From positions 310,001 through 374,000 of the forward strand of contig PACZ01000024.1 in the NCBI GenBank assembly GCA_002700305.1: a stretch of DNA of 64,000 nucleotides, read 5' to 3'. Made by a program: the position numbers and the translations under genes. Of this stretch, positions 1 to 64,000 are shown piece by piece. Below the pieces are notes generated by a model, which was given only the letters and a program-made list of their open reading frames with translations, was not told where the DNA came from and did no database searches. Each line of letters begins with the position of its first letter. The first letter of the stretch is position 1. The DNA is from Hyphomonas sp. Its GTDB lineage: Bacteria > Pseudomonadota > Alphaproteobacteria > Caulobacterales > Hyphomonadaceae.

Positions 1-187
1 GCCCGAGGCCAATACCGATATAGCGATACTTGCGCGCCTTGCTGACGGCCTGCTCCCGGTCATGTTCCCGCGCCTGCAGGGCCGGCTGGATTTCGTGTTG
101 GTAGACGCTGGCAAAACCGGCGAACTCGTCCCGCAATCCGTCCATCGCCTCAAGGATGGCCGGATCGATCTCTGGCTTGTCTGTCAT
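1..187 (-). CDS. DUF3137-like membrane protein, N-terminal fragment
   Basis: The first 62 residues of a minus-strand gene that runs off the left edge of the window. The start ATG is at 185-187, with GGGA about ten bases upstream. What is visible is an acidic N-terminus, a short helix (FAGFASVYQHEIQPALQ), a charged basic stretch (REHDREQAVSKARKYR), and the first residues of what looks like a membrane segment (YIGIGLG). This order, a Y-x-x-E-I-x-P-x-L helix followed by basic residues and a hydrophobic segment, matches my memory of DUF3137 proteins, which have no assigned function. The identification rests on few residues and is tentative. Confidence 0.5.
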   Translation of the reverse strand, partial: MTDKPEIDPAILEAMDGLRDEFAGFASVYQHEIQPALQAREHDREQAVSKARKYRYIGIGLG

Positions 188-247
188 GAATATGTCCCGC
201 AATTTCGAGGCGCACTTAAAACCGGTTCGCCTGCATCGCCAAGGCGA

Positions 248-784
248 TCAGATTTCCAGTTTCAGAAGGTATTCGAGGTCCCGGTGCCGCCCAACGGGGA
301 ACAGGAATTCTGCCACCTTTTCCCAGCCAAGCCGATCATACAGGCGTTGGGCGTCATGATTTCCGGAGTAGACGCTGAGATACATTTCCGGCGCGCCGCG
401 ATTCCGCGCCCAGGCGAGGGCCTCATCGATGAAGCTGGACCCGATGCCCCGGCCCTGCAGCGAATTGTCGACATAAACCCGCTTCAACTCCACAGCCCCG
501 GGCTTGGGATCGGGCGCCGGCAGACTTAGCGGGCTGCAAAGCAGGTAGGCCTTCATGGCGCCATCATCCGTTTCGCAGATACGTACCAACACATCCGGAT
601 CGTCCAGCCAGGCCTGATAGACGTCCGGGCTGTGCGACTCGTCCAGAAACGCCGCCAGGTCCTCCGGGTTATACAAGTGACCAAACTTGTCCGTGAACGT
701 CTTGCGCGCCAGCGCCGTCAGCGCGCCGGCATCTTCCGCCACAGCGTGACGGAAAGTGAGGCTTTGCAATGCATCAGGCTTCAT
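248..784 (-). CDS. GNAT family N-acetyltransferase
   Basis: Cytoplasmic acyltransferase of the GNAT superfamily, 178 residues, a normal length for a single-domain member. It would transfer an acetyl group from acetyl-CoA to an amine; the substrate cannot be told from sequence. The acetyl-CoA pyrophosphate loop is QGRGIG at residues 110-115, after the beta-strand AVELKRVYVD. The C-terminal part (YSGNHDAQRLYDRLGW, then VGRHRDLEYLLKLEI) has the usual N-x-x-A-x-x-x-Y-x-x-x-G-F/W motif of GNAT proteins acting on small molecules or protein N-termini. It lies 21 bases downstream of the isoaspartyl peptidase gene on the same strand and could be co-transcribed with it. Confidence 0.85.
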   Translation of the reverse strand: MKPDALQSLTFRHAVAEDAGALTALARKTFTDKFGHLYNPEDLAAFLDESHSPDVYQAWLDDPDVLVRICETDDGAMKAYLLCSPLSLPAPDPKPGAVELKRVYVDNSLQGRGIGSSFIDEALAWARNRGAPEMYLSVYSGNHDAQRLYDRLGWEKVAEFLFPVGRHRDLEYLLKLEI

Positions 785-805
785 GGCTTCGTTCCGGCTC
801 CCGTC

Positions 806-1816
806 CTATTCGCCGGCTTCTGTTTCATCGCCATAGATCGCCGTCCACGAGCCATCAGCGTCGATCCAGCCGCGATACATGCCTTCGCTGTTAAAGACGA
901 AATCCACATCTCCAGAACCATCGATCAGGACGACCCCACCGTCGCCGCCAAGCGCAGCCACTTCGTCCAGCGCGACCTGCGCAGCTTCGCCAACGCTCTC
1001 ACCCGCCAGCTTCACCCGGTCGCAGATCGTCTTGGCGACGCCGACGCGGATGAAGTATTCGCCATGACCGGTCGCCGAGACACCGCACACGCCGTTCTCG
1101 GCATAAGTCGCGGCGCCGATCAGCGGCGAGTCACCGACACGCCCCGCAGTTTTCGCCGTCATGCCACCCGTTGTTGTCGCAGCCGCAACATTGCCGTCCG
1201 CGTCGATGGCGACCGCACCGACCGTGCCGTGCTTGTCGGCCGCTGTACGTGACATCGTTTCAAGGACCCGTTCCAGCGACCTCCGGCGCCGCTCCGTATC
1301 GAAATAGGTATTCGGAACGGTCTCCAGGCCTTGCGCTTCTGCAAACGCATCGGCGCCGGGGCCGGCAAACATGACATGTTCGGATTTGTCCATGACGGCC
1401 CGTGCCGCGAGGATCGGGTTTTTCACGATGGTGACGCCAGCCACAGCACCAGCATTACGCGTGCTGCCTTCCATGATGGAGGCGTCCAGTTCGTGCGTGC
1501 CAGCGGCCGTGAAGACAGCGCCCTTGCCCGCATTGAAGATTTCGTTGTTCTCCATCGGAATGACGGCGGCCTGCACGGCGTCCAGCGCGCTACCGCCATT
1601 GCGAAGCACGTCTGCGCCTGCCTCAAGTGCTTCCTGAAGACCCGCCCGGTAGAGCGCTTCCTGCTCCGGCGTCATGGAGCCGCGTGTGATCACGCCCGCC
1701 CCGCCATGGATGGCAAGTCGCCACTGCGGCGCTTCCTGCGGCTCAGCACTCACAGGCGAAACCTGGCAGCCCGCGAGAAAGATCGCGGCTGCCGCGAGAA
1801 GCGGCCGAAAAATCAT
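806..1816 (-). CDS. iaaA: Isoaspartyl peptidase / plant-type L-asparaginase, predicted lipoprotein
   Basis: N-terminal nucleophile hydrolase of the isoaspartyl aminopeptidase/asparaginase family, 336 residues. It removes beta-aspartyl residues from isoaspartyl dipeptides and may hydrolyse asparagine. The precursor should cleave itself before Thr198 in the HGTVGAVA motif, giving alpha and beta chains with that Thr as nucleophile. Downstream GRVGDSPLIGAATY and the TGHGE segment are the substrate-binding loops. The N-terminus is a lipoprotein signal with lipobox LAGC (Cys17), so the enzyme is probably anchored facing the periplasm. Many homologues are cytosolic or have an ordinary signal peptide, so the lipid anchor is notable. 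The protein repair methyltransferase gene pcm lies 5 kb away. Confidence 0.9.
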   Translation of the reverse strand: MIFRPLLAAAAIFLAGCQVSPVSAEPQEAPQWRLAIHGGAGVITRGSMTPEQEALYRAGLQEALEAGADVLRNGGSALDAVQAAVIPMENNEIFNAGKGAVFTAAGTHELDASIMEGSTRNAGAVAGVTIVKNPILAARAVMDKSEHVMFAGPGADAFAEAQGLETVPNTYFDTERRRRSLERVLETMSRTAADKHGTVGAVAIDADGNVAAATTTGGMTAKTAGRVGDSPLIGAATYAENGVCGVSATGHGEYFIRVGVAKTICDRVKLAGESVGEAAQVALDEVAALGGDGGVVLIDGSGDVDFVFNSEGMYRGWIDADGSWTAIYGDETEAGE

Positions 1817-1859
1817 GGGAAAGCCTCCTGTCCATCAGACAGCAGGTTGGACCTGAAGG

Positions 1860-4580
1860 TCAGAGACCTTCAAGCCCCTTTCGTGCCGCAGTCAGCTTTT
1901 CACGCCGCGCTGCCCAATCGACGAGACGCTGGCGGTTCTCTTCCACGATCTCTTCGGGCGCGCGGGCCACGAAGTTCTCGTTGGAGAGCTTCTTCTCGGT
2001 GGACGTGATGTCCTTCTCGATCTGGCCGAGTTCCTTGTCGAGCCGCTTGCGGGCTTCATCCACGTCGACAAAGTCTGCGATCTGGAGCGCGGCAACGGTC
2101 TCGCCGAACACGGCCGTCACCGCCCCTTCCGGCGTTGCATCCGTGAAGGCGATGTCTTCGAGGCGGGCGAGGCGCTTCAGCACATCTTCGTGCCGCATGG
2201 CGCGGGCTTCGATCTCCGGGCCGGCCTTGACCAGCGCCAGCGGGATCTTCGCACCGGCCGGCACGCCGAGGTCGTTCCGCAGCGAGCGCAGTTCGGTGAT
2301 CATGTCGATGACCCATTCGACCTCTTCCGTCGCCGCTTCGTCGTGGAAGCCAGTGAAGACCGGCCAGTCCTGCCCCATCAGGAAGCCCTTGTCCTGAACA
2401 CGGCCCGGCGCGCGGCGGTCCCAGAGCTCTTCTGTTACGAACGGCATGAAGGGGTGCAGCAGTTTCAGCGTCTCATCGAGCACATATCCGCAAACCTTGC
2501 GCGTCTCGGACTTCGCAGCATCGTCCATTCCGCCCAGCAGCGGCTTGATGAGTTCCAGATACCAGTCGCAGAAGGTGTTCCATACGAAACGGTAGATCGC
2601 GCCTGCGCCCTCGTCGAAGCGATAGTCTTCGATACCCTTGGTCACGTCAGCAATGCACTGGCTGAGTTCGCCGAGAATCCAGCGGTTCACCGGGCTTTCG
2701 ATCTCTTCGAAGCTGATCTCGCCCGGCGCACCGCATTCGTTCATCTCCGCAAAACGCGCCGCGTTCCAGAGTTTCGTCGCGAAGTTGCGGTTGCCTTCGA
2801 CAGCCTGCTTCGACAGGCGGATGTTGCGGCCCTGCCCGGCCATGCGGCCCATGGTGAAGCGGAGCGCGTCGGCGCCGTATTCGTCGACCAGTTCCAGCGG
2901 GTCCATGACGTTCCCTTTGGACTTCGACATCTTCTGGCCCTTCTCGTCGAGGACGAGGGCATGGATGTAGACGTCCTTGAACGGAACTTCGCCCATGAAT
3001 TCGAGGCTCATCATCATCATCCGGGCAACCCAGAAGAAGATGATGTCGAACGCCGTGACCAGCGTCGCCGTCGGGAAGAAGGTTTTCAGATCGTCCGTCT
3101 CGTCCGGCCAGCCCTGCGTCGAGAACGGCCAGAGCGCGGAGGAGAACCAGGTGTCGAGGACGTCCTCTTCCTGTTTCAATTCAACGCCTGCGCCCGCCAT
3201 GGCTTGCGCCTCTTCCGCAGAGGCGGCGACGAAGATTTCGCCTTCTTCAGAATACCATGCCGGAATCCGGTGCCCCCACCAGAGCTGGCGCGAGACGCAC
3301 CATGGCTGGATGTTTTCCATCCAGTTGTAATAGGTCTTCTCCCAGTTTTCCGGCACAAATTGCGTCTTGCCGTCGCGCACCGCAGCAATCGCCGGCTGGG
3401 CAAGCGTCTTGGCGTCGACATACCATTGGTCCGTCATCCACGGTTCGATGACGACGTTCGAACGGTCACCGAAGGGCTGCTCGATCTTGAGGTTCTCGAT
3501 CTCCTGCAGCAGGCCGGCCGCCTCGAAATCCTCGACAACCTTCTTGCGCGCATCGAACCGGTCGAGCCCGCGATAGGTTTCAGGAATGCCTGCGGCATCA
3601 GCCTCCGCGCCATCCACGATGGCCGCGACAGCCGTCAGGATGTTCAGCGGCGTGTGGCCTGCGCGCTTGCCGACTTCAAAATCGTTGAAGTCATGCGCCG
3701 GGGTAATCTTCACCGCGCCGGAACCCTTTTCCGGGTTCGCATATTCGTCCGCAACGATCGGCACGCGGCGGCCAACAATCGGCAGTTCCACGAACTTGCC
3801 GACAAGGCCGGCATAGCGCTCGTCTTCCGGATGCACGGCCACACCGGTATCGCCCAGCATCGTTTCCGGGCGAGAGGTCGCGACGACGATATAGTCACGC
3901 GTCTCTGTGCCGGTGACGTTGCCGTCTTCGTCCTTGATCGGATGCTCGTAGGTGACGCCATCGGCCAGCGGATAACGCAGGTGCCAGTAATGGCCGTTCA
4001 CTTCGCGCTGGTCGACTTCGAGGTCCGAGATCGCCGTCTGGAAATGCGGATCCCAGTTCACGAGCCGTTTGTCGCGATAAATCAGGCCCTTGTTGTAGAG
4101 CTCGACAAACACTTTCGTGACAGCCTTCGACAGGCCCTCATCCATGGTGAAGCGTTCGCGGCTCCAGTCGCAGGAGGCGCCGAGGCGTTTCAGCTGGTTC
4201 ACGATGGCGCCGCCGGATTCGGCTTTCCAGGCCCAGACACGGTCGACAAAGGCCTCGCGGCCCATCTCGCGGCGGCTGACATTGCCTTCCTGGGCCAGCT
4301 GGCGTTCGACCACCATCTGCGTCGCGATGCCGGCATGGTCCGTGCCTGGCTGCCAGAGCACGTTCTTGCCGCGCATGCGCTCAAAGCGGATCAGCACATC
4401 CTGAAGCGTGTTGTTCAGCGCGTGCCCCATGTGCAGGACGCCCGTCACATTCGGCGGCGGAATGACGATGGAATAAGCCTGCGCAGACGTGTCTCCGGAG
4501 GGTTTGAAGCAGCCCTTGGTTTCCCATGCCTCGTACAGGCGGGGTTCGGCTTCAGCGGGGTCAAATCTTTGGTCGAGCAT
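1860..4580 (-). CDS. valS: Valyl-tRNA synthetase
   Basis: Class I aminoacyl-tRNA synthetase that charges tRNA-Val, with editing of misactivated threonine. It has 906 residues, normal for the bacterial enzyme. The HIGH signature is HMGH at residues 50-53, after PPPNVTGVL. The KMSKS loop is intact at residues 550-554 (QKMSKSKGNVMDP). The large insertion between them is the CP1 editing domain (TSRPETMLGDTGVAVHPED). The C-terminus ends in a charged coiled coil (KRLDKELGQIEKDITSTEKK), the tRNA-binding arm typical of ValRS. A terminator on the same strand (4602..4634) separates it from popZ upstream, so it probably has its own promoter in the short gap. Confidence 0.98.
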   Translation of the reverse strand: MLDQRFDPAEAEPRLYEAWETKGCFKPSGDTSAQAYSIVIPPPNVTGVLHMGHALNNTLQDVLIRFERMRGKNVLWQPGTDHAGIATQMVVERQLAQEGNVSRREMGREAFVDRVWAWKAESGGAIVNQLKRLGASCDWSRERFTMDEGLSKAVTKVFVELYNKGLIYRDKRLVNWDPHFQTAISDLEVDQREVNGHYWHLRYPLADGVTYEHPIKDEDGNVTGTETRDYIVVATSRPETMLGDTGVAVHPEDERYAGLVGKFVELPIVGRRVPIVADEYANPEKGSGAVKITPAHDFNDFEVGKRAGHTPLNILTAVAAIVDGAEADAAGIPETYRGLDRFDARKKVVEDFEAAGLLQEIENLKIEQPFGDRSNVVIEPWMTDQWYVDAKTLAQPAIAAVRDGKTQFVPENWEKTYYNWMENIQPWCVSRQLWWGHRIPAWYSEEGEIFVAASAEEAQAMAGAGVELKQEEDVLDTWFSSALWPFSTQGWPDETDDLKTFFPTATLVTAFDIIFFWVARMMMMSLEFMGEVPFKDVYIHALVLDEKGQKMSKSKGNVMDPLELVDEYGADALRFTMGRMAGQGRNIRLSKQAVEGNRNFATKLWNAARFAEMNECGAPGEISFEEIESPVNRWILGELSQCIADVTKGIEDYRFDEGAGAIYRFVWNTFCDWYLELIKPLLGGMDDAAKSETRKVCGYVLDETLKLLHPFMPFVTEELWDRRAPGRVQDKGFLMGQDWPVFTGFHDEAATEEVEWVIDMITELRSLRNDLGVPAGAKIPLALVKAGPEIEARAMRHEDVLKRLARLEDIAFTDATPEGAVTAVFGETVAALQIADFVDVDEARKRLDKELGQIEKDITSTEKKLSNENFVARAPEEIVEENRQRLVDWAARREKLTAARKGLEGL

Positions 4581-4601
4581 CGTTTCAGGCGTATTCCGGA
4601 T

Positions 4602-4634
4602 AAAAAGAAAAGGCGCGCCGGTGGCGGCGCGCCC
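4602..4634 (-). terminator. Rho-independent terminator of popZ
   Basis: On the minus strand GGCGCGCC (4633-4626), a six-base loop and GGCGCGCC (4619-4612) form an 8-bp all-GC stem. It is followed by TTTTCTTTTT. The hairpin lies 29 bases beyond the popZ stop codon and just before valS. Confidence 0.85.
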
Positions 4635-4662
4635 TTCCCTATAAACAATTTGGCGGGAGAGG

Positions 4663-5334
4663 CTAGCGCGCCATGCGGGAGATCCGCTCTACCTCTGCCT
4701 CGACTTTCTGTTCAACGATGGTCGCAAGGTTGGCATCCAGCCACTCCTTGATCATCGGACGCAGCAGTTCCCGAACCAGTCCTTCGAGCGTGTTGTCTGC
4801 GCCGAGGTCCATCTTTGAAATCAGCTTGCCAAGGGCACCGGCGGCGGCGTTTGCCGTCGATTCATCGGTCAGCGAGGCGTTGTCATAGGCAGGTGAGGCG
4901 GACATGGGTTTCTCCACTGGCGCAGGCTCTGGCGCCGGTTCAGGCTGGGCAGGTGCGGGCGCGACGGCGACGGGCTCCGGAACTGGCCGGGGGGCCGGCT
5001 CAGGTTCGGCTTCAGCCGCGCGGGAAGCGCTCAGCAGGGATTCAAAACTCTGGACCGGTTCCGGAGCTGCTTCCGGCGGCTCCTCGGCAGAAAAATCCTC
5101 GATTTCAAACGATTCCATTTCGAATTCTTCGGCCGCGTCGGCTTCAGCAGCCTCTTCACGGATGTCTTCATCGAACATCACCTCTTCGAGGCTGACATCG
5201 TCTTCCTCGTCATTGGCGATTTCGGGTTCCGGTTCAGGGGCCGAGGCCGGCGCCGCTGCATCGTCAGAGATTATTTTACGGATCGACGCGAGGATTTCCT
5301 CCATCGTCGGTTCCTTATGTGCTTCGTTGGCCAT
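4663..5334 (-). CDS. popZ: Polar organising protein PopZ (DUF2497)
   Basis: PopZ forms a polymeric matrix at the cell pole of Caulobacter relatives. It anchors the centromere through ParB and recruits cell-cycle regulators. The 223-residue protein has the diagnostic parts in order. First is an N-terminal helix, EPTMEEILASIRKIISDD (residues 8-25), which binds client proteins. Next is a long disordered region rich in Pro, Glu and Ala (about 30-145). Last is the C-terminal oligomerisation region (LEGLVRELLRPMIKEWLDAN, then EQKVEAEVERISRMAR), nearly the same as in Caulobacter. It is followed by its own terminator, and tolC lies 104 bases upstream on the same strand. The low-complexity linker is normal for the family. 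Confidence 0.93.
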   Translation of the reverse strand: MANEAHKEPTMEEILASIRKIISDDAAAPASAPEPEPEIANDEEDDVSLEEVMFDEDIREEAAEADAAEEFEMESFEIEDFSAEEPPEAAPEPVQSFESLLSASRAAEAEPEPAPRPVPEPVAVAPAPAQPEPAPEPAPVEKPMSASPAYDNASLTDESTANAAAGALGKLISKMDLGADNTLEGLVRELLRPMIKEWLDANLATIVEQKVEAEVERISRMAR

Positions 5335-5395
5335 CAGAGCCCCCTGATATGCTTCAGCGTCTTCGATTCTGTTTACGATCGCTAAGGCGATTGGG

Positions 5396-5419
5396 TTAAC
5401 AAAGGGCTGACAATATTAA
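5396..5419. promoter_or_regulatory. Paired TTAA motif in the popZ upstream region
   Basis: The 104-base gap between tolC and popZ contains GTTAAC and ATTAACC with exactly 16 bases between the TTAA cores (5396-5399 and 5416-5419). TTAACC resembles the half-site bound by the cell-cycle regulator CtrA, but the classic CtrA site has TTAA cores seven bases apart. The regulator is therefore uncertain. A pair with the same spacing occurs at 7835..7858. Confidence 0.3.
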
Positions 5420-5438
5420 CCCCTTCCGGGACGGGTAG

Positions 5439-6716
5439 CTATGGTTGCGTCAGCTGACCAGTCGCCCGCAGCAGCTGGTGAGCCGCCACATAGGCATCCC
5501 GCTCGGCCTGGACCAATGCCAGCCGCGCCTCGAACAATTGCTGTTCCTGGTTGAGCACGTCCAGCGTGGTGCGCACACCGACCGCCAGTTCTTCCTTGGC
5601 CCCATCATAAGCGATTTCAGCAGCATCGACCTGGCGCTTGGAGGCCTCGATGGCCCGCAGGGTTGCGTCATAGCCATACCAGGCCGAAGCCACCTGTGCC
5701 CGGATCGAACGGTCCAGCGCATCGATCTGACGGCGCGCCTGGTCGCGGCGCAGGCGGGCCGCCTTGGTCTGGCTCTTTACCAGCCCGCCCGTGACGATCG
5801 GGATCGAGCCCTGCACCACTCCCGAAACGGAAGACTGCTGTACGTTCCGCGATTCGAACGTGGAATACTGGGTCTGCGCCGTTCCGACGAGGTTCACCGT
5901 CGGGCGTGACTGCGCCTTGGCGGCCTCGATGGCTTCCATGGCGGCACGTTCCGAATGGCGGGCGGCGATCATGTCCGGATTGGCTTCCAGCCCAAGCCGT
6001 GTCGCCTCTTCCAGCGACTCAGGCAGCGGCGGCACGGGCGGCGGCGGCGCCAGATCACCCGGCACCAGACCGGTCAGGAAGGAATAGTTCGCAAGGCTCG
6101 TCTCGAGCGCGGATTCGGCTCCGGCGAGCGAGGCGCGGGCACCTTCGAAGTTTGCATGCGCCAGCGACACGTCTGTGCGGGTGACGACGCCGACTTCGAA
6201 CCGGTCTTCCGCAGCGCGGACCTGCTCGTTCGAGACATCGACATTGTTCTGGCGGATCGACACGGTTTCGCGGTCGCGGCGGACATCCATGTAAGCCGTA
6301 ATGACCTGAAGGATCAGATCCTGGCGGGCGGCTTCATACTGGGCGTCTGCCGCACTAATGCCAGCCTTGGCCTGGCGGATCCCCGCCGAGATGCGGCCGC
6401 CTGTATAGATCGGCTTGGTCGCCTGCACCTGCGAGGAGAACGCGCCGGAATTACCGTTGCTCACGCTGAAGGGCGAGTTGGTATCGGTATATTGGTACCC
6501 GGCCGAGCCGCCGACAGTAACCGTCGTTCGGCCTCCGGCGCGGGCCTGCTCCAGCGACTCGCGGGCAATGTCCGATTCGACGCGTTGCGATTCGAGCTGC
6601 GGGTTCGACAGGACCGCAGAGGCAACCGCATCCTCCAATGTCTCGGCCGACGCAGCGCCGGTCACCAGCAGGCCGGCCAGCGCGCTGCCCGCAAGGATAC
6701 GAAACTTCAGGATCAT
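5439..6716 (-). CDS. tolC: TolC family outer membrane efflux protein
   Basis: Outer-membrane channel of the TolC family, 425 residues, forming a trimeric beta-barrel with a long periplasmic helical tunnel. It is the exit duct for type I secretion and RND efflux pumps. The signal peptide is MILKFRILAGSALAGLLVTGAASA, with cleavage before ETLEDAV. Two homologous halves follow, each with long amphipathic helices such as AARQDLILQVITAYMDVRRD and later RRQIDALDRSIRAQVASAWY. NPDMIAARHSERAAMEAIEA starts the second half. It lies 116 bases downstream of pcm on the same strand, an order common in alphaproteobacteria. No partner membrane-fusion or ABC gene is nearby, so it probably serves pumps encoded elsewhere. 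Confidence 0.92.
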   Translation of the reverse strand: MILKFRILAGSALAGLLVTGAASAETLEDAVASAVLSNPQLESQRVESDIARESLEQARAGGRTTVTVGGSAGYQYTDTNSPFSVSNGNSGAFSSQVQATKPIYTGGRISAGIRQAKAGISAADAQYEAARQDLILQVITAYMDVRRDRETVSIRQNNVDVSNEQVRAAEDRFEVGVVTRTDVSLAHANFEGARASLAGAESALETSLANYSFLTGLVPGDLAPPPPVPPLPESLEEATRLGLEANPDMIAARHSERAAMEAIEAAKAQSRPTVNLVGTAQTQYSTFESRNVQQSSVSGVVQGSIPIVTGGLVKSQTKAARLRRDQARRQIDALDRSIRAQVASAWYGYDATLRAIEASKRQVDAAEIAYDGAKEELAVGVRTTLDVLNQEQQLFEARLALVQAERDAYVAAHQLLRATGQLTQP

Positions 6717-6779
6717 GGGAGGCTCCTCGGATGCCGTAATTACGATTACACGCCTTTATACAGGCTTAGCGCCCACAGA

Positions 6780-6790
6780 GAACAGTGTTC
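6780..6790. promoter_or_regulatory. Palindrome GAACAGTGTTC upstream of tolC
   Basis: A perfect inverted repeat (GAACA, one base, TGTTC) in the pcm-tolC gap. It lies about 25 bases upstream, in the direction of tolC transcription, of an AT-rich TGTATAAA stretch that could be a -10 element. It may be an operator for tolC. The sequence alone does not name a regulator. Confidence 0.25.
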
Positions 6791-6792
6791 AC

Positions 6793-6832
6793 TTTTCCGG
6801 GGAGTTAACGCTGACGCGGCCAGCCCGGAAAA
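6793..6832 (-). terminator. Stem-loop directly after pcm
   Basis: Inverted arms TTTTCCGGG (6793-6801) and CCCGGAAAA (6824-6832) start one base past the pcm stop codon. The 9-bp stem has a 22-base loop and no clear run of U after it on the minus strand. It could weaken read-through into tolC or protect the pcm message; a full terminator is doubtful. Confidence 0.35.
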
Positions 6833-7486
6833 TCAGAAAACAAATGCCTTTTTGCGGTCGAACTGCGCAAATTTCGGCGGGAAAGCATCGAATGCATAGC
6901 GCGACGATACAGTCTCACCCGCTTTCGTATAGACGCGTCCACGGCCCACACTATCCGGCTCGAGCTGCACAAGCGCCAGACGGCCGCCCTCAGCGAGCTG
7001 GTCTTTCCAGGCTTGCGGAACCGTCTCGACCATGCCGCAAACATAGATCACATCGAACGGGCCCTGGTCCGCCAGGCCGTCTTCCAGCTTGCCTTCAACT
7101 GCCACAGCCCGATCAAAACCGAGCGAGGCGAACCGGTCCGACATGGCATCGACCAGCTCCGCGCTGTCTTCCAGCGCGATGACCGTTTCCGCGAGGTGGC
7201 TGATCAGCGCCGTCTCGTAGCCTGCGCCGGCACCGATCACCAGAACGATATCGGTCGGCTTGATCGCGGCGGCCTTGAGCAGTTTTGCCGTGTCGCGCGG
7301 TGTCCACAGGGCGCGGCCTTCGGAGGTTTCGATCTCGAGTTCGGAATAAGCGACTGGCTTGCGGGTCGCCGGGACGAAGGCCTCGCGCGGCGTTTTCAGG
7401 AAAGCGTGGACGAATTCCGGATCCGACACGTCATTCGGGCGGATCTGGCTGTCGACCATGATTTCACGGGCGGCTTCGAAGTTCAT
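6833..7486 (-). CDS. pcm: Protein-L-isoaspartate O-methyltransferase family protein
   Basis: S-adenosylmethionine-dependent methyltransferase that recognises isoaspartyl residues in damaged proteins and starts their repair. The start at 7486 gives MNFEAAREIMVDSQIRPNDV and 217 residues. AAGGCGAGA lies just before it, and the frame further upstream crosses a tRNA gene. The family hallmarks are present: PREAFVPA near residue 38, the LWTPRDTAKLLKAA substrate region, and SAM motif I VLVIGAGAGYETALI at about residues 83-97, followed by the acidic end of strand beta-2 (VIALEDS). It lies upstream of tolC on the same strand, as in Caulobacter relatives. Confidence 0.85.
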   Translation of the reverse strand: MNFEAAREIMVDSQIRPNDVSDPEFVHAFLKTPREAFVPATRKPVAYSELEIETSEGRALWTPRDTAKLLKAAAIKPTDIVLVIGAGAGYETALISHLAETVIALEDSAELVDAMSDRFASLGFDRAVAVEGKLEDGLADQGPFDVIYVCGMVETVPQAWKDQLAEGGRLALVQLEPDSVGRGRVYTKAGETVSSRYAFDAFPPKFAQFDRKKAFVF

Positions 7487-7635
7487 GGGCTCTCGCCTTT
7501 CGGGGTGCGTATGTTCCTCTGGGGAGCCCTTTAGCATGCAGCTTCGGACATGCAATCGGCGATAAACGCGCACAAGCATGAAAACGGCAGATTGCACGCC
7601 GCGCGGAACGTTGCTAGGAGGCCTGCTTCCGGCAT

Positions 7636-7709
7636 GGCCCTGTGGCGGAGTGGTGACGCAGCGGATTGCAAATCCGTGTACGCCGGTTCGATTCCGGCCG
7701 GGGCCTCCA
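7636..7709 (+). tRNA. tRNA-Cys (anticodon GCA)
   Basis: The full cloverleaf is visible. Acceptor arms GGCCCTG and CGGGGCC pair, with one G-U. The anticodon stem GGATT/AATCC encloses the GCA anticodon. The T arm is GCCGGTTCGATTCCGGC, and the CCA end is encoded (7707-7709). At 74 bases it is complete. It is read away from pcm, so the 150-base gap before it holds both promoters. Confidence 0.97.
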
Positions 7710-7834
7710 GACCTCCCAAAAGCAGCGATATCCCTGTATTCATGCGGTTTTTCCGCAGGGCAAAGCGCGCCTTTCCGGAAAACGTCAAATCTTGCCAGAG
7801 AAATTCGAGTTTTCGGCAAGCCGTTTAGACCGTG

Positions 7835-7858
7835 TTAACCAATTCCGCAGATTGTTAA
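7835..7858. promoter_or_regulatory. Paired TTAA motif, same spacing as at popZ
   Basis: GTTAACC at 7834-7840 and GTTAACC at 7854-7860 have exactly 16 bases between the TTAA cores, the same spacing as the pair at 5396-5419. The first half reads TTAACCA, close to a CtrA half-site. Whether it drives a short transcript ending at 7930 is unknown. Confidence 0.3.
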
Positions 7859-7900
7859 CCCTGTCTTCTCTTGGAGACACCCACCATCACCCAACGCCTC

Positions 7901-7930
7901 GGCGGGAGACACGTCTCCCGCCTTTTTTTT
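7901..7930 (+). terminator. Strong Rho-independent terminator
   Basis: GGCGGGAGAC and GTCTCCCGCC flank only two bases, so the real loop will open by a pair or two. The stem is followed by eight T residues. It is read on the plus strand, 190 bases after tRNA-Cys, and ends either a tRNA-Cys precursor or an unannotated short RNA. Confidence 0.88.
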
Positions 7931-8028
7931 ATGCGATTTTCTGGTGCGATCTGAAAGAATTGTGTCGTTCGCAGCATCAGAGGGCTTGAACCGGTGGAGC
8001 GGTCTGGTAATAGCCCCTCTCCGGCTGT

Positions 8029-8104
8029 TCCGCGATAGCTCAGTTGGTAGAGCAGGCGACTGTTAATCGCCCGGTCGTAGGTTCGAGTCCTACTCGCGGA
8101 GCCA
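8029..8104 (+). tRNA. tRNA-Asn (anticodon GTT)
   Basis: Acceptor arms TCCGCGA and TCGCGGA pair fully. The D arm has AGCTCAGTTGGTAGAGC. The anticodon stem GGCGA/TCGCC encloses loop CTGTTAA with anticodon GTT. The T arm is CGTAGGTTCGAGTCCTACT, and CCA is encoded at 8102-8104. It is 76 bases and complete. Confidence 0.97.
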
Positions 8105-8167
8105 CCTTCCCCCCGACAGCCTTATCCAACACTTTCGGGCACTTCAGCACCCTCACGAAGACCGTCA

Positions 8168-8192
8168 ATACACCCTCTATACACCGTCTATA
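8168..8192. repeat. Tandem 11-bp repeat downstream of tRNA-Asn
   Basis: ATACACCCTCT is followed directly by ATACACCGTCT and then ATA: two copies differing at one base. It lies in the gap between tRNA-Asn and the convergent crotonase gene. It could be a remnant of an element that once used the tRNA as a target, or chance. Confidence 0.4.
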
Positions 8193-8212
8193 GCGGCGCC
8201 TGCCGGGCCGGA

Positions 8213-9067
8213 TTACCACCAGGGATAGCCGTCCGGCATGTCGGCTGAGACCTTTCCGGGGAAATTCGGCGCGCGCTTTTCAAGAAAAGCCGTCACCCCC
8301 TCTTTCACATCCGGGGACGATCCGAGGGTCAGCGCGAACTGGCCGTCGACTTTCAACAGGTCGAACGGGTCTGCCGCAGGTCCGAATCGCCAGAGCAGCT
8401 GGCGCACGAGGGCGACGGACACCGGCGCCGTGTTCTGCGCGATCTCCGCGACGATTCGCTTGGCAGCGGGCAGCAGCTCCTCGGGCGGGTGGATCTCGCT
8501 GATCAGGCCGCCTTCCAGCGCCTCCCCGGCATCGAACACCCGGCCGGTCATGCACCAGCGGAGCGCCTGAGGCAGGCCGACCAGCTGCGGCAGGAACCAG
8601 GCGCTGCCCGCTTCCGGCGGCAGGCCGCGCTGCGCGAAGACAAATCCGAACTTCGCTTTCTCTGACGCAATCTTGAAATCGGTCGGCAGCATCATCGTGA
8701 TACCCACGCCGACGGCCGCGCCGTTAAATGCCGCAATCAGCGGCTTCTGGCAGGCATACATCGCGCCGATGAAACCTGCCCCGTCCCGGGTCTTGCCGGG
8801 CTCGCTAGTTCCGAAATTCTTCGCGCCGCTTCCACTCTTCGTGTCGAAGGCATCCGCGCCATCGGAAATGTCCGCGCCTGCGCAGAAGTGCCGTCCCGCG
8901 CCCGTGATGATGATGCCGCGTACGTCATCATCTGCGTCACAGGCGCGGATCGCATCGGCGAGTTCCCGGCCAAGCTGGTTCGTAAACGCGTTCAGCTTCT
9001 CCGGGCGGTTAAGGGTGATGATGGCCGCAGGGCCATCCTTTTCAAGAAGCACCTGCTCGTAAGCCAT
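8213..9067 (-). CDS. Enoyl-CoA hydratase/isomerase family protein
   Basis: Crotonase-fold enzyme of 284 residues acting on an acyl-CoA thioester. The oxyanion-hole parts are GRHFCAGAD near residues 58-66 and NGAAVGVG near 114-121. The position of the first hydratase glutamate (as in GGGCE) is Thr here, and the second (as in FGQPE) is Phe. Instead a Glu is found in LPPEAGSAW, where delta3,delta2-enoyl-CoA isomerases carry their single catalytic Glu (PEGCSS type). By motif, an isomerase-like role is more likely than hydration. It is the last gene of a probable operon with the nitronate monooxygenase (15-base gap) and the MpaB-type gene. Confidence 0.88.
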   Translation of the reverse strand: MAYEQVLLEKDGPAAIITLNRPEKLNAFTNQLGRELADAIRACDADDDVRGIIITGAGRHFCAGADISDGADAFDTKSGSGAKNFGTSEPGKTRDGAGFIGAMYACQKPLIAAFNGAAVGVGITMMLPTDFKIASEKAKFGFVFAQRGLPPEAGSAWFLPQLVGLPQALRWCMTGRVFDAGEALEGGLISEIHPPEELLPAAKRIVAEIAQNTAPVSVALVRQLLWRFGPAADPFDLLKVDGQFALTLGSSPDVKEGVTAFLEKRAPNFPGKVSADMPDGYPWW

Positions 9068-9082
9068 ATGACCCTCCCCGGC

Positions 9083-11015
<1,933 letters not shown>

Positions 11016-11084
11016 GGGCTGCTCCGCTTTCCGTTTCCGGAAGCGTAACCCAGCCTTCTCCGGTCAAAAAGGCCGTCCCCGGCG

Positions 11085-11684
11085 TCAAGCGAACGCGCCG
11101 GATATCCGCGCCCAGAGGCGGAACAGCAGCCAGCACGCCGCCGCCAGGCCCAGCGCAGCCAGGATCAGGACGAACCCGTCCCGGGCTGTCAGGGCAAGGC
11201 CGAACAGGAAAACGGTCAGGCCCGGAAGAACCGGCCCGAATGGCACAAGTCCCAATGGAATCGTCAGGATGGCCGCCGCGATACAGATCAGCGCCACGAA
11301 GGGCGCGAACAGCGGCGAGGTCAGAACAGCCAGCCGCGGTTTCAGGAAACGGTCGACCTGGCAGACATAGGGATCCGCCAGTTTGATGCCCTGCAACAGT
11401 GTCTCACGCGGGAATTCGATTTTGAGAAAACGCGAAGGAATCCACGGGAATGGCCGTCCGATCAGGATCTGGCCGGCAATCAGGAGGGTGATGATCGCGA
11501 CCAGCCAGGTCGCGCCGGGAATGATGGTGAGCGGGCTGAGCGCGAGGAAGCCGAGGAGAAGCAGGATCGGACCGTAGGAGCGCCGCCCGACCGCATTCAG
11601 CATGGCCCGGACGGTGACCTTGTCCCCTTCGGTATTCGTCTCCAGGCTGTGCAGCAGCGACGACAGATTGTTGACCGTGGCCAT
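11085..11684 (-). CDS. Exopolysaccharide synthesis protein ExoD family
   Basis: Integral membrane protein of 199 residues related to ExoD, first linked to exopolysaccharide production and alkaline tolerance in Sinorhizobium. Its biochemical role is unknown. The N-terminal cytoplasmic part (LSSLLHSLETNTEGDKVTVR, then AMLNAVGRRSYGPILLLLGF) carries the family signature. Four hydrophobic segments follow: around SPLTIIPGATWLVAIITLLI, SPLFAPFVALICIAAAILTI, LVPFGPVLPGLTVFLFGLAL and FVLILAALGLAAACWLLFRL. The gap to the MpaB-type gene downstream is 69 bases, so co-transcription is possible but not shown. Confidence 0.82.
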   Translation of the reverse strand: MATVNNLSSLLHSLETNTEGDKVTVRAMLNAVGRRSYGPILLLLGFLALSPLTIIPGATWLVAIITLLIAGQILIGRPFPWIPSRFLKIEFPRETLLQGIKLADPYVCQVDRFLKPRLAVLTSPLFAPFVALICIAAAILTIPLGLVPFGPVLPGLTVFLFGLALTARDGFVLILAALGLAAACWLLFRLWARISGAFA

Positions 11685-11731
11685 TCGGCTCTCCCAGTGA
11701 TGTTCCGGAAATCAACTCCAGGACAGAACGC

Positions 11732-13102
11732 TCAACACTCGATGACGTTCACGGCGAGGCCGCCCTGCGATGTTTCCTTGTATTTGGAAGACATGTCCAT
11801 GCCGGTCTGGCGCATGGTCTCGATCACCTGATCGAGCGAGACATGGGTCTGGTTGGCCGAGTGCAGCGCCAGCCGCGCGGCGTTGGCGGCCTTCACAGCG
11901 CCGATCGCGTTGCGTTCGATACAGGGGATCTGAACGAGGCCGCCGACGGGATCGCAGGTCAGGCCAAGATTGTGCTCCATGCCGATCTCGGCCGCATTGC
12001 AGACCTGCTGCGGGCTGGCGCCCCAGACAGCGGCAAGCCCGGCCGCCGCCATGGAACAGGCCACGCCGACCTCTCCCTGGCAGCCCATTTCCGCGCCCGA
12101 GATCGAGGCCCGCTGCTTGTAAAGCAGGCCGATGCCGCCAGCGGTGAGCAGAAACCGGCGCAGGCGCGCGGTGCGGTCTTCCGTATCGGCGCAGTAATGG
12201 CGGATCACGGCGGGAATGATGCCGGCCGCGCCATTGGTTGGCGCGGTGACGACCTGCCCGCCATTGGCGTTCTCCTCGTTCACCGCCATGGCATAGACAT
12301 TGAGCCAGTCGAACAATTGCTCCCGCTCATTCGACTGAGGGTCGTTCTGCAGTTTCTTCCACAGGTCCGGCGCACGGCGGCGAACCTTCAGCCCGCCCGG
12401 CAGAACGCCTTCGCGCGTCAGGCCACGTTCGATGCAGGCGAGCATGACTTCCGCGATCCGGTCCAGCGCCGCCTCCGTCTCGGCACGGGGGCGCATCGCA
12501 TCCTCATTGGTGAGGATGATGTCGGCGATGCCGGCCCCGGCCTCAGCGCAAATGGCCAGGAGGTCCGCGGCAGATCCGAACGGATGCGGCACGGACGGGC
12601 CGACCGGCAGAAGATCGTCCTCGACCGGCCGCTGAAGCTGGCGCTCGGTGGCGATAAAGCCGCCCCCGGTCGAATACCAGGTCTCGTCGGCGAGGATCGC
12701 GCCATCCGCATCGAACGCCCGCATGCGCATCCCGTTCGGGTGAAGCGCCGGCAGGACGTCATAGGCGAAGACAATGTCCTTCGCCGGATCGAAGGGAATG
12801 GACGCGCCGCCTGCCAGCGGCAGCGTGCGGGAGGCTTCCAGCGCGGCAACGTCCCGGTCGGCCGCGTCAGGGTCCAGCGTTTCAGGCTCGAAGCCCAGCA
12901 GGCCCAGCATCACGGCCTTGGGCGTCGCGTGCCCTGCCCCGGTCAGCGCGAGCGAGCCCTGCAATTCCACTTCGATCCGCGCGGGCGTGCCGGTGGCACC
13001 GGCGAGGTTCGCCATGAACCGGTTCGCGATCCGGATCGGGCCGACCGTGTGTGAGCTGGAAGGGCCGATTCCGACGCGGAAAAGATCGAGGATTGAGAGC
13101 AT
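11732..13102 (-). CDS. sdaA: L-serine ammonia-lyase (iron-sulfur type)
   Basis: Single-chain L-serine dehydratase, 456 residues, turning L-serine into pyruvate and ammonia. It uses a [4Fe-4S] cluster, not pyridoxal phosphate. The N-terminal beta domain opens with [16 protein letters not shown], the C-terminal alpha domain contains [14 protein letters not shown]. The three cluster cysteines are seen in [16 protein letters not shown] and IPCIERNA. The 78-base leader between the FAD monooxygenase stop and this ATG can fold so that the ribosome site is paired (13103..13179), which suggests translational control or at least weak initiation. The enzyme is expected to be oxygen-sensitive and cytoplasmic. 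Confidence 0.95.
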
Positions 13103-13179
13103 TTTTCACCGGTACAGGTTGAGCAGGGTCGACCTTCCTGCCCTTAGGGCAGTTTTCGGGCAAGGATAACCGGTGAAAA
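13103..13179 (-). promoter_or_regulatory. Structured leader of sdaA, possible RNA switch
   Basis: On the minus strand TTTTCACCGGT (13179-13169) pairs perfectly with ACCGGTGAAAA (13113-13103), and the second arm abuts the sdaA ATG and contains its only candidate ribosome site (GGTGAAAA). The 55-base interior has the hairpin CTGCCC-TAA-GGGCAG (13154-13140). It also has an alternative pairing of CCTTGCCC with GGGCAGGAAGG. Mutually exclusive stems plus a hidden ribosome site are the layout of a translational switch. A DNA operator is the other reading. I do not recognise it as a known riboswitch. Confidence 0.45.
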
Positions 13180-13180
13180 T

Positions 13181-14365
13181 CTAAATAGACGTTTCGTCGT
13201 GGTCATAGATCCAGTCGAGGCGCGACCGGACAAAGCCGGGCGCGGCGCGTGCCGCCATGGCCATCGGCACATAGGACCCGAATCGCGTGATCGGGTTGCC
13301 CCGATGGTAGAGCTTCGCATTGGCGCGGGCCCCGGCCTGAACCCGGGTCACACGCGGCTTACGGCGGGCTTCGTAAGCAGCGAGCGCCGTCGCCACATCC
13401 GCTTCAGACTCCAGACAGGCTGCCAGCGCCCAGGCGTCCTCGATCGCCATCGCCGCCCCCTGCGCCAGGAACGGCAACATCGGATGACAGGCATCGCCCA
13501 GCAGGGTCGCGCGGCCGTCGCTCCATTTGGGCAGCGGCTTACGTCCGTAAAGCGCCCAGCGGTTCATTGAGTCGGCCGCTTCGATGATCGCGGTAACGGA
13601 TGGATGCCAGCGTTTGAAATCCTTGAGCGCCTGCTCCTTGGCCCCGGTCGCGGTCCAGGATTCGTCACCGGCGGTCTTGTGTTCCACAACCCCGACGAAA
13701 TTCGCGAGGCTGCCCCGGCGCAGCAGATAGGTCACGGCATGCTTGCGCGGTCCGGCCCAGACAGTCGCTGTGGGTGGTGGGGCATGATCTCCGAGCGCAG
13801 TGACCGGCGCTGTCGCGCGCCAGGCGACGCACCCGGTGAATTCCGGCTTGTCCGGCCCCAGCATCTGCGCCCGCACGGCCGAATGAATGCCATCCGCGCC
13901 GATCAGGAGATCTGCCTCCATCGTGCCGCCGCCTTCAAAATACGCGACCACCTTGTCGCCCCGGTTCTCATAGCGCTCCAGCCGGTGGCCGAGCAGGATG
14001 GAGTCGGGCGCCCGGGCGGCGAGTTCAGCCCGCAACGCCTCGATCAGGTCCGCCCGGTGAACATGGATGTATTCGGCGCCCCACTGGTTCACTGCCGCCT
14101 TGCGCAATGGAATGGAGAAGATAGTCGCGCCGCTGCGCCCCCAGCGCATTTCGGCCGCCTGCGGGCGGAAAGCATCCGTCATCACCCGTGCCCCGACGCC
14201 CAGACCGTTCAGGACTTTCATCGCATTGGGGCTCAGCTGCAGCCCGGCCCCAACCTCGCTGATGACGCCGGATTGCTCGACAACGGTAACGGCATGACCG
14301 CGCTTTTCCAGCGCGAGGGCGGCTGTCAGGCCCCCAATTCCACCGCCGACGACAAGAACATGCAT
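13181..14365 (-). CDS. FAD-dependent monooxygenase (salicylate hydroxylase-like)
   Basis: Class A flavoprotein monooxygenase of 394 residues, similar in layout to 3-hydroxybenzoate and salicylate hydroxylases. It would use FAD and NAD(P)H to hydroxylate an aromatic or related ring. The N-terminal FAD site is VVGGGIGGLTAALALEKRGH (residues 5-24), the NAD(P)H and FAD DG motif is DLLIGADGIHSAVRAQM (about 154-170), and the second FAD motif is LLGDACHPMLPFLAQGAAMA (about 295-314). No ring-cleavage or other aromatic pathway genes lie beside it, so the substrate is open. It lies 28 bases downstream of the small zinc-finger gene and 78 bases upstream of sdaA. Confidence 0.88.
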   Translation of the reverse strand: MHVLVVGGGIGGLTAALALEKRGHAVTVVEQSGVISEVGAGLQLSPNAMKVLNGLGVGARVMTDAFRPQAAEMRWGRSGATIFSIPLRKAAVNQWGAEYIHVHRADLIEALRAELAARAPDSILLGHRLERYENRGDKVVAYFEGGGTMEADLLIGADGIHSAVRAQMLGPDKPEFTGCVAWRATAPVTALGDHAPPPTATVWAGPRKHAVTYLLRRGSLANFVGVVEHKTAGDESWTATGAKEQALKDFKRWHPSVTAIIEAADSMNRWALYGRKPLPKWSDGRATLLGDACHPMLPFLAQGAAMAIEDAWALAACLESEADVATALAAYEARRKPRVTRVQAGARANAKLYHRGNPITRFGSYVPMAMAARAAPGFVRSRLDWIYDHDETSI

Positions 14366-14393
14366 GGTCTGCCGGCCCCCTATTCAGGAAGAA

Positions 14394-14597
14394 TCAGTGA
14401 CCCCGGCCGGGGTCGTCTTTGCCGCCGATCAGGACGAAACGCCGGTCGCAGTATTTGCACTCGACAAAATCCTCGTCGCCCATCTCGTACCAGACGCGCG
14501 GGTGGCCAAGCGCGCCGCCGCCACCATTACAGGAGACCTTATGGGTTTTGACCATCACGACTTCGGGTGGGTCGAAAACATCGCGCTTGGTAGACAT
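14394..14597 (-). CDS. Small zinc-finger protein (CHCC type, NDUFS6-like)
   Basis: A 67-residue protein with the zf-CHCC layout: VSCNGGGGALGHPRVWYEM, then FVECKYCDRRFVLIG. One Cys, one His and a C-x-x-C pair make a single zinc site. Alphaproteobacterial members are the bacterial relatives of the mitochondrial complex I accessory subunit NDUFS6, and short homologues are common as stand-alone genes. The C-terminal FVECKYCDRRFVLI is almost invariant in the family. The start at 14597 is preceded by AGGCGA. It is divergent from the ABC ATPase gene across a 120-base gap. Confidence 0.85.
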   Translation of the reverse strand: MSTKRDVFDPPEVVMVKTHKVSCNGGGGALGHPRVWYEMGDEDFVECKYCDRRFVLIGGKDDPGRGH

Positions 14598-14717
14598 TGG
14601 ATCGCCTATTCAGTCCTGTAAGTTGGCCCCGGCTTGTTCGCCGCGGCGTACAGCCCTACCTAGAGCGCACCAGAGTGCCACGCAAGCACCGCCATGCCGC
14701 AGGGAAAGAAGGACCGG

Positions 14718-15671
14718 ATGACTGACCAAAACTCCGCCCCGGAATACGCAATTGAAGTCGAGAACCTGCAGAAGGTGTACGCTGCCTCCGGCCGCATGCC
14801 CGAAAAGCACGCCCTGAAGGGAATCAGCCTGAAAATTCCGCGCGGATCGATCTTCGGCCTTCTAGGGCCGAACGGGGCGGGCAAGTCCACCTTCATCAAC
14901 ATCCTGGCAGGCCTGGTGAACAAGACCTCCGGCACGGCCAGCATCTGGGGCCTGGACATCGACAAGCACCCCCGCCAGAGCCGCGCCGCCATTGGCGTTG
15001 TGAACCAGGAGATCGTCGCCGATCCCTTCTTCACCCCGTTTGAAATGCTGGAACTGATGGCGGGCTTTTACGGCGTCCCGAAAGGCGAACGCCAGACAGA
15101 CGAAATCCTCGCCGCCGTGGGCCTCGACGACAAGAAAGATGCCTATGTGCGCCAGCTGTCGGGCGGCATGAAACGGCGCCTGATGGTCGCCAAAGCCCTC
15201 GTCCATAACCCGCCCGTGCTGATCCTCGACGAGCCGACGGCTGGTGTGGACGTGGAACTGCGCCGTTCCATGTGGACCTATGTGCGCGAGCTGCACGAGC
15301 GTGGCACCACGATCATCCTGACGACCCACTACCTCGAAGAAGCCGAGGAGCTCTGCGATTCCATCGCCATCGTGAACCATGGCGAGATCGTTGCCTGCGA
15401 ACCGACGCCCAGCCTGCTGGCCCGGCTCGACTACAAGACCCTTGTGATCACCCCAAGGGAACCGCTGACTGCCGTCCCGGACGCCCTGTCCGAGCTGGAT
15501 GCGACCATGCGCGAATCGGGTGAGCTGGCGATCACGTTCCGGACCAGCGAGACCGGAATCGGCCGGCTTCTGGAACAGGTGCGTCAGGCCGGAATCGGAA
15601 TCGGGGACCTCGTCACCGAGACCCCCGACCTTGAAGACGTGTTCCTGGCGCTGACCAGCGAGCCAGCCTGA
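14718..15671 (+). CDS. ABC transporter ATP-binding protein, no permease beside it
   Basis: ATPase subunit of an ABC-2 type exporter, 317 residues from the ATG at 14718, which has AAGGA five bases upstream; the in-frame ATG at 14694 has no ribosome site. Walker A is GPNGAGKST (residues 50-58), the signature is LSGGMKRRLMVAKAL, Walker B is PVLILDEPTAGVD, and the switch His is in ILTTHYLEEAEE. The C-terminal 80 residues after the ATPase core are the extension seen in YadG-like proteins of drug or polysaccharide exporters. The expected permease gene is absent: the next gene is trxA on the other strand. The permease must be encoded elsewhere. Confidence 0.93.
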   Translation: MTDQNSAPEYAIEVENLQKVYAASGRMPEKHALKGISLKIPRGSIFGLLGPNGAGKSTFINILAGLVNKTSGTASIWGLDIDKHPRQSRAAIGVVNQEIVADPFFTPFEMLELMAGFYGVPKGERQTDEILAAVGLDDKKDAYVRQLSGGMKRRLMVAKALVHNPPVLILDEPTAGVDVELRRSMWTYVRELHERGTTIILTTHYLEEAEELCDSIAIVNHGEIVACEPTPSLLARLDYKTLVITPREPLTAVPDALSELDATMRESGELAITFRTSETGIGRLLEQVRQAGIGIGDLVTETPDLEDVFLALTSEPA

Positions 15672-15676
15672 ACGAA

Positions 15677-15997
15677 TCAGGCCGACTGTTTGATCCAGTC
15701 GGCGATGGCCTGCTTGCTCATCGCACCGAGGTGCGTAGCGGCGACCTTGCCATCCTTGAAAATCATCAGCGTCGGCATGCCGCGCACACCGTATTTCGAG
15801 CCGGTCATCGGGTTTTCGTCGACATTGATCTTGGCGACTTTGACCTTGCCGGCCATTTCTTCGGCAACGGCCTCCAGATGCGGCGACATCTGTTTGCACG
15901 GGCCGCACCATTCAGCCCAGAAATCCACAACGACGGGGACATCGGAATTGGCGATGACACCGTCAAACTCGTCGTCTGTTACATCAATCGCGGCCAT
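15677..15997 (-). CDS. trxA: Thioredoxin 1
   Basis: Cytoplasmic thiol-disulfide oxidoreductase, 106 residues. The active site is WCGPC with Cys31 and Cys34, and the cis-Pro loop is GMPTLMIF. Buried charged residues (VDFWAEW and VAKINVDENP) match the canonical protein. It is the last gene of the block that starts with tsaE, 56 bases after addA; trxA next to addA is common in alphaproteobacteria. Its 3' end converges with the ABC ATPase gene with five bases between stop codons. A hairpin at 15681..15703 sits inside its last codons. Confidence 0.97.
   Translation of the reverse strand: MAAIDVTDDEFDGVIANSDVPVVVDFWAEWCGPCKQMSPHLEAVAEEMAGKVKVAKINVDENPMTGSKYGVRGMPTLMIFKDGKVAATHLGAMSKQAIADWIKQSA
15681..15703. 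terminator. Hairpin at the convergent ends of the ABC gene and trxA
   Basis: GCCGACTG and CAGTCGGC form an 8-bp stem with a seven-base loop, overlapping the last trxA codons and starting ten bases past the ABC ATPase stop. Neither strand has a T run behind it, so it may only slow transcription or protect 3' ends. Confidence 0.25.
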
Positions 15998-16053
15998 GGC
16001 GAGCTCCTCAATTTCGGTTCAACAGACTGCTAGATAGGGACTCCCGGCACAAG

Positions 16054-19000
16054 TCAAACCTCACTCCCAGCACGCTTTAGCGAGGCTAAAAGCATCTCTT
16101 CCGGCAGCGGCATGAGTTTCGGCCCGTCCGTCCAGCAGAGCGCGGCCCGCACAGGAAGCTTCTTGTAAGCCTCCCTCAATACTGCCCAGTACACCGCCAT
16201 CTGCAGCATATAGCTCTCGCCCACGCCTTCCGGCGTGTCCGGTGCGGGTTGGTCCGTCTTGAAATCGACGATCAGGACTTCGGTGTCCGAGACGACCAGC
16301 CGGTCGACCCGGCCATTGATCACCACGCCTTCCGGCAGGTGCTCTTTCGAGCTGCCGATAATCGCCGCCTCCGCCCGTCCACCCGGCTTGAAGACGCCTG
16401 CCATGGCCGGATCCTGCAGGACGCCCAGCGCCGCCGACAGCATCTCTTCGCGCTCCGCCTCTTCCAGCGAGGCATCCCGCGCGAGGAAATTGCGCCCGGC
16501 GGTCTCCCGGTCGGCTTCCGGTACATCCGGCAGGTATTGCAGCAGGGCGTGGATCAGTCGGCCGCGCTTGAGGCGCGCTTCGCGCCCTTCCCCGAACGGC
16601 GCCATGACAGGCATATCGCGCCCCAGCAGGCTGGTCGGCGCGCTGAACTTTCGGCGGGCGGTCACCGGCGTGTCTTCCACCCGCTTCAGCGCCCAATCGG
16701 GATAACCGGCACTTTCGTTTTCTCGCCGCGCAGACTTCGGCGCGGTCGATGGCGCGATGCCGAACCGCCGGACTTCGTTACGCGCCTCGCCTTCAGCGGG
16801 GGCAAGCCTGTCCATGGCGTTGAGGCAGAGCGCATACCAGGACCGGTCGTGATACCCGCCGCCTTTCTGGCCGCCATACCAGTGGCCGGCAATGATCAGC
16901 CGGTCCTGCGCCCGCGTCAGCGCCACATAAAGCAGCCGGCGGTGTTCTTCCTCGGCACGCGCGTCGGCCAGCGCCCGGGCAGCGGTGACTTCCGCAAGCT
17001 CGCCATCCTTGCGCGGTGACCAGACCGGCACACCATTGATTTCGTGGATACGCCCGCCGGACGGTTTCGGCGCACTGGTCGTATCCGGCAGGATGACGAC
17101 CGGTGCCTGCAGGCCCTTGGCGCCGTGCACGGTCATCACGCGGATTTCCCGCTCCGGGGCCGCGAGGTCGCGTTTGATCTCCACCTCGCCTGCCTCCATA
17201 CGCGCGATGAAGCATTGCAGAGAGGCAGGCTCTGTCGAGTCGAACGCGATGGCTTCGGCGACCAGCGCCTCGACCGGATCCCGCGCCGGATGGCCGAGGC
17301 GGGCGTTGAGCTTTTCCCAGCCGGTTTGTCCATCCGCCCCCGGAACGTCCAGGACGGCGGTGAGGAAATCAAACGGCGGCAGGTGGGCATTACCGATCAG
17401 CATCTGCAGGAAGGCCGAGGCCGCCTTTACATCCGGATCGGCGCTGGCCTGCACACGCTGCCACAGCGTCTCGCCCCGCTTGCGGCCACTGGCCAGTTCG
17501 AACAGGTAGCGGTCATCATCGACGAGCCCCAGGAAGGGCCCGCGCAGGATCTCGGCCAGCGTCAGGTCACGCTCCGGCAGCGCGGCGAAGCGCATCAGAT
17601 TCAGGCAGTCCTGCACACCGATATGATCGCCCAGCTTCAGCCGGTCCGCCCCGGCGACCGGCAGGCCTTGTGCTTTCAGCGCGCCAATCATGGCATCGAA
17701 CAGGCCGCCCGTCCGCCCACGTACCAGGATCAGGATGTCTTCCGGTTGGACAGGACGTTGCACCCAGCCCTCTCCGGTGTCCGCCCAGACGCTTTCGCCT
17801 GCATTGACCATCGCCTTCACAGCCCTGGCGACTTCGGTGGCCAGCCGGGCCTTTGGCGAGGAGGACCGCATGGCATTTACCGGCCGGGCCCAGGCGTCTT
17901 CTTCCGTCTCTTCCTCTTTTGGGGCGATCGGCCAGAGTTCTACACAGCCGTGCTGGTCAGACCGCCAGGAGACGTGGTGGATGAGATTGCTCTCCTCTGC
18001 CGGGTCACCTGCGGGCGCGTTCGGAATGGGCGGAGCCTCATTCCAGACCGCATCGACATATTCCAGCACTTCCGGACCGGACCGGAAGGACATTTCCATC
18101 GACTCTTTCAGAAGGGCGGAATTGCGGGACTGGAACTGATGATACTGTTTCAGAAGCTGGGACGGATCCGCGCCCTGGAAGGAATAGATGGATTGTTTCT
18201 CGTCCCCGACGACGAACAGGGTACGCGGATCCTGCGACCGCTCCCGGCCCAGCCCGGCATCGAACTCGCCTGTCAGCGCATCGACCAGTTCCCACTGCGT
18301 CGGGCTCGTATCCTGCGCCTCATCCAGCAGGAGGTGCGAGAGGCCGCCATCCAGCTTGTAGAGCACCCAGTCCGACATGCCCGTTTCGGTCAGCAGGATG
18401 CGCGTGTGTTCGATCAAATCATCGAAGTCGAGCGCGGCGCGAGCGCGCTTCAGCTCGCGATAGCGTTCCAGTGCCGGCAGGCCAACACGAACCATGGCCG
18501 AGGTGCGCGCGAAGGCAGCGGCCCGGTTCAGCCGGTCTTCCAGCTCCAGCATGCGGTGGGCTTCCTCGCCGAACCCGTCCTTCATCTGGAACAGGCCCGC
18601 GACCAGTGGCAGGGCTTCGGCCATGCCTTTCGTGTACGGATTGGACGCACGGAGATCGCCGCTCGCCGCGCGGAAGACCGAGCGATAGATCGACCAGCGC
18701 TCACCGGCGTCTTTCGCCGCGAGCACGGCCATCAGCTTCTCGCCCGTGGCCACATCGGTCTTGCCGCCCGTCAGCAGGAGTTCGGCGACGGTACGGATGT
18801 CTGCGGCCGGCAGCGCCTCACCCATGGCGAGGTCCAGAAGTTCTTCAACCGATGCCTCGGGCGCCTGAAGCCGCTCGCGCAAGACATCGTCCATGACATC
18901 GAAGTCGCCGTCATGATGATCGGCAAAACGGAGCACTGCCGTACCGATGCTGCGCAGCGTATCGAGCGCCAGCATCGCGCCTTCATGGCCGCCTTCGAGG

Positions 19001-19590
19001 GCCAGGAGATCCAGCAGCTCCGGCATGGTCTCCTGCGCGGCCATGACCGCTTCGCTGCGCGCTTCGTTCCACAGCGCGAAGGCTTCGTCTTCCTCGATTT
19101 CGGTGAAGCCCGGAAACACGTCCGCCTCCAGCGGGAAGCGGCGCAGCACACGCGCGCAGAAGGCGTGGATCGTCTCAATGCGCAGGCCGCCCGGCGTCTC
19201 AAGGGCGTTCGCGAACAGGGCCCGGGCGACCTGAAGGTCTTCGGCATTATAGTCGCTCGCCTTGCGCCCCTGAAGCTGGGCGAGCTTCTTGCGCAGCGGG
19301 TCATCTTCCATCACCGACCATTGGCCGAGCGTCTTGAAGAGCCGCGACAGCATCTCACTCGCCGCGGCCTTGGTATAGGTGATGCAGAGAATGGAATCCG
19401 GCTTCGCACCGGGGCGCCCGTCCGGGCGGCGCAGCAGCAGTCGCGCGACGCGGTCGATCAGCACCTTGGTCTTGCCGGAGCCGGCATTGGCCATGACGAA
19501 GGCAGAGTGCAACGGGTCGGCCGACCGCGCCTGGACCTGAACGGCCTTGCGGAAATCCTCCGTGTCCGGCGGAGACACGAACCTACTCAT
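16054..19590 (-). CDS. addA: Double-strand break repair helicase-nuclease AddA
   Basis: Helicase and nuclease subunit of AddAB, which resects double-strand ends for RecA. The start at 19590 has GGAGG five bases upstream and overlaps the end of addB by eight bases (ATGAGTAG); it gives 1178 residues. Superfamily 1 helicase motifs are clear: Walker A ANAGSGKTKVLIDRVARLL, motif II LLLDEAQDTS, FVVGDEKQSIYSFQGADP, and VMTVHGAKGLQAPVVILPD. The C-terminal RecB-type nuclease has GRVDRLVVSDTEVLIVDFKT and QMAVYWAVL, with the catalytic D and DxK residues. Overlapping genes suggest translational coupling to addB. Confidence 0.96.
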   Translation of the reverse strand: MSRFVSPPDTEDFRKAVQVQARSADPLHSAFVMANAGSGKTKVLIDRVARLLLRRPDGRPGAKPDSILCITYTKAAASEMLSRLFKTLGQWSVMEDDPLRKKLAQLQGRKASDYNAEDLQVARALFANALETPGGLRIETIHAFCARVLRRFPLEADVFPGFTEIEEDEAFALWNEARSEAVMAAQETMPELLDLLALEGGHEGAMLALDTLRSIGTAVLRFADHHDGDFDVMDDVLRERLQAPEASVEELLDLAMGEALPAADIRTVAELLLTGGKTDVATGEKLMAVLAAKDAGERWSIYRSVFRAASGDLRASNPYTKGMAEALPLVAGLFQMKDGFGEEAHRMLELEDRLNRAAAFARTSAMVRVGLPALERYRELKRARAALDFDDLIEHTRILLTETGMSDWVLYKLDGGLSHLLLDEAQDTSPTQWELVDALTGEFDAGLGRERSQDPRTLFVVGDEKQSIYSFQGADPSQLLKQYHQFQSRNSALLKESMEMSFRSGPEVLEYVDAVWNEAPPIPNAPAGDPAEESNLIHHVSWRSDQHGCVELWPIAPKEEETEEDAWARPVNAMRSSSPKARLATEVARAVKAMVNAGESVWADTGEGWVQRPVQPEDILILVRGRTGGLFDAMIGALKAQGLPVAGADRLKLGDHIGVQDCLNLMRFAALPERDLTLAEILRGPFLGLVDDDRYLFELASGRKRGETLWQRVQASADPDVKAASAFLQMLIGNAHLPPFDFLTAVLDVPGADGQTGWEKLNARLGHPARDPVEALVAEAIAFDSTEPASLQCFIARMEAGEVEIKRDLAAPEREIRVMTVHGAKGLQAPVVILPDTTSAPKPSGGRIHEINGVPVWSPRKDGELAEVTAARALADARAEEEHRRLLYVALTRAQDRLIIAGHWYGGQKGGGYHDRSWYALCLNAMDRLAPAEGEARNEVRRFGIAPSTAPKSARRENESAGYPDWALKRVEDTPVTARRKFSAPTSLLGRDMPVMAPFGEGREARLKRGRLIHALLQYLPDVPEADRETAGRNFLARDASLEEAEREEMLSAALGVLQDPAMAGVFKPGGRAEAAIIGSSKEHLPEGVVINGRVDRLVVSDTEVLIVDFKTDQPAPDTPEGVGESYMLQMAVYWAVLREAYKKLPVRAALCWTDGPKLMPLPEEMLLASLKRAGSEV

Positions 19591-22500
19591 CGCCGCCTCC
19601 ATCGTCGGTGTCGCCTGCCCATTCCGCACGGCGGGCAAGACGGTTGTAGCCATTGTCGTATTTCACAAACTGGACCCGCGGCGCGGACAGGAACGCCGCA
19701 TCGTTCTCGCGATAGGCGGAGATGAGGCGGATAAGCCCCTCTTCCGCTGTCTGTGCCAGCTCATCCGGCGTGGCCTGGAGGGCCCGGCTCTGGCCGACCA
19801 CGCGGGCGTCGGGCTTTGCCTTGAAAGCCACATATTCGAGACCTGAGACGCTGGCAGCCGGGATGCCTTCATATCCGCCCTTGCCTGCGATCAGGGCCTG
19901 CAGCGGCATCTGCTGGCTGAGTTCGGCGGCGATTTCCTTGTCCGAGGGCGGATTGCCCGTCTTGAAGTCGATCACGATCAGGCTTCCATCCGGCTGGCGC
20001 TCGATCCGGTCAGCCATGGCAGACAGGGTGAACGGCGCGCCGCCGATCTCGAAATCCCAGCGCCCCTTCACTTCCAGCTTCGGCCTGCCGTCGACACGGC
20101 GCTCTGACCGCCAGCCGAGATACCAGTCCGACATCTGCGCCAGCACAGCCCGGCGCGCGGCGAGCACGGCTTCGGGTTCACCGGCAAGCGACAGGTTGTC
20201 CGTGAGCAGCGACACCAGATGCGCCGCTGTTTTCGGGGCGCCGTCCTGCTCGAAGTCTTCCAGCGCCTTGTGGATGGCTGTCCCACGAGGCGCCGGGCCT
20301 AGCTCTGCATTCATGGGGTCGATCCGGTCGAGTTTAAGAACCTGCTCGGCCCAGATCGCATAGGGGTCGCGCTGCAACGTATCGATCCGCGTGACCGACA
20401 GCCTCTGCGGCCACCCTTCCGGGCGGCGGCGGGGCTTTGGTTCTGCGAAATCTGCCGGATAGTCGGCCGTCTTCCGGCCACGCAGCGCAAGGGCCCATTC
20501 AAGCGGGTTGTCCCCATCCGGCGCGAGCGCCTGTTTCGCCGTATCGCCGAGCGCGCCTTCTGCCAGTGTCTTCAGGCGCCAGACCCAGCGCGAGGCAACC
20601 GCCGGCGCATCGTTGCGGCGGAGTGCATGGAGCATCGTCACCTTTGGCGCACAGGCCAGCTGCGCGAAGTCATGCGCCGACAGGCCGACCCGGTCTTCGG
20701 GATCGCTGATGCCGAGTTCCTTGCGGAACCGGCGCGGCAGGAAGGCATCTGCCGGCGGGCGCTGCGGCCAGACATCTTCGTTGAGCCCCGCCAGAATGAT
20801 GTGGCTGGCAGACTGCAAACGCGCCTCCAGCGGCCCCCAGATGGCAAGGCGCGGATGTTCAGACACGCCGGCACTAACCGTGCGCTGAGCCGCATCCGCC
20901 TCAATCAGTTCGGCAAACGCATGCGGCGGCATGGGCGCCAGATAATCCGCCAGCTCCGCTACATGTTCCATCATCGTCGTGGCGGAGCGGCCATCTTCGC
21001 CGGCCCATGGAAATGGCGTCTGGCTGACCCGGGCGGCCAGCGCAGCGATACGCTCGGCAATCTGCCGCCCCGGCATCGGGCCTGCCGCCGACAGGTCTGC
21101 ACCTGTCTCGTGGAAAGCCCTGATGACCTCTTCAACTAGAGCCTCGGCCTCAGCCTGGTCTTCGTCGGAGAAACTGGCATAAGGGTCCAGATCCTTCCGG
21201 GTCCGGATGGAGTGGAGCAGCTCGTCAAGGCTCTGCCAGTTCCGGGCACCGCGCAGGAAGTAGAGGTCCAGACCACCTGCCCCACCAAAGCCGCGCACAA
21301 ACGGGTGCTTCAGCACGGCGGTCAGGATCACCGGCTCCGCCGGGTCCAGCACCCAGCGCGCACAGAGGCCGATCAGGCTGCCTGCCGTCGTCTGGCCGAG
21401 CGGACTGCCGGAGGATGGCGGCACATCCAGCCCCCAGCGCTGCAGGACACCGCTCACACGCCTTGCCAGCGTTGCGTCGGGCGTCACCAGCGCGGCGGTC
21501 TCTGTGGGATGCTGCATTACCTGGCGCAGCAGCAAAGCCGCGGTTTCCGCCTCGACGGCTTCGTCCGGCGCCTCGATGACTGTCAGGCCGTCCAGCGCCG
21601 AATGTGCGAAATCCTCTTTTACTGTCCCCAGCGAAGCAGAGAGGGAATCCAGCGTGCGGCGCCAGTCTGCCGTGGATTCCGCGGGCGCTAGCGCCTCGTG
21701 GATCATACGGCGGCGGGCTTCGGCGTTCCTCGTTCCATCTGTTCCGGGCCAGGTGCGCACATCATCCGGCTGAACGCCCAGATCCTGCAGCGTGTCGAAC
21801 AGGATATGCTGCGGGTGGCTGACGGAACCGGCGATGACCGCGCGGGCTTCTTCATCTGCGTGCACGTCCAGACCCGGCAGCACGATCAGGCCTTTCGGCA
21901 AGGCCATGGCGGCCTTCATCAGGATACGACCAGCCGGGGTGGCGCCCGTGGACCCCGCGATCAGGACGGGCGCCTCCGGCGGGGCCTCTGCCCAACGCTG
22001 CGCCATGATGCGGGCCGCGGCGATGTCCCGCAGGAACGGGTCGCTCTCCCCATTCTCGGCCAGCCACTCCGGCCAGCTTTCGGAGATGATCTTCAGGAAT
22101 TTGACCGATTTTTCCCAATGCCTGGCAAGTTCGGTCGCATCGGCGAGGTCTGGCAGCATCGACCAGTCGACATGTTCGCTGAGCGCCGCCTGTTCCATCA
22201 GGCGGCTGAGTTCCTGCGCCGCCGCGAGTGCCGAGGCCGCCGGAGGCGTCACGCCATAGGCATTATCATAAAAGGCCTGCACAAGGTGGGTCAGCGCGCC
22301 GAGCCGCCTGGCCGCTGACATGGCCGGTGGCAGGCCGGACCGGGCCGCGTCGACGGACGGCGCCTCGTCCGCTTCGATGTCGCCGAGCGTGCGGATGTCC
22401 GGCGGCAGGATCGGCTTTTCGCCGCTGGCGTCGTAGAGCACACGTGCCAGCACACGCGCCGAGCGCCGGTTCGGCACATAGATGACCGCATCTGCCAGCG

Positions 22501-22627
22501 CTTCGGGATTGTCCTTCAGCCCCGTCTCTTCCGCCAGCGTGCCTGCAAGCGCCCGCAGGAAATCCGTTCCCGGAGGGATCGTATAGAGGCGGGACGCACC
22601 AGAGAACAATCCGTCCCTATCCGCCAT
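19583..22627 (-). CDS. addB: Double-strand break repair protein AddB
   Basis: Second subunit of the AddAB recombination complex, 1014 residues. It has a helicase-like fold without an obvious Walker A at its N-terminus, as in other alphaproteobacterial AddB proteins; the Bacillus protein keeps one. The C-terminal nuclease is intact: MADRIERQPDGSLIVIDFKT, then QMPLQALIAGKGGYEGIPA, with D, DxK and Q-x-x-x-Y-like positions. I do not see the four-cysteine iron-sulfur site of Bacillus AddB. The start overlaps the end of the upstream nucleotidyltransferase gene by 11 bases and its stop overlaps addA by eight, so the three are probably made from one message. Confidence 0.94.
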   Translation of the reverse strand: MADRDGLFSGASRLYTIPPGTDFLRALAGTLAEETGLKDNPEALADAVIYVPNRRSARVLARVLYDASGEKPILPPDIRTLGDIEADEAPSVDAARSGLPPAMSAARRLGALTHLVQAFYDNAYGVTPPAASALAAAQELSRLMEQAALSEHVDWSMLPDLADATELARHWEKSVKFLKIISESWPEWLAENGESDPFLRDIAAARIMAQRWAEAPPEAPVLIAGSTGATPAGRILMKAAMALPKGLIVLPGLDVHADEEARAVIAGSVSHPQHILFDTLQDLGVQPDDVRTWPGTDGTRNAEARRRMIHEALAPAESTADWRRTLDSLSASLGTVKEDFAHSALDGLTVIEAPDEAVEAETAALLLRQVMQHPTETAALVTPDATLARRVSGVLQRWGLDVPPSSGSPLGQTTAGSLIGLCARWVLDPAEPVILTAVLKHPFVRGFGGAGGLDLYFLRGARNWQSLDELLHSIRTRKDLDPYASFSDEDQAEAEALVEEVIRAFHETGADLSAAGPMPGRQIAERIAALAARVSQTPFPWAGEDGRSATTMMEHVAELADYLAPMPPHAFAELIEADAAQRTVSAGVSEHPRLAIWGPLEARLQSASHIILAGLNEDVWPQRPPADAFLPRRFRKELGISDPEDRVGLSAHDFAQLACAPKVTMLHALRRNDAPAVASRWVWRLKTLAEGALGDTAKQALAPDGDNPLEWALALRGRKTADYPADFAEPKPRRRPEGWPQRLSVTRIDTLQRDPYAIWAEQVLKLDRIDPMNAELGPAPRGTAIHKALEDFEQDGAPKTAAHLVSLLTDNLSLAGEPEAVLAARRAVLAQMSDWYLGWRSERRVDGRPKLEVKGRWDFEIGGAPFTLSAMADRIERQPDGSLIVIDFKTGNPPSDKEIAAELSQQMPLQALIAGKGGYEGIPAASVSGLEYVAFKAKPDARVVGQSRALQATPDELAQTAEEGLIRLISAYRENDAAFLSAPRVQFVKYDNGYNRLARRAEWAGDTDDGGGDE

Positions 22628-23342
22628 GGCAGGCCAGCCACATCTCTGCGTCCTTCAGCGCCTGAGGATCGCCGACATGCAGCCAGAACCGATCCAGCAC
22701 CACGCCGTGCAGACGCTTTCGTTCGATCAGCGGCGCCCAGACGCGGAGCGCCGAGAAGCGCTCAACGGGCTCATTGTCGTAAAGTTGCGGGCGGATGAGA
22801 CGCAGACCGCAAAAGGCATACGGGGCACTCGGCGCCTCGCCCCGGCGGGTCATACTGCCATCCTCGTGGCGGAAGAAATCGCCCGCCCCGCCAAAGCCAA
22901 GCGCGCGCCCTGTGTCGGCGACCAGAAGCAGGGCATCCATGGCGTCCGGATCGAACGCCTCCGCCAGCGCCTGCACAGGTTCCGGCCCGGCCGGTTCCCA
23001 GAACGCATCCGTGTTCGCGACCAGAATCGGGTCGTCTCCCAAAAGTGGCCGCGCCTTGGCCAGCGCGCCGCCGGTTTCGAGAACTTCGCCGCGCTCGTCG
23101 GAAATGACGATCTCGATATCGGAGCGGTTTTTCAGGTGCGCTTCCACCTGATCGGCCAGGTAATGGACATTGACGACCGCGCGCTGAACGCCCGCAGCGA
23201 CCAGCGGATCCAGCATCCGGTCGATCAGCGCCTTTCCGCGCACCTCGATCAGGGGCTTCGGGCGATCATCCGTGAGCGGCCGCATACGCGTGCCGAGACC
23301 AGCGGCAAGCACCATGGCTGTGTGTGGAACCGGCACACTCAT
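22617..23342 (-). CDS. murU: Sugar-1-phosphate nucleotidyltransferase, MurU-like
   Basis: Nucleotidyltransferase of 241 residues with the signature MVLAAGLGTRMRPLTDDRPK (residues 10-29) followed by PLIEVRGKALIDRMLDPL. By its pairing with an AmgK-like kinase it is likely to be the N-acetylmuramate-1-phosphate uridylyltransferase MurU. MurU makes UDP-MurNAc from recycled peptidoglycan sugar and bypasses the fosfomycin-sensitive MurA step; it was described in Pseudomonas putida. The name is inferred from the neighbour, since related enzymes use mannose or glucose. Seen directly are the metal-binding Asp in ILVANTDAF and a compact single domain. It overlaps addB by 11 bases, and amgK ends one base upstream of its start. 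Confidence 0.82.
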   Translation of the reverse strand: MSVPVPHTAMVLAAGLGTRMRPLTDDRPKPLIEVRGKALIDRMLDPLVAAGVQRAVVNVHYLADQVEAHLKNRSDIEIVISDERGEVLETGGALAKARPLLGDDPILVANTDAFWEPAGPEPVQALAEAFDPDAMDALLLVADTGRALGFGGAGDFFRHEDGSMTRRGEAPSAPYAFCGLRLIRPQLYDNEPVERFSALRVWAPLIERKRLHGVVLDRFWLHVGDPQALKDAEMWLACHGG

Positions 23343-24434
23343 TCAGACCCCCTCGAAGACAAATGGCGTCGTCCGCCTGACGAAGTTCTGCATATCCTTA
23401 AGGGCCGGATGCGACAGATTTCGGGCGAGAATGGCCAACTGGCGCGGCTGGAAAAGGCCGTAGCGCGGTTTGCCATCCCGGTGCTGAAGACGGGAAAAGA
23501 CGCCCGCAATGCGCAAGGCGTTGAGCGCGCCGATCACGGCCAGCCGCTCGTCGAAGGCTTCGCGCGACTTGCCCGTGTGGTCGAGGTAATGACGAATGGC
23601 CGCCTCGGCAGCTTCCGGTGAAACCTCGCGGCGGGCATCCTGTGTCAGCATGGCCATGTCCCAGGCGTCCCAGCCGCGGACGGCATCCTGAAAGTCCAGC
23701 AGGCCAAGCTCGCCATTGCCGAGCCAGAGCAGGTTCTCGGCGTGAAAATCCCGGAGTGTGAATGTGCGGGGAAATTCCATCGCCTGGGCGATCAGCTGGT
23801 CACGCACCTTCTCCCACTCGTCCCGTTCGGCCCCTTCCAGCGGCCCGCCGCCCCGCTCCGCCCTCAGCCAGTCGGCATAGAGATCCGCATTGGACCGGAG
23901 CGCCAGCTGGTCGAAGTCGAGGATCGGCCAGACATCTGCGCCATTCGACAACACATCCGGCGCGTCTTCGCGGTGCAGCTCTGCCAGGATACCGGCCGCG
24001 GTGACATAAGCCGGGTGCTCTTCAATCAGCCCCGCTTCGATCTGACGGGCGATTTCGAGGTTCTCGCCGAAATCCTCGATCAGCGCGAATCCGTGATCGC
24101 TGTCATGGGCCAGGATCTCCGGCGCCCGGAACCCGCGCTGGCGGAGGTAATTGGCGATCAGGACGAAGGCGTCGACCCGCGAGGCAGCGAGGCGGGTCGA
24201 GGCATTCCAGCCGAGGGCGATACGGGTCGCTTCATCGGCGTCAAGCGGACAGGGACTGTCCTCGACATTCGGGGCATCCATCAGAAGCGCGCGCAAACCG
24301 TCCGGTTCCACCAGTCTGATATAGCGCCGTGTGGACGCATCCTGGCCGAGCGGGAATCGCGCCGCGTCCTCCCAGCCTGCGCGGACAAGGAAAGCATCTA
24401 TCTCTGCCGCGCGGCCTGTTTCGTCAAAACCCAT
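23343..24434 (-). CDS. amgK: Sugar kinase, AmgK-like (aminoglycoside phosphotransferase fold)
   Basis: A 363-residue kinase of the aminoglycoside phosphotransferase fold. The nucleotide loop region is LGQDASTRRYIRLVE, the catalytic loop is LRDFHAENLLWLG and the metal-binding motif is LGLLDFQDAVRG. In this setting, directly before a MurU-like gene, the known role is AmgK: the anomeric kinase that makes MurNAc-1-phosphate (and GlcNAc-1-phosphate) during cell-wall recycling. The start overlaps the end of tsaE by 11 bases. The pair amgK-murU next to tsaE is a common alphaproteobacterial arrangement, where the genes are often annotated only as phosphotransferase and nucleotidyltransferase. Confidence 0.83.
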   Translation of the reverse strand: MGFDETGRAAEIDAFLVRAGWEDAARFPLGQDASTRRYIRLVEPDGLRALLMDAPNVEDSPCPLDADEATRIALGWNASTRLAASRVDAFVLIANYLRQRGFRAPEILAHDSDHGFALIEDFGENLEIARQIEAGLIEEHPAYVTAAGILAELHREDAPDVLSNGADVWPILDFDQLALRSNADLYADWLRAERGGGPLEGAERDEWEKVRDQLIAQAMEFPRTFTLRDFHAENLLWLGNGELGLLDFQDAVRGWDAWDMAMLTQDARREVSPEAAEAAIRHYLDHTGKSREAFDERLAVIGALNALRIAGVFSRLQHRDGKPRYGLFQPRQLAILARNLSHPALKDMQNFVRRTTPFVFEGV

Positions 24435-24870
24435 GAAGACGTGTCTGCCAGCCTTCGCCGCGCGGTTCCAGTGTTACACGCCGCCCTTCGGCAAGGATTT
24501 CGATGGTGACGTCCAGCCGCCACTCCGGCAGGTACGTGCCGGCCCGGTCCGGCCATTCGATCAGGGCGATGCCATCCTGTGTTTCATCCCATCCCAGCTC
24601 GACAACCTCATCGGGAGATTTCAGCCGGTAGAGATCGAAGTGCCAGACCGGAAGTGGCCCGGAATCGTACAACTGAACCAGCGTATAGGTCGGGCTCGGG
24701 ACATCCATAGTCCCGCTATAGTCCGCTATAATTCCCCGGGAGAATGTCGTTTTCCCAGCGCCGAGGTCCCCATGCAGGGCGATCACGTCCCCCGCCTGGA
24801 GCAATCGGGCGACACGTGCCCCCACGTCACGCAGGGAAGTCTCATCTGGACATTCAAGAATCACTGTCAT
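24424..24870 (-). CDS. tsaE: tRNA threonylcarbamoyladenosine biosynthesis ATPase TsaE
   Basis: ATPase that works with TsaB and TsaD to put the threonylcarbamoyl group on A37 of ANN-decoding tRNAs. Walker A is GDLGAGKTTFSRG (about residues 29-41). The family motifs SPTYTLVQLY, HFDLYRLKSPDEVVELGWDE and LIEWPDRAGTYLP follow in order. The start chosen at 24870 gives MTVILECPDE and 148 residues, a typical length. ATG codons at 24879 and 24897 are in frame, and no ribosome site decides between the three. It is the first gene of the block down to trxA, and its promoter must lie in the gap shared with the ferredoxin reductase gene. Confidence 0.93.
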   Translation of the reverse strand: MTVILECPDETSLRDVGARVARLLQAGDVIALHGDLGAGKTTFSRGIIADYSGTMDVPSPTYTLVQLYDSGPLPVWHFDLYRLKSPDEVVELGWDETQDGIALIEWPDRAGTYLPEWRLDVTIEILAEGRRVTLEPRGEGWQTRLHGF

Positions 24871-24960
24871 CTGATGCATATAAAGGTGCTGCGCCATTTC
24901 GTGCCATGGATTCACGGCGCCTTGCACTGTAACTGGCCAGCATATAAAAGGCTGAAAACG

Positions 24961-24974
24961 TGACGCATGCGTCA
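24961..24974. promoter_or_regulatory. Perfect 14-bp palindrome in a divergent promoter region
   Basis: TGACGCATGCGTCA lies 34 bases before the TTG start of the ferredoxin reductase gene and 90 bases from the tsaE start on the other strand. It has no spacer and reads the same on both strands. Its position suits an operator that represses or shuts off the ferredoxin reductase-ferredoxin pair. The regulator is not identified. Confidence 0.45.
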
Positions 24975-25007
24975 TAAATAAACAATTGCCTTGAGGGAGG
25001 CGCAGGT

Positions 25008-26255
25008 TTGGATCTTTCGGACGCATCGCAGATCGTTCTGATCGGAGGCGGGCAAGCAGCCGCACAGGCCGTGCAGTCCCTGCGCATGGGAGGCTATTCC
25101 GGCAAGCTGGTACTCGTGGGCGACGAACCCGCGCTGCCCTACCAGCGCCCCCCCCTGTCGAAAGCCTACATGAAGGGAGAATTTGCCGAAGAGCGCCTCT
25201 TCTTCAAACCGGGTGCCTGGTATGAAGACAACAATGTCGAGCTGATCCTCTCGACCCGCGCCACGAAAATCGACCGCGCAGCCCAGGTCGTGGAACTCGA
25301 ACACGGCGCCACGCTGAGCTATGACGCGCTGATCCTGTGCACAGGCTCCCGTCCCCGCCCGCTGCCGGTGAAAGGCGCCGACCTTGAAAACGTGTTCGAC
25401 CTGCGCGGCCTCGCCGATGTCGACCGGATTCAGCCGAATATGGTGGCAGGCCGGCGGATGGTCATTATCGGCGCCGGTTATATCGGCCTCGAAGCGGCAG
25501 CTGTGGCCCGGCAGATGGGGCTTGAGGTGACGGTGCTGGAAATGGCGGAGCGCGTGCTCGCCCGCGTCACCAGCCCCACCATGAGCGCGTTTTACGAAAA
25601 AGAGCACCGTGATCAGGGCGCGACGATCCTGACGGGTGCCCGGCTCGACCATCTCGAAGGTGAAGGTGGAAAAGTCAGCGCTGCCGTCCTCGCCGATGGC
25701 ACAAAACTGCCGGCGGACATTGTGCTGGCCGGAATCGGTATTCTGCCGAACATTGAGCTGGCCCAGGAAGCCGGCCTGACGATCGACAATGGCATCGCCA
25801 CGGACCGGGACGCCCGCACATCCGATCCGCGCATCTTCGCGGCGGGGGACTGCGCAAGCCGTCCACTGGTCCATTATGGCCGCACCGGCCGTCTCGAAAG
25901 CGTCCACAATGCGATCGAACAAGGCAAGCTGGCGGCTGCGGCCATCCTCGGCAAACCACGCCCGCCTGAAGACTGCCCCTGGTTCTGGTCGGACCAATAC
26001 GACCTGAAACTACAGATCGCCGGGCTCAACCAGGGCCATGACGAAATTGCCGTTCGCGGCAATCCGGACGAGCGGAAATTCGCCGTCTTCTACCTGCGCA
26101 ATGGCACGCTGATCGCTGTCGATGCGGTGAACAGCCCGCCAGAATTCCTGGCGTCAAAGAAATTGATCATGACGGGTACCAAAGTTGCATCCGACATGCT
26201 CAAGGATACATCCATTTCAATGAAAGACATCGCTGCGGCCGCCGCCTCAGCCTAA
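25008..26255 (+). CDS. FAD-dependent ferredoxin reductase (putidaredoxin reductase-like)
   Basis: NADH-dependent flavoprotein of 415 residues that passes electrons to a [2Fe-2S] ferredoxin, here almost certainly the one encoded 16 bases downstream. The start is TTG at 25008, with GGGAGG at a good distance. FAD motif: [19 protein letters not shown] near the N-terminus. NAD motif: [21 protein letters not shown]-terminal FAD motif: [18 protein letters not shown]. The segment [14 protein letters not shown] is typical of reductases serving cytochrome P450 and ring-hydroxylating systems. No P450 or oxygenase gene is in the window, so the final acceptor is unknown. A perfect palindrome lies upstream. 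Confidence 0.92.
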
Positions 26256-26271
26256 GGAGACCACAAAGCCG

Positions 26272-26592
26272 ATGCCAAAGATTACCTATATCGACCATGA
26301 TGGCACCGAACGGACCGTCGAGGCGAAAAACGGCGAGTCCGTCATGGAAGCCGCCATCAAGAATTCCATCCCGGGAATTGATGCCGACTGCGGCGGCGCC
26401 TGTGCCTGCGCCACCTGCCACGTCTATGTCGACCAGTCCTTCATGGACAAAGTCGGCGAGCAGCAGGAAATGGAAAAGTCGATGCTCGACTTCGCTGAGA
26501 ATGTTCAGGAGAACTCCCGCCTGTCCTGCCAGATCACCGTTTCCGACGAACTGGACGGTCTGCGTGTGACCACGCCGGAGAGCCAGCACTAG
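26272..26592 (+). CDS. [2Fe-2S] ferredoxin, adrenodoxin type
   Basis: Electron carrier of 106 residues. Cluster ligands are Cys40, Cys46, Cys49 and Cys86 ([11 protein letters not shown], then LSCQI), the C-x5-C-x2-C-x36-C spacing of vertebrate-type ferredoxins. An additional Cys44 is not a usual ligand. The acidic stretch [20 protein letters not shown] is the partner-docking surface. It follows the reductase gene by 16 bases with AAGGAG in between, and ends at a clear terminator, so the two form a bicistronic unit. Similar pairs serve P450 enzymes or iron-sulfur assembly; the absence of isc genes here favours the first. Confidence 0.95.
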
Positions 26593-26618
26593 GCTGAGCC
26601 GGAACACACTGTTTCAGC

Positions 26619-26646
26619 GCCCCGGCTTCACCGCCGGGGCGTTTTC
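26619..26646 (+). terminator. Terminator after the ferredoxin gene
   Basis: GCCCCGGC (26619-26626), loop TTCACC and GCCGGGGC (26633-26640) form an 8-bp GC stem, followed by GTTTTC. It starts 27 bases after the ferredoxin stop codon. Confidence 0.85.
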
Positions 26647-26736
26647 ATTCCGGTCATGCTCCCCTTGCGGAACGGATTGGTTCCGAAAAGGAATGCGGCT
26701 AGGCAGGAAGAAAATCCGCCAAAACGGGGCCAAGCC

Positions 26737-27525
26737 ATGAACTATACGGATCTCCTCTCCTCCATCGCCTTTGGCGCGGACAATTCCTCCCGCGTGACGG
26801 TGCCTGAAGACTGGATGCAGGGCCGGACGACCTATGGCGGACTGACAGCGGCCCTCTGCCTGAAAGCTGCCCTGCCGCTGGCAGGCGACCGGCCTCTCCG
26901 GTCTGCCCAGATCGCCTTTGTCGGCCCGGCCTCCGGGGAACTCGCCTCCGTGCCGACTGTGCTGCGCGAGGGCAAGAACACCGCCTTCATTTCCGTCCGC
27001 ATGACAGGGCCCGAAGGAATTGTTGCCGAATGTATTTTCGCGTTCGGCGCAGCGCGGGAGTCCAGCCTCGATTTCTCCGATATGGTGGCCCCGGTCGTGA
27101 CTCTGCCGGACGAAACGAAGCAGTTCTTCCCGGATGAAAGCCGCCGGCCTGCCTTCTCAAGGCACTTCAATGTGCGCCTTGCCAAGGGTGGACGCCCGGT
27201 CAGCGGCGCACCGGATGGCGAGATCATTTTGTGGCTGCGGCACCGGGATGAAACGGCCCCAATGGATGCTGTCACGCTTCTGTCCATTGCGGATTCACCG
27301 CCCCCCGCTGCCTTGTCGATGCTGACTGCTCCGGGCCGCATCAGCTCCATGACGTGGATGGCCGAATTTCTGACAGACGACATCTCGACGGAGAACGGGT
27401 GGTTCCTTGCCCAGCACATCGCGCAAACGGCGCAGCAGGGCTACTCCAGCCAGGCCATGCGCCTGTGGAATTCAAAAGGCGAGCCGATGATGGTGGGGCG
27501 TCAGACGATCGCCGTCTTCGGATAG
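26737..27525 (+). CDS. Acyl-CoA thioesterase, double hot-dog fold
   Basis: Thioesterase family protein of 262 residues from the ATG at 26737. It would release CoA from an acyl-CoA. The N-terminal hot dog contains MQGRTTYGGLTAALCLKAAL and FVGPASGELASVPTVLREGK, the TesB-like layout in which YGG stands where classic TesB has GG-Q. The C-terminal hot dog has SSMTWMAEFLTDDISTENGW and SSQAMRLWNSKGEPMMVGRQ. The RLW-x-x-x-G-x-x-M-x-x-x-x-Q ending is characteristic. The start is supported by conserved sequence and only a weak GGGG ribosome site. It stands alone on the plus strand and converges with the TIR gene, three bases between the stops. Confidence 0.85.
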   Translation: MNYTDLLSSIAFGADNSSRVTVPEDWMQGRTTYGGLTAALCLKAALPLAGDRPLRSAQIAFVGPASGELASVPTVLREGKNTAFISVRMTGPEGIVAECIFAFGAARESSLDFSDMVAPVVTLPDETKQFFPDESRRPAFSRHFNVRLAKGGRPVSGAPDGEIILWLRHRDETAPMDAVTLLSIADSPPPAALSMLTAPGRISSMTWMAEFLTDDISTENGWFLAQHIAQTAQQGYSSQAMRLWNSKGEPMMVGRQTIAVFG

Positions 27526-27528
27526 GGC

Positions 27529-28491
27529 TTACTCGCCTTCAGGCGGGGTCGTGTCATCGATGATCGGGCCGTGGCCCATGCCGATGTCGACCGGACCCGG
27601 CTCCATGAATTCGACCATTGAGCGCGGCACCGTCCCTGCCGGGCAGGCAGCGACAACCCGTTCAGCATTGCCGATGGCAGGTGTCTGTGCGCTGACGCGT
27701 TCGACGGGCTGGGAACGGACCACGAGGCTGAACAGGAAAATCGCCGCGATTGCCGCGCAGATAGCTGCGATGGTCCAGTTTCCGTAAACGGGATCCTGAT
27801 CCGGCTCCACGACGGTTGTGGCGGCAGTGCGGGCACTTGCCGAAGCACGCGCCACAGCAGCGGACACACCGGTTGCTGAACGGGGCGCGGGGTCTCCATT
27901 GCCATTGCGTAGAGTTGTTACCGCTTTCGTTGCAGCCTCTGCAGCTTCTCTGGCAGGTTCCGGCTTGATACCGAGGGCCTTCTCACGCTTTTGGCGCTCT
28001 GCAATGGCTAGCGGGTCATCCGGATGGGCTTCAAGCCAGGCATCACGGGCTTCGTCATCCTTGGAACCAAGCTTCATCCAGGCGCGAAGATCGGACCGAC
28101 CGGTACGTTCCGCCAGCTCTTCGACCAGCTTGTAGAAGCCTTCTGGCATTTTCCGGGACGTAAATCCCTCCAGCGGGAAGCGCTTCGATTTCCGGTAAGG
28201 GGTGTAGGGAATCGTCTTGTCGATGCCGGCATGCACCAGCATCCCATCCCGGGAATTGCCGACAGCAGCCGCGGCACGCACCCAGTCATTCTTGACCGAG
28301 TTCTCAGACCAGAGGATCAGCATGTTGCCGGATTTACCGGCGTCACGCGCATCCTTGGCATCAAAGTCATCATCCTCCGTTTGTTTCTGATTGAAACGAA
28401 CGGTGAATTTCAGCGAGCGGAGACGACGGGCGACAAGCTTCGCCATGTCGAAGTCTTCCGGCACAGTTACGAGAAAGACGTCATAAGCCAT
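27529..28491 (-). CDS. TIR-domain protein with a C-terminal membrane anchor
   Basis: A 320-residue protein. Residues 1-130 look like a TIR domain: YDVFLVTVPEDFDMAKLVAR (strand A and helix A), RLRSLKFTVRFN (strand B), NMLILWSENSVKNDWVRAAA (strand D and helix). The helix normally carries the NADase glutamate, W-x-x-x-E in catalytic TIRs; here the stretch after the Trp is VRAAAA, so NAD cleavage is unlikely. Next come a Lys/Glu-rich helix, an Ala/Thr-rich linker and one transmembrane segment at about 237-258. A tail of about 60 residues ends in Pro and acidic residues. The TIR domain would face the cytoplasm. Function unknown; no defence genes lie beside it. Confidence 0.75.
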   Translation of the reverse strand: MAYDVFLVTVPEDFDMAKLVARRLRSLKFTVRFNQKQTEDDDFDAKDARDAGKSGNMLILWSENSVKNDWVRAAAAVGNSRDGMLVHAGIDKTIPYTPYRKSKRFPLEGFTSRKMPEGFYKLVEELAERTGRSDLRAWMKLGSKDDEARDAWLEAHPDDPLAIAERQKREKALGIKPEPAREAAEAATKAVTTLRNGNGDPAPRSATGVSAAVARASASARTAATTVVEPDQDPVYGNWTIAAICAAIAAIFLFSLVVRSQPVERVSAQTPAIGNAERVVAACPAGTVPRSMVEFMEPGPVDIGMGHGPIIDDTTPPEGE

Positions 28492-28637
28492 GCGTTCTGC
28501 CTTGCATTTCGTGGGCCAACCTTACCCAAAGCCCCCCTGTTGAACACCCAATTCCGCTGTAAGGAGAGAAAACCGCCTGTTTTTCCTGCGGGAATAGGGC
28601 TATGGCCCCCTCGAAATCTAAGTTTAGGGAGGCCGGA

Positions 28638-29735
28638 ATGGGCTTCAAATGCGGGATTGTGGGCCTGCCCAATGTTGGCAAATCCACGCTTTTTAACGCT
28701 CTGACACAGACCGCTGCGGCACAGGCGGCGAACTATCCGTTCTGCACGATCGAGCCGAATGTCGGCGAAGTTGCCGTGCCAGAACCGCGTCTGGCGGAAC
28801 TGGCTAAGGTTGCCGGCTCGAAAGAGATCATCCCCGCGCGCATGAATTTCGTCGATATCGCTGGCCTGGTTGAGGGCGCAAGCCAGGGCGAGGGCCTTGG
28901 CAACAAATTCCTCGCCAACATCCGCGAGACCGACGCGATCATCTACGTGCTGCGCTGCTTCGACAATGACGACATCACCCATGTTCGCGGCACCATCGAC
29001 CCGGTTGCCGACTTTGAAGTTGTCGAGACCGAGCTGATGCTGGCTGATCTCGAAAGCCTCGAGAAGCGCAAGCAGAACGTTATCAAGAAAGCAAATTCCG
29101 GCGACAAGGAAGCCAAGGCCCAGGTGGCGCTGATCGACCTGGCGCTTGCCGAACTGAAAGAAGGCCGCCCTGCCCGCCGCGCCGATGTACCGAAAGACGA
29201 CCGAAAGGCGTGGAACATGCTGCAGCTGCTGACGTCCAAACCGATCCTCTTCGTCGCGAACGTGGACGAAGCCAGTGCGGCGACGGGCAATGACTACTCC
29301 AAACGCGTGGAAGAACGCGCCAAGGAAGAAGGCGCCGGCTGCGTTGTCATTTCAGCCCAGATCGAATCCGAGCTGGCCGTCCTGGACGAGCCTGACAGGA
29401 CCGAGTTCCTCGAAACGCTCGGCCTGGAAGAGCCCGGCCTGACCCGCCTCATTCATGCAGGCTACGACCTGCTGGACCTTCAGACCTATTTCACCGTCGG
29501 CCCGAAAGAGGCCCGCGCCTGGACGATCCGCAAGGGCTGGACCGCGCCCAGGGCCGCTGGCGTCATCCATGGTGACTTCGAAAAGGGGTTCATCCGTGCC
29601 GAGACCATCACCTATGAGGACTATATCGCCTGCGGTGGGGAATCGGGTGCCAAGGAAGCCGGAAAGATGCGGGCCGAAGGCAAGGAATACATCGTGCAGG
29701 ATGGCGACGTGATGCTGTTCCGGTTCAATGTCTGA
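28638..29735 (+). CDS. ychF: Redox-regulated ATPase YchF
   Basis: Obg-family P-loop protein (OLA1 homologue) that binds ribosomes and hydrolyses ATP rather than GTP. The ATG at 28638 has AGGGAGG five bases upstream; the protein has 365 residues, normal for YchF. Motif G1 is GLPNVGKST at residues 9-17, G3 is [20 protein letters not shown], and the ATP-specifying NVDE replaces the NKxD of GTPases. The C-terminal TGS-like domain has [18 protein letters not shown] and ends [20 protein letters not shown] then the invariant [15 protein letters not shown]. It is transcribed away from the TIR gene and appears to stand alone. Confidence 0.97.
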
Positions 29736-29759
29736 CCGGCGCGGGCGTCTCAGCCAGCC

Positions 29760-30197
29760 TCAATCGAGCCATTCATCAGGAATGATGACACCGGCGCGCT
29801 CATTGTCCCAGGCAATGCTGAGGATCTGCCAGGCGTCTGCAAGCCGGACCATGGTGACAAAGTTCACGCCCCGGGAATGAATTTCACGATCGCCGACACG
29901 GTAGATGGTTTCGTAGACGCTGCGCACCTGCGCAACGGAGCCGAGCTGCGCGCATTCATGCCCGATTTCGGTTTCCTCGAAAGAGGCACCGGCCAGGTTT
30001 TCCTCGGCAGTCTTGATATATTCGTCGAACGTCAGGCATTGATTGGCCGGTAACGTATCAATCGCGACGCCCGTCCGGGTCATGGTTGCACGGGGGTGAT
30101 ACAGCGGCCGGATGCTCTCCCAATCCCGCTCGCCTGACGGTTGCGAGATCACATCGTAAATCGCTTTCATCATCCCGCGGCTGTCCAGGTCACTCAT
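29760..30197 (-). CDS. NTF2-like (SnoaL-type) protein
   Basis: A 145-residue single-domain protein of the NTF2-like cone fold. Features are an N-terminal helix (MMKAIYDVISQPSGERDWES), the IRPLYHPRATMTRTG strand after it, a helix in LTFDEYIKTAEENLAG, and a long curved sheet ending WQILSIAWDNER. Members act as small isomerases, dehydratases or ligand-binding proteins, and the active-site residues cannot be assigned here with confidence. It follows the ArsR-like regulator gene by 59 bases on the same strand, with GGAGCG before its ATG. A two-gene operon with that regulator is likely. It converges with ychF. Confidence 0.7.
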   Translation of the reverse strand: MSDLDSRGMMKAIYDVISQPSGERDWESIRPLYHPRATMTRTGVAIDTLPANQCLTFDEYIKTAEENLAGASFEETEIGHECAQLGSVAQVRSVYETIYRVGDREIHSRGVNFVTMVRLADAWQILSIAWDNERAGVIIPDEWLD

Positions 30198-30256
30198 ACG
30201 GTCGCTCCGTCAACATTGTTATATTTCATTACCCGCCGAACATACTGTCCGGTGGC

Positions 30257-30865
30257 TCAGTCGTCGCCACCGACAGCTTTTTCGTGCAACGGCGTCAGTG
30301 TCCAGGCAAATGCGATCAGGGGCTGATCCATGTCGCGTTCTTCCCAGAGTATCTCGGCAATCCGCTCAATGTAGCCATTGATTTCCTTCAGCGATTCCGG
30401 GCTCGGCCGGTTGATCAGCCGGAAAAATCCGAGATTCCTTTCGGCGCCTTCCAGCTGTGCCCGGGGATGAGTCAGGCCCTGGACAAAATCCCGGTGCGCC
30501 TGACGGGAAATCGCGCCAACCGTCCGGTCGATGGTCTCGTGATTGGCAGGATCCGACAGCGCCTTCTGCAATCGCATGCGAGGCGCTCTTGTTTCATAGA
30601 GCACCTCTGACCGGCGATTGGAGACTTGCGAGCCTGCCTCCACGATCAGGTCAGCCTTCACCAGCATGTTCATGTGGTAATAGATCGAGGAGGGTTGCCG
30701 CCCCATGGAGGTGGCCAGCTGCTTGATGGACATCGGGCCGCGGCCCACCAGATGGTCGACAATGTCCATTCGGACCGGAGATGCCAGGCAGCTCAACTGG
30801 TCTTTGCGTAGGACCCAATAGGTATCCTGGCCGTCCCGCTCAGCCTTGTCGTCTGATCGCTTCAT
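30257..30865 (-). CDS. ArsR-like winged helix transcription regulator
   Basis: DNA-binding protein of 202 residues from the ATG at 30865, which has GAAGG ten bases upstream; an in-frame ATG at 30889 has no ribosome site. The winged helix is LSCLASPVRMDIVDHLVGRG, MSIKQLATSMGRQPSSIYYH then MNMLVKADLIVEAGSQVSNR, the layout of ArsR and related MarR-like regulators. The C-terminal 110 residues form a separate, mostly helical domain (RQAHRDFVQGLTHPRAQLEG, SLKEINGYIERIAEILWEER) that may bind a ligand; no metal-binding cysteines are seen. It is divergent from the acyl-CoA dehydrogenase operon across a 221-base gap and may control it. Confidence 0.8.
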   Translation of the reverse strand: MKRSDDKAERDGQDTYWVLRKDQLSCLASPVRMDIVDHLVGRGPMSIKQLATSMGRQPSSIYYHMNMLVKADLIVEAGSQVSNRRSEVLYETRAPRMRLQKALSDPANHETIDRTVGAISRQAHRDFVQGLTHPRAQLEGAERNLGFFRLINRPSPESLKEINGYIERIAEILWEERDMDQPLIAFAWTLTPLHEKAVGGDD

Positions 30866-31086
30866 GAGCCTGTTACCTTCTTCCCCCATCGACCGGACAG
30901 CCTGACGGCAGCCCCTGCCAGCGACAATCGATAGGGCAGATTGGCGGCGTGTGCCAGACTTCGGGACTTTTTCGCCTCACGCCGGGCTTCCCCAAGGTCA
31001 TGAAGTTTGGCGCCTTGCCCGACTCCGTCCCTTGTGGCGTTCTGCCGTTCTGAGACGCCAGTATTGGGCGGCCGGAGGAGCAGAAT

Positions 31087-32253
31087 ATGAAATTTGAACT
31101 GGACGAAGAGCACCGGATGCTTGCCGATCTCGTCCAGCGCTTCGTGCGGGACGAGCTGATGCCTCTGGAAGGCGCCGTGCTGGAACGCGAAGCCAATGGA
31201 CAAGGCGCCTATCTGACACCGGAAGAGCGCCAACGGCTGGACAAAATCTCAAAAGACCTTGGCCTCTGGAGTCTCGATGCGCCCGAAGATGCAGGCGGCA
31301 TGGGCATGCCTCATGTCGCCCTTGTGGCCGTGAATGAGGCGCTCGGCTCCACGGTCGCGACTTATACGCTGCCGCCGGACTCGCCGAACCTTCGCATGCT
31401 CATGACGACCGTGAATGAACAGCAGCGCAAGGCCTATCTCGAGCCTTACGCCCGAGGTGAAACCATATCCGCCATCGGCATTTCCGAACCCGGCGCTGGC
31501 GCAGATCCCTCAGGAATGATCACACGCGCCGTGCGCGATGGTGACGACTGGATCATCAATGGCCGCAAGATCTGGATCACCCGGGCGGCCGAGGCTGATT
31601 TCACCATCCTGATGGCCATCACGGACAAGGAAAAGAAAGCCCGTGGCGGCATGTCGGCTTTTCTGGTCGACCGCGACGCTCCTGGTTTCAACGTCCTGCG
31701 TCGCATTCCGATGCTGGGCGGAGAATTCACCTATGAAGTGACGCTGGAAGATTGCCGTGTGCCGGGCTGGAAGCTGCTTGGGGAAGAAGGTCAGGGCTTT
31801 GGCCCGATGCAGGTGCGGCTGGGCACCCGCCGGATGGAGATGGCGGCCTGGTGTATCGGCGCAGCCCAGCGCGCGCTCGACATGATGCGCGAATACGCTC
31901 CCCAGCGGAAAACCTTCGGCCACAAGTTGTCGGAGCGCCAGTCGATCCAGTGGTGGGTGGCCGATGGCGCCGCGAAGATTCATGCGGCCCGGCTGATGGC
32001 CTATGACTGCGCCTGGAAGATCGACCAGGGCCGCGACGTCCGGACGGAAATCTCCATGATCAAATTCTACGCCACGGAAATGGCGCAGGAGATCATCGAC
32101 AATGCGATGCAGTGCTTCGGCGCCATGGGCATGACCAAGGAAATGCCCCTGCATCTCTTTGCCGGCCGCATCCGCAATATGCGCATCTATGACGGCCCCT
32201 CTGAAGTGCACCGGATGGTCGTCGCCCGGAACCTGATGGATACCCGCCCATGA
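31087..32253 (+). CDS. Acyl-CoA dehydrogenase family protein
   Basis: FAD-dependent dehydrogenase of 388 residues that would introduce a 2,3-double bond into an acyl-CoA. GGAGGAGCAG lies before the ATG. FAD and substrate motifs are GISEPGAGADPSGMITRAVR, WIINGRKIWITRAAEADFTI, YAPQRKTFGHKLSERQSIQW and CFGAMGMTKEMPLHLFAGRI. At the usual catalytic Glu position (YEGT in medium-chain enzymes) it has Asp in YDGPSEVHRMVVARN, as in the ACAD10/11-like branch. The next gene overlaps by four bases (ATGA), so the crotonase partner is translationally coupled. The set may belong with the 2-oxoacid oxidoreductase genes that follow on the same strand. Confidence 0.9.
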   Translation: MKFELDEEHRMLADLVQRFVRDELMPLEGAVLEREANGQGAYLTPEERQRLDKISKDLGLWSLDAPEDAGGMGMPHVALVAVNEALGSTVATYTLPPDSPNLRMLMTTVNEQQRKAYLEPYARGETISAIGISEPGAGADPSGMITRAVRDGDDWIINGRKIWITRAAEADFTILMAITDKEKKARGGMSAFLVDRDAPGFNVLRRIPMLGGEFTYEVTLEDCRVPGWKLLGEEGQGFGPMQVRLGTRRMEMAAWCIGAAQRALDMMREYAPQRKTFGHKLSERQSIQWWVADGAAKIHAARLMAYDCAWKIDQGRDVRTEISMIKFYATEMAQEIIDNAMQCFGAMGMTKEMPLHLFAGRIRNMRIYDGPSEVHRMVVARNLMDTRP

Positions 32254-33029
32254 CACACACGATCACCGTGCGCGATGTCGGCCATGTGACCGAGATCGTC
32301 TTTTCCAATCCGCCCAACAATCACGCCAATGTGGCGCTGCTACGGGAAATCGGGGAAACGCTTCTGGCACTGGATGCCAGGCCGGAATGCCGGGCCATCG
32401 TGCTCGCCTCCGAAGGCAAGGCCTTTTGCGCCGGCGCAGACCTCGCCAATGACGAAAGCGGTGGCGGCGTCGGCGGATCGGGCGACGATCCAGTACGCGA
32501 ATTCTACGATCAAGCCCTGCGTATCTACGAAGCGAAAAAGCCGATTGTCGCGGCAATTCAGGGCGCAGCTGTCGGTGCCGGTCTCGGCCTGGCGGTATCC
32601 GCGGATTTTCGTGTCGCCGCGCCGGAAGCCCGTTTCGTCGCGAACTTCACCCGGCTGGCGTTCCATCCGGGCTTTGCACTGAGCGCGACCCTGCCCCGGC
32701 TGCTGGGCCAGCAGAAAGCGGCGCTGATGCTGCTCACATCCCGGCGTATCAAGGGCGAGGAAGCGCTCGCCATGGGGCTGGCGGACGAACTGGTCCCGCT
32801 GGCGGACGTCAGGAACGCAGCACACAAACTCGCTGCCGAGATTGCCGAAGGTGGCCCGCTTGGCGTGATGGCGACCCGGAAAACCCTACGCGTAGGACTT
32901 TATGAAACTGTCCGGGATACGCTGGCGCACGAACACGATGAACAATGGAAGCTGCGCGCGACGGAAGACCATCAGGAAGGCATCCGGTCTGTCGCCGAAC
33001 GCCGGCCGGGTAATTTCAAGGGCCGCTGA
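32250..33029 (+). CDS. Crotonase-fold protein without the hydratase glutamates
   Basis: Enoyl-CoA hydratase/isomerase family, 259 residues, overlapping the acyl-CoA dehydrogenase gene by ATGA. CoA and oxyanion-hole motifs are GKAFCAGADLAND and IQGAAVGAGLGLAVSADFRV. Both glutamates of true hydratases are absent: the first position (GGGCE) reads GAGLG, the second (FGQPE) reads FVANF. The isomerase Glu (PEG) is also missing, the segment reading FHPGFALSATLPRLLGQQ. Other crotonase chemistry, such as thioester hydrolysis, decarboxylation or C-C cleavage, is therefore possible. Its coupling to the dehydrogenase suggests that it acts on the product of that enzyme. Confidence 0.85.
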   Translation: MTHTITVRDVGHVTEIVFSNPPNNHANVALLREIGETLLALDARPECRAIVLASEGKAFCAGADLANDESGGGVGGSGDDPVREFYDQALRIYEAKKPIVAAIQGAAVGAGLGLAVSADFRVAAPEARFVANFTRLAFHPGFALSATLPRLLGQQKAALMLLTSRRIKGEEALAMGLADELVPLADVRNAAHKLAAEIAEGGPLGVMATRKTLRVGLYETVRDTLAHEHDEQWKLRATEDHQEGIRSVAERRPGNFKGR

Positions 33030-33146
33030 ATTGGCGCGTTCCATTCAACAATCGCAGGATCAATGCCGGTATTTCCGGGCCAAACGGAAGTCATTGATGC
33101 CGGTGAAATGTGTCGCTAGTCTTTTCTCCGGAGGAAGCGGGCAAAT

Positions 33147-34940
33147 ATGAAACCAACAGATACCAGCAATCCCGACTACTTTCATAAAGTCGTCGATTGC
33201 CAATGGGCCTGCCCGGCACACACACCGGTCCCGGCATATATCCGTCTCATCGCACAGGGCCGCTACAGCGACGCCTACTTGCTGAACCGGGACTCCAACG
33301 TCTTTCCAGGCATTCTGGGCCGCGTCTGCGACCGGCCCTGCGAGCCGGCTTGCCGGCGGACTCGCGTGGATGGGGAGCCCGTTGCCATTTGTCGCCTGAA
33401 GCGTGTGGCGGCAGACCATCGCGACGATGTGACAGACCGACTTCCCGGAAAACCTGAACAGACGAACGGCAAGCGGATCGCCCTGATCGGGGCAGGCCCG
33501 GCAAGCTTTACCGTTGCGAATGATCTCGCCCCGCTCGGATATGAGTGCACCATCTTCGAGAAACTGCCGGAAGCCGGCGGCCTGATGCGGGCCAACATCC
33601 CTGCCTTCCGCCTGCCCGAAAAAGTGCTCAATGAAGAGCTTCAGTACATTCTCGACATGGGTGTGGAGCTGAAACTGAACTCGCCGGTTTCCAGTATGAA
33701 AGCACTGCTGGATGAAGGCTGGGACGCTGTCTTTGTCGGTACGGGCGCCCCGAAGGGCAAGGACCTTCACCTGCCCGGCCGCGAAGAGACGGATGCGAAT
33801 ATCCATATCGGCATCGACTGGCTGGAGTCGGTCGCGTTCGAGCATATCGACTCGATTGGCAGGAATGTCCTGATCATCGGCGTTGGTAACACGGCCATGG
33901 ACTGTTGCCGCACATCGCTTCGTCTTGGGGCGGAGAATGTGAAGGTCATGGCGCGCAAACCGCGAAACTTCTTCAAGGCGTCCGAATGGGAACTGGAGGA
34001 TGCCGAAGAAGAGAACATCCAGATCGTCGTGAACCATTCGCCGAAGGCCTTCGTCACGGAGAACGGCAAACTGGTCGGCATGACGTTCGAGCTGATGGAA
34101 TACGATGTCGACGACAAGGGCGAGATCACCGGCCAACGTGTCATCGGTGAAGAAACCCTGCCGTGCGACGATGTCATTCTCGCCATCGGACAGGAGAACG
34201 CCTTCCCCTGGATCGAGAAGGACGCCGGTATCGAGTTCGGCAAATGGGATGTTCCGGTGGTCGACAAGGAGACTTTCGAGTCCAGCCGCAAGGGCGTCTT
34301 CTTCGGCGGCGACTCCGCGTTTGGGCCGAAGAACATCATCTGGGCCGTTGAGCACGGACACCAGGCTGCGATTTCCATCCACCGGCATTGCCAGGGACTC
34401 GGCCTGAGGGACCGCGCACCGCGCGAGGTTGAATTGCAATCGGCCAAGATGGGCATGTTCGAATGGCGCTATTCGAATGCCTACACCGCCGCCGAGCGCC
34501 GCGAGATGGAACATGTTGCCCTGGTCGACCGGTTCCAGCGCCTGAACATCGAGGTTGAACTCGGCTTCAATGCGGAACAGATCGCCGTTGAAGTTCAGCG
34601 CTGCCTGAACTGCGATGTGCAGACCGTGTTCGAAGCGCCGCTTTGTGAAGAGTGCGATGCCTGTATCGATGTCTGCCCGGTCGAATGCCTCGCCATTACG
34701 CCTGCTGCGGACAGCGAAGCAGAACTGCGCGCCTCGCTGAGCCAGCCCGAAGCGCCGGAAGACCAGTCTCTGTACGTGTCCACCGCCCTGCCCCTGACCG
34801 GCCGGGTGATGATCAAGGACGAGAATGTCTGCCTGCATTGCGGCCTGTGCGCCGAGCGCTGCCCGACGTCTGCCTGGGACATGAAGGAAGGCGTGATCAA
34901 AATCCCCCATGCGGATGACCAAGTGGAGACCGTGGCATGA
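33147..34940 (+). CDS. GltD-like FAD/NAD(P) and 4Fe-4S subunit of a 2-oxoacid oxidoreductase
   Basis: A 597-residue electron-transfer flavoprotein. The N-terminus has the cysteine pattern of the glutamate synthase small subunit (CQWACPAHTPV, CDRPCEPACRR, ICRLKR), an iron-sulfur domain. Next come an FAD site RIALIGAGPASFTVANDLAP, an NAD(P) site VLIIGVGNTAMDCCRTSLRL and a second FAD motif GVFFGGDSAFGPKNIIWAVE. The C-terminal 100 residues add two ferredoxin-type motifs, CEECDACIDVCP and CLHCGLCAERCP. The next gene overlaps by ATGA. The likely job is to move electrons from the 2-oxoacid oxidoreductase to NAD(P)+, replacing soluble ferredoxin, like the third subunit of the Azoarcus 2-oxoglutarate:NADP+ enzyme as I recall it. 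Confidence 0.88.
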   Translation: MKPTDTSNPDYFHKVVDCQWACPAHTPVPAYIRLIAQGRYSDAYLLNRDSNVFPGILGRVCDRPCEPACRRTRVDGEPVAICRLKRVAADHRDDVTDRLPGKPEQTNGKRIALIGAGPASFTVANDLAPLGYECTIFEKLPEAGGLMRANIPAFRLPEKVLNEELQYILDMGVELKLNSPVSSMKALLDEGWDAVFVGTGAPKGKDLHLPGREETDANIHIGIDWLESVAFEHIDSIGRNVLIIGVGNTAMDCCRTSLRLGAENVKVMARKPRNFFKASEWELEDAEEENIQIVVNHSPKAFVTENGKLVGMTFELMEYDVDDKGEITGQRVIGEETLPCDDVILAIGQENAFPWIEKDAGIEFGKWDVPVVDKETFESSRKGVFFGGDSAFGPKNIIWAVEHGHQAAISIHRHCQGLGLRDRAPREVELQSAKMGMFEWRYSNAYTAAERREMEHVALVDRFQRLNIEVELGFNAEQIAVEVQRCLNCDVQTVFEAPLCEECDACIDVCPVECLAITPAADSEAELRASLSQPEAPEDQSLYVSTALPLTGRVMIKDENVCLHCGLCAERCPTSAWDMKEGVIKIPHADDQVETVA

Positions 34941-36748
34941 ACGGACCCGGCATCAATGACTTCACCCTGCGTATCGCAACGGTGAACGGCACAGGATCGG
35001 CCAGTGCAAACGGCCTGCTGATGAAAGCCATCTTCCGGATGGGCGTGCCTGTCGTCGGCAAGAATATCTTCCCCTCCAACATTCAGGGCCTGCCGACCTG
35101 GTATGAAATCCGCGTGACGGGCGACGGCTATGCCGGACGCGACGGCGAGACGCATTTTGTCATCGCCATGAACCCGGAGACCTATGCGGACGATTTGGCC
35201 GAGCTCGCCCCCGGCGGTGTCCTGCTCTACGACTCCACCTGGCCGCGCCCGCAGCTTCTGTCCCGTCCGGATGTGACCGTCCTGGGCGCGCCGCTGTCAG
35301 CAATGTGCAATGACGCCTTCAAGGCCGCGCGCTCGCGTATCCTGATGAAGAACATGGCCTATGTCGGCGCTGCAGCCGCCCTGCTGAACCTCGATCTCGG
35401 CGTGATCGAACAGCTGGTGACCGAAATGTTCGCGGGCAAGGAAAAGCTCATCCCACTGAACATGCAGGCCGTTGCGCTTGGCCATGACTATGCGAAGCAG
35501 AACTTCAAATGCCCGCTGGATTTCCGGGTCAGCCCGCTGGACAAGACCAAGGGCAAGGTAATGATCGACGGCAATACGGCCGCCGGCATCGGCGCGGTTT
35601 TTGGCGGCGCCACCTTCGGCGCGTGGTACCCGATCACGCCTTCCACATCGCTGATGGATGCCTTCCAGAAATATTGCGAAGAACTCCGCGTCGACCCGGA
35701 AACCGGACAGAACAATTTCTGCATCCTGCAGGCGGAAGACGAACTGGCAGCGGCCGGTCTCACAATCGGCGCGGCCTGGGCGGGGGCCCGCGGCTTTACA
35801 CCGACTTCCGGTCCCGGTGTCTCTCTGATGAGTGAGTTCATCGGCTTTGCCTACTATACCGAAGTGCCGCTGGTGATCTGTGACATCCAGAGGGTCGGCC
35901 CGTCGACCGGAATGCCGACCCGGACACAACAATGCGATATCCAGCTCTGCGCCTACGCTTCACATGGCGACACGCGCCACCTCGTCCTGTTCCCCGCCAA
36001 TCCGGGCGAGTGTTTCGAATTCTCCGCAAAGGCACTGGACCTCGCCGAACGGTTCCAGACCCCGGTCTTCTTCCTGTCCGATATCGACATCGGCATGAAC
36101 GACTGGATGGTCGATGAACTGACCTGGCCGGAGGATTATGTGCCTGACCGCGGAAAGGTCCTCGATGCCGAGCAACTGGAAGAGATCGACGCTTTCTATC
36201 GTTATCTGGATGTAGACGGCGACACGATCCCTTACCGGACCTTGCCCGGCACACATCCCAAAGGCGCCTATTTCCTTCGAGGGTCCGGCCACACCAAGCT
36301 CGGCCGGTACACGGAAAAAGGGCCGGAATACAAGGAAGTCGTCGATCGTCTTTACGAGAAATGGAAACGCGCCGCCGCCTTCATGCCCGAGCCGGTCGTC
36401 AAGAAGGCGGAGCGCCAGGCACGCTACGGCATGATCGCCATCGGCAGCTCCGACGCGGCCGTCACCGAAGCGCGTGACCGTCTCGAAGCCGCCGGCGTCC
36501 CGGTCGATTACATGCGCGTCCGCGGTTTCCCGTTCAGCGACGACGTCACCGCCTTCATCGACGCGCATGAGGAAGTGTTCGTTGTCGAGCAGAACCGCGA
36601 CGCACAGCTGATGAACCTGCTGATCACGGAAACCAGCGCGCCAAAGGAAAAGCTGGTGCCTGTTCTGCATTATTCCGGTGAACCGCTGAATTTCCGTTTC
36701 GTCTATGAAGCTGTGGAAACCGCCCTGAAAGTGAGGAAGATTGCATGA
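34937..36748 (+). CDS. 2-oxoacid:acceptor oxidoreductase subunit alpha (gamma-alpha fusion)
   Basis: Large subunit of 603 residues. The N-terminal 190 residues are the gamma domain (LRIATVNGTGSASANGLLMK, then FPSNIQGLPTWYEIRVTGDG). The rest is the alpha pyrimidine-binding domain (GAVFGGATFGAWYPITPSTS, ILQAEDELAAAGLTIGAAWA, TPTSGPGVSLMSEFIGFAYY, GPSTGMPTRTQQCD). This two-subunit architecture is that of KorA-type enzymes, which convert 2-oxoglutarate or a similar 2-oxoacid plus CoA to acyl-CoA and CO2. The substrate cannot be told from sequence. It overlaps both neighbours by ATGA, so the three genes are translationally coupled. Confidence 0.9.
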   Translation: MNGPGINDFTLRIATVNGTGSASANGLLMKAIFRMGVPVVGKNIFPSNIQGLPTWYEIRVTGDGYAGRDGETHFVIAMNPETYADDLAELAPGGVLLYDSTWPRPQLLSRPDVTVLGAPLSAMCNDAFKAARSRILMKNMAYVGAAAALLNLDLGVIEQLVTEMFAGKEKLIPLNMQAVALGHDYAKQNFKCPLDFRVSPLDKTKGKVMIDGNTAAGIGAVFGGATFGAWYPITPSTSLMDAFQKYCEELRVDPETGQNNFCILQAEDELAAAGLTIGAAWAGARGFTPTSGPGVSLMSEFIGFAYYTEVPLVICDIQRVGPSTGMPTRTQQCDIQLCAYASHGDTRHLVLFPANPGECFEFSAKALDLAERFQTPVFFLSDIDIGMNDWMVDELTWPEDYVPDRGKVLDAEQLEEIDAFYRYLDVDGDTIPYRTLPGTHPKGAYFLRGSGHTKLGRYTEKGPEYKEVVDRLYEKWKRAAAFMPEPVVKKAERQARYGMIAIGSSDAAVTEARDRLEAAGVPVDYMRVRGFPFSDDVTAFIDAHEEVFVVEQNRDAQLMNLLITETSAPKEKLVPVLHYSGEPLNFRFVYEAVETALKVRKIA

Positions 36749-37800
36749 CCTCCTTCGTTAAACCCAAGATCCGCAGACTGAACGAGCCGACCAACGGACT
36801 TGGCAAGACACGCGCGGATTATGATGGCGCGATGTCCACGCTTTGTGCCGGATGCGGCCATGACAGCGTGACCGCCGCCCTGGCCCGCTCTTTCTATGAG
36901 CTTTCGACAGATCCGAAAGATGTCGTCAAAGTCTCCGGGATCGGCTGCTCCTCCAAGACGACGACTTACTTCCTGAAGGACGCCCACGGCGCCAACACGG
37001 TCCACGGCCGGATGCCCTCCTTCGCGACCGGCGCGGCTGCCGTGAACAAGAACCTCACCTATGTCGGCGTATCGGGCGATGGCGACAGCCTGTCCATCGG
37101 GCTCGGTCAGATGGCTCATGCCATTCGGCGCAATGTCGACATGATTTATATGTTGGAGAACAATGGCGTATACGGACTGACGAAAGGCCAGTTTTCGGCG
37201 TCCAGCGATATCGGCTCCAAGGCAAAAAAAGGTGCCACAAACATGCTGCCGCCGATTGATCCGGCCATCATGGCGCTCTCCATCGGCGCGACCTTCGTGG
37301 CGCGCAGTTTTTCGGGTGACAAGCAACAGCTCGTTTCCCTCATCAAGGCCGGGATCGCGCATCGGGGCTTTGCCCTGATCGACGTGATCTCCCCCTGTGT
37401 CAGCTTCAATGACCACAAGGGGTCCACCAAGTCCTACGCCCACACATATCAATACTACCACAAGGCCGTGCACGCCGATTATGTGCCGCCAAGCGAAGAG
37501 ATCACAGCCGCCTACGACGAAGGCGAAGCCATGCCGGTGGAGTTGCATGATGGCGGTTCCATCATGCTTCGCAAGCTGGACGCGGACTATGATCCGACCG
37601 ACCGGGCATCGGCCATGGAGAAGCTGATGCAGAGCCAGCAGACGCAGGAAATCCTGACAGGCCTGCTCCATATCGACGAATCCCGCCCGGCGATGGCAGA
37701 ACACAAAAAACTTCCGGATACGCCATTGCACTCCATCCCCTATTCGAAGCTCAATCCGGGGGCGGACGCCCTTCGGAAGCTTCAGGACGAGTTCCGCTAA
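36745..37800 (+). CDS. 2-oxoacid:acceptor oxidoreductase subunit beta (thiamine diphosphate)
   Basis: Small catalytic subunit of 351 residues binding thiamine diphosphate and one [4Fe-4S] cluster. The cluster ligands are visible: TLCAGCGHDS (two Cys), GIGCSSKTT and later ISPCVSFNDH. The thiamine diphosphate motif is GVSGDGDSLSIGLGQMAHAI followed by LENNGVYGLTKGQFSASSD. With the gamma-alpha subunit it forms the KorAB-type core. These enzymes are usually oxygen-sensitive and found in anaerobes or reductive TCA organisms, so their presence in an otherwise aerobic gene set is notable. It overlaps the alpha gene by ATGA and ends the operon, with no clear terminator in the 77 bases after it. Confidence 0.92.
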   Translation: MTSFVKPKIRRLNEPTNGLGKTRADYDGAMSTLCAGCGHDSVTAALARSFYELSTDPKDVVKVSGIGCSSKTTTYFLKDAHGANTVHGRMPSFATGAAAVNKNLTYVGVSGDGDSLSIGLGQMAHAIRRNVDMIYMLENNGVYGLTKGQFSASSDIGSKAKKGATNMLPPIDPAIMALSIGATFVARSFSGDKQQLVSLIKAGIAHRGFALIDVISPCVSFNDHKGSTKSYAHTYQYYHKAVHADYVPPSEEITAAYDEGEAMPVELHDGGSIMLRKLDADYDPTDRASAMEKLMQSQQTQEILTGLLHIDESRPAMAEHKKLPDTPLHSIPYSKLNPGADALRKLQDEFR

Positions 37801-37877
37801 ACGCCCGCTCAGGCTGGCATGCGGCGAAAGGCCTGTTACACTCACCCAATCAGAAACGTTCCGGGTGGAAGTGTAAC

Positions 37878-39392
37878 GTGCAGCTAGCTCAGATCCTAAA
37901 GCGCCTGACGGGGCTCGTCCTGCTTGCGGTCGCCGCCTGTGCCTCCCCTTCATCGGCACAACCGGCTGATTTCCCGGAGGAAGACCCAGCCTGGCCGCGA
38001 ACAGAATTCACGATTTCAGATGGCGCAGCCGGGACAAAAGGCTTCAATACCCAACCTGCACGCAAGGAAGACTGGCCATTTTTCGCTGCCCTTCGCGGGA
38101 CGCGTGAAGGTGTCGTCACCTATGACTGCGGTGGTACGGCCATCTCGTCAGAATGGGTCCTGACAGCGGCGCACTGTGTGGAAGGTGCCTCGGCAAACGC
38201 ATCAGGGCGGTGGGAGCGGCCGGGCTCTGGCGAGCTGCAGATTGTGCTCGGCGCCAAAGACCTGACAGCCGTCACAAGCTCGAATGTCTATAACGCAATG
38301 GACGTACGGATCGCCCCCAGCTTCACGCGCGGTGGCCAGAACAAGGTTCCCGTGAATGACATCGCTCTGGTCCGTCTGGACAGGCCCTGGAACGGCCCCG
38401 TCGCACGGCTGTCCGCCAGCAGCGCGTCGGACGTCGACCGCTTCTTCGGCCCCGCCTACTTTGCCGGTTTCGGCAAGACGGACATGCGGCAGCAAAAGCC
38501 GGAGTCCTACACGTCAGCGGAAGGCCCCTTCGCCGCGTACACCAGCATTCTCGGCAATGCGATGATCCCGACGCGCAGCCCGGACGCCTGCAGCAATGAT
38601 TACGAAGTGGAGGCTTATGACAGCGCCAGCATGATCTGCGCCGGGTATGACACCGGAATCATCGACTCCTGCCAGGGCGACAGCGGCGGCCCGCTCATCG
38701 CCAGGGACTTCGCTGGCAGGGTCTACCAGATCGGCATTGTCAGCTTCGGGGAGAGCTGTGGCGTGCGGGGCAAGCCGGCTGTCTATACGCGCGTATCCGG
38801 CTTCAAGGATTTCGTGCTGTCCGTCGTGCCCGACGCCGCTTTCGTGGACGCCAAGCCGGAAAAGACCGTCTACATGACGAAAGCCGGGCTTGAAAACCTG
38901 ATCCGGACGCTCAAACCGGCTGAAGGCAAAATAGGTATCCGCATCAATGACGGCGCTTCGGTGTTCCGGTCCGGGGAGCGGGTCCGGATCTTTGTCGACC
39001 CTTCGATAAAGGGCCGCCTCTGGGTCTTTGATCTCGATCCGTCCGGCACCGTCAGCTGCCTCTTCCCCTGCAATGCGGGCGAAGTCGACACGGCACTTGT
39101 CGAGCCCGGCCAGTCTGTCGTTCTGCCACCCGGAGGGGTCTCGATCAGCGTGTCACCGCCGACCGTACCGGGCAAAAGCACGCTGGCCGCGTTCGTCCTG
39201 CCGGAACGCATGGCCCTTATCGGCGATACGCTGCCCGACCTCAGCCGCACCAAGGGGCCGATCAGGACGGTGTGGCAGTCTTATTCCGACATCCTCGTGT
39301 TCGAAGTCCGGGACGCCATGTCAGATTCCTCCCCTTCCGATCCCTATGCCAATACCGGCATGGGCTTGGTCACATATAGCGTCAGCGAGTGA
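37878..39392 (+). CDS. Trypsin-like serine protease, predicted lipoprotein, with C-terminal extra domain
   Basis: Chymotrypsin-fold (S1) protease of 504 residues. The start is GTG at 37878 with GGAAG upstream. A lipoprotein signal ends at Cys21 (VAAC). The catalytic triad is His99 (TAAHC), Asp161 (NDIALVRL) and Ser269 (GDSGGPL). Asp263, six residues before the Ser, is the trypsin-type specificity residue, so cleavage after Lys or Arg is expected. The last 170 residues are not protease: SGERVRIFVDPSIKGRLWVF, then LFPCNAG and LPPGGVSISVSPPTVPGKST, resembling DUF4384-type beta domains. A close paralogue follows eight bases downstream. Likely anchored at the periplasmic or outer face of a membrane. 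Confidence 0.9.
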   Translation: MQLAQILKRLTGLVLLAVAACASPSSAQPADFPEEDPAWPRTEFTISDGAAGTKGFNTQPARKEDWPFFAALRGTREGVVTYDCGGTAISSEWVLTAAHCVEGASANASGRWERPGSGELQIVLGAKDLTAVTSSNVYNAMDVRIAPSFTRGGQNKVPVNDIALVRLDRPWNGPVARLSASSASDVDRFFGPAYFAGFGKTDMRQQKPESYTSAEGPFAAYTSILGNAMIPTRSPDACSNDYEVEAYDSASMICAGYDTGIIDSCQGDSGGPLIARDFAGRVYQIGIVSFGESCGVRGKPAVYTRVSGFKDFVLSVVPDAAFVDAKPEKTVYMTKAGLENLIRTLKPAEGKIGIRINDGASVFRSGERVRIFVDPSIKGRLWVFDLDPSGTVSCLFPCNAGEVDTALVEPGQSVVLPPGGVSISVSPPTVPGKSTLAAFVLPERMALIGDTLPDLSRTKGPIRTVWQSYSDILVFEVRDAMSDSSPSDPYANTGMGLVTYSVSE

Positions 39393-39400
39393 GTCCCGTG

Positions 39401-40903
39401 ATGAAGAGTTTCCTGCGCCTGTCTGTTGTCATTGCTGCAGTTCTGGGGCTTGCAACGGCATGCCAGACACGGCCTGACGACGCCCCGAGCGAGGCGCAAC
39501 TCGCATGGACCAGTACGCTGGACGCAGATGCCCGCGCCTCTGACCGCATCGTCAACGGAGACCGCTCCACGCTGGCGCAGTGGCCGTATATCGCGGTTCT
39601 GCGGCATGAGACGCGAAGCGGCCGGCTGCAGTATTTCTGCGGCGGCACATTCGTCGCCCGCCGCTGGGTGCTGACCGCAGCGCATTGTTTCGAAGGGGAA
39701 ACCCGCAGACTGGAGGACCGATGGGAGTGGAGTCCCCGCGCAAAACTCGAAGTCGTCGGCGGCACGGACGACCTCGGCGCCGGTGACGGAACCGTGTTTG
39801 AAGTGGACTCCGTCATGATCCATCCGGACTATAAGCCGACTATGGAGGTCTCACCCGGTGTCTGGGAGGGCTCCGAGAATGACGTTGCACTGGTCCGGAT
39901 CGGACGCACATGGACCGGCCAGCTGGCCCGACTCTCATCCGGCGGCCCATCCGACAGCGACGCGAATGGCGCCCGCGCCTTCGTGGCCGGTTTCGGGAAG
40001 CAGGCAGATTCCGGCGCGCAGGCGAGGCTGGAGACATTCCGCATCGGCGCCACTGACCGCACGGGTCAGGCCGGTTCGCGCTACCTCTACCACGCTATGC
40101 TGCCCATGAAGCCGCCGGAGGTCTGCGGCGCGCAATATGCGGATCTGGCCTATGACGGCAGCACGCAGATCTGCGCCGGCCGCAAGTTCGGCGGCACCGA
40201 CAGCTGCCAGGGCGACAGCGGCGGCCCGCTGGTCGCACTGGATGCGAGTGAGCGCACCTATCAGGTCGGCATTGTCAGCTACGGTTTCGAATGCGCTGCA
40301 GCGAAATCAGAAGGCGTCTACACCCGTGTCTCCCCCTATCGCGACTGGATCGAGACGACCGCGCGCGGTGCGATGTTCGTGGATGCAGATCCCGAGCAGG
40401 TATTCGTGGCGACGGCCGAAACCATGGAAGCCATGGCCCGGGTGCTGGCCCCGACCAGCGACCAGATAGACCTGTCCGTCACGCAGGAAGGCGAAGGAGG
40501 CAATGCCGCACTGAACATAGCGGTGACGCCCAAGATCGACGGGCGGCTCATTGTCTTCGAACTCGAGCATTCAGGCCGGATCAACACCTACTTTCCAAAC
40601 GACCGGACGCCGGAGGAAAATGCCATTGTCAAAGCCGGGCAAACCGTCCGCCTGCCGGAAGTTCCGTGGATGGTCATCCCCCCGGCAGAAGGCGGCGCCA
40701 CCATCTATGCTTTCGTCATTCCGGAAAGCGTTGCCTTCGCCGGTGACCTTCTGCCAACGCCAGCGCGGATGCGGACCGTCGCCGAAGAGGCGCAGCCGGA
40801 ACGGGAGCCCATCGACTTTGCAACCCGCATGCTGACGGAAGTCGCCAACCGATCCAGTGAAGGTGGCCTGTCAGATTGGGCTGCGGCGACCGCGACTTAC
40901 TGA
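39401..40903 (+). CDS. Trypsin-like serine protease, paralogue of the preceding gene
   Basis: Second S1 protease, 500 residues from the ATG at 39401, with signal and lipobox ending at Cys21 (ATAC). Triad: His95 (TAAHC), Asp161 (ENDVALVRI) and Ser273 (GDSGGPL); Asp267 again predicts trypsin-like specificity. Unlike its neighbour it has RIVNG at residues 49-53, the activation cleavage site of trypsinogens, so it is probably made as a zymogen. The neighbour may activate it, which is inference. The C-terminal domain matches that of the upstream gene (IAVTPKIDGRLIVFELEHSG, then TYFPN and VRLPEVPWMVIPPAEGGATI). Its last seven bases overlap the end of the convergent lipoprotein gene. Confidence 0.9.
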   Translation: MKSFLRLSVVIAAVLGLATACQTRPDDAPSEAQLAWTSTLDADARASDRIVNGDRSTLAQWPYIAVLRHETRSGRLQYFCGGTFVARRWVLTAAHCFEGETRRLEDRWEWSPRAKLEVVGGTDDLGAGDGTVFEVDSVMIHPDYKPTMEVSPGVWEGSENDVALVRIGRTWTGQLARLSSGGPSDSDANGARAFVAGFGKQADSGAQARLETFRIGATDRTGQAGSRYLYHAMLPMKPPEVCGAQYADLAYDGSTQICAGRKFGGTDSCQGDSGGPLVALDASERTYQVGIVSYGFECAAAKSEGVYTRVSPYRDWIETTARGAMFVDADPEQVFVATAETMEAMARVLAPTSDQIDLSVTQEGEGGNAALNIAVTPKIDGRLIVFELEHSGRINTYFPNDRTPEENAIVKAGQTVRLPEVPWMVIPPAEGGATIYAFVIPESVAFAGDLLPTPARMRTVAEEAQPEREPIDFATRMLTEVANRSSEGGLSDWAAATATY

Positions 40904-42138
40904 TCGTCACCGAGTTCGGCGGCCAGCAATTCCTCAAGCTTCAAGTCAGCCTGTTCGAGCAAGTCGTTCGCCGCGTCGATTTCGTCCGTCGGCTTCGGAC
41001 CGCGCCAGTTGAGGTGCCGCTCAATATCGAACAAGGCATCTTCGACATCGTCCTGCGCCGGGATCAGGTAATCCGATGTGAGACCGTCCTGAGCGAGCGT
41101 CCGGCGGAGGTCCAGCACAGCGCGCCGCAGGGAACGTTCCAGCGTGCGCTGTGTGAGCAGCTCATCTGTGCGCTCTTCTTCGTCGGCTTCCCGGGCGCCG
41201 TCCTTATCGATCTGCCTGCGAAGTTCCTCCTCGGCAGCAGCCTGAACCGCGTTGGACCTTAACAGAGACCCGACATCGGACAGCAGCGGATCGCCCCGTT
41301 TGAGTTCCAGAACATCGACGAAAAGGTTGAAGATACCCGAATCACGGTCGACGCCCGAATAGTCGAGCGGCATCCACCCTGTTTCGAGTCCCGCCGCCGC
41401 CGCGCCCGATATATATTGTCCACGCTTCAACTCAGGAAATTTGAAGACACCCCGGGCAAAGCCAGACGCGTCATGAAACTCGACCGCCCCTTCGGGCGTG
41501 AACTGAACATAGGTGCGCGGTTCGGGCCGTTCGAAATCCAGAACCAGAAGATAGTCGCGGGAATCGTAGCGCGCCTGGCGCTCGAACTCGTTTGAAACGA
41601 CTTTGAGAAGCTCTCCAGAAAAATAGCCAGACAGCTCATCGTCCGGAACGAGACGGATCTCGGCATAAAATGACGGCCGGGAGACAAGCCCCAGCCGGTT
41701 CCACTCTGCCAGGAACTCCGGCGGCGCATTGCCGAAGGCTGGTCCGGACGGGTCGAACCCTTCGCGGATCACATGAACGCACGCCGCGTTGCGATTGAAT
41801 TCCATCATGTCCGGGCTGGTGAACAGTTTCCCACTGACAACGCCCGTGCTGCGGTCGATCTTCGGGGCGCCCATCTGCTGCAGCCAGGCACCAACAGAAT
41901 CAAACGCCAGCATGCCGGCCTGAAGGGCCAGTTCCTGCCCGAACCCCAGCGTACGGTCGCCCGGCCCGCGGGTATCTTCCGGCAAACACGCATCATCCAG
42001 CATGACCCGCAGGTCGGAGCCCATACCGTCCGAAACGACCGGTGGCCGTGTATTGATGCTTCTTGTCAGACACCCGGTCAGCGCGGTGCACGCACCAATC
42101 ATCGCCGTGAACGCCAGCAGGCTGCGCCTATTTCCCAC
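40897..42138 (-). CDS. Lipoprotein of unknown function
   Basis: Not recognised. The best start is GTG at 42138 with AGGAG nine bases upstream, giving 413 residues and a clean lipoprotein signal (LLAFTAMIGACTALTGC, lipid Cys23). The mature part has a region around LGFGQELALQAGMLAFDSVG, many Asp, Glu and Arg residues, a probable beta-rich middle (RTYVQFTPEGAVEFHDASGF) and a C-terminal charged helical stretch from about residue 300 (AAEEELRRQIDKDG, TLERSLRRAVLDLRRTLAQD). It converges on the protease pair with a seven-base overlap. It might be a surface partner or substrate of them; there is no direct evidence. Confidence 0.7.
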   Translation of the reverse strand: MGNRRSLLAFTAMIGACTALTGCLTRSINTRPPVVSDGMGSDLRVMLDDACLPEDTRGPGDRTLGFGQELALQAGMLAFDSVGAWLQQMGAPKIDRSTGVVSGKLFTSPDMMEFNRNAACVHVIREGFDPSGPAFGNAPPEFLAEWNRLGLVSRPSFYAEIRLVPDDELSGYFSGELLKVVSNEFERQARYDSRDYLLVLDFERPEPRTYVQFTPEGAVEFHDASGFARGVFKFPELKRGQYISGAAAAGLETGWMPLDYSGVDRDSGIFNLFVDVLELKRGDPLLSDVGSLLRSNAVQAAAEEELRRQIDKDGAREADEEERTDELLTQRTLERSLRRAVLDLRRTLAQDGLTSDYLIPAQDDVEDALFDIERHLNWRGPKPTDEIDAANDLLEQADLKLEELLAAELGDDQ

Positions 42139-42452
42139 GACCCGACTCCTCACTCTAAACCGGTCTGCCCTGTATCGGACACGCCCCGCTTTCCCCTGAG
42201 AAATCAATTCACAACAGAATTAGGGCCACCGCAACCATAACCGTGCCGGGATATGACATTCTGAATGCCAGTCACGCTTCGCCCGGCATGTTGCGCCCAG
42301 ATCGGTTTCACCTCTTAAGCGACGATTTCCGGTCAGGCTTTCCCCATTGAGGGCCTGATGCGTGAAAGTCACACCCGGCATTGATCGTTCAAAATAATCA
42401 ATTGGTCTAATCGCCACAGAATTGACTTCCGGCGAACAACGTGTTCATTCAA

Positions 42453-42470
42453 TTTCAACAAGCGTTGAAA
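42453..42470. promoter_or_regulatory. Operator O1 of the TetR-type regulator
   Basis: TTTCAAC-AAGC-GTTGAAA, a perfect inverted repeat with a four-base spacer, 48 bases before the TonB receptor start. The 19-base string TTCAACAAGCGTTGAAATT (42454-42472) recurs exactly, on the other strand, at 45693-45711 upstream of the hydrolase gene. That makes a specific binding site very likely; the assignment to the TetR gene between them is inference from position. Confidence 0.75.
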
Positions 42471-42473
42471 TTA

Positions 42474-42490
42474 CTCAACAATCGTTGAAG
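42474..42490. promoter_or_regulatory. Operator O2, second copy beside O1
   Basis: CTCAAC-AATC-GTTGAAG has the same arms as O1 (TCAAC and GTTGA). Its centre lies 20 bases from that of O1, two turns of the helix, so two regulator dimers could bind on the same face. Confidence 0.6.
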
Positions 42491-42518
42491 TGACGCGATC
42501 CATCAGGGAGGAATTAGG

Positions 42519-44804
42519 ATGCACCCGAAAACCAGACTCGCATTGTATGCGCTCGCCGCGACGGCCTTGACCCCCGTTATGCCCGCCTGGGCACAGGACA
42601 CCGGCGATCAGGAAGACACGACTCGCAAACTGGGGCCCGTCACGGTTACCGCGCAACGGCGCGAAGAAGACCTTCTGGACGTGCCCCTGTCCGTCACAGC
42701 CATCGGCTCCGAACGGCTGGAACTCACCGGCGCGGTCGATATCACCTCCATCCAGCGCTCCACTCCGAACGCCACGATTGAAGTCGCACGCGGATCGAAC
42801 TCGACGCTGATCGCCTTCATCCGCGGTGTCGGCCAGCAGGACCCGCTCTGGGGCTTCGAGCCCGGCGTCGGTCTCTATGTCGATGACGTCTACATCGCCC
42901 GCCCGCAGGGCGCGATCCTCGACATTTTCGACGTCGAGCGTGTTGAAGTTCTGCGCGGCCCGCAAGGCACGCTTTATGGACGCAACACAATTGGCGGCGC
43001 GATCAAATATGTGACGAAGCCGCTGGGCGGCGAACCGGACCTGAAGGTCAAAGCCAATCTCGGCAGCTACAGCCAGGCCGACGTCATCGTATCCGGCTCC
43101 ACGCCGCTCAGCGACACGTTCGCCGTTGGCGGCGCCATCGCGAAGTACACGCGAGACGGTTACGGCAAGAACCTCAATACGGGCGCTGAGCATTACAACA
43201 AGGACCTGCTGGCCTATCGCCTCAGCGCCGAATGGACCCCGACAGACGATTTCTCGCTCCGGTTCGCTTATGACAAGTCTGAAGACGACTCCAATGCGAA
43301 ACACGGCCATCGCCTCCTTCCGAGTGCAGACGGCACGATCCCGGTTACCAGCGATGTTTACGACACCCGCGCCGGTATTGGTGACGACAACTCAGTCGAG
43401 ACGGAAGGCTACTCTCTGACGGCTCAGTGGGACGTGAACGACATCGTCACCCTGAAATCGATCACGGCCTATCGTGAAGGCTCCACCATTACGCCCATCG
43501 ACTTCGACGCCCTGCCTCAGCCGGACTTCGATGTGCCTGCGTACTACAATGATGATCAGTTCTCGCAGGAATTCCAGCTTCTCTACAATAACGGCCCGCT
43601 GAGCGGCGTTGCCGGCATTTACTACCTGGATGGCAATGCTGACGGCGCCTTTGACGTCATCCTCAGCTCCCTTGGCCTCTCGATCTACCAGGGGGGCGCG
43701 CAGGAGAAAGAGAACTTCTCCATCTATGGCGACTTCACCTACGAACTGAACGACAAGTGGAGCGTGTCGCTTGGCGGCCGCTACACCGAAGACAAGACGA
43801 CGGCTGACGTTCTCCGTGAAGCTTGGCTTGGTCTCGGAACAGGGTCGTTCGATCCGTCGAACACGACGTCCGTTTTCCTCGTCACCCAGACCGACTATCA
43901 GGGCGTCGAGCGGAAGGACGACCAGTTCACGCCACGCGTGTCCGTATCTTACAAGCCGACTGACGACCTGAACCTCTACGCGACCTACGCACAGGGCTTC
44001 AAGGCAGGCGGCTTCGACCCGCGAGCCCGTGAAGACCTCGACCCGACCGGCCTCTCCCGCCAGGGCTTTGGCCCGGAACAGGTCGACTCCTACGAGTTGG
44101 GGATGAAAGGCTCGTTCTTCGATGACAGCCTCCTGCTCAACACGGCAGTGTTCTTTGCGGACTATACGGATCAGCAGATCACCGTTCAGAGCGGCGCAGA
44201 CACCGACAATGACGGCGTGAACGACACGTTCGTATCGTCCGTGTTCAACGCTGGCGCGTCCGAATACAAAGGCCTGGAAATCGAGGGCACCTGGTTTGCC
44301 ACCGACAACCTGACCCTGTTCGCAACGCTCGGCTATATCGACGCTCAGATCAATGAGATCCTGTCTGGCGGCGTCAACGTCGCCGACGCGTTCGTGACGC
44401 AGAACACGCCGGAACTGCAGGGCCAGATCTCTGCGAACTACAACTATGACCTGGGCGCAGACCGCGGCGAACTCTCTCTGACCGGTACAGTCTCCGGCCG
44501 TGACGAGTACTACCTGTTCAACGTTCCGAACGAAGGCTTCCCGGCCGGGCAGAGCGCCATCTTCCCGGGTGGCGGTCCGAAACTGGATCCGTCTGGCTAC
44601 TACCTGTTCGATCTCAGCGCTGTCTGGACGTCGCCCACTGGCAAGTACCGCGTCGGCCTGCATGGCCGGAACCTGACGGACGAAGAATACCGCGTGGCAG
44701 CCTACAACTTCGTCACGCCGAGCCAGCTCGGCCTCGACTCTGCCTATTCGGCCTTCTACGGCCCACCGCGGACCTTCACTGTTTCGCTGTCAGCTGACTT
44801 CTAA
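42519..44804 (+). CDS. TonB-dependent receptor
   Basis: Outer-membrane active transporter of 761 residues. A signal peptide (ALYALAATALTPVMPAWA) is followed by a TonB box region (GPVTVTAQRREE). The plug has VPLSVTAIGSERLELTGAVD, FIRGVGQQDPLWGFEPGVGL and VEVLRGPQGTLYGRNTIGGA. The beta-barrel follows and ends in GPPRTFTVSLSADF with the terminal Phe. The plug is of the type common in sphingomonads and Hyphomonas for plant or organic compounds; no siderophore link is seen. Expression should be controlled by the two operators upstream. It ends at a terminator lying inside the 3' end of the convergent tetR gene. Confidence 0.95.
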   Translation: MHPKTRLALYALAATALTPVMPAWAQDTGDQEDTTRKLGPVTVTAQRREEDLLDVPLSVTAIGSERLELTGAVDITSIQRSTPNATIEVARGSNSTLIAFIRGVGQQDPLWGFEPGVGLYVDDVYIARPQGAILDIFDVERVEVLRGPQGTLYGRNTIGGAIKYVTKPLGGEPDLKVKANLGSYSQADVIVSGSTPLSDTFAVGGAIAKYTRDGYGKNLNTGAEHYNKDLLAYRLSAEWTPTDDFSLRFAYDKSEDDSNAKHGHRLLPSADGTIPVTSDVYDTRAGIGDDNSVETEGYSLTAQWDVNDIVTLKSITAYREGSTITPIDFDALPQPDFDVPAYYNDDQFSQEFQLLYNNGPLSGVAGIYYLDGNADGAFDVILSSLGLSIYQGGAQEKENFSIYGDFTYELNDKWSVSLGGRYTEDKTTADVLREAWLGLGTGSFDPSNTTSVFLVTQTDYQGVERKDDQFTPRVSVSYKPTDDLNLYATYAQGFKAGGFDPRAREDLDPTGLSRQGFGPEQVDSYELGMKGSFFDDSLLLNTAVFFADYTDQQITVQSGADTDNDGVNDTFVSSVFNAGASEYKGLEIEGTWFATDNLTLFATLGYIDAQINEILSGGVNVADAFVTQNTPELQGQISANYNYDLGADRGELSLTGTVSGRDEYYLFNVPNEGFPAGQSAIFPGGGPKLDPSGYYLFDLSAVWTSPTGKYRVGLHGRNLTDEEYRVAAYNFVTPSQLGLDSAYSAFYGPPRTFTVSLSADF

Positions 44805-44886
44805 GCGGATGGCGGGGGCAGCTTTCTGTCTCCGCCACCGATCATGACTTCCGTTATCGCTCAGATACGGACGCGTCATTCCTCCT

Positions 44887-45588
44887 TCAACGACGCGCGG
44901 ACGGCCCTTTGCGGGGCCGTCCTTTTTTATCCGCTGTCATCTGCTTACGGAATGCTTCAAATCCGGCCGTGGTGAACTGCACCATGTGCTCGCAGGCATC
45001 CATCAGGTCGCTGGAACGGCACGAGCCGCCAGAGAGATGATCGATACGTCCGGTCTGGGCGAATGTCAGCGTCAGGGCGCCTGACAGGCAATGATAGCCC
45101 CAGTACAGATCCCGGTCCTCAACGCCCGGCAGCGCGAGACGGAGCGCGTCCATGAAGCGGTAAACGAGCGGATCGAAGAACTGGGTCATCAACTGCCCGC
45201 CCCATTCGGGCGAGTTGTTCACATAAGCGATGAGGGCGTAATAGTTTTTCCAGCCCTCTTCCTCGACCTGCTCTCCCGTCAGCATCGGCTCGAGATAGGC
45301 GCGGATAATCGCTTCGACGCTCGGCGCCTGATCGCTTTCCACAAGACACTGGTCCAACTGATCCAGACGGGCCTTGTTGAGAATTTCTGCGCGCCGGAAC
45401 AGAACCGCATCGAACAGATCGCGCTTCGGGCCGAAATAGTAATTGGGCAAAGCGAGGTCGACCCCCGCACGCCTGGCGATTGCCCGCAATGTCACGCCGT
45501 CATAGCCATGCTTTGCGAACTGTTCCTCAGCCGCATCGAGAATAGCGGTCCGCCGGTCCAGTCGGGGTTCTGTTTTGTTCACACTCAT
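44887..45588 (-). CDS. TetR family transcription regulator
   Basis: Repressor-type regulator of 233 residues. The N-terminal helix-turn-helix is RTAILDAAEEQFAKHGYDGV, TLRAIARRAGVDLALPNYYF, then GPKRDLFDAVLFRRAEIL. The C-terminal ligand domain contains SVEAIIRAYLEPML and WGGQLMTQFFDPLVYRFMDA, and resembles the TetR_C group that carries a second-domain dimer helix (YWGYHCLSGALTLTFAQTGR). It sits between the TonB receptor and hydrolase genes, and matched operators flank both. A degenerate operator overlaps its own start codon, which predicts autoregulation. The ligand is probably the substrate or product of the hydrolase; this is inference. Confidence 0.9.
   Translation of the reverse strand: MSVNKTEPRLDRRTAILDAAEEQFAKHGYDGVTLRAIARRAGVDLALPNYYFGPKRDLFDAVLFRRAEILNKARLDQLDQCLVESDQAPSVEAIIRAYLEPMLTGEQVEEEGWKNYYALIAYVNNSPEWGGQLMTQFFDPLVYRFMDALRLALPGVEDRDLYWGYHCLSGALTLTFAQTGRIDHLSGGSCRSSDLMDACEHMVQFTTAGFEAFRKQMTADKKGRPRKGPSARR
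44899..44928 (+). terminator. Terminator of the TonB receptor, inside the tetR 3' end
   Basis: GGACGGCCC, six bases, GGGCCGTCC, then six T residues on the plus strand. It lies 95 bases past the receptor stop and overlaps the last codons of the convergent tetR gene (GRPRKGP). It has no T run on the minus strand, so it works one way. Confidence 0.85.
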
Positions 45589-45604
45589 ACAACGCTAGTA
45601 GACT
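45587..45604. promoter_or_regulatory. Degenerate operator O3 over the tetR start codon
   Basis: ATACAACGCTAGTAGACT matches 13 of 18 bases of the operator TTTCAACGCTTGTTGAAT found at 45695, including the core CAACGCT. It covers the tetR ATG (45586-45588). A weak site here would allow the regulator to limit its own synthesis. Confidence 0.4.
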
Positions 45605-45692
45605 GCACACTCAGGGAGATCAACGATACCCCTAGGTGACATACCCAGGGCCCTCACCAAGCTTATGCTTGCCATCTCCTCAGGAATAGTCC

Positions 45693-45711
45693 AATTTCAA
45701 CGCTTGTTGAA
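45693..45711. promoter_or_regulatory. Operator O4 upstream of the hydrolase-MFS operon
   Basis: AATTTCAACGCTTGTTGAA is the exact reverse complement of the 19-base operator at 42454-42472. It lies 146 bases before the hydrolase start and 105 bases from the tetR start on the other strand, so it can serve both divergent promoters. A further short palindrome, ATACC-N5-GGTAT, is at 45721-45735. Confidence 0.75.
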
Positions 45712-45856
45712 TAAATAGAAATACCGATCAGGTATCAAGAAGCAGGGGAAGAGATGTGAGCGACGCTGTTCGGCCACTTACAGGGCATCCAGCTGATTTG
45801 CTGCCATGTGACTATCGGCAGGCTCAGGGCAGAACGCCCCTGCCAGGGAACCGCCC

Positions 45857-46723
45857 ATGACAGATGACATTTATTACCGCTCTACGGATGGGTTGAATCT
45901 CTATGCGAAGCGCTACGGCGCAGCAGATGCACCGCTCAGCATACTGTGCATGCACGGCCTGACCCGGAATCACAAGGATTTCGAACCGATGATCGCGGAC
46001 CTGCCGGACCGCTATCAGTTCATTGCCATCGATGTGCGAGGCCGCGGCCTTTCAGACCGGGACCCGAACGCAGAGAACTATTCTCCCGCTGTCTATGCCG
46101 GCGATATGGCTGCCTTGCTGGACCATTTGAACCTGACGCGTGTTGCACTCATAGGAACATCGATGGGCGGACTGATGTCCATGATCATGATGAAGACCAT
46201 GCCGGAACGCATCAGCGGCGTTGTCCTGAACGATGTCGGCCCCGTCTTTGAGAAATCAGGACTGGACCGGATCGCCGCCTATACAAGTGACACCGAACCA
46301 AAGGCCGGGTGGGACGACGCGGCCAGATCCGTCGGGGAAGTTCAGGCAGAGATCTTCCCCGACTATGGCCCGGAGCAGTGGATGGCCTTTGCCCGCCGCA
46401 CCTATCGGGAACTGGATGACGGACGCGTGGCGCTTGACTACGATCCGGCCATCACCCGCACAGTCGGACAAGTGCGCCCCGGCCTCCTGACACGGATCGC
46501 CATGTGGAAGCTCTACAAGGGAATGTCGAAGGTCCCGCTTCTTCTGATCCGTGGAGAAACATCCGATATCCTGTCGGCAAAGACTGCCGCAAAGATGATC
46601 AAAAAACACCCTGACGCATCCCTCGTTACCGTTCCCCGCATAGGACACGCCCCCATTCTCGACGAACCGGAAGCCCTGAAAGGCATCCGGACCTTCCTGG
46701 CCAATATAGAAGCTCGCACATGA
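45857..46723 (+). CDS. Alpha/beta hydrolase
   Basis: Serine hydrolase of 288 residues without a signal peptide, so cytoplasmic. The triad is Ser102 (GTSMGG nucleophile elbow), Asp237 (RGETSDILS) and His264 (RIGHAPILDEP). The oxyanion segment is MHGLTRN and the strand-helix after it is IAIDVRGRGLSDRDP. It would cleave an ester, lactone or C-C bond; the length and the RGRGLSDR motif fit the esterase/lactonase and meta-cleavage hydrolase branch. AGGGAA precedes the ATG. The MFS gene overlaps by ATGA. Operator O4 upstream ties it to the TonB receptor, so the imported compound is the likely substrate. Confidence 0.92.
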   Translation: MTDDIYYRSTDGLNLYAKRYGAADAPLSILCMHGLTRNHKDFEPMIADLPDRYQFIAIDVRGRGLSDRDPNAENYSPAVYAGDMAALLDHLNLTRVALIGTSMGGLMSMIMMKTMPERISGVVLNDVGPVFEKSGLDRIAAYTSDTEPKAGWDDAARSVGEVQAEIFPDYGPEQWMAFARRTYRELDDGRVALDYDPAITRTVGQVRPGLLTRIAMWKLYKGMSKVPLLLIRGETSDILSAKTAAKMIKKHPDASLVTVPRIGHAPILDEPEALKGIRTFLANIEART

Positions 46724-48009
46724 CCGCTGTCACGCCTACCGCTCCCGCCACCGCCATTCCCGGCCGCGCCTGGGTCCTTGCCGTACTGACTCTGACCTAC
46801 ACGTTCAATCATATTGATCGTCAGGTCCTGGTGATCCTGCTGGAGCCGATCAAGGCAGAGCTGAACCTGCGTGACGGGGACCTTGGTATGCTGACCGGCA
46901 TCGTGTTCGCCGGCTTTTACGCCACGCTTGGTATTCCGGTGGCGATGTGGGCCGACCGGGGCAACCGCCGGAACATCATTGCGCTCGCCCTGACAATCTG
47001 GTCGGCGATGACCGCGCTGTCCGGATTGGCCCAGACCTACTGGCAATTGCTGCTGGCACGCATGGGGGTTGGTGTTGGGGAAGCTGGCGGTACACCGCCT
47101 GCGACATCCATGATCGCGGACCTCTACCCGCCAAAGGAACGCGCCACAGCGATGGGCATTTACACGACCGGCATTGGCCTCGGCGTGATGGCTGGCTTCG
47201 CCCTTGGCGGAATCATCTACGAACATTTTGGCTGGCGCGCCGCTTTCTTCGTGGCCGGGGTTCCTGGCTTGTTGCTGGCATTACTTGTCCGCTTCACGGT
47301 GAAAGAGCCTGCGCGTGGCCTGGCCGACCAGCAGCAGGTGGAGGGGGATGCGCCGTCCTTCCCGGAAACGATCCGCTTTATCCTTGGTCAGTCGTCCTAT
47401 CTCTGGCTGCTGGCCGGATGCCTCCTGATCTGTATTTCCTCGAATGCGTTTCTCGTGTTCACCTCGGGCCACCTGCAGCGCACTTATGGCCTGACCCCCG
47501 GTGAAGTTTCCTTGCCGCTCGGCGTGCTCATTGGCGGTGTCGGCAGCGTAGGCGCTGTTGTACTGGGCGCAGTTTGCGACCGCCTGTCCGCAAAGGATAT
47601 GCGCTGGCGGCCGCTGATGATTGCGATCTGCGCAGGTCTTGCCCTGCCGTTTGCCTGGATGTTCCTGCACGCCCCGAATGTCTGGGCGGCCTATGCATGG
47701 AATCTGGTTCCGGCTTTCATCGGTCTTATTTATGCGAGCATCGCCTACACCGCGTCACAGGAACTGGTTCAGGTCCGCATGCGGTCTTTCGCATCAGCCT
47801 TCATGTTGTTCTGCCTGACGCTCATCGGTATCGGCGGTGGGCCCTGGATCGCAGGCGAGCTCAGCGATTATTTTGCGGCGCAAGGCGCACAGAATTCTCT
47901 CGCGAGATCCCTGGAAATGATGCTGATGTTCAATCTTGCATCCATCGCCTGCCTGCTCATGGCCACCCGCAACTACCGCCGCGACGCTGCGCGCGCCGCA
48001 GCAGCGTGA
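46720..48009 (+). CDS. MFS transporter, Spinster-like
   Basis: Inner-membrane major facilitator of 429 residues with about 12 hydrophobic segments. Seen are TLTYTFNHIDRQVLVILLEP in helix 1, the loop motif ADRGNRRNIIALALTIWSAM (D-R-x-x-R-R) between helices 2 and 3, and GVGEAGGTPPATSMIADLYP in helix 4-5, the pattern of the Spinster-type group common in sphingomonads. It probably carries the compound taken up by the TonB receptor, or the product of the hydrolase, across the inner membrane; direction is unknown. It is translationally coupled to the hydrolase by ATGA and ends the operon. Confidence 0.92.
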   Translation: MTAVTPTAPATAIPGRAWVLAVLTLTYTFNHIDRQVLVILLEPIKAELNLRDGDLGMLTGIVFAGFYATLGIPVAMWADRGNRRNIIALALTIWSAMTALSGLAQTYWQLLLARMGVGVGEAGGTPPATSMIADLYPPKERATAMGIYTTGIGLGVMAGFALGGIIYEHFGWRAAFFVAGVPGLLLALLVRFTVKEPARGLADQQQVEGDAPSFPETIRFILGQSSYLWLLAGCLLICISSNAFLVFTSGHLQRTYGLTPGEVSLPLGVLIGGVGSVGAVVLGAVCDRLSAKDMRWRPLMIAICAGLALPFAWMFLHAPNVWAAYAWNLVPAFIGLIYASIAYTASQELVQVRMRSFASAFMLFCLTLIGIGGGPWIAGELSDYFAAQGAQNSLARSLEMMLMFNLASIACLLMATRNYRRDAARAAAA

Positions 48010-48032
48010 CGCGCCAGAGGGCCTTCACCCCT

Positions 48033-48497
48033 CTAAAGCAAAAAAGTCCGTAGCTGGGCTAACCAGACCAGTGCGATGCCAATCGCCAGGAAAGGGCCAA
48101 ACGGCATCAGTCCGGAGGGTTTACGTCTGGCCAGCATGAGGACACCCGCAAACAACAAGCCTGAACTGCTCGCGATCAGCACGATCCAGGGAAGGCCAAT
48201 CCAGCCACACCATGCGCCACCGGCGGCGAGCAATTTTGCATCCCCCCGGCCCAGCCCGTCACTACCGCGTAAAGCGCGGTATCCCTTTTCTACCGCAAAG
48301 AAAAAGAGATAACCCGCAAGAGCGCCGATTATTGCGGCCCAGACACTCCCGGTAAAATACCAGAACTGAACGATCCCCGCGCCAATCAAAGGAAGGGTCA
48401 GGACATCCGGCAAGCGCATGGTTCGCAAATCGATCCATGAGAGCGCGGCCAACGCCGGCAACAGAACAATGGCCCAAAGCAGCACGTCAGTGTTCAT
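48033..48497 (-). CDS. gspO: Prepilin peptidase, A24 family, peptidase domain only
   Basis: Membrane aspartic peptidase of 154 residues from the ATG at 48497 (GGGAAAG upstream). It trims the leader peptides of pseudopilins. The catalytic Asp residues are Asp23 (SWIDLRTMRLPD) and Asp86 (GRGDAKLL). The N-terminal methylation domain with its zinc cysteines, present in full-size GspO/PilD, is absent, so this protein can cleave but probably not N-methylate. It lies 1.5 kb beyond the end of the gsp operon on the same strand, and is the only prepilin peptidase seen for GspG-K here. CpaA-type enzymes of Flp pili have the same short form, so service to both systems is possible. Confidence 0.88.
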   Translation of the reverse strand: MNTDVLLWAIVLLPALAALSWIDLRTMRLPDVLTLPLIGAGIVQFWYFTGSVWAAIIGALAGYLFFFAVEKGYRALRGSDGLGRGDAKLLAAGGAWCGWIGLPWIVLIASSSGLLFAGVLMLARRKPSGLMPFGPFLAIGIALVWLAQLRTFLL

Positions 48498-48555
48498 GAT
48501 GATGCTTTCCCTACCCGGCCCCGCCGTCACCGGCTTAGCATAGAAGGAACACCCC

Positions 48556-48588
48556 AAAACGAAAACGCCCGGGCTCATAGCCCGGGCG
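48556..48588 (-). terminator. Terminator of the CAP-domain gene
   Basis: CGCCCGGGCT and AGCCCGGGCG form a 10-bp stem with a three-base loop (48566-48588). On the minus strand it is followed by TTTTCGTTTT. It lies 24 bases past the CAP-domain stop and separates that gene from the prepilin peptidase gene. Confidence 0.85.
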
Positions 48589-48612
48589 AATTGCAAAATG
48601 CTCTGATCCCTC

Positions 48613-49431
48613 TCAGAGAGACGACGAAATCGCCGGACCTTTCAGGGTGTAGACATCGTTGCCCAACGCCACATCCATTTGCAGGAAGCCTTCCTCCATC
48701 GAAGGAATGGAAGCAGGAAGCTTGTCTCCGATGCCGCGCATCAGCGTTGTTCCATTTGCTGAGACGACCGACCAGCCGACCGGCTCGAATTTCTCGCTGT
48801 AGTCTGCGGTCAGTTTGGCACGAGCCGCGGCAACAGTCGGCATCGGCGCGTCCAGACGCCCGTCGATCCGGGCGAACAGTTCCACGACATACACCACGCC
48901 ATTCGCTTCAATGGCAGCAACGCCCATATGGTCGAACGCGTTACGCTTGAAGTTTTCGGCATTCGCCTTGTCGGCCATCATGACCTTCTGAATGTCTTCG
49001 GCAGACGTACCAGCCTTGACGACGACCACATTGGCACCGAAGGCACCGATCAGACCGCTGCGTTCCATCATCCGCACACGGTCCAGGTGCGTCCGGCCTT
49101 CCAGGTCTTCATGAGCGGCGTAGCCGCGCACAGCCATGTCATAGGCATGAAGACGGGCCGCATCCATCAGCGAGCTGAGCGCCTCAAGTTCAGACGCGCC
49201 GTGATCAGCGCGCTGTTCGCCGGCAAGGCGCAACAGCTGGTTTGCCGTAGCCGAGTCCGTCTTGATGCCGTCGATGCCTTGAAGACAGGCATTGGCTTCT
49301 TTCTGGAACGCCGTCGGCGTAATCCCGTAACCATCGGATAGGTCACAGGCAGGATCTGCAAAGGCGGGCCCGCTCAGAGCCGCAAGGGCTAGCGCCGAAA
49401 CGGACAGAAATTTGTATGTGCTTCGTAACAT
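48613..49431 (-). CDS. Secreted CAP-domain (SCP-like) protein
   Basis: Exported protein of 272 residues from the ATG at 49431, with signal peptide LSVSALALAALSGPAFA. The CAP fold is seen in ARLHAYDMAVRGYAAHEDLE (the His and Glu of the cavity), then GRTHLDRVRMMERSGL, FGANVVVV and FDHMGVAAIEANGVVYVVEL. Bacterial CAP proteins are extracellular and of mostly unknown activity. The C-terminal 70 residues (FEPVGWSVVSANGTTLMRGI, PSMEEGFLQMDVAL) form a separate domain I cannot name. Its place between the gsp operon and the prepilin peptidase makes it a candidate T2SS cargo; this is inference. An inverted repeat adjoins its start codon. Confidence 0.8.
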   Translation of the reverse strand: MLRSTYKFLSVSALALAALSGPAFADPACDLSDGYGITPTAFQKEANACLQGIDGIKTDSATANQLLRLAGEQRADHGASELEALSSLMDAARLHAYDMAVRGYAAHEDLEGRTHLDRVRMMERSGLIGAFGANVVVVKAGTSAEDIQKVMMADKANAENFKRNAFDHMGVAAIEANGVVYVVELFARIDGRLDAPMPTVAAARAKLTADYSEKFEPVGWSVVSANGTTLMRGIGDKLPASIPSMEEGFLQMDVALGNDVYTLKGPAISSSL

Positions 49432-49435
49432 AACT

Positions 49436-49455
49436 GTCACACTACGCTGTGTGAC
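49436..49455. promoter_or_regulatory. Inverted repeat at the start of the CAP-domain gene
   Basis: GTCACAC, six bases, GTGTGAC: a perfect repeat ending five bases before the ATG. TTGACA lies 12 bases upstream of it in the direction of transcription, and the region above is AT-rich. It fits an operator over the promoter, or an RNA hairpin close to the initiation site, where no ribosome site is visible. Confidence 0.4.
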
Positions 49456-49527
49456 GATTATGTGTCAATTACGTACAATATTGAGTATTTTTTATGTATC
49501 GCAGCAATTACTACAGGACACATTAGG

Positions 49528-50004
49528 TCATTCAGGCTGGCAAGCGGTCAATCCTGTAAGCGGCGTTATGATTTCCCAGCCCTGAACATCCTGTGAAATC
49601 ATGCGGGCGAGCGGCACTCTGCGCCCTCCATCGATCTCCTCACCCGGCGACAAGGTCAATGAGACCGGTCGCGAATCTTCACTGCGAAGGGTCATCTGCG
49701 TCAGAAACTGCCCGAAAATATCTCCGCTTTGCGACTCGATCCCCATCGTCTGTTCCCGCCCCTCAAACACCATTTGCGCGGTATCGGTACCGGCAACATG
49801 GAAAAACACAAAGTGACGGGGTTCATCGCGCGACCAGAGGAACAGGCCACAGGTTCCCGGTTCAAGTGTCTGGGCCGGCAGCGAATTCGTTGCCACGACA
49901 TCGGCCGCCGGGCCTGCGGCATTCTTGTTCGCCGGCACGGAGGTGTCTGACGACGCACAGGCAGATACAAACACCAGACTGCAAACCAAAGCTCGAAACA
50001 TCAT
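49528..50004 (-). CDS. Small lipoprotein at the end of the gsp operon
   Basis: Not recognised as a known family. The start at 50004 overlaps the gspN stop by ATGA and has GGGGAG upstream, giving 158 residues. The lipoprotein signal ends at Cys16 (VSAC). The mature part starts with a disordered stretch, then LEPGTCGLFLWSRDEPRHFV, QMVFEGREQTMGIESQSGDI, FLTQMTLRSEDSRPVSLTLS and the C-terminal LTGLTACQP. Cys in GTCG and near the C-terminus may form a disulfide. Translational coupling to gspN ties it to the secretion system, where a pilotin that takes GspD to the outer membrane is otherwise not seen. That role is a guess by position. Confidence 0.7.
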   Translation of the reverse strand: MMFRALVCSLVFVSACASSDTSVPANKNAAGPAADVVATNSLPAQTLEPGTCGLFLWSRDEPRHFVFFHVAGTDTAQMVFEGREQTMGIESQSGDIFGQFLTQMTLRSEDSRPVSLTLSPGEEIDGGRRVPLARMISQDVQGWEIITPLTGLTACQPE

Positions 50005-50741
50005 TGGCTTCTCTCCCCTTGCCCATTCTCTTGCGTGTAGACAAACCGTCCCGCTTCGTTGGTAAACCCGGCCAGTAGCAGAGCACTCGCCTGATCCTCC
50101 GGCACATCCCATAGTTCCAGCCGGCCGCCACCATTCAGATAGGCGTTCGCCGAAATCTGCGTGCCGTCGGCGGCCCGGCCCTCCATGGAAATGGCCAACT
50201 GCCCCTGGTCACATGATAGCGTACCGATCAATTCCGGCCAGGTCGCTCCGTAAACGGCTGATATGCGCGACAACGCATCTGTTGTGGCATGTCCACTTGC
50301 CTCCCGGCACCCTGTTCGCGCGGCATCAATTGAAACATTTGTCAGGCGCAATGAAACATCCTGCGCAGGAAAAGAGGATGAAATACGTGTCGCATCGAAA
50401 GTCAGCGCAGCCTGCCCTTTGCGGATTCGGATGCCATTGGATGCCAGGCCGGCGAGTGCGTTGCCACGCCCGTAGGGACCACTCCAGCGGACCATATGGC
50501 CAGGCTCCCCCTTCAGGACACGTAGCAGACTGAAGTCACCCTCCACAGCCCCTGCCACATCCCCCTGAACAACAAGCCCCGTAACCTGGCCATGCCAGAC
50601 CGTACCGCGCGCTTGCTGCCAGCCGATGCCCTGCTGAACAAGGCCCGACTGCCTCAGTGCGAACAAGAGCGGGATGTTGGCGACCAGCGCACAAGCGAAC
50701 ACACCGACAAACGCCGTGGAAAGCAGCAGCTTTTTTCCCAT
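50001..50741 (-). CDS. gspN: Type II secretion system protein N
   Basis: Inner-membrane protein of 246 residues with one N-terminal membrane segment (LLLSTAFVGVFACALVANIP) and a periplasmic domain. The family pattern is seen in QQGIGWQQARGTVWHGQVTG, VVQGDVAGAVEGDFSLLRVL and GRAADGTQISANAYLNGGGR, repeated short beta-strands. GspN is present in only some T2SS and its role is not settled. It overlaps gspM by TGATG and the lipoprotein gene by ATGA. Identification rests on operon position together with the W-x-G motifs. Confidence 0.75.
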   Translation of the reverse strand: MGKKLLLSTAFVGVFACALVANIPLLFALRQSGLVQQGIGWQQARGTVWHGQVTGLVVQGDVAGAVEGDFSLLRVLKGEPGHMVRWSGPYGRGNALAGLASNGIRIRKGQAALTFDATRISSSFPAQDVSLRLTNVSIDAARTGCREASGHATTDALSRISAVYGATWPELIGTLSCDQGQLAISMEGRAADGTQISANAYLNGGGRLELWDVPEDQASALLLAGFTNEAGRFVYTQENGQGERSQ

Positions 50742-51214
50742 CAGGAACCGCCTCCACCAAATTCGAAACTTGCCCGCACCGTGCCCGACGCATCGGCAAA
50801 AACCGACGCCTGCGCCGGCTGCGCGCCCAGCTGACGCTCAGCCATTTCCAACCAGGAAAACAGCGACTGTACAGACGCCTGATCAAACTGAATGATAATC
50901 GCGCCGCGTTCATTTGTCTGAAGGCGTGAAACGGCAAGACCGCGCTGGCTGGCAAGATCGACCAGACGCGCCCTCAGATCCTCACCAGAAACAGACATCT
51001 CAGGCATGTCACGACCGCCGCCAACAACAGGCCGTGCCGCCACAACGGCATCCAGCGTGCGGGATGCAACCGCCAGAGACGATTCGGCGCTCTCCCTGGC
51101 CGCCAGCAACGGACGCACGATCAGGACATTCGCCAGCAGAGCCGTTGCCAGAAGTCCGGCAAACAGGATCAGAAGACGCTCCCGCACCGACCGGGTGGAC
51201 CAGTATTCCATCAT
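50741..51214 (-). CDS. gspM: Type II secretion system protein M
   Basis: Inner-membrane platform protein of 157 residues. A short cytoplasmic N-terminus (MEYWSTRSVRERLL) precedes one membrane segment (ILFAGLLATALLANVLIV), a coiled coil (ARESAESSLAVASRTLDAVV), and a ferredoxin-like periplasmic domain (LVDLASQRGLAVSRLQTNER, then VQSLFSWLEMAERQLG). It stabilises GspL and pairs with it. Its start overlaps the gspL stop by ATGA. The sequence is weakly conserved across the family, so length, topology and place in the operon carry the call. Confidence 0.88.
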   Translation of the reverse strand: MMEYWSTRSVRERLLILFAGLLATALLANVLIVRPLLAARESAESSLAVASRTLDAVVAARPVVGGGRDMPEMSVSGEDLRARLVDLASQRGLAVSRLQTNERGAIIIQFDQASVQSLFSWLEMAERQLGAQPAQASVFADASGTVRASFEFGGGGS

Positions 51215-52314
51215 GACGGCAACTCCAGGATCAGATCGCCCACGACACGGCCATCCTCGACCCGGGCGTCTCCGAGGCGAACGGCCAGCCCTCCGGACTC
51301 GATAGAGGATTTCAGAGCCTCGTCATCACCGAAAGCGCTATAGATCAGTTTGGCCTGCAGCTGGCCGCTGCCGGCATCGTAGCGAAGGCTTGAAAGCTGG
51401 GTTCCTTCGGCCTGACCCAGCGCCGCATACAGGACGCCCGTCATCTGCCTGAAACTGACTGCCCGCCCTTCTGGTCCTCCAGACCGCTGCCGCACGGCCG
51501 TCAGGATGTTTGACGGAACAGGCTCACCGGGGAAAAGGGCCGAAAAATTATCGCGCGTTTGCTGCGTTAGCTCTGCTTCCAGCTGTTTCATCGTCTGAAT
51601 ACTGGCAAATGTGTAGAGGCCCCAGACAACCGCCAAGGCTGCCGCAAGCCCCGCTAGCAGGCGGAAACGCCTGAAGTCCACCGGAAGTTCAGCCTTTCGC
51701 GCAAATTCCGCCTGGCGCAAATCAATCCCGGTTTCGCCGGACGCAACATATCCTGCCAACAGAAGCAGTGCGTCGTCTGGAACCTCAACCGCCTGGCCTG
51801 CCTTGTCGAGAAGCACCGAAACAAGTTCTTCGGGGAGGGATTTGTCGATGGCGAGTCTCACGCCCCCGGCGGCGGCGATAATGTGCTGGCCAACATCCTG
51901 CGGAGCTGCGCCCTCTGGCAGCAAAGTCACATCCGGAACGAGACGGGCATCCTCCAGCCCCGCCTCTGCCAAGCGCAACATCCACGCGTCCATGACAGCT
52001 TTTGCCACGAGACAGGCATCGGCCTGCTCACCACTTTTCTTGCGCGGGTCAATCGCGACATGCAAAGTTTCGACCGGGACAGAGACATCATCCTCGACCG
52101 CAAAGCGGGCCGCACGCAGCCAGTCTGCGCGCCGTGTGCCCACCAGCCTTACCTGCGCCAGCGCCACTTCGGTCGCCGGCACAATGACGGTCACCTCATC
52201 GGAACCGGACGGCATGACGTCTGGCCGTTCCACAGCGACGCGTCCCTGCTCAACTGCCACAAATCGCCAGCTCTCGCCTGGCGCTGGCAGCAAGCCAACA
52301 AAATGCCGGGCCAT
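51211..52314 (-). CDS. gspL: Type II secretion system protein L
   Basis: Assembly-platform protein of 367 residues linking the ATPase GspE to the membrane. The N-terminal 230 residues form the actin-like cytoplasmic domain (VTVIVPATEVALAQVRLVGT, LRAARFAVEDDVSVPVETLH). It is followed by a membrane segment (LLAGLAAALAVVWGLYTFAS) and a periplasmic ferredoxin-like domain (VSFRQMTGVLYAALGQAEGT). The start overlaps the gspK stop by TGATG. It is a typical length for GspL and all three parts are in order. Confidence 0.9.
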   Translation of the reverse strand: MARHFVGLLPAPGESWRFVAVEQGRVAVERPDVMPSGSDEVTVIVPATEVALAQVRLVGTRRADWLRAARFAVEDDVSVPVETLHVAIDPRKKSGEQADACLVAKAVMDAWMLRLAEAGLEDARLVPDVTLLPEGAAPQDVGQHIIAAAGGVRLAIDKSLPEELVSVLLDKAGQAVEVPDDALLLLAGYVASGETGIDLRQAEFARKAELPVDFRRFRLLAGLAAALAVVWGLYTFASIQTMKQLEAELTQQTRDNFSALFPGEPVPSNILTAVRQRSGGPEGRAVSFRQMTGVLYAALGQAEGTQLSSLRYDAGSGQLQAKLIYSAFGDDEALKSSIESGGLAVRLGDARVEDGRVVGDLILELPS

Positions 52315-53294
52315 CAGAATTCCCTCCGCACCAGAGATATGAGCGCGACATCGCCGCTTTCTGCGCGCTGGTAAAGCGCCTGGTACCCGGTGACCAGATC
52401 ACCGGTGCCAATATCCATATCAGCCGCCAGGAAGCTGGACTTGATCGACAGAGCCGCTTCGTTGCGCGCATCCGGAGCAATCCGGTTCACGACGTCTTCT
52501 GCCAGAAAATCATCCACTTTCAGCCATCCCCCAGTTGGGCGGGATTCGATCAGAGACCGGGCGTCATCCTCAGTCAGCTCGCCTGAAAACAGCGACACCA
52601 GAAGCGGCGCCTGTGCTGGCATGAGCGTATTTATGTTGAGGACAGACTGTTCCCGGCCGGGACGAAGGCATAGAAGCCCCTCCACCCGCGACCTGACATC
52701 TGCATCGAAACCTGCAACCGATCTCAATTCGCTTATACTGCGCAGCTGCGTATTCGCGGCGCGATACGGTTCGGCTTGAGAGGCGTAGTATCCATCCTCG
52801 GCACCATAGGTGCGTGAGGAAAAGTCTGCATCCACCCAATCCGCCAGCTTCTGACCGAGAGACTGGGCTTCCGCATTGTTCAGTCCGGCCGCCACCAACA
52901 ATGTTTCAAACGGCGCCAGCGCGTTTTCACTCACACCGCCATCTCCGGCCTCATCAATGAGGGCATTCAGATTGAAGCAGTTCGAAGCTTCCTGTGCCTG
53001 CAGCACAACCATGCCTCTGCCTGCAGGCAAGGTCACCGGATTGGAAAGAAGGTCTGACTCCAGGTTCAAAACGCCTTCGGTCACTTTCATCAAATCTGTC
53101 AGGCGGGACGCAGCCGCATTCGCCGCCCCGCGCGCGACCCAGAAAGTTTCAGCGCGCGAATTGGAGGACTTCGCGATGAGGACGGCACGCGCCAGCGCAT
53201 CCGTCGCAGCAATGGCAGCGGCGGACATCAGCATGACGATGACCAGTACCGAAAGCAGGCTTGCGCCTGTTTCTTTGTCAATTCGCACGCTCAT
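52314..53294 (-). CDS. gspK: Type II secretion system minor pseudopilin K
   Basis: Tip pseudopilin of 326 residues. The leader ends at Gly10 (DKETG) and the mature N-terminus is ASLLSVLVIVMLMSAA. Position 5 is Ser, not Glu, which is usual for GspK and is thought to let it sit at the tip. The body has the inserted alpha domain with helix-hairpin-helix like sequences (NTLMPAQAPLLVSLFSGELT and SRPTGGWLKVDDFLAEDVVN). It overlaps gspJ by ATGA. With GspI and GspJ it starts pseudopilus assembly. Confidence 0.93.
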   Translation of the reverse strand: MSVRIDKETGASLLSVLVIVMLMSAAAIAATDALARAVLIAKSSNSRAETFWVARGAANAAASRLTDLMKVTEGVLNLESDLLSNPVTLPAGRGMVVLQAQEASNCFNLNALIDEAGDGGVSENALAPFETLLVAAGLNNAEAQSLGQKLADWVDADFSSRTYGAEDGYYASQAEPYRAANTQLRSISELRSVAGFDADVRSRVEGLLCLRPGREQSVLNINTLMPAQAPLLVSLFSGELTEDDARSLIESRPTGGWLKVDDFLAEDVVNRIAPDARNEAALSIKSSFLAADMDIGTGDLVTGYQALYQRAESGDVALISLVRREF

Positions 53295-53857
53295 CCGCCC
53301 CCTCCCATAATGAAGAGCTGGGTCAGCACGTCCTTGTCTGAATATTCGATTTTCAGTTCGATTGCTTCGGGCATGTCCTCAGAACCGGCATTCCATTCTG
53401 GCAGCCAGTCCCGCCCATTGAAATAACGTGCTGTCATGCGGTCTACGCCGGCTGCCAGGACGCGCTCCACATAAGGTGTCTCAGAAGAGGGATCAGGTCT
53501 CAACCAGGCGCGGCGGACCAATTCGCCGTTCCGAAATGTGTATTCGATCGCGAGGAGACTGGACCGGGTATCGTCCGGAGCCGGATGGCTCCAGCCATCA
53601 CGGACCAATGCGAGAAACGAACCTGATGTGTAGCCAGGGCGCTCCGTCTGCCCAGCCAGGGAAATGGTATTGGCAAAATCATCCCGCATCAGCGTGTGCG
53701 CCAGGTCCGCACTGCTGACAGCCTCTGTGGTCTGACCCAGCCGATCCGACGCCCTGACTGTTCCAATAAGAAGCGTTGAGCCTGCAATGGCAATCATCGA
53801 CGTCAGCGCCAGCGCGACAAGCATTTCGATCAGGGTAAATCCGGCATCGCGGCTCAT
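53291..53857 (-). CDS. gspJ: Type II secretion system minor pseudopilin J
   Basis: Minor pseudopilin of 188 residues. A six-residue leader (MSRDAG) is followed by FTLIEMLVALALTSMIAIAG with Glu at position 5. The later segments SSLLAIEYTFRNGELVRRAW and LKIEYSDKDVLTQLFIMGGG match the GspJ body, which forms the tip complex with GspI and GspK. It overlaps both gspI and gspK by ATGA. Confidence 0.93.
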   Translation of the reverse strand: MSRDAGFTLIEMLVALALTSMIAIAGSTLLIGTVRASDRLGQTTEAVSSADLAHTLMRDDFANTISLAGQTERPGYTSGSFLALVRDGWSHPAPDDTRSSLLAIEYTFRNGELVRRAWLRPDPSSETPYVERVLAAGVDRMTARYFNGRDWLPEWNAGSEDMPEAIELKIEYSDKDVLTQLFIMGGGG

Positions 53858-54216
53858 GGCGCCACCCTTACCAGCGTATCGCGAGTGGCCAGTTGCTGCC
53901 CCGTCGATGCGTCGCTCACCGTCACGCGGACGCCTGCCAGGCCTTCAGGTTCGCGGACTTCTATCTGTCGGACCCATTCGAAACTCTGCCCCCGCTGTTC
54001 GCTCTGACCTGACATGGAACCCGCGCGCAGAACCGCCGGATCGGCCACCGCCTCGACAAGTCGGTTGTCTGCTTCAATAGCAGCGAGCGCCAGGCTACGC
54101 GTATGCCGGGCATTCGCAGTCGTTTCATTCACCAGGTGAGCAAGCCCGATCGCCGCTGTGGAAAACACCATCAGCGCCACCATCACCTCGGCAAGGGTGA
54201 AGCCGCGGTCGTTCAT
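53854..54216 (-). CDS. gspI: Type II secretion system minor pseudopilin I
   Basis: Minor pseudopilin of 120 residues. The leader is only five residues (MNDRG), then FTLAEVMVALMVFSTAAIGL with Glu at position 5. The body includes EADNRLVEAVADPAVLRAGS and FEWVRQIEVREPEGLAGVRV, as expected for the small GspI fold. It overlaps gspH by ATGA and gspJ by ATGA, in the usual order H-I-J-K. Confidence 0.93.
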   Translation of the reverse strand: MNDRGFTLAEVMVALMVFSTAAIGLAHLVNETTANARHTRSLALAAIEADNRLVEAVADPAVLRAGSMSGQSEQRGQSFEWVRQIEVREPEGLAGVRVTVSDASTGQQLATRDTLVRVAP

Positions 54217-54665
54217 CGATCCGGCCGCCCGGTAAGTGCAACGTCCAGAACTTTCGCGCCCTTCGCAAACCGCACATCGGGGCCGGATACTATTCCGGAG
54301 GCGTCTGCAATAATCTGTGGGCGAACCTCTTCCGCCTCGCCCTGTTTGTCGGTGACAAGACTGGCGGTGACACCGCCCGTCAACCGCCGGGCCGTTCCCT
54401 GAACTGGCAGCCAGCGCCCATTAATGCGCGTGTAAACCAGGTATGTATTCTCTTCGAAACGGATGCCTTGCGCCTGCCCCCGGGTGATTGCCTGATCCAT
54501 GGTGCGGGCCAGCACCGTTTCGAACTGAGCCGTTTCGGTCTGCAGGGCATCGGGCCGTGACGGCATAGCCATCACGACCATGGCGCTTGCCAGCGCCATG
54601 ATGAACAAGGCGACCATGATCTCCACAAGGGAGAAGCCGCCATCCCGATACAGGCCTCTACGCAC
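54213..54665 (-). CDS. gspH: Type II secretion system minor pseudopilin H
   Basis: Minor pseudopilin of 150 residues. The leader MRRGLYRDGG is followed by FSLVEIMVALFIMALASAMV with Glu at position 5. The GspH body has ETAQFETVLARTMDQAITRG and IRFEENTYLVYTRINGRWLP. GspH joins the tip complex to the GspG shaft. It starts eight bases after the gspG stop and overlaps gspI by ATGA. Confidence 0.93.
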   Translation of the reverse strand: MRRGLYRDGGFSLVEIMVALFIMALASAMVVMAMPSRPDALQTETAQFETVLARTMDQAITRGQAQGIRFEENTYLVYTRINGRWLPVQGTARRLTGGVTASLVTDKQGEAEEVRPQIIADASGIVSGPDVRFAKGAKVLDVALTGRPDR

Positions 54666-54673
54666 GAAACAGC

Positions 54674-55120
54674 CTATTCCCAGTTACCGATGTCGTCTGC
54701 CGTTCCGGGTTTGCCGTCGGGTCCGGAAGAGTAAACATCGTAGCCTGTACCGGACCTCTGCCCCGGCACGTCATACTGATAAGGATTGCCCCATGGGTCG
54801 TCGCGGAGGCGCTTGATATAACCGCCCGGCCTGTAGGTCGCGACATCCGCGCCAGCCGGAGGCGTCTTCAGCGCTGTCAGTCCGGCATCGGCGCTCGGAT
54901 AGGCATACATGTCGAGGCTGTACATTTCGAGCGCGCTCTCAAAAGCAGCGATGTCCGCACGGACTTTGCCAACCCGGGATTGTTCCCCCACCGGGGCCAC
55001 ATTGATGATGACCAGGGTCGCCAGCAAGCCCATGATAAAAATCACGACCATCAGCTCCACAAGGGAAAACCCGCTGTCTTTGCGCGGCTTGGCCTCTTTG
55101 TTCGTTTCATCTGACACCAT
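54674..55120 (-). CDS. gspG: Type II secretion system major pseudopilin G
   Basis: Main subunit of the pseudopilus, 148 residues. An unusually long, charged leader of 17 residues (MVSDETNKEAKPRKDSG) precedes FSLVELMVVIFIMGLLATLV with Glu at position 5. The C-terminal calcium-binding region is conserved: LRDDPWGNPYQYDVPGQRSG and then YDVYSSGPDGKPGTADDIGN. The D-D-P-W-G-N-P-Y core is diagnostic. It lies 11 bases after gspF. Confidence 0.96.
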   Translation of the reverse strand: MVSDETNKEAKPRKDSGFSLVELMVVIFIMGLLATLVIINVAPVGEQSRVGKVRADIAAFESALEMYSLDMYAYPSADAGLTALKTPPAGADVATYRPGGYIKRLRDDPWGNPYQYDVPGQRSGTGYDVYSSGPDGKPGTADDIGNWE

Positions 55121-55131
55121 GGCAGTGCCTC

Positions 55132-56340
55132 CTATGACATAGCGAGTGTGTTGAGTTGCAGAATGGGCAGCATGATTGACAAGACAATCAGTCCGACAAT
55201 CCCTCCCATCAGCACAATGATAAGGGGTTCGGCGACCGCCAGCAGTGCTGCTGACCCGGTTTCGAACTCCGTGTCGAGAAAATCCGCCGCCCGGTTCATC
55301 ATGCCCGGAACATCGCGTCCGGCCTCTCCACTGGTGACCATATGTACCATCATCGGCGGAAAAGCGCCCGTCGCGGACAGTGCCGCCGAAAAAGACCCGC
55401 CTTCCCGCACCCGTTCCGCGATGAAGTCTGCAGCATCGGCAAAGACGGTGTTGTTGGCGGCGCCTTTTGCCCCCTCAAGGGATTCGAGCGCCGTGGCGCC
55501 CGATGCAGACAGTGTCGCAAAGACCCGTGCAAAGCGGGCCGCCGCCACAGTGCGCGTCTGCTGCCCGATCAGGGGCAGCTTCAGCACGGCGCGGTCCAGG
55601 CTGCGCCGCATCGCCGGCTGACGCAACAAACGCGCACCAAGGAACGAAAGCGCAGCCAATAGCAATAGGATGATCAGGCCATACTCTCTGACGCCATTGG
55701 ACAGGGCTATGACCACCCGTGTCAGAAGCGGCAGCTTGGCGTCAAATAGATCGAACTGCTCCACAAGACGGGGAACGACGATCACCATCAGGGCAACCAC
55801 CATGCCCAGCGCCATGACAGACAACAGGGCCGGATAGATCAGCGCGGCACGCACCTTCTGGCGCAATTGATAGGAGCGCTCCAGATAAGTAGCGAGACGT
55901 TCCATAATGTCGCCGAGTTTGCCGGACATTTCTCCAGCAGACGTCACGGCGCGCACGAGCGGCGGAAATGCATCTGGCGCCAGCGCCATCGCATCGGACA
56001 GGCGCGCCCCTTCGACCACGTCAGCCCGGACGGTATGCACGGCCTTCTGGACGGCGACCGGATTTTCATTCCCGGCACAAGCCCCCAACGCCTGCTCCAC
56101 GGCAAGCCCGGATTTCAACAGCACGGACATCTGACGAACCAGTAGCACGCGTTGCTTTTCGCTGATGCGGCCACGGCGAACAACCGACCGCGCCTGTTTC
56201 TCTGCCACCGGGTTCACATTGAGGACCATAAGGTCCCGAAGCCGCAACTCCCTACGAGCCGAGCGGGCACTATCGGCAGAGATCACGCCAGAGCGGCGTT
56301 TTCCGTCATTGTCGAGGGCAACATATTCAAAGGCGGCCAT
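55132..56340 (-). CDS. gspF: Type II secretion system inner membrane protein F
   Basis: Polytopic platform protein of 402 residues with two homologous cytoplasmic helical domains and three membrane segments (around LIYPALLSVMALGMVVALMV, YGLIILLLLAALSFLGARLL and the C-terminal PLIIVLMGGIVGLIVLSIML). Family motifs are SGLAVEQALGACAGNENPVA, FPPLVRAVTSAGEMSGKLGD and FPPMMVHMVTSGEAGRDVPG. It is thought to couple GspE to pseudopilus extension. The start shares one base with the gspE stop (TAATG). Confidence 0.96.
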   Translation of the reverse strand: MAAFEYVALDNDGKRRSGVISADSARSARRELRLRDLMVLNVNPVAEKQARSVVRRGRISEKQRVLLVRQMSVLLKSGLAVEQALGACAGNENPVAVQKAVHTVRADVVEGARLSDAMALAPDAFPPLVRAVTSAGEMSGKLGDIMERLATYLERSYQLRQKVRAALIYPALLSVMALGMVVALMVIVVPRLVEQFDLFDAKLPLLTRVVIALSNGVREYGLIILLLLAALSFLGARLLRQPAMRRSLDRAVLKLPLIGQQTRTVAAARFARVFATLSASGATALESLEGAKGAANNTVFADAADFIAERVREGGSFSAALSATGAFPPMMVHMVTSGEAGRDVPGMMNRAADFLDTEFETGSAALLAVAEPLIIVLMGGIVGLIVLSIMLPILQLNTLAMS

Positions 56341-57827
56341 TACTGACCTCCTTTCCTGCAGGCCCGCAGCACCTCCGCAACGCTTGTGTCACCGGAGACG
56401 ACATAGCGGCGCGCATTATCCAGCAGACGATCGTGGCTCGCGAAAGCCGCCTGATCAATCGCGTCCTCTGACGCACCATCCCCCAGCAGGTTACGAATGT
56501 CCCGGTCCGCGATCAGCAATTCGTATACACCGAGCCGTCCGATAAAACCGGTCTGAGCACATGCCAGGCATCCCTGCGGGTCATATACGGTCAGCTGCGT
56601 TTCCCCGTCCAATCCGAGTGCATCGCACTCAGCATGCGTCGCTATCCGGGGCGTTTTGCAGGAGGGGCAAAGCTTTCTGACAAGCCGCTGCGCCATGATC
56701 GCGCGAAGTGTCGAGGAAAGCAGATAGTCTTCCACGCCCATATCCCGAAGGCGCGTGATCGCACCGGATGCGGAATTGGTGTGCAAGGTTGAGAGCGCCA
56801 GACGGCCGGTCGACGCGAACTCGAAGGTCACTTCAGCGGTTTCAGAGTCCCGGATCTCGCCAACCATCACAACGTTCGGATCCTGCCGCAGGATGGAACG
56901 GAGCGTGGCTGCGAAGTTCAGGCCGACCTTATGGTCCATCTGGGTCTGGCTGATGCCGGGCAGTCCGTATTCGACCGGATCTTCCAGAGTCATGATATTA
57001 TCACGCCCCGTATTCAGGCGCGAAAGGGCCGAATACAGGGTGGACGTTTTACCCGACCCCACCGGCCCGGTCACAAGAATAACGCCATTGGGCTGGCTGA
57101 GCGCATCCGCGAACCGCTGATACGTGTCCTCATCCATGCCAAGATCGGTCAGGTCCAGCAGAGCATTCTTGGTATCCAGAAGACGTAGGACCACCCGCTC
57201 GCCATAGCGCGTGGGCAGGGTTGCCACGCGCACATCAATAGACTTTCCGCCTGCTGACAATGAAATACGGCCGTCCTGAGGAAGACGCTTTTCAGCAATA
57301 TCCAGCCGGGACATGACCTTGATACGGGAGACGATTGGCGCCGCCAGTTTTCTGGGCGGCGTTAGGACTTCCACAAGGTCACCATCAATCCTGTAGCGGA
57401 TCGAGAGCGTATCTTCAAAGGGATCGATGTGAATATCGGATGCCCGGCGCTTCATCGCCTCATGGATGAGCCCATTGATCAGCCGGATCACCGGCGCATC
57501 GTCCTGCCCGTCCAGCAAGTCAGCTGCCTTCGGGAGATCATCGATCAGACTCTCAAGTCCGTCGCGGGAATCTACTGCCGCATTGACGCTATCGCCGGCG
57601 AGGGCACCGGAGGCAAAGACATCGGCCAACGTCCGCTCGTAGGAATCACGATCCAGAGCCTCAAGCTGAAATGCGGCGCCAAGCGACCGGCGCGCTTCCA
57701 CCAGAACCAGCGGGTCTGCCCCTGCCCGCACGCCAACAGTCAACACGTCTCGCCCAGGCAAAACGACAACGCCCTTGTCCTTGGCAAAGGCGTAAGTGAA
57801 CTGTTCAATGGCGGGGGCTGAAATCAT
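56340..57827 (-). CDS. gspE: Type II secretion system ATPase E
   Basis: Hexameric ATPase driving secretion, 495 residues from the ATG at 57827, which overlaps the gspD stop by ATGA. An N-terminal linker domain (FTYAFAKDKGVVVLPGRDVL) is followed by DIHIDPFEDTLSIRYRIDGD, Walker A GPVGSGKTSTLYS with Lys260, the Asp box DPVEYGLPGISQTQMD, Walker B VVMVGEIRDSETAEV and the His box STLHTNSASGAI. The zinc-binding C-M domain is intact, with two C-x-x-C pairs (LCPSCKTP and GCLACAQTG). Everything needed for activity is present. Confidence 0.97.
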   Translation of the reverse strand: MISAPAIEQFTYAFAKDKGVVVLPGRDVLTVGVRAGADPLVLVEARRSLGAAFQLEALDRDSYERTLADVFASGALAGDSVNAAVDSRDGLESLIDDLPKAADLLDGQDDAPVIRLINGLIHEAMKRRASDIHIDPFEDTLSIRYRIDGDLVEVLTPPRKLAAPIVSRIKVMSRLDIAEKRLPQDGRISLSAGGKSIDVRVATLPTRYGERVVLRLLDTKNALLDLTDLGMDEDTYQRFADALSQPNGVILVTGPVGSGKTSTLYSALSRLNTGRDNIMTLEDPVEYGLPGISQTQMDHKVGLNFAATLRSILRQDPNVVMVGEIRDSETAEVTFEFASTGRLALSTLHTNSASGAITRLRDMGVEDYLLSSTLRAIMAQRLVRKLCPSCKTPRIATHAECDALGLDGETQLTVYDPQGCLACAQTGFIGRLGVYELLIADRDIRNLLGDGASEDAIDQAAFASHDRLLDNARRYVVSGDTSVAEVLRACRKGGQ

Positions 57828-59776
57828 TGAGGCGGCGGACTCCCCAGAACCTGATTCACGAAGCGATCCAGAGACTCCGCACTGTTCTCCTGACCATCCC
57901 ACAGCTCCTGCGCTCGCAGGTATCGATAGGAACGGGTCGTGGCATTCCGGGCATCAGTGCGGTTGCGCACGATTGTCGGCCGGATGAAGACCATGAGATT
58001 GGTTCGGGCAAGCCCCTTGCCCTCGGAACGGAACAGGCGGCCCGCAACCGGTATATCCCCCAACACCGGCACTTTCTCGTTCGTCATGCTTTCTGTCTGT
58101 TCGACCAGGCCACCGAGAACAATGATCTCCCCATCGTCAGCGATGACGCTGGTCTCTATCTTCCGCGTATTGAAAATAAGATCTGTAGACGATCCGGTCG
58201 TAATCGCCTGAGCGATGTTGGAAACTTCCTGGATGATATCGAGGCGGATCGTATCATCATTCGAAATACGGGGCGTAACATTCAGGCCTACACCGACATC
58301 CCGGCGCTCAACGGTCCGGAACGGGTTCGAGTTGGAATCTCCCAGCACTTCGCCTGTTGCGACGGGAACTTCCTGCCCCACCAGGAGCGAGGAGGTTCCG
58401 TTGTCGAGCGTCATATTGAACGGCTTGGACAGGATGCGTGACTGAGTGTCGTTCTCCACGGCCGTCAAAATGGCACCAAACAAGGTATCGCCATCCTGCC
58501 CGCCAACCCCAACACTCAAGCCCGACAGCCCAAGCAGGGAGTTGATCGCCGCTTCAGCAAAAGGGTTGGTCTCGGTGTCGCCCGTGTTGAACGGCGTATC
58601 CGAACTGAGGGCCCCGGCAAGCGCCAGCATGCTGGGCGCAGACCGAGAATAATTGGTCGACACGAACGGCACGGTGGAATCATTGCTGCCAGACACGAGG
58701 AACTGAAGACCAAGCTCCCGCGCGGTGTCGTCCGACATTTCCACGATGATCGCTTCGACCAGAACCTGAGCGCGGCGCCGGTCCAGATCGGTAATGATGC
58801 GCTCTAGCGCACCGAGCGTTTCCGGCGGGGCGCTGATGACCAGGGAATTCGTCGGCTCGTGCTGGGCAATGGTCGTACTCGCCTCCAGCTCCCCGCCTGC
58901 CGCTCGCCGGGCGTCCATCGCAACAGCCATTTGCTGCAACACCGGAACGAGATCGACGGCGGTGGCATTGTTCAGGGGAATAACTCTCAACGAGTCTTCA
59001 GTCCGGTCATGCGAGTCGAGTTCACGGCTGACTTCGACGGCCCGCCGAACCAGCGCTTCATCGCCCTGCAGAACCACAGCATTGCCGGACTCCGACGACA
59101 CCGCCTGGAAATTGATCGCTGCAGCATTCTCTCCGGGCTGAACAGAAAGCGCCGTCAGAATGCTGGCCATTTCACGTGCCGGTATATTCTTCAGGCTGAT
59201 GGTTTGTGTAACAGACGGATCCGTATCGATCTGCTTCAGCATAGCGCGGAGCCGCGGAAGGTTCGAGGCGTAGTCCACGACCACAAGTGTATTGGACGCA
59301 TTGTTCGCAACCACCTGCCCCTGCTCGGCGATCAGTGGCTTGATCACAGCGGCAACATCCCGCGCGGAAGAATGCTTCAGCGCGAAGATTTCCGTGGTGA
59401 ATGTATTGGAGTCGGCGGAAGAGACGCTTGCATCCGAGACGGCCTGGCGTTCCGGCACGATCCGGTAGGTCGACCGGCCGGCCGGCACAGCCGTAAATCC
59501 GTGAACGCGCAGCGCGGACAGGAATACGTCAAATACCTGGTCGCGTGTCAGCGGCGTTGAGGACGAAACGGTTACCCGCTTGGTGCGCGCGTCGGGATGC
59601 ACGATGAACGTGTAGCCTGTCACGGTCGAAACGTCCGCAATCAGAGCGGAAAGTTCGACATCATCGAAATTCATCACATGACGCGTTGGTTCAGGACTGC
59701 TTTCGCCGGCAAGAGCGAATGCACTTGGCGCCGATGCGGCAAACAGAACTGCGGAGAGGGCGGATTTGAATTTCAT
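57824..59776 (-). CDS. gspD: Type II secretion system secretin D
   Basis: Outer-membrane channel of 650 residues. The signal peptide is MKFKSALSAVLFAASAPSAFA. In order: N0 domain (VMNFDDVELSALIADVSTVT), three KH-like repeats (NTLVVVDYASNLPRLRAMLK, then GNAVVLQGDEALVRRAVEVS, then NSLVISAPPETLGALERIIT), and the secretin core (QVLVEAIIVEMSDDTARELG, VPVATGEVLGDSNSNPFRTV, VGLNVTPRISNDDTIRLDII, VPVLGDIPVAGRLFRSEGKG). A short C-terminal tail of about 50 residues after ARTNLMVFIRPTIV could be the pilotin-binding S domain. Confidence 0.97.
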   Translation of the reverse strand: MKFKSALSAVLFAASAPSAFALAGESSPEPTRHVMNFDDVELSALIADVSTVTGYTFIVHPDARTKRVTVSSSTPLTRDQVFDVFLSALRVHGFTAVPAGRSTYRIVPERQAVSDASVSSADSNTFTTEIFALKHSSARDVAAVIKPLIAEQGQVVANNASNTLVVVDYASNLPRLRAMLKQIDTDPSVTQTISLKNIPAREMASILTALSVQPGENAAAINFQAVSSESGNAVVLQGDEALVRRAVEVSRELDSHDRTEDSLRVIPLNNATAVDLVPVLQQMAVAMDARRAAGGELEASTTIAQHEPTNSLVISAPPETLGALERIITDLDRRRAQVLVEAIIVEMSDDTARELGLQFLVSGSNDSTVPFVSTNYSRSAPSMLALAGALSSDTPFNTGDTETNPFAEAAINSLLGLSGLSVGVGGQDGDTLFGAILTAVENDTQSRILSKPFNMTLDNGTSSLLVGQEVPVATGEVLGDSNSNPFRTVERRDVGVGLNVTPRISNDDTIRLDIIQEVSNIAQAITTGSSTDLIFNTRKIETSVIADDGEIIVLGGLVEQTESMTNEKVPVLGDIPVAGRLFRSEGKGLARTNLMVFIRPTIVRNRTDARNATTRSYRYLRAQELWDGQENSAESLDRFVNQVLGSPPPQ

Positions 59777-59779
59777 AAG

Positions 59780-60637
59780 CTACGGGTTCTCCGCTAGCGT
59801 AAATACCTGATCAATCTGTCGACCGTCGCGATCGATCCTCAAACGAACTTTCTTTAATGAAGAAAGTTTCATGGCGAGTTCTCCAGGCCCCGTTGATCCA
59901 ACGGGAATACCATCTACCGACAGAATGATGTCTCCGGACCGCAGCCCCGACTGCTCGAGAAGCTGCTCGTCGCCCCGGCTCCCCACCTCGTATCCGAGAA
60001 AATCCTGACCCCGGTGAACCGGGTTGATCGTCAGGTTGGCGAGGAAATCGCTTGCCGTCGTATTGATGATCCGGCCTTCTGCTTCCGGCTGGCCGACAGC
60101 GTTCCTGGGCGACGGATCGCCCGGTTCAGTAAGAACAGCCAGCCTGTCCGCGCCGCTCCCCATCAACAGAGCTTCAATCTGTCCATTCTTTCGCAAGGTC
60201 ACGCGATCCCCATACACACGGTCGAGAACCACCCCATCAAGGATGGTCTCGCCCGGCGCAAAAATGCTCAACCGGTTATTCGGCATCACAATCATCGCAA
60301 CACCCGTGCCATCTGCTGATGCCCGGACGCCTTTGAGGACAAGATTCAGCTTGGTTTCCGGTGCTTCCTGAACATCTTCAACAGGTTCAGCCACTTTGGA
60401 GAACGGGTTTGTCGTGACCAGAAGCGACATATCTCCGACCAGCTCACGCGCGGTGTTGCCTGAAACGGCGCTTTGGCTCTGAACCATGGGCAATGTGCCG
60501 GACACCGCGCCGCCGGGGACAATCACCAGCCACACGGTTTTGGCCGCAAGAATGGCCAGTCCGGCCACGATCAGCAGCTCGGTAACCATAATTGCAGGCC
60601 CGGCAAAACGGACGAGCCCGCGACGGATATTCTCCAT
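59780..60637 (-). CDS. gspC: Type II secretion system protein C with PDZ domain
   Basis: Inner-membrane gatekeeper that binds GspD, 285 residues from the ATG at 60637, with GGGGGG upstream. One membrane segment (IMVTELLIVAGLAILAAKTV) is followed by the HR domain (KLNLVLKGVRASADGTGVAM, then SIFAPGETILDGVVLDRVYG and DRVTLRKNGQIEALLM). A C-terminal PDZ domain follows (FLGYEVGSRGDEQLLEQSGL, RSGDIILSVDGIPV, then KLSSLKKVRLRIDRDGRQID). PDZ-type GspC is the enterobacterial form; others carry a coiled coil. It is three bases before gspD and 46 bases after the TonB receptor stop. Confidence 0.93.
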   Translation of the reverse strand: MENIRRGLVRFAGPAIMVTELLIVAGLAILAAKTVWLVIVPGGAVSGTLPMVQSQSAVSGNTARELVGDMSLLVTTNPFSKVAEPVEDVQEAPETKLNLVLKGVRASADGTGVAMIVMPNNRLSIFAPGETILDGVVLDRVYGDRVTLRKNGQIEALLMGSGADRLAVLTEPGDPSPRNAVGQPEAEGRIINTTASDFLANLTINPVHRGQDFLGYEVGSRGDEQLLEQSGLRSGDIILSVDGIPVGSTGPGELAMKLSSLKKVRLRIDRDGRQIDQVFTLAENP

Positions 60638-60683
60638 CGCGGACCCCCCATTGAACATTCTGGATTCAGATCCAGTCAAATGA

Positions 60684-63347
60684 TCAGAACCTCCGTTTCA
60701 GACCAATGCCGAACACAGTGTCCTGTTTGTAGGTATCTACGTAAACCTTGTCCGAGCCGCGCTCCTGATAGGCTTCGTAGCTTTCCCCGAACAGATTCTG
60801 GATGTTCAGCGAGAACTCGTATTCCGCATCGCCGACATTGAAGCCCTTGTTCCACACAAAGTCTACGGTCATTGGCGGCTGTTCAAGGAATGCGGGGATG
60901 CCACGGGCAAGAATTTCGCCTGAACGGATTCTGTCTGAAACATAATTCAGCAGCAGGTTGTATTCGGAGCGGGCGCTCTCATTCAGAAGGCCGAGCTGAA
61001 GGTTAAACAGGTGCTCGGACTGCCCCTGCATACGCCGTCCGTCTTCAAGATAGTCAGAGGCCAGGTCCGTGCCACGAACCGGGTCAAGATTGGTCCCGAT
61101 GTTGACTGCCACTTCACCCGCCGCATCGATCGAGGAGTCGGACCAGGTATAGTTCGCCTTGATCTGGAGATCCCGGTCCTCAAAGAAGGACATGCCCGTC
61201 CACTGCTCCATTGGCAGGATCTGCTCATATTCGATCTCGACGCCGTACAACTCAGCCGCCGGCGCATTGAGGAAGGTCGTCTGCAGAGTTTCGGCCGGGA
61301 CAAGGATTTCCTCGATCGGGTTTGTGATGTCCTTGTAGAACAGACCGATCGTCGCAAACTGGTCGCGGGCGAAATAGTATTCAGCCCGGAGGTCATAGTT
61401 CTTCAGCGTTGCGTTCACCAGGTAAGGGTTACCGAAGAAAGTCACGTCAGTTTCCGTATTGTTGAACACGGCAGGTGCCAGCTCGCGGAACTGCGGCCGG
61501 GTGATTGTTTCGGAGTAACCACCGCGAACCTGAATGTCCTCAATCGGGTTCCAGGTGATCGTGACCGCCGGGAACCAGTTCTGCTCGTCGATCACGGCCT
61601 CGACATAGTTTGTCGACAAATCCATGCCGATAGACTGGGTGTCCACAGCCTGAATGCTGTCTTCGAAGCGCGCACCGATGGCCGCCCGAATATACGGCGT
61701 GACCTGGGTGTCGATGCCGACATAGCCTGCATCGATTTCAAGCGTTGCCAGATACAGTTGCGGGAAACCGCTGCTCTTGATCTCGGTCACCGACCCGGCG
61801 CCGCCCTCCTGGAACAGGTAGGCATAGATATAGTCGAGACGGTTCGTACCAGTACCATTCGGACCCGGGGCCCCTGCCACACCGCGAATGTCGTAGATAA
61901 TCGACGTCGCTTCACGGTCGTTCTCGACATAAGCATAGCCTGCTTTCAGTTCGGTCTCGCAGAACAGGTGGCAATCGCCGCTACGGTCGAGCGGCAAAGT
62001 GAAGTCGATGCCGAAATCCGTGGTGTCATCATCAATGCGGCTGAACGAGAAGCGGTTGGCAGCCGGGCTACTCGAGAGTGCGAGATTGCCTTCATTGTCA
62101 ATGCGGTAAATGTTGGACAGCTGGTAAGGCGCGTCGCGAAGCGCTTCTGAGTAGGAACCGCGCCACTCGACCTTCAGATCGTGGAGGCCGGGGAAGAAAT
62201 GCTCGCCCTGCGCCTGGGTCGACCAGAGCTGCTGCTCAATCCATTGAAGCGAGTCGTTGCGCTCCCGGTTGCCTTCATTGTTGAAGCCGTCGAGTCCCGT
62301 CGACACAATCTGTGCCTGCTTCTCGCTGGATCGTGTAATCAGCCCCGTAAACTGGATCTCGTGATTGTCGTAAAGATCGAAACCAAGGGTGGCCAGAGCG
62401 TTCACGCCAACCGTGTTCTTCGTCGAATTGCGCGTGAAGAGCTGGTTCGGCTCAAGCCGATCGGTCGCGGAGTTCACTGCGCCGAAGCTCCGGATGCCCT
62501 GCTTCGTCTGCCAGTCATTCGAGTAGCCGCCGGCAGCCGTGAGGCCGATGGAAATGTCGTTGTTGACGTCAATGCGCGTACCGCCCGAAAGGTCAAAACC
62601 GAGGTTCGGCGCCACTTCGCCCTGCTGGATAACCAGAAGCGACGAATTATCCGTCAGCTGACGGCCAAATTCGCGGCTGTCGTCGGTGATGGCAATATTC
62701 GGAAGATCGCGCGCGCCATCGTCAAAACCGAGCCAGTCTGTTTCGCTGCCGTCATACTGCAGGCCATTCCGCCACGTGGTCTGGGTGTCGAACTTGGCAC
62801 TGGCACCGATGTTCAGAAAAGATTCGTCCGGAACGGCCTTCGTGCGAAGGTCTACGGTGCCGCCACCGAATTCACCCGGCAGGTCCGGCGAATAGGTCTT
62901 CTGCACCAGGACGCTTTTCAGCGTGGATGTCGGGAAAAGGTTGAGAGGCACAACGCGGCGCAGCGGCGCCGGGCTCGGCAGCGGCGAACCGTTGAGCAGT
63001 GCCGTGGAATAGCGCTCGTTGAGACCGCGGACATAGATGAATTCGTTCTCAGCGGTTGCGATACCAGCGACACGCGCAAGCGCAGCAGCCGCATCGCCGT
63101 CACCCTGAAGGCTGAAGTCACCCTCATCGATGAGTGCAGCAACTTCCGACGTGTTGCGCTTTTCGTCCGGGATAAACTGGCCCCGCACAATCACGGTTTG
63201 CTGGCGGGCTTCCGCTTCAGCAGCGGGTTGCTGTTCAACCGCGGAAGAAGGCTCTTCGACCGTCGCATCCTGAGCCAGGGCCGGCGAAACCCACGCCAGG
63301 CAGACGCTCGTCAGCAGAACGGAGCGGACAGACATGAAACGTTTCAT
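60684..63347 (-). CDS. TonB-dependent receptor upstream of the gsp operon
   Basis: Outer-membrane receptor of 887 residues. A signal peptide (SVLLTSVCLAWVSPALA) is followed by a Glu/Ala/Gln-rich stretch and TonB box like QQTVIVRGQF. The plug contains AAAALARVAGIATAENEFIY, VRGLNERYSTALLNGSPLPS, LNLFPTSTLKSVLVQKTYSP and DLPGEFGGGTVDLRTKAVPD. The barrel ends KQDTVFGIGLKRRF with terminal Phe. The plug motif VRGL-x-x-R-Y plus GEF-x-GG-x-V is that of large Xanthomonas and Caulobacter type carbohydrate or protein-linked receptors. It ends 46 bases before gspC on the same strand with no terminator visible between, so read-through into the secretion operon is likely. Confidence 0.93.
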   Translation of the reverse strand: MKRFMSVRSVLLTSVCLAWVSPALAQDATVEEPSSAVEQQPAAEAEARQQTVIVRGQFIPDEKRNTSEVAALIDEGDFSLQGDGDAAAALARVAGIATAENEFIYVRGLNERYSTALLNGSPLPSPAPLRRVVPLNLFPTSTLKSVLVQKTYSPDLPGEFGGGTVDLRTKAVPDESFLNIGASAKFDTQTTWRNGLQYDGSETDWLGFDDGARDLPNIAITDDSREFGRQLTDNSSLLVIQQGEVAPNLGFDLSGGTRIDVNNDISIGLTAAGGYSNDWQTKQGIRSFGAVNSATDRLEPNQLFTRNSTKNTVGVNALATLGFDLYDNHEIQFTGLITRSSEKQAQIVSTGLDGFNNEGNRERNDSLQWIEQQLWSTQAQGEHFFPGLHDLKVEWRGSYSEALRDAPYQLSNIYRIDNEGNLALSSSPAANRFSFSRIDDDTTDFGIDFTLPLDRSGDCHLFCETELKAGYAYVENDREATSIIYDIRGVAGAPGPNGTGTNRLDYIYAYLFQEGGAGSVTEIKSSGFPQLYLATLEIDAGYVGIDTQVTPYIRAAIGARFEDSIQAVDTQSIGMDLSTNYVEAVIDEQNWFPAVTITWNPIEDIQVRGGYSETITRPQFRELAPAVFNNTETDVTFFGNPYLVNATLKNYDLRAEYYFARDQFATIGLFYKDITNPIEEILVPAETLQTTFLNAPAAELYGVEIEYEQILPMEQWTGMSFFEDRDLQIKANYTWSDSSIDAAGEVAVNIGTNLDPVRGTDLASDYLEDGRRMQGQSEHLFNLQLGLLNESARSEYNLLLNYVSDRIRSGEILARGIPAFLEQPPMTVDFVWNKGFNVGDAEYEFSLNIQNLFGESYEAYQERGSDKVYVDTYKQDTVFGIGLKRRF

Positions 63348-63409
63348 CTTTATTTTCCTGATTGCGAGGCCGGAGCAGTCGCAGAAATGAGAGCTGATAA
63401 TGCAATTGA

Positions 63410-63439
63410 GGTGGAGCAGCCGTTACGCGCTGCTCCACC
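63410..63439 (-). other. Stem-loop between the exported protein and TonB receptor genes
   Basis: GGTGGAGCAGC and GCTGCTCCACC form an 11-bp perfect stem with an eight-base loop, 18 bases past the exported protein stop on the minus strand. There is no T run behind it, so it may be an RNA-processing or mRNA-stabilising hairpin and not a full terminator. Confidence 0.5.
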
Positions 63440-63457
63440 CAACTGCCTGCGCCGATA

Positions 63458-64000
63458 CTAGTTGGCGCTGGTCAGGTTACCTGCCTGGTCGATCGACCAG
63501 CCGAGGTACCAGGTGTCATCGGCATCTTCGACAGCGCCGATGTAGGTTGTGGGCTCGAGTTCGCCGATGCCGGTCACGTCGAACACCGGAACAGCGTTCT
63601 CATTGTCACCCGGAACCACACCGGGGCGCCCGGCGCGGAAGGTGAAGCCGCTCATCGTCGCCGACTGGTTCGTGACGAGGTTGTTGGCTGCCGGGTTCGA
63701 GAACACGTCCGGCTCACCTCCGGCGTCGCTGGCGAACGGTGCACCGTTGTCGGCCAGGAACATGGACTGAAGGTTCAGCGTTCCGGCGTTAGCATTGGCA
63801 ATCGTCGTATCCGTGTCGACATCCAGACCGAATTGAGGCCAGCCAAGCACGATCAGATTGGCAATCGTACCATTCATACCGCGGCGCAGCTTGACACCGA
63901 TTTGTGAAGTAGCGTCACCACCGGCAATAATCGTGAGGTTCGAAACACGCGGTGTCGAGATCGGTGTCGCCAGTTCATCGTTCTCCAGGTTATCGCCTTC
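63458..64000 (-). CDS. C-terminal part of a large exported protein, cut by the window edge
   Basis: The last 180 residues of a minus-strand gene that continues beyond the window. The sequence is rich in Asn, Asp, Thr and Gly with alternating hydrophobic residues (NLTIIAGGDATSQIGVKLRR, ATMSGFTFRAGRPG), the look of a beta-helix or beta-sandwich exported protein. It ends YIGAVEDADDTWYLGWSIDQ then AGNLTSAN; I recall similar Y-x-G-A and W-x-x-G-W endings in secreted proteins encoded beside TonB receptors, but cannot confirm it. An in-frame ATG at 63877 is internal, since the open frame carries on upstream. There are 110 bases, with a stem-loop, between it and the TonB receptor. Confidence 0.7.
   Translation of the reverse strand, partial: EGDNLENDELATPISTPRVSNLTIIAGGDATSQIGVKLRRGMNGTIANLIVLGWPQFGLDVDTDTTIANANAGTLNLQSMFLADNGAPFASDAGGEPDVFSNPAANNLVTNQSATMSGFTFRAGRPGVVPGDNENAVPVFDVTGIGELEPTTYIGAVEDADDTWYLGWSIDQAGNLTSAN

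Follow-up and report, generated by a model that had tools for sequence, protein, structure and literature searches.

A TetR-type regulator and its candidate operators at a TonB uptake module and at unlinked scoAB genes in Hyphomonas

Genes and operator sites at the locus

The window, that is, the whole 64,000-nucleotide stretch of Hyphomonas DNA analysed here, carries a gene for a TonB-dependent receptor of 761 amino acids (42519..44804, + strand), with the Plug and TonB_dep_Rec_b-barrel domains above cut-off, followed on the − strand by the gene of a 233-residue TetR regulator (44887..45588) with TetR_N and TetR_C_30 domains. Beyond it, on the + strand, lie the genes for an alpha/beta hydrolase of 288 residues (45857..46723), which has a GTSMGG nucleophile motif and 3bwx as its nearest structure, and for an MFS transporter of 429 residues (46720..48009, MFS_1). 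A 34-codon leader ORF with a GTG start (45756..45860, + strand), whose stop overlaps the hydrolase ATG, occupies the place where an acyl-CoA synthetase gene is found in G028 and G027, and is possibly a remnant of such a gene. Family, structure and database searches gave the hydrolase generic names only (the database names being those of the best 120 of 3301 matches), and no carbohydrate-active enzyme was found among the five window proteins scanned. A search for PHB depolymerase families matched 0 of 41 genomes, with a control that likewise matched nowhere, so that the zero carries no weight.

The string TTCAACAAGCGTTGAAATT occurs at 42454-42472 (+ strand) and recurs exactly, reversed, at 45693-45711 (− strand), as the sequence-only reading had observed; no third copy with up to 3 mismatches was found elsewhere in the window (0.01 expected in shuffles). 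The site in front of the receptor gene, O1 (TTTCAACAAGCGTTGAAA, 42453..42470, no strand assigned), is indeed a perfect inverted repeat, and is conserved in G150, G033, G036 and G028. The second repeat described beside it, O1b (ACTCAACAATCGTTGAAG, 42473..42490, no strand assigned), has the same TCAAC/GTTGA arms and is centred 20 bp from O1; tandem sites recur in the receptor promoters of relatives, spaced 16, 17 or 20 bp. O2 (TTTCAACGCTTGTTGAAT, 45695..45712, no strand assigned), conserved in G033, G036 and G028, lies in the divergent tetR/hydrolase region; the receptor promoter and the hydrolase-MFS promoter do have operators in common. A weaker copy, said to match 13 of 18 bases over the tetR start codon (45587-45604), fared differently. 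It matches at 9 of the 14 specified bases, its other 4 matches falling in the free spacer, and this level is not above chance, the window containing 59 places with up to 5 mismatches, of which 48 have exactly 5. In G028 the corresponding stretch has diverged and the real operator is retained. The weak copy is a chance match and was rejected as an operator; an extra site for tetR autoregulation is in any case unnecessary, because O2 already lies within the tetR/hydrolase intergenic region.

A third candidate operator, upstream of scoAB, and its distribution with TetR

The genome-wide motif search that the sequence-only reading had proposed showed the motif to be rare but not restricted to the locus. 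Exact TTCAAC-N4-GTTGAA occurs at 3 places in the 3.52 Mb genome (0.06 expected from base composition), namely the two window sites and an exact palindrome on another contig, unlinked to the window locus, 116 bp upstream of scoAB (C13:40641-40658). The regulon is not the self-contained one that had been claimed, because this third operator precedes what is also the most conserved target. Five other near matches (C17:11511 with 1 mismatch; C6, C15, C36 and C37 with 2) were rejected as targets, as the R-N-N-Y spacer fits none of them; a reversed-pattern control yields as many near matches (5) as the true pattern in this genome. Scans of the three operator regions gave no sigma-70-type promoter match. 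A terminator-like stem precedes the scoAB operator (L001 1475-1495; 0.3 expected in shuffles).

The scoAB genes encode a 3-oxoacid CoA-transferase, the acetoacetate-activating step. ScoA and ScoB pass the cut-offs of TIGR02429 (258 vs 128.5 bits) and TIGR02428 (335.6 vs 243.55 bits), models that also cover PcaIJ, and among solved structures the SCOT subunit 3cdk is the best match to ScoA; gene context and these SCOT matches point to acetoacetate as the probable substrate. Both subunits are like SCOT by curated cut-offs, and differ in having a TetR-type operator upstream. In the openly licensed literature, outside which most subscription papers lie, we found no paper on a TetR regulator of scoAB and none on TonB uptake of 3-hydroxybutyrate oligomers.

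Within the genus, a site with at most 2 mismatches lies no more than 450 bp from scoA in 29 of 31 TetR-positive genomes and in 0 of 8 TetR-negative ones (p 7e-7), counts that are not independent because the genomes are related. They cover 39 of the 41 genomes, with G001 (no scoA match) and G027 (partial scoA match only) left out. G026 and G037, which have TetR matches at the paralogue level only, were classed as TetR-negative, and G150, of the window's species, for which there was no protein search, was classed as positive because its two sites share the window spacing. The other two TetR-positive genomes, G016 and G022, have the site farther upstream of scoA; these two sites came to light once the first count was complete and stand outside it. 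Outside the genus, where TetR matches of only about 40-46% identity, or none, were taken as TetR-negative, 14 of 22 TetR-positive genomes have a scoA site, as against 0 of 17 scoA loci in 16 TetR-negative genomes (G041 and G065, without a scoA match, and the f2, f3 and f5 genomes were left out). The best sites of G086, G117, G125 and G140 have 3 mismatches and were scored as misses; G060, G097, G105 and G113 have no scoA site with up to 3. One TetR-negative locus, in G052, has a 3-mismatch, non-palindromic match, and no such site lies near TetR at seven f2 loci of greater distance, where TetR is 49-52% identical. Among exact sites outside the genus, those in L213, L220, L222, L223 and L224 were treated as chance, their spacers being a misfit and no neighbour gene recurring. 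Sites in L152-L154, L205, L207, L211 and L218 fit the R-N-N-Y spacer. The surroundings of the exact sites G068:C38 and G054:C5 were left out of the locus comparison. Sites, their conservation, their co-occurrence with TetR and the gene families around them are established by this comparison of sequences, and the assignment of the operators to this TetR, proposed earlier, gains support from it, as sites and TetR are present and absent together.

In seven Hyphomonas genomes that retain TetR, the 13 kb compared contain neither a receptor gene nor a hydrolase or MFS gene, and each of these genomes has a single exact site, at scoAB. Because TetR and the scoAB site persist there without the module, scoAB appears as the constant, core target and the receptor-hydrolase-MFS set as an accessory module, predicted to serve uptake, whose genes have been acquired, lost and replaced while the operator stayed the same. 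Cleavage is not essential to the module, because no hydrolase gene was detected in G012, G015 or G034. In G045 and G054, scoAB lies inside the tetR cluster, behind a tandem operator and followed by an SDR gene, whose protein in G045 scores above the cut-off for 3-hydroxybutyrate dehydrogenase. Three relatives have a 3-hydroxybutyrate-dehydrogenase-like gene next to the same operators; such a gene is present in 40 of the 41 genus genomes, and that of the window genome lies at C48, with no exact operator.

Ten genomes have the operator within the gene for fumarylacetoacetase (FAH), where it is kept with rare codons and where FAH reads I-Q-Q, as against (I/V)-E-(T/K) elsewhere. An operator within coding sequence here appears to dictate amino-acid replacements in FAH; alignments of the upstream-gene protein would therefore partly record regulatory selection.

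Resemblance to known systems

The predicted model of TetR is closest to NicR2 of Pseudomonas putida (PDB 5fgl, 5fhp), the nearest solved structure by fold and profile and a catabolic TetR-type regulator, followed by PsrA. Identity to NicR2 is about 26-28% in the fold alignment, and nicotine breakdown genes are absent from the window locus. The PsrA regulons of gamma- and betaproteobacteria, as described in PMC10304680, PMC5343134 and PMC3223726, share the TetR family, the C-terminal domain type (TetR_N and TetR_C_30 are both present in the window protein), a palindromic box with an AAC/GTT centre and the control of several unlinked operons of acyl metabolism. They differ in a beta-oxidation gene set, in place of scoAB and an import module, and in CAAAC arms: the box given in PMC10304680, G/CAAAC(N2-4)GTTTG/C, shares only the AAC-N4-GTT centre with the TTCAAC-N4-GTTGAA sites. 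The window TetR also scores 83 bits against the PsrA model NF053516, far under its 300-bit cut-off. With a TonB receptor, an inner-membrane transporter, a degradative enzyme and a regulator at one place, the window locus resembles CUT loci, of which sux of Xanthomonas campestris is the type case (PMC1790865): there too, a receptor, a transporter, a cytoplasmic enzyme and a local repressor come under common control. However, that system handles sucrose and has a LacI/GalR-type regulator, SuxR, whereas here the regulator is of the TetR type, the hydrolase is esterase-like and an unlinked central-metabolism operon is included.

Proposed regulon and competing readings

TetR is very probably a repressor of three promoter regions, those of the receptor, of tetR/hydrolase-MFS and of scoAB, with TTTCAAC-R-N-N-Y-GTTGAAA as its binding site. 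Taken as a whole, the data somewhat favour a PsrA/NicR2-like repressor of the use of 3-oxo/3-hydroxy acids (ketone bodies), joined to an optional TonB uptake module. The most likely inducer, on a balance just tipped its way, would be a small 3-oxo/3-hydroxy acid, such as acetoacetate or 3-hydroxybutyrate, or the corresponding CoA ester. What speaks for a ketone-body inducer is scoAB in every case, together with dehydrogenase genes in three genomes. When the inducer is present, the repressor would let go of its operators; the receptor would then bring an ester or oligomer of a 3-oxo or 3-hydroxy acid through the outer membrane, passage of this compound, or of what it yields, through the inner membrane would fall to the MFS protein, in a direction that we infer, the hydrolase would free the acid, and ScoAB would convert acetoacetate to acetoacetyl-CoA, the CoA going to the 3-oxo acid.

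A rather unlikely alternative is lipid sensing as in PsrA, in which the ligand would be an acyl group of medium or long chain length, the receptor would import an acyl ester and the hydrolase would free the fatty acid; scoAB would be included only because the general breakdown of acyl compounds and amino acids yields acetoacetate. The TetR_C_30 domain, PsrA as second-nearest fold and the likeness of the operator centre to the PsrA box (PMC10304680) agree with it, but the exact site stands at no beta-oxidation gene of the window genome, which has it at three places only. Likewise, the hydrolase gene has an acyl-CoA synthetase gene beside it in G027 and G028, with 50-55% identical relatives in the clusters of G097, G105 and G113, and a TetR paralogue of the window genome adjoins genes for a receptor, a carboxylesterase and another AMP-binding enzyme, yet scoAB is the target that stays constant, and the dehydrogenase next to it in G045 is of the 3-hydroxybutyrate family. 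Another regulator, for example that paralogue, at C20 and 44% identical, could be the owner of the sites, the pairing of TetR and site being predicted from sequence; we consider this highly improbable, as it is the window TetR, rather than the paralogue, with which the sites vanish, G026 and G037 (paralogue-level match only) lack the site, and the 14 kb around the paralogue contain no site of this type.

Response to a homogentisate-pathway intermediate, that is, control of tyrosine breakdown, is suggested by the clustering of scoAB with 4-hydroxyphenylpyruvate dioxygenase, fumarylacetoacetate hydrolase (FAH) and aromatic aminotransferase genes in the window genome. It is nonetheless improbable: the operator sits after FAH, or close to where FAH ends, and 5' of scoAB; it accompanies scoAB where no FAH gene was detected alongside (six g3 genomes, G045 and G054); and 8 TetR-negative Hyphomonas genomes have FAH beside scoA without the operator. 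The gene set also resembles siderophore loci, with a receptor, a siderophore esterase and an MFS carrier, and TIGR01783 (TonB-dependent siderophore receptor) is the best NCBIfam model for the receptor by E-value. Its score of 179.6 bits is, however, below the 223.5-bit cut-off, for which we rejected this very doubtful reading, and co-regulation with scoAB and a dehydrogenase gene is a misfit for iron.

The ketone-body reading can be carried further, if only tentatively. The regulon would have its own TonB import, with a receptor that takes 3-hydroxybutyrate oligomers or esters (e.g. polyhydroxybutyrate breakdown products from other cells), a hydrolase that frees the monomer and a TetR that senses acetoacetate or 3-hydroxybutyrate, so coupling import to CoA activation; selection on the operator might have been strong enough for it to enter the FAH coding sequence and alter the protein. 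The locus is a clear example of a regulator and operator that occur jointly and are missing jointly, in which the target stays constant and the import module can be exchanged, and an operator shared with enzymes of known reaction may give a testable substrate class for uncharacterised TonB receptors.

Operators in the window and a third site at scoAB

The sequence-only reading had placed identical 19-mers before a TonB receptor gene (42519..44804, forward strand) and between a TetR gene (44887..45588, reverse strand) and a hydrolase gene (45857..46723, forward strand). Both are present, at 42454-42472 and 45693-45711, and nowhere else in the window does the 19-mer occur at up to three mismatches. 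The operator before the receptor gene, O1, is as described a perfect palindrome (42453-42470) with a second repeat two helix turns off (centre 20 bp away), while the operator in the tetR/hydrolase intergenic region, O2, spans 45695-45712. The weak copy said to cover the tetR start did not hold up as a site: it matches 9 of 14 specified bases, a score equalled or bettered at 59 places in the window, its own among them. Promoters were looked for by scanning and none was identified.

Exact TTCAACN4GTTGAA was found at three places in the 3.52-Mb genome, against a chance expectation of 0.06 from composition. The motif is rare but not restricted to the locus: two places are in the window and one is at C13:40642-40657, on another contig. 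The operator there (C13:40641-40658) is TTTCAACGCTTGTTGAAA; its spacer is that of O1 and O2 when strand is allowed for, and 116 bp separate the end of the operator from the ATG of scoA. ScoA and ScoB exceeded the curated cut-offs for 3-oxoacid CoA-transferase subunits. The regulon, proposed to be self-contained, is wider than its locus. Since genes for 4-hydroxyphenylpyruvate dioxygenase and fumarylacetoacetate hydrolase (FAH) lie 5' of scoAB in this genome, scoAB comes after a tyrosine-breakdown cluster; an aromatic aminotransferase gene lies 3'. The product of that cluster is acetoacetate, which scoAB would activate.

The fetched loci yielded 102 distinct sites, counting off-target matches, and in 96 of them the spacer is R-N-N-Y, giving a site grammar of TTTCAAC-R-N-N-Y-GTTGAAA. 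Tandem sites are spaced by 20 bp in the window, G150, G036, G033, G028, G014 and G021, by 16 bp in G086, G060, G084, G045 and G054, and by 17 bp in G105 and G113. At its centre, AAC-N4-GTT, the site is similar to the PsrA box, which PMC10304680 gives as G/CAAAC(N2-4)GTTTG/C.

Exact sites were also seen beside other genes, named here by eye. One with a fitting spacer adjoins a VirD4/TraG-like gene in three genomes (L152 1267, L153 1325 and L154 1257; G024, G039 and G038), possibly a further target or chance. Another lies 3' of a hisG-like gene (L205 3563, L207 3481 and L211 3454; G057, G042 and G062), and farther on in L205 and L207 lie genes for an exported protein and a TonB-receptor-like protein. 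A third, with a fitting spacer, is near a folD-like gene (L218 3471; G055:C169), with no recurring neighbour gene seen.

Joint presence of regulator and motif

The TetR of H. jannaschiana VP2 is 99% identical to that of the window, so the source organism is a Hyphomonas relative. Of 150 related genomes, 78 have a TetR match with an E-value of 1e-40 or lower, a count that takes in paralogues. In the genus, 29 of 41 genomes contain TTTCAACN4GTTGAA, and a reversed-pattern control gave one match across all 41. In 39 of these scoA could be used: a site with two mismatches or fewer lay no more than 450 bp from scoA in 29/31 genomes carrying the TetR versus 0/8 lacking it (Fisher p 7e-7, kinship of genomes ignored). 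The two misses were looked at after the count: in G016 an inserted gene separates FAH from scoA, with an exact site 5' of this gene, and G022 has ATTGAACAGGTGTTGAAA within FAH, upstream of inserted DNA.

Outside the genus, the site was at scoA in 14/22 genomes with TetR versus 0/17 scoA loci from 16 genomes without it; allowing three mismatches, the figures were 18/22 versus 1/17, the latter non-palindromic. Both states occur within genus g4, with sites in 2/3 versus 0/5 (3/3 versus 1/5 at three mismatches). Seven more distant f2 loci, whose TetR is 49-52% identical, had no such site near the TetR gene, and the motif accordingly belongs to the closer clades.

An operator inside the FAH gene

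In ten genomes the operator lies inside FAH, starting 128 nt before the stop codon: seven Hyphomonas (G002, G005, G012, G015, G021, G029, G034), where the FAH-scoA gap is only 5-11 bp, and three of g8 (G047, G055, G061). The fetched loci are L121, L124, L126, L131, L132, L133, L134, L215, L216 and L217. FAH there reads I-Q-Q-(A/L)-L, encoded ATT CAA CA(A/G) NNN TTG. Among 50 FAH genes, 10 have I-Q-Q, 2 have I-E-Q (G010 and G022, with a degenerate site) and 38 have (I/V)-E-(T/K). Across FAH, scoA and scoB of the ten genomes, ATT, CAA and TTG account for 21%, 15% and 3% of the codons for Ile, Gln and Leu, respectively; what is kept seems to be the DNA word rather than the protein. Such an intragenic operator is unusual, and it would either control an internal promoter or act as a roadblock uncoupling scoAB from the tyrosine operon. 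FAH-scoAB order is retained in three g8 genomes, and the operator is retained in six g3 genomes whose scoAB locus has no detected FAH gene.

Accessory module, proposed inducer and regulator

For seven Hyphomonas genomes (G002, G004, G005, G006, G007, G019, G029) the fetched 13 kb showed TetR but no relative of the receptor, hydrolase or MFS gene (46720..48009, forward strand, in the window); the only exact site in each genome is at scoAB. The hydrolase gene was not detected in G012, G015 and G034. Receptors of the window clade (G000, the window's genome, G033, G028) join, with support 100/100, those of G105, G113 and G117 from another family of the order (64-69% identity), and stand apart in the tree from other Hyphomonas receptors (46-49%). 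The window TetR shows no such link to the other family and falls with those of Hyphomonas G028 and G027. Either the receptor would have been exchanged beneath conserved operators, or an old duplicate retained. In G012 (L076), TetR groups with g4 (G084, G086) and the receptor with Hyphomonas, as if the module parts had been exchanged separately.

In G028 and G027 an AMP-binding acyl-CoA synthetase gene stands between tetR and the hydrolase gene; a leader ORF of 34 codons (45756-45860, stop overlapping the hydrolase ATG) takes that place in the window and may be a deletion remnant. Contig C20 (L069 6940-13604) encodes a paralogous TetR_C_30 regulator with a receptor relative, an AMP-binding enzyme and a carboxylesterase as neighbours, a similarly built second module that lacks this operator. 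Two ORFs of 504 residues each, alike in make-up and trypsin-type serine protease-like by eye, adjoin at 37878-40903, an apparent tandem duplication.

Ketone bodies are proposed as the inducer class because scoAB is the recurring target and dehydrogenase-like genes adjoin operators in three genomes. In G045 and G054, scoAB adjoins tetR behind a tandem operator and is followed by an SDR gene, whose G045 product passes the 3-hydroxybutyrate dehydrogenase model (342.3 versus a 307.05-bit cut-off) and matches PDB 3v2h (E 2e-87). G060 has a gene with 65% identity to the G045 one, divergent from the receptor gene with the tandem operator between them; scoA, elsewhere in that genome, has no site. Against the proposal, a relative of the dehydrogenase is present in 40/41 genus genomes, and the one at C48 in the window genome lacks an exact site.

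The TetR model (mean pLDDT 77) was closest to NicR2 (TM 0.68-0.69 by query length), then to PsrA PA3006 (TM 0.60), a ranking with which the profile search agrees. The hydrolase model (mean pLDDT 87) was closest to 3bwx, then 4ose and 3kxp. Neither set of structural matches names a ligand or substrate. Loss of an IclR repressor raises TonB receptor genes, according to PMC13273656; our search of openly licensed papers showed none about this regulon. Judged by comparison of genomes, the regulon appears real and its regulator of an ordinary kind, and a new physiological role for the regulon is plausible.
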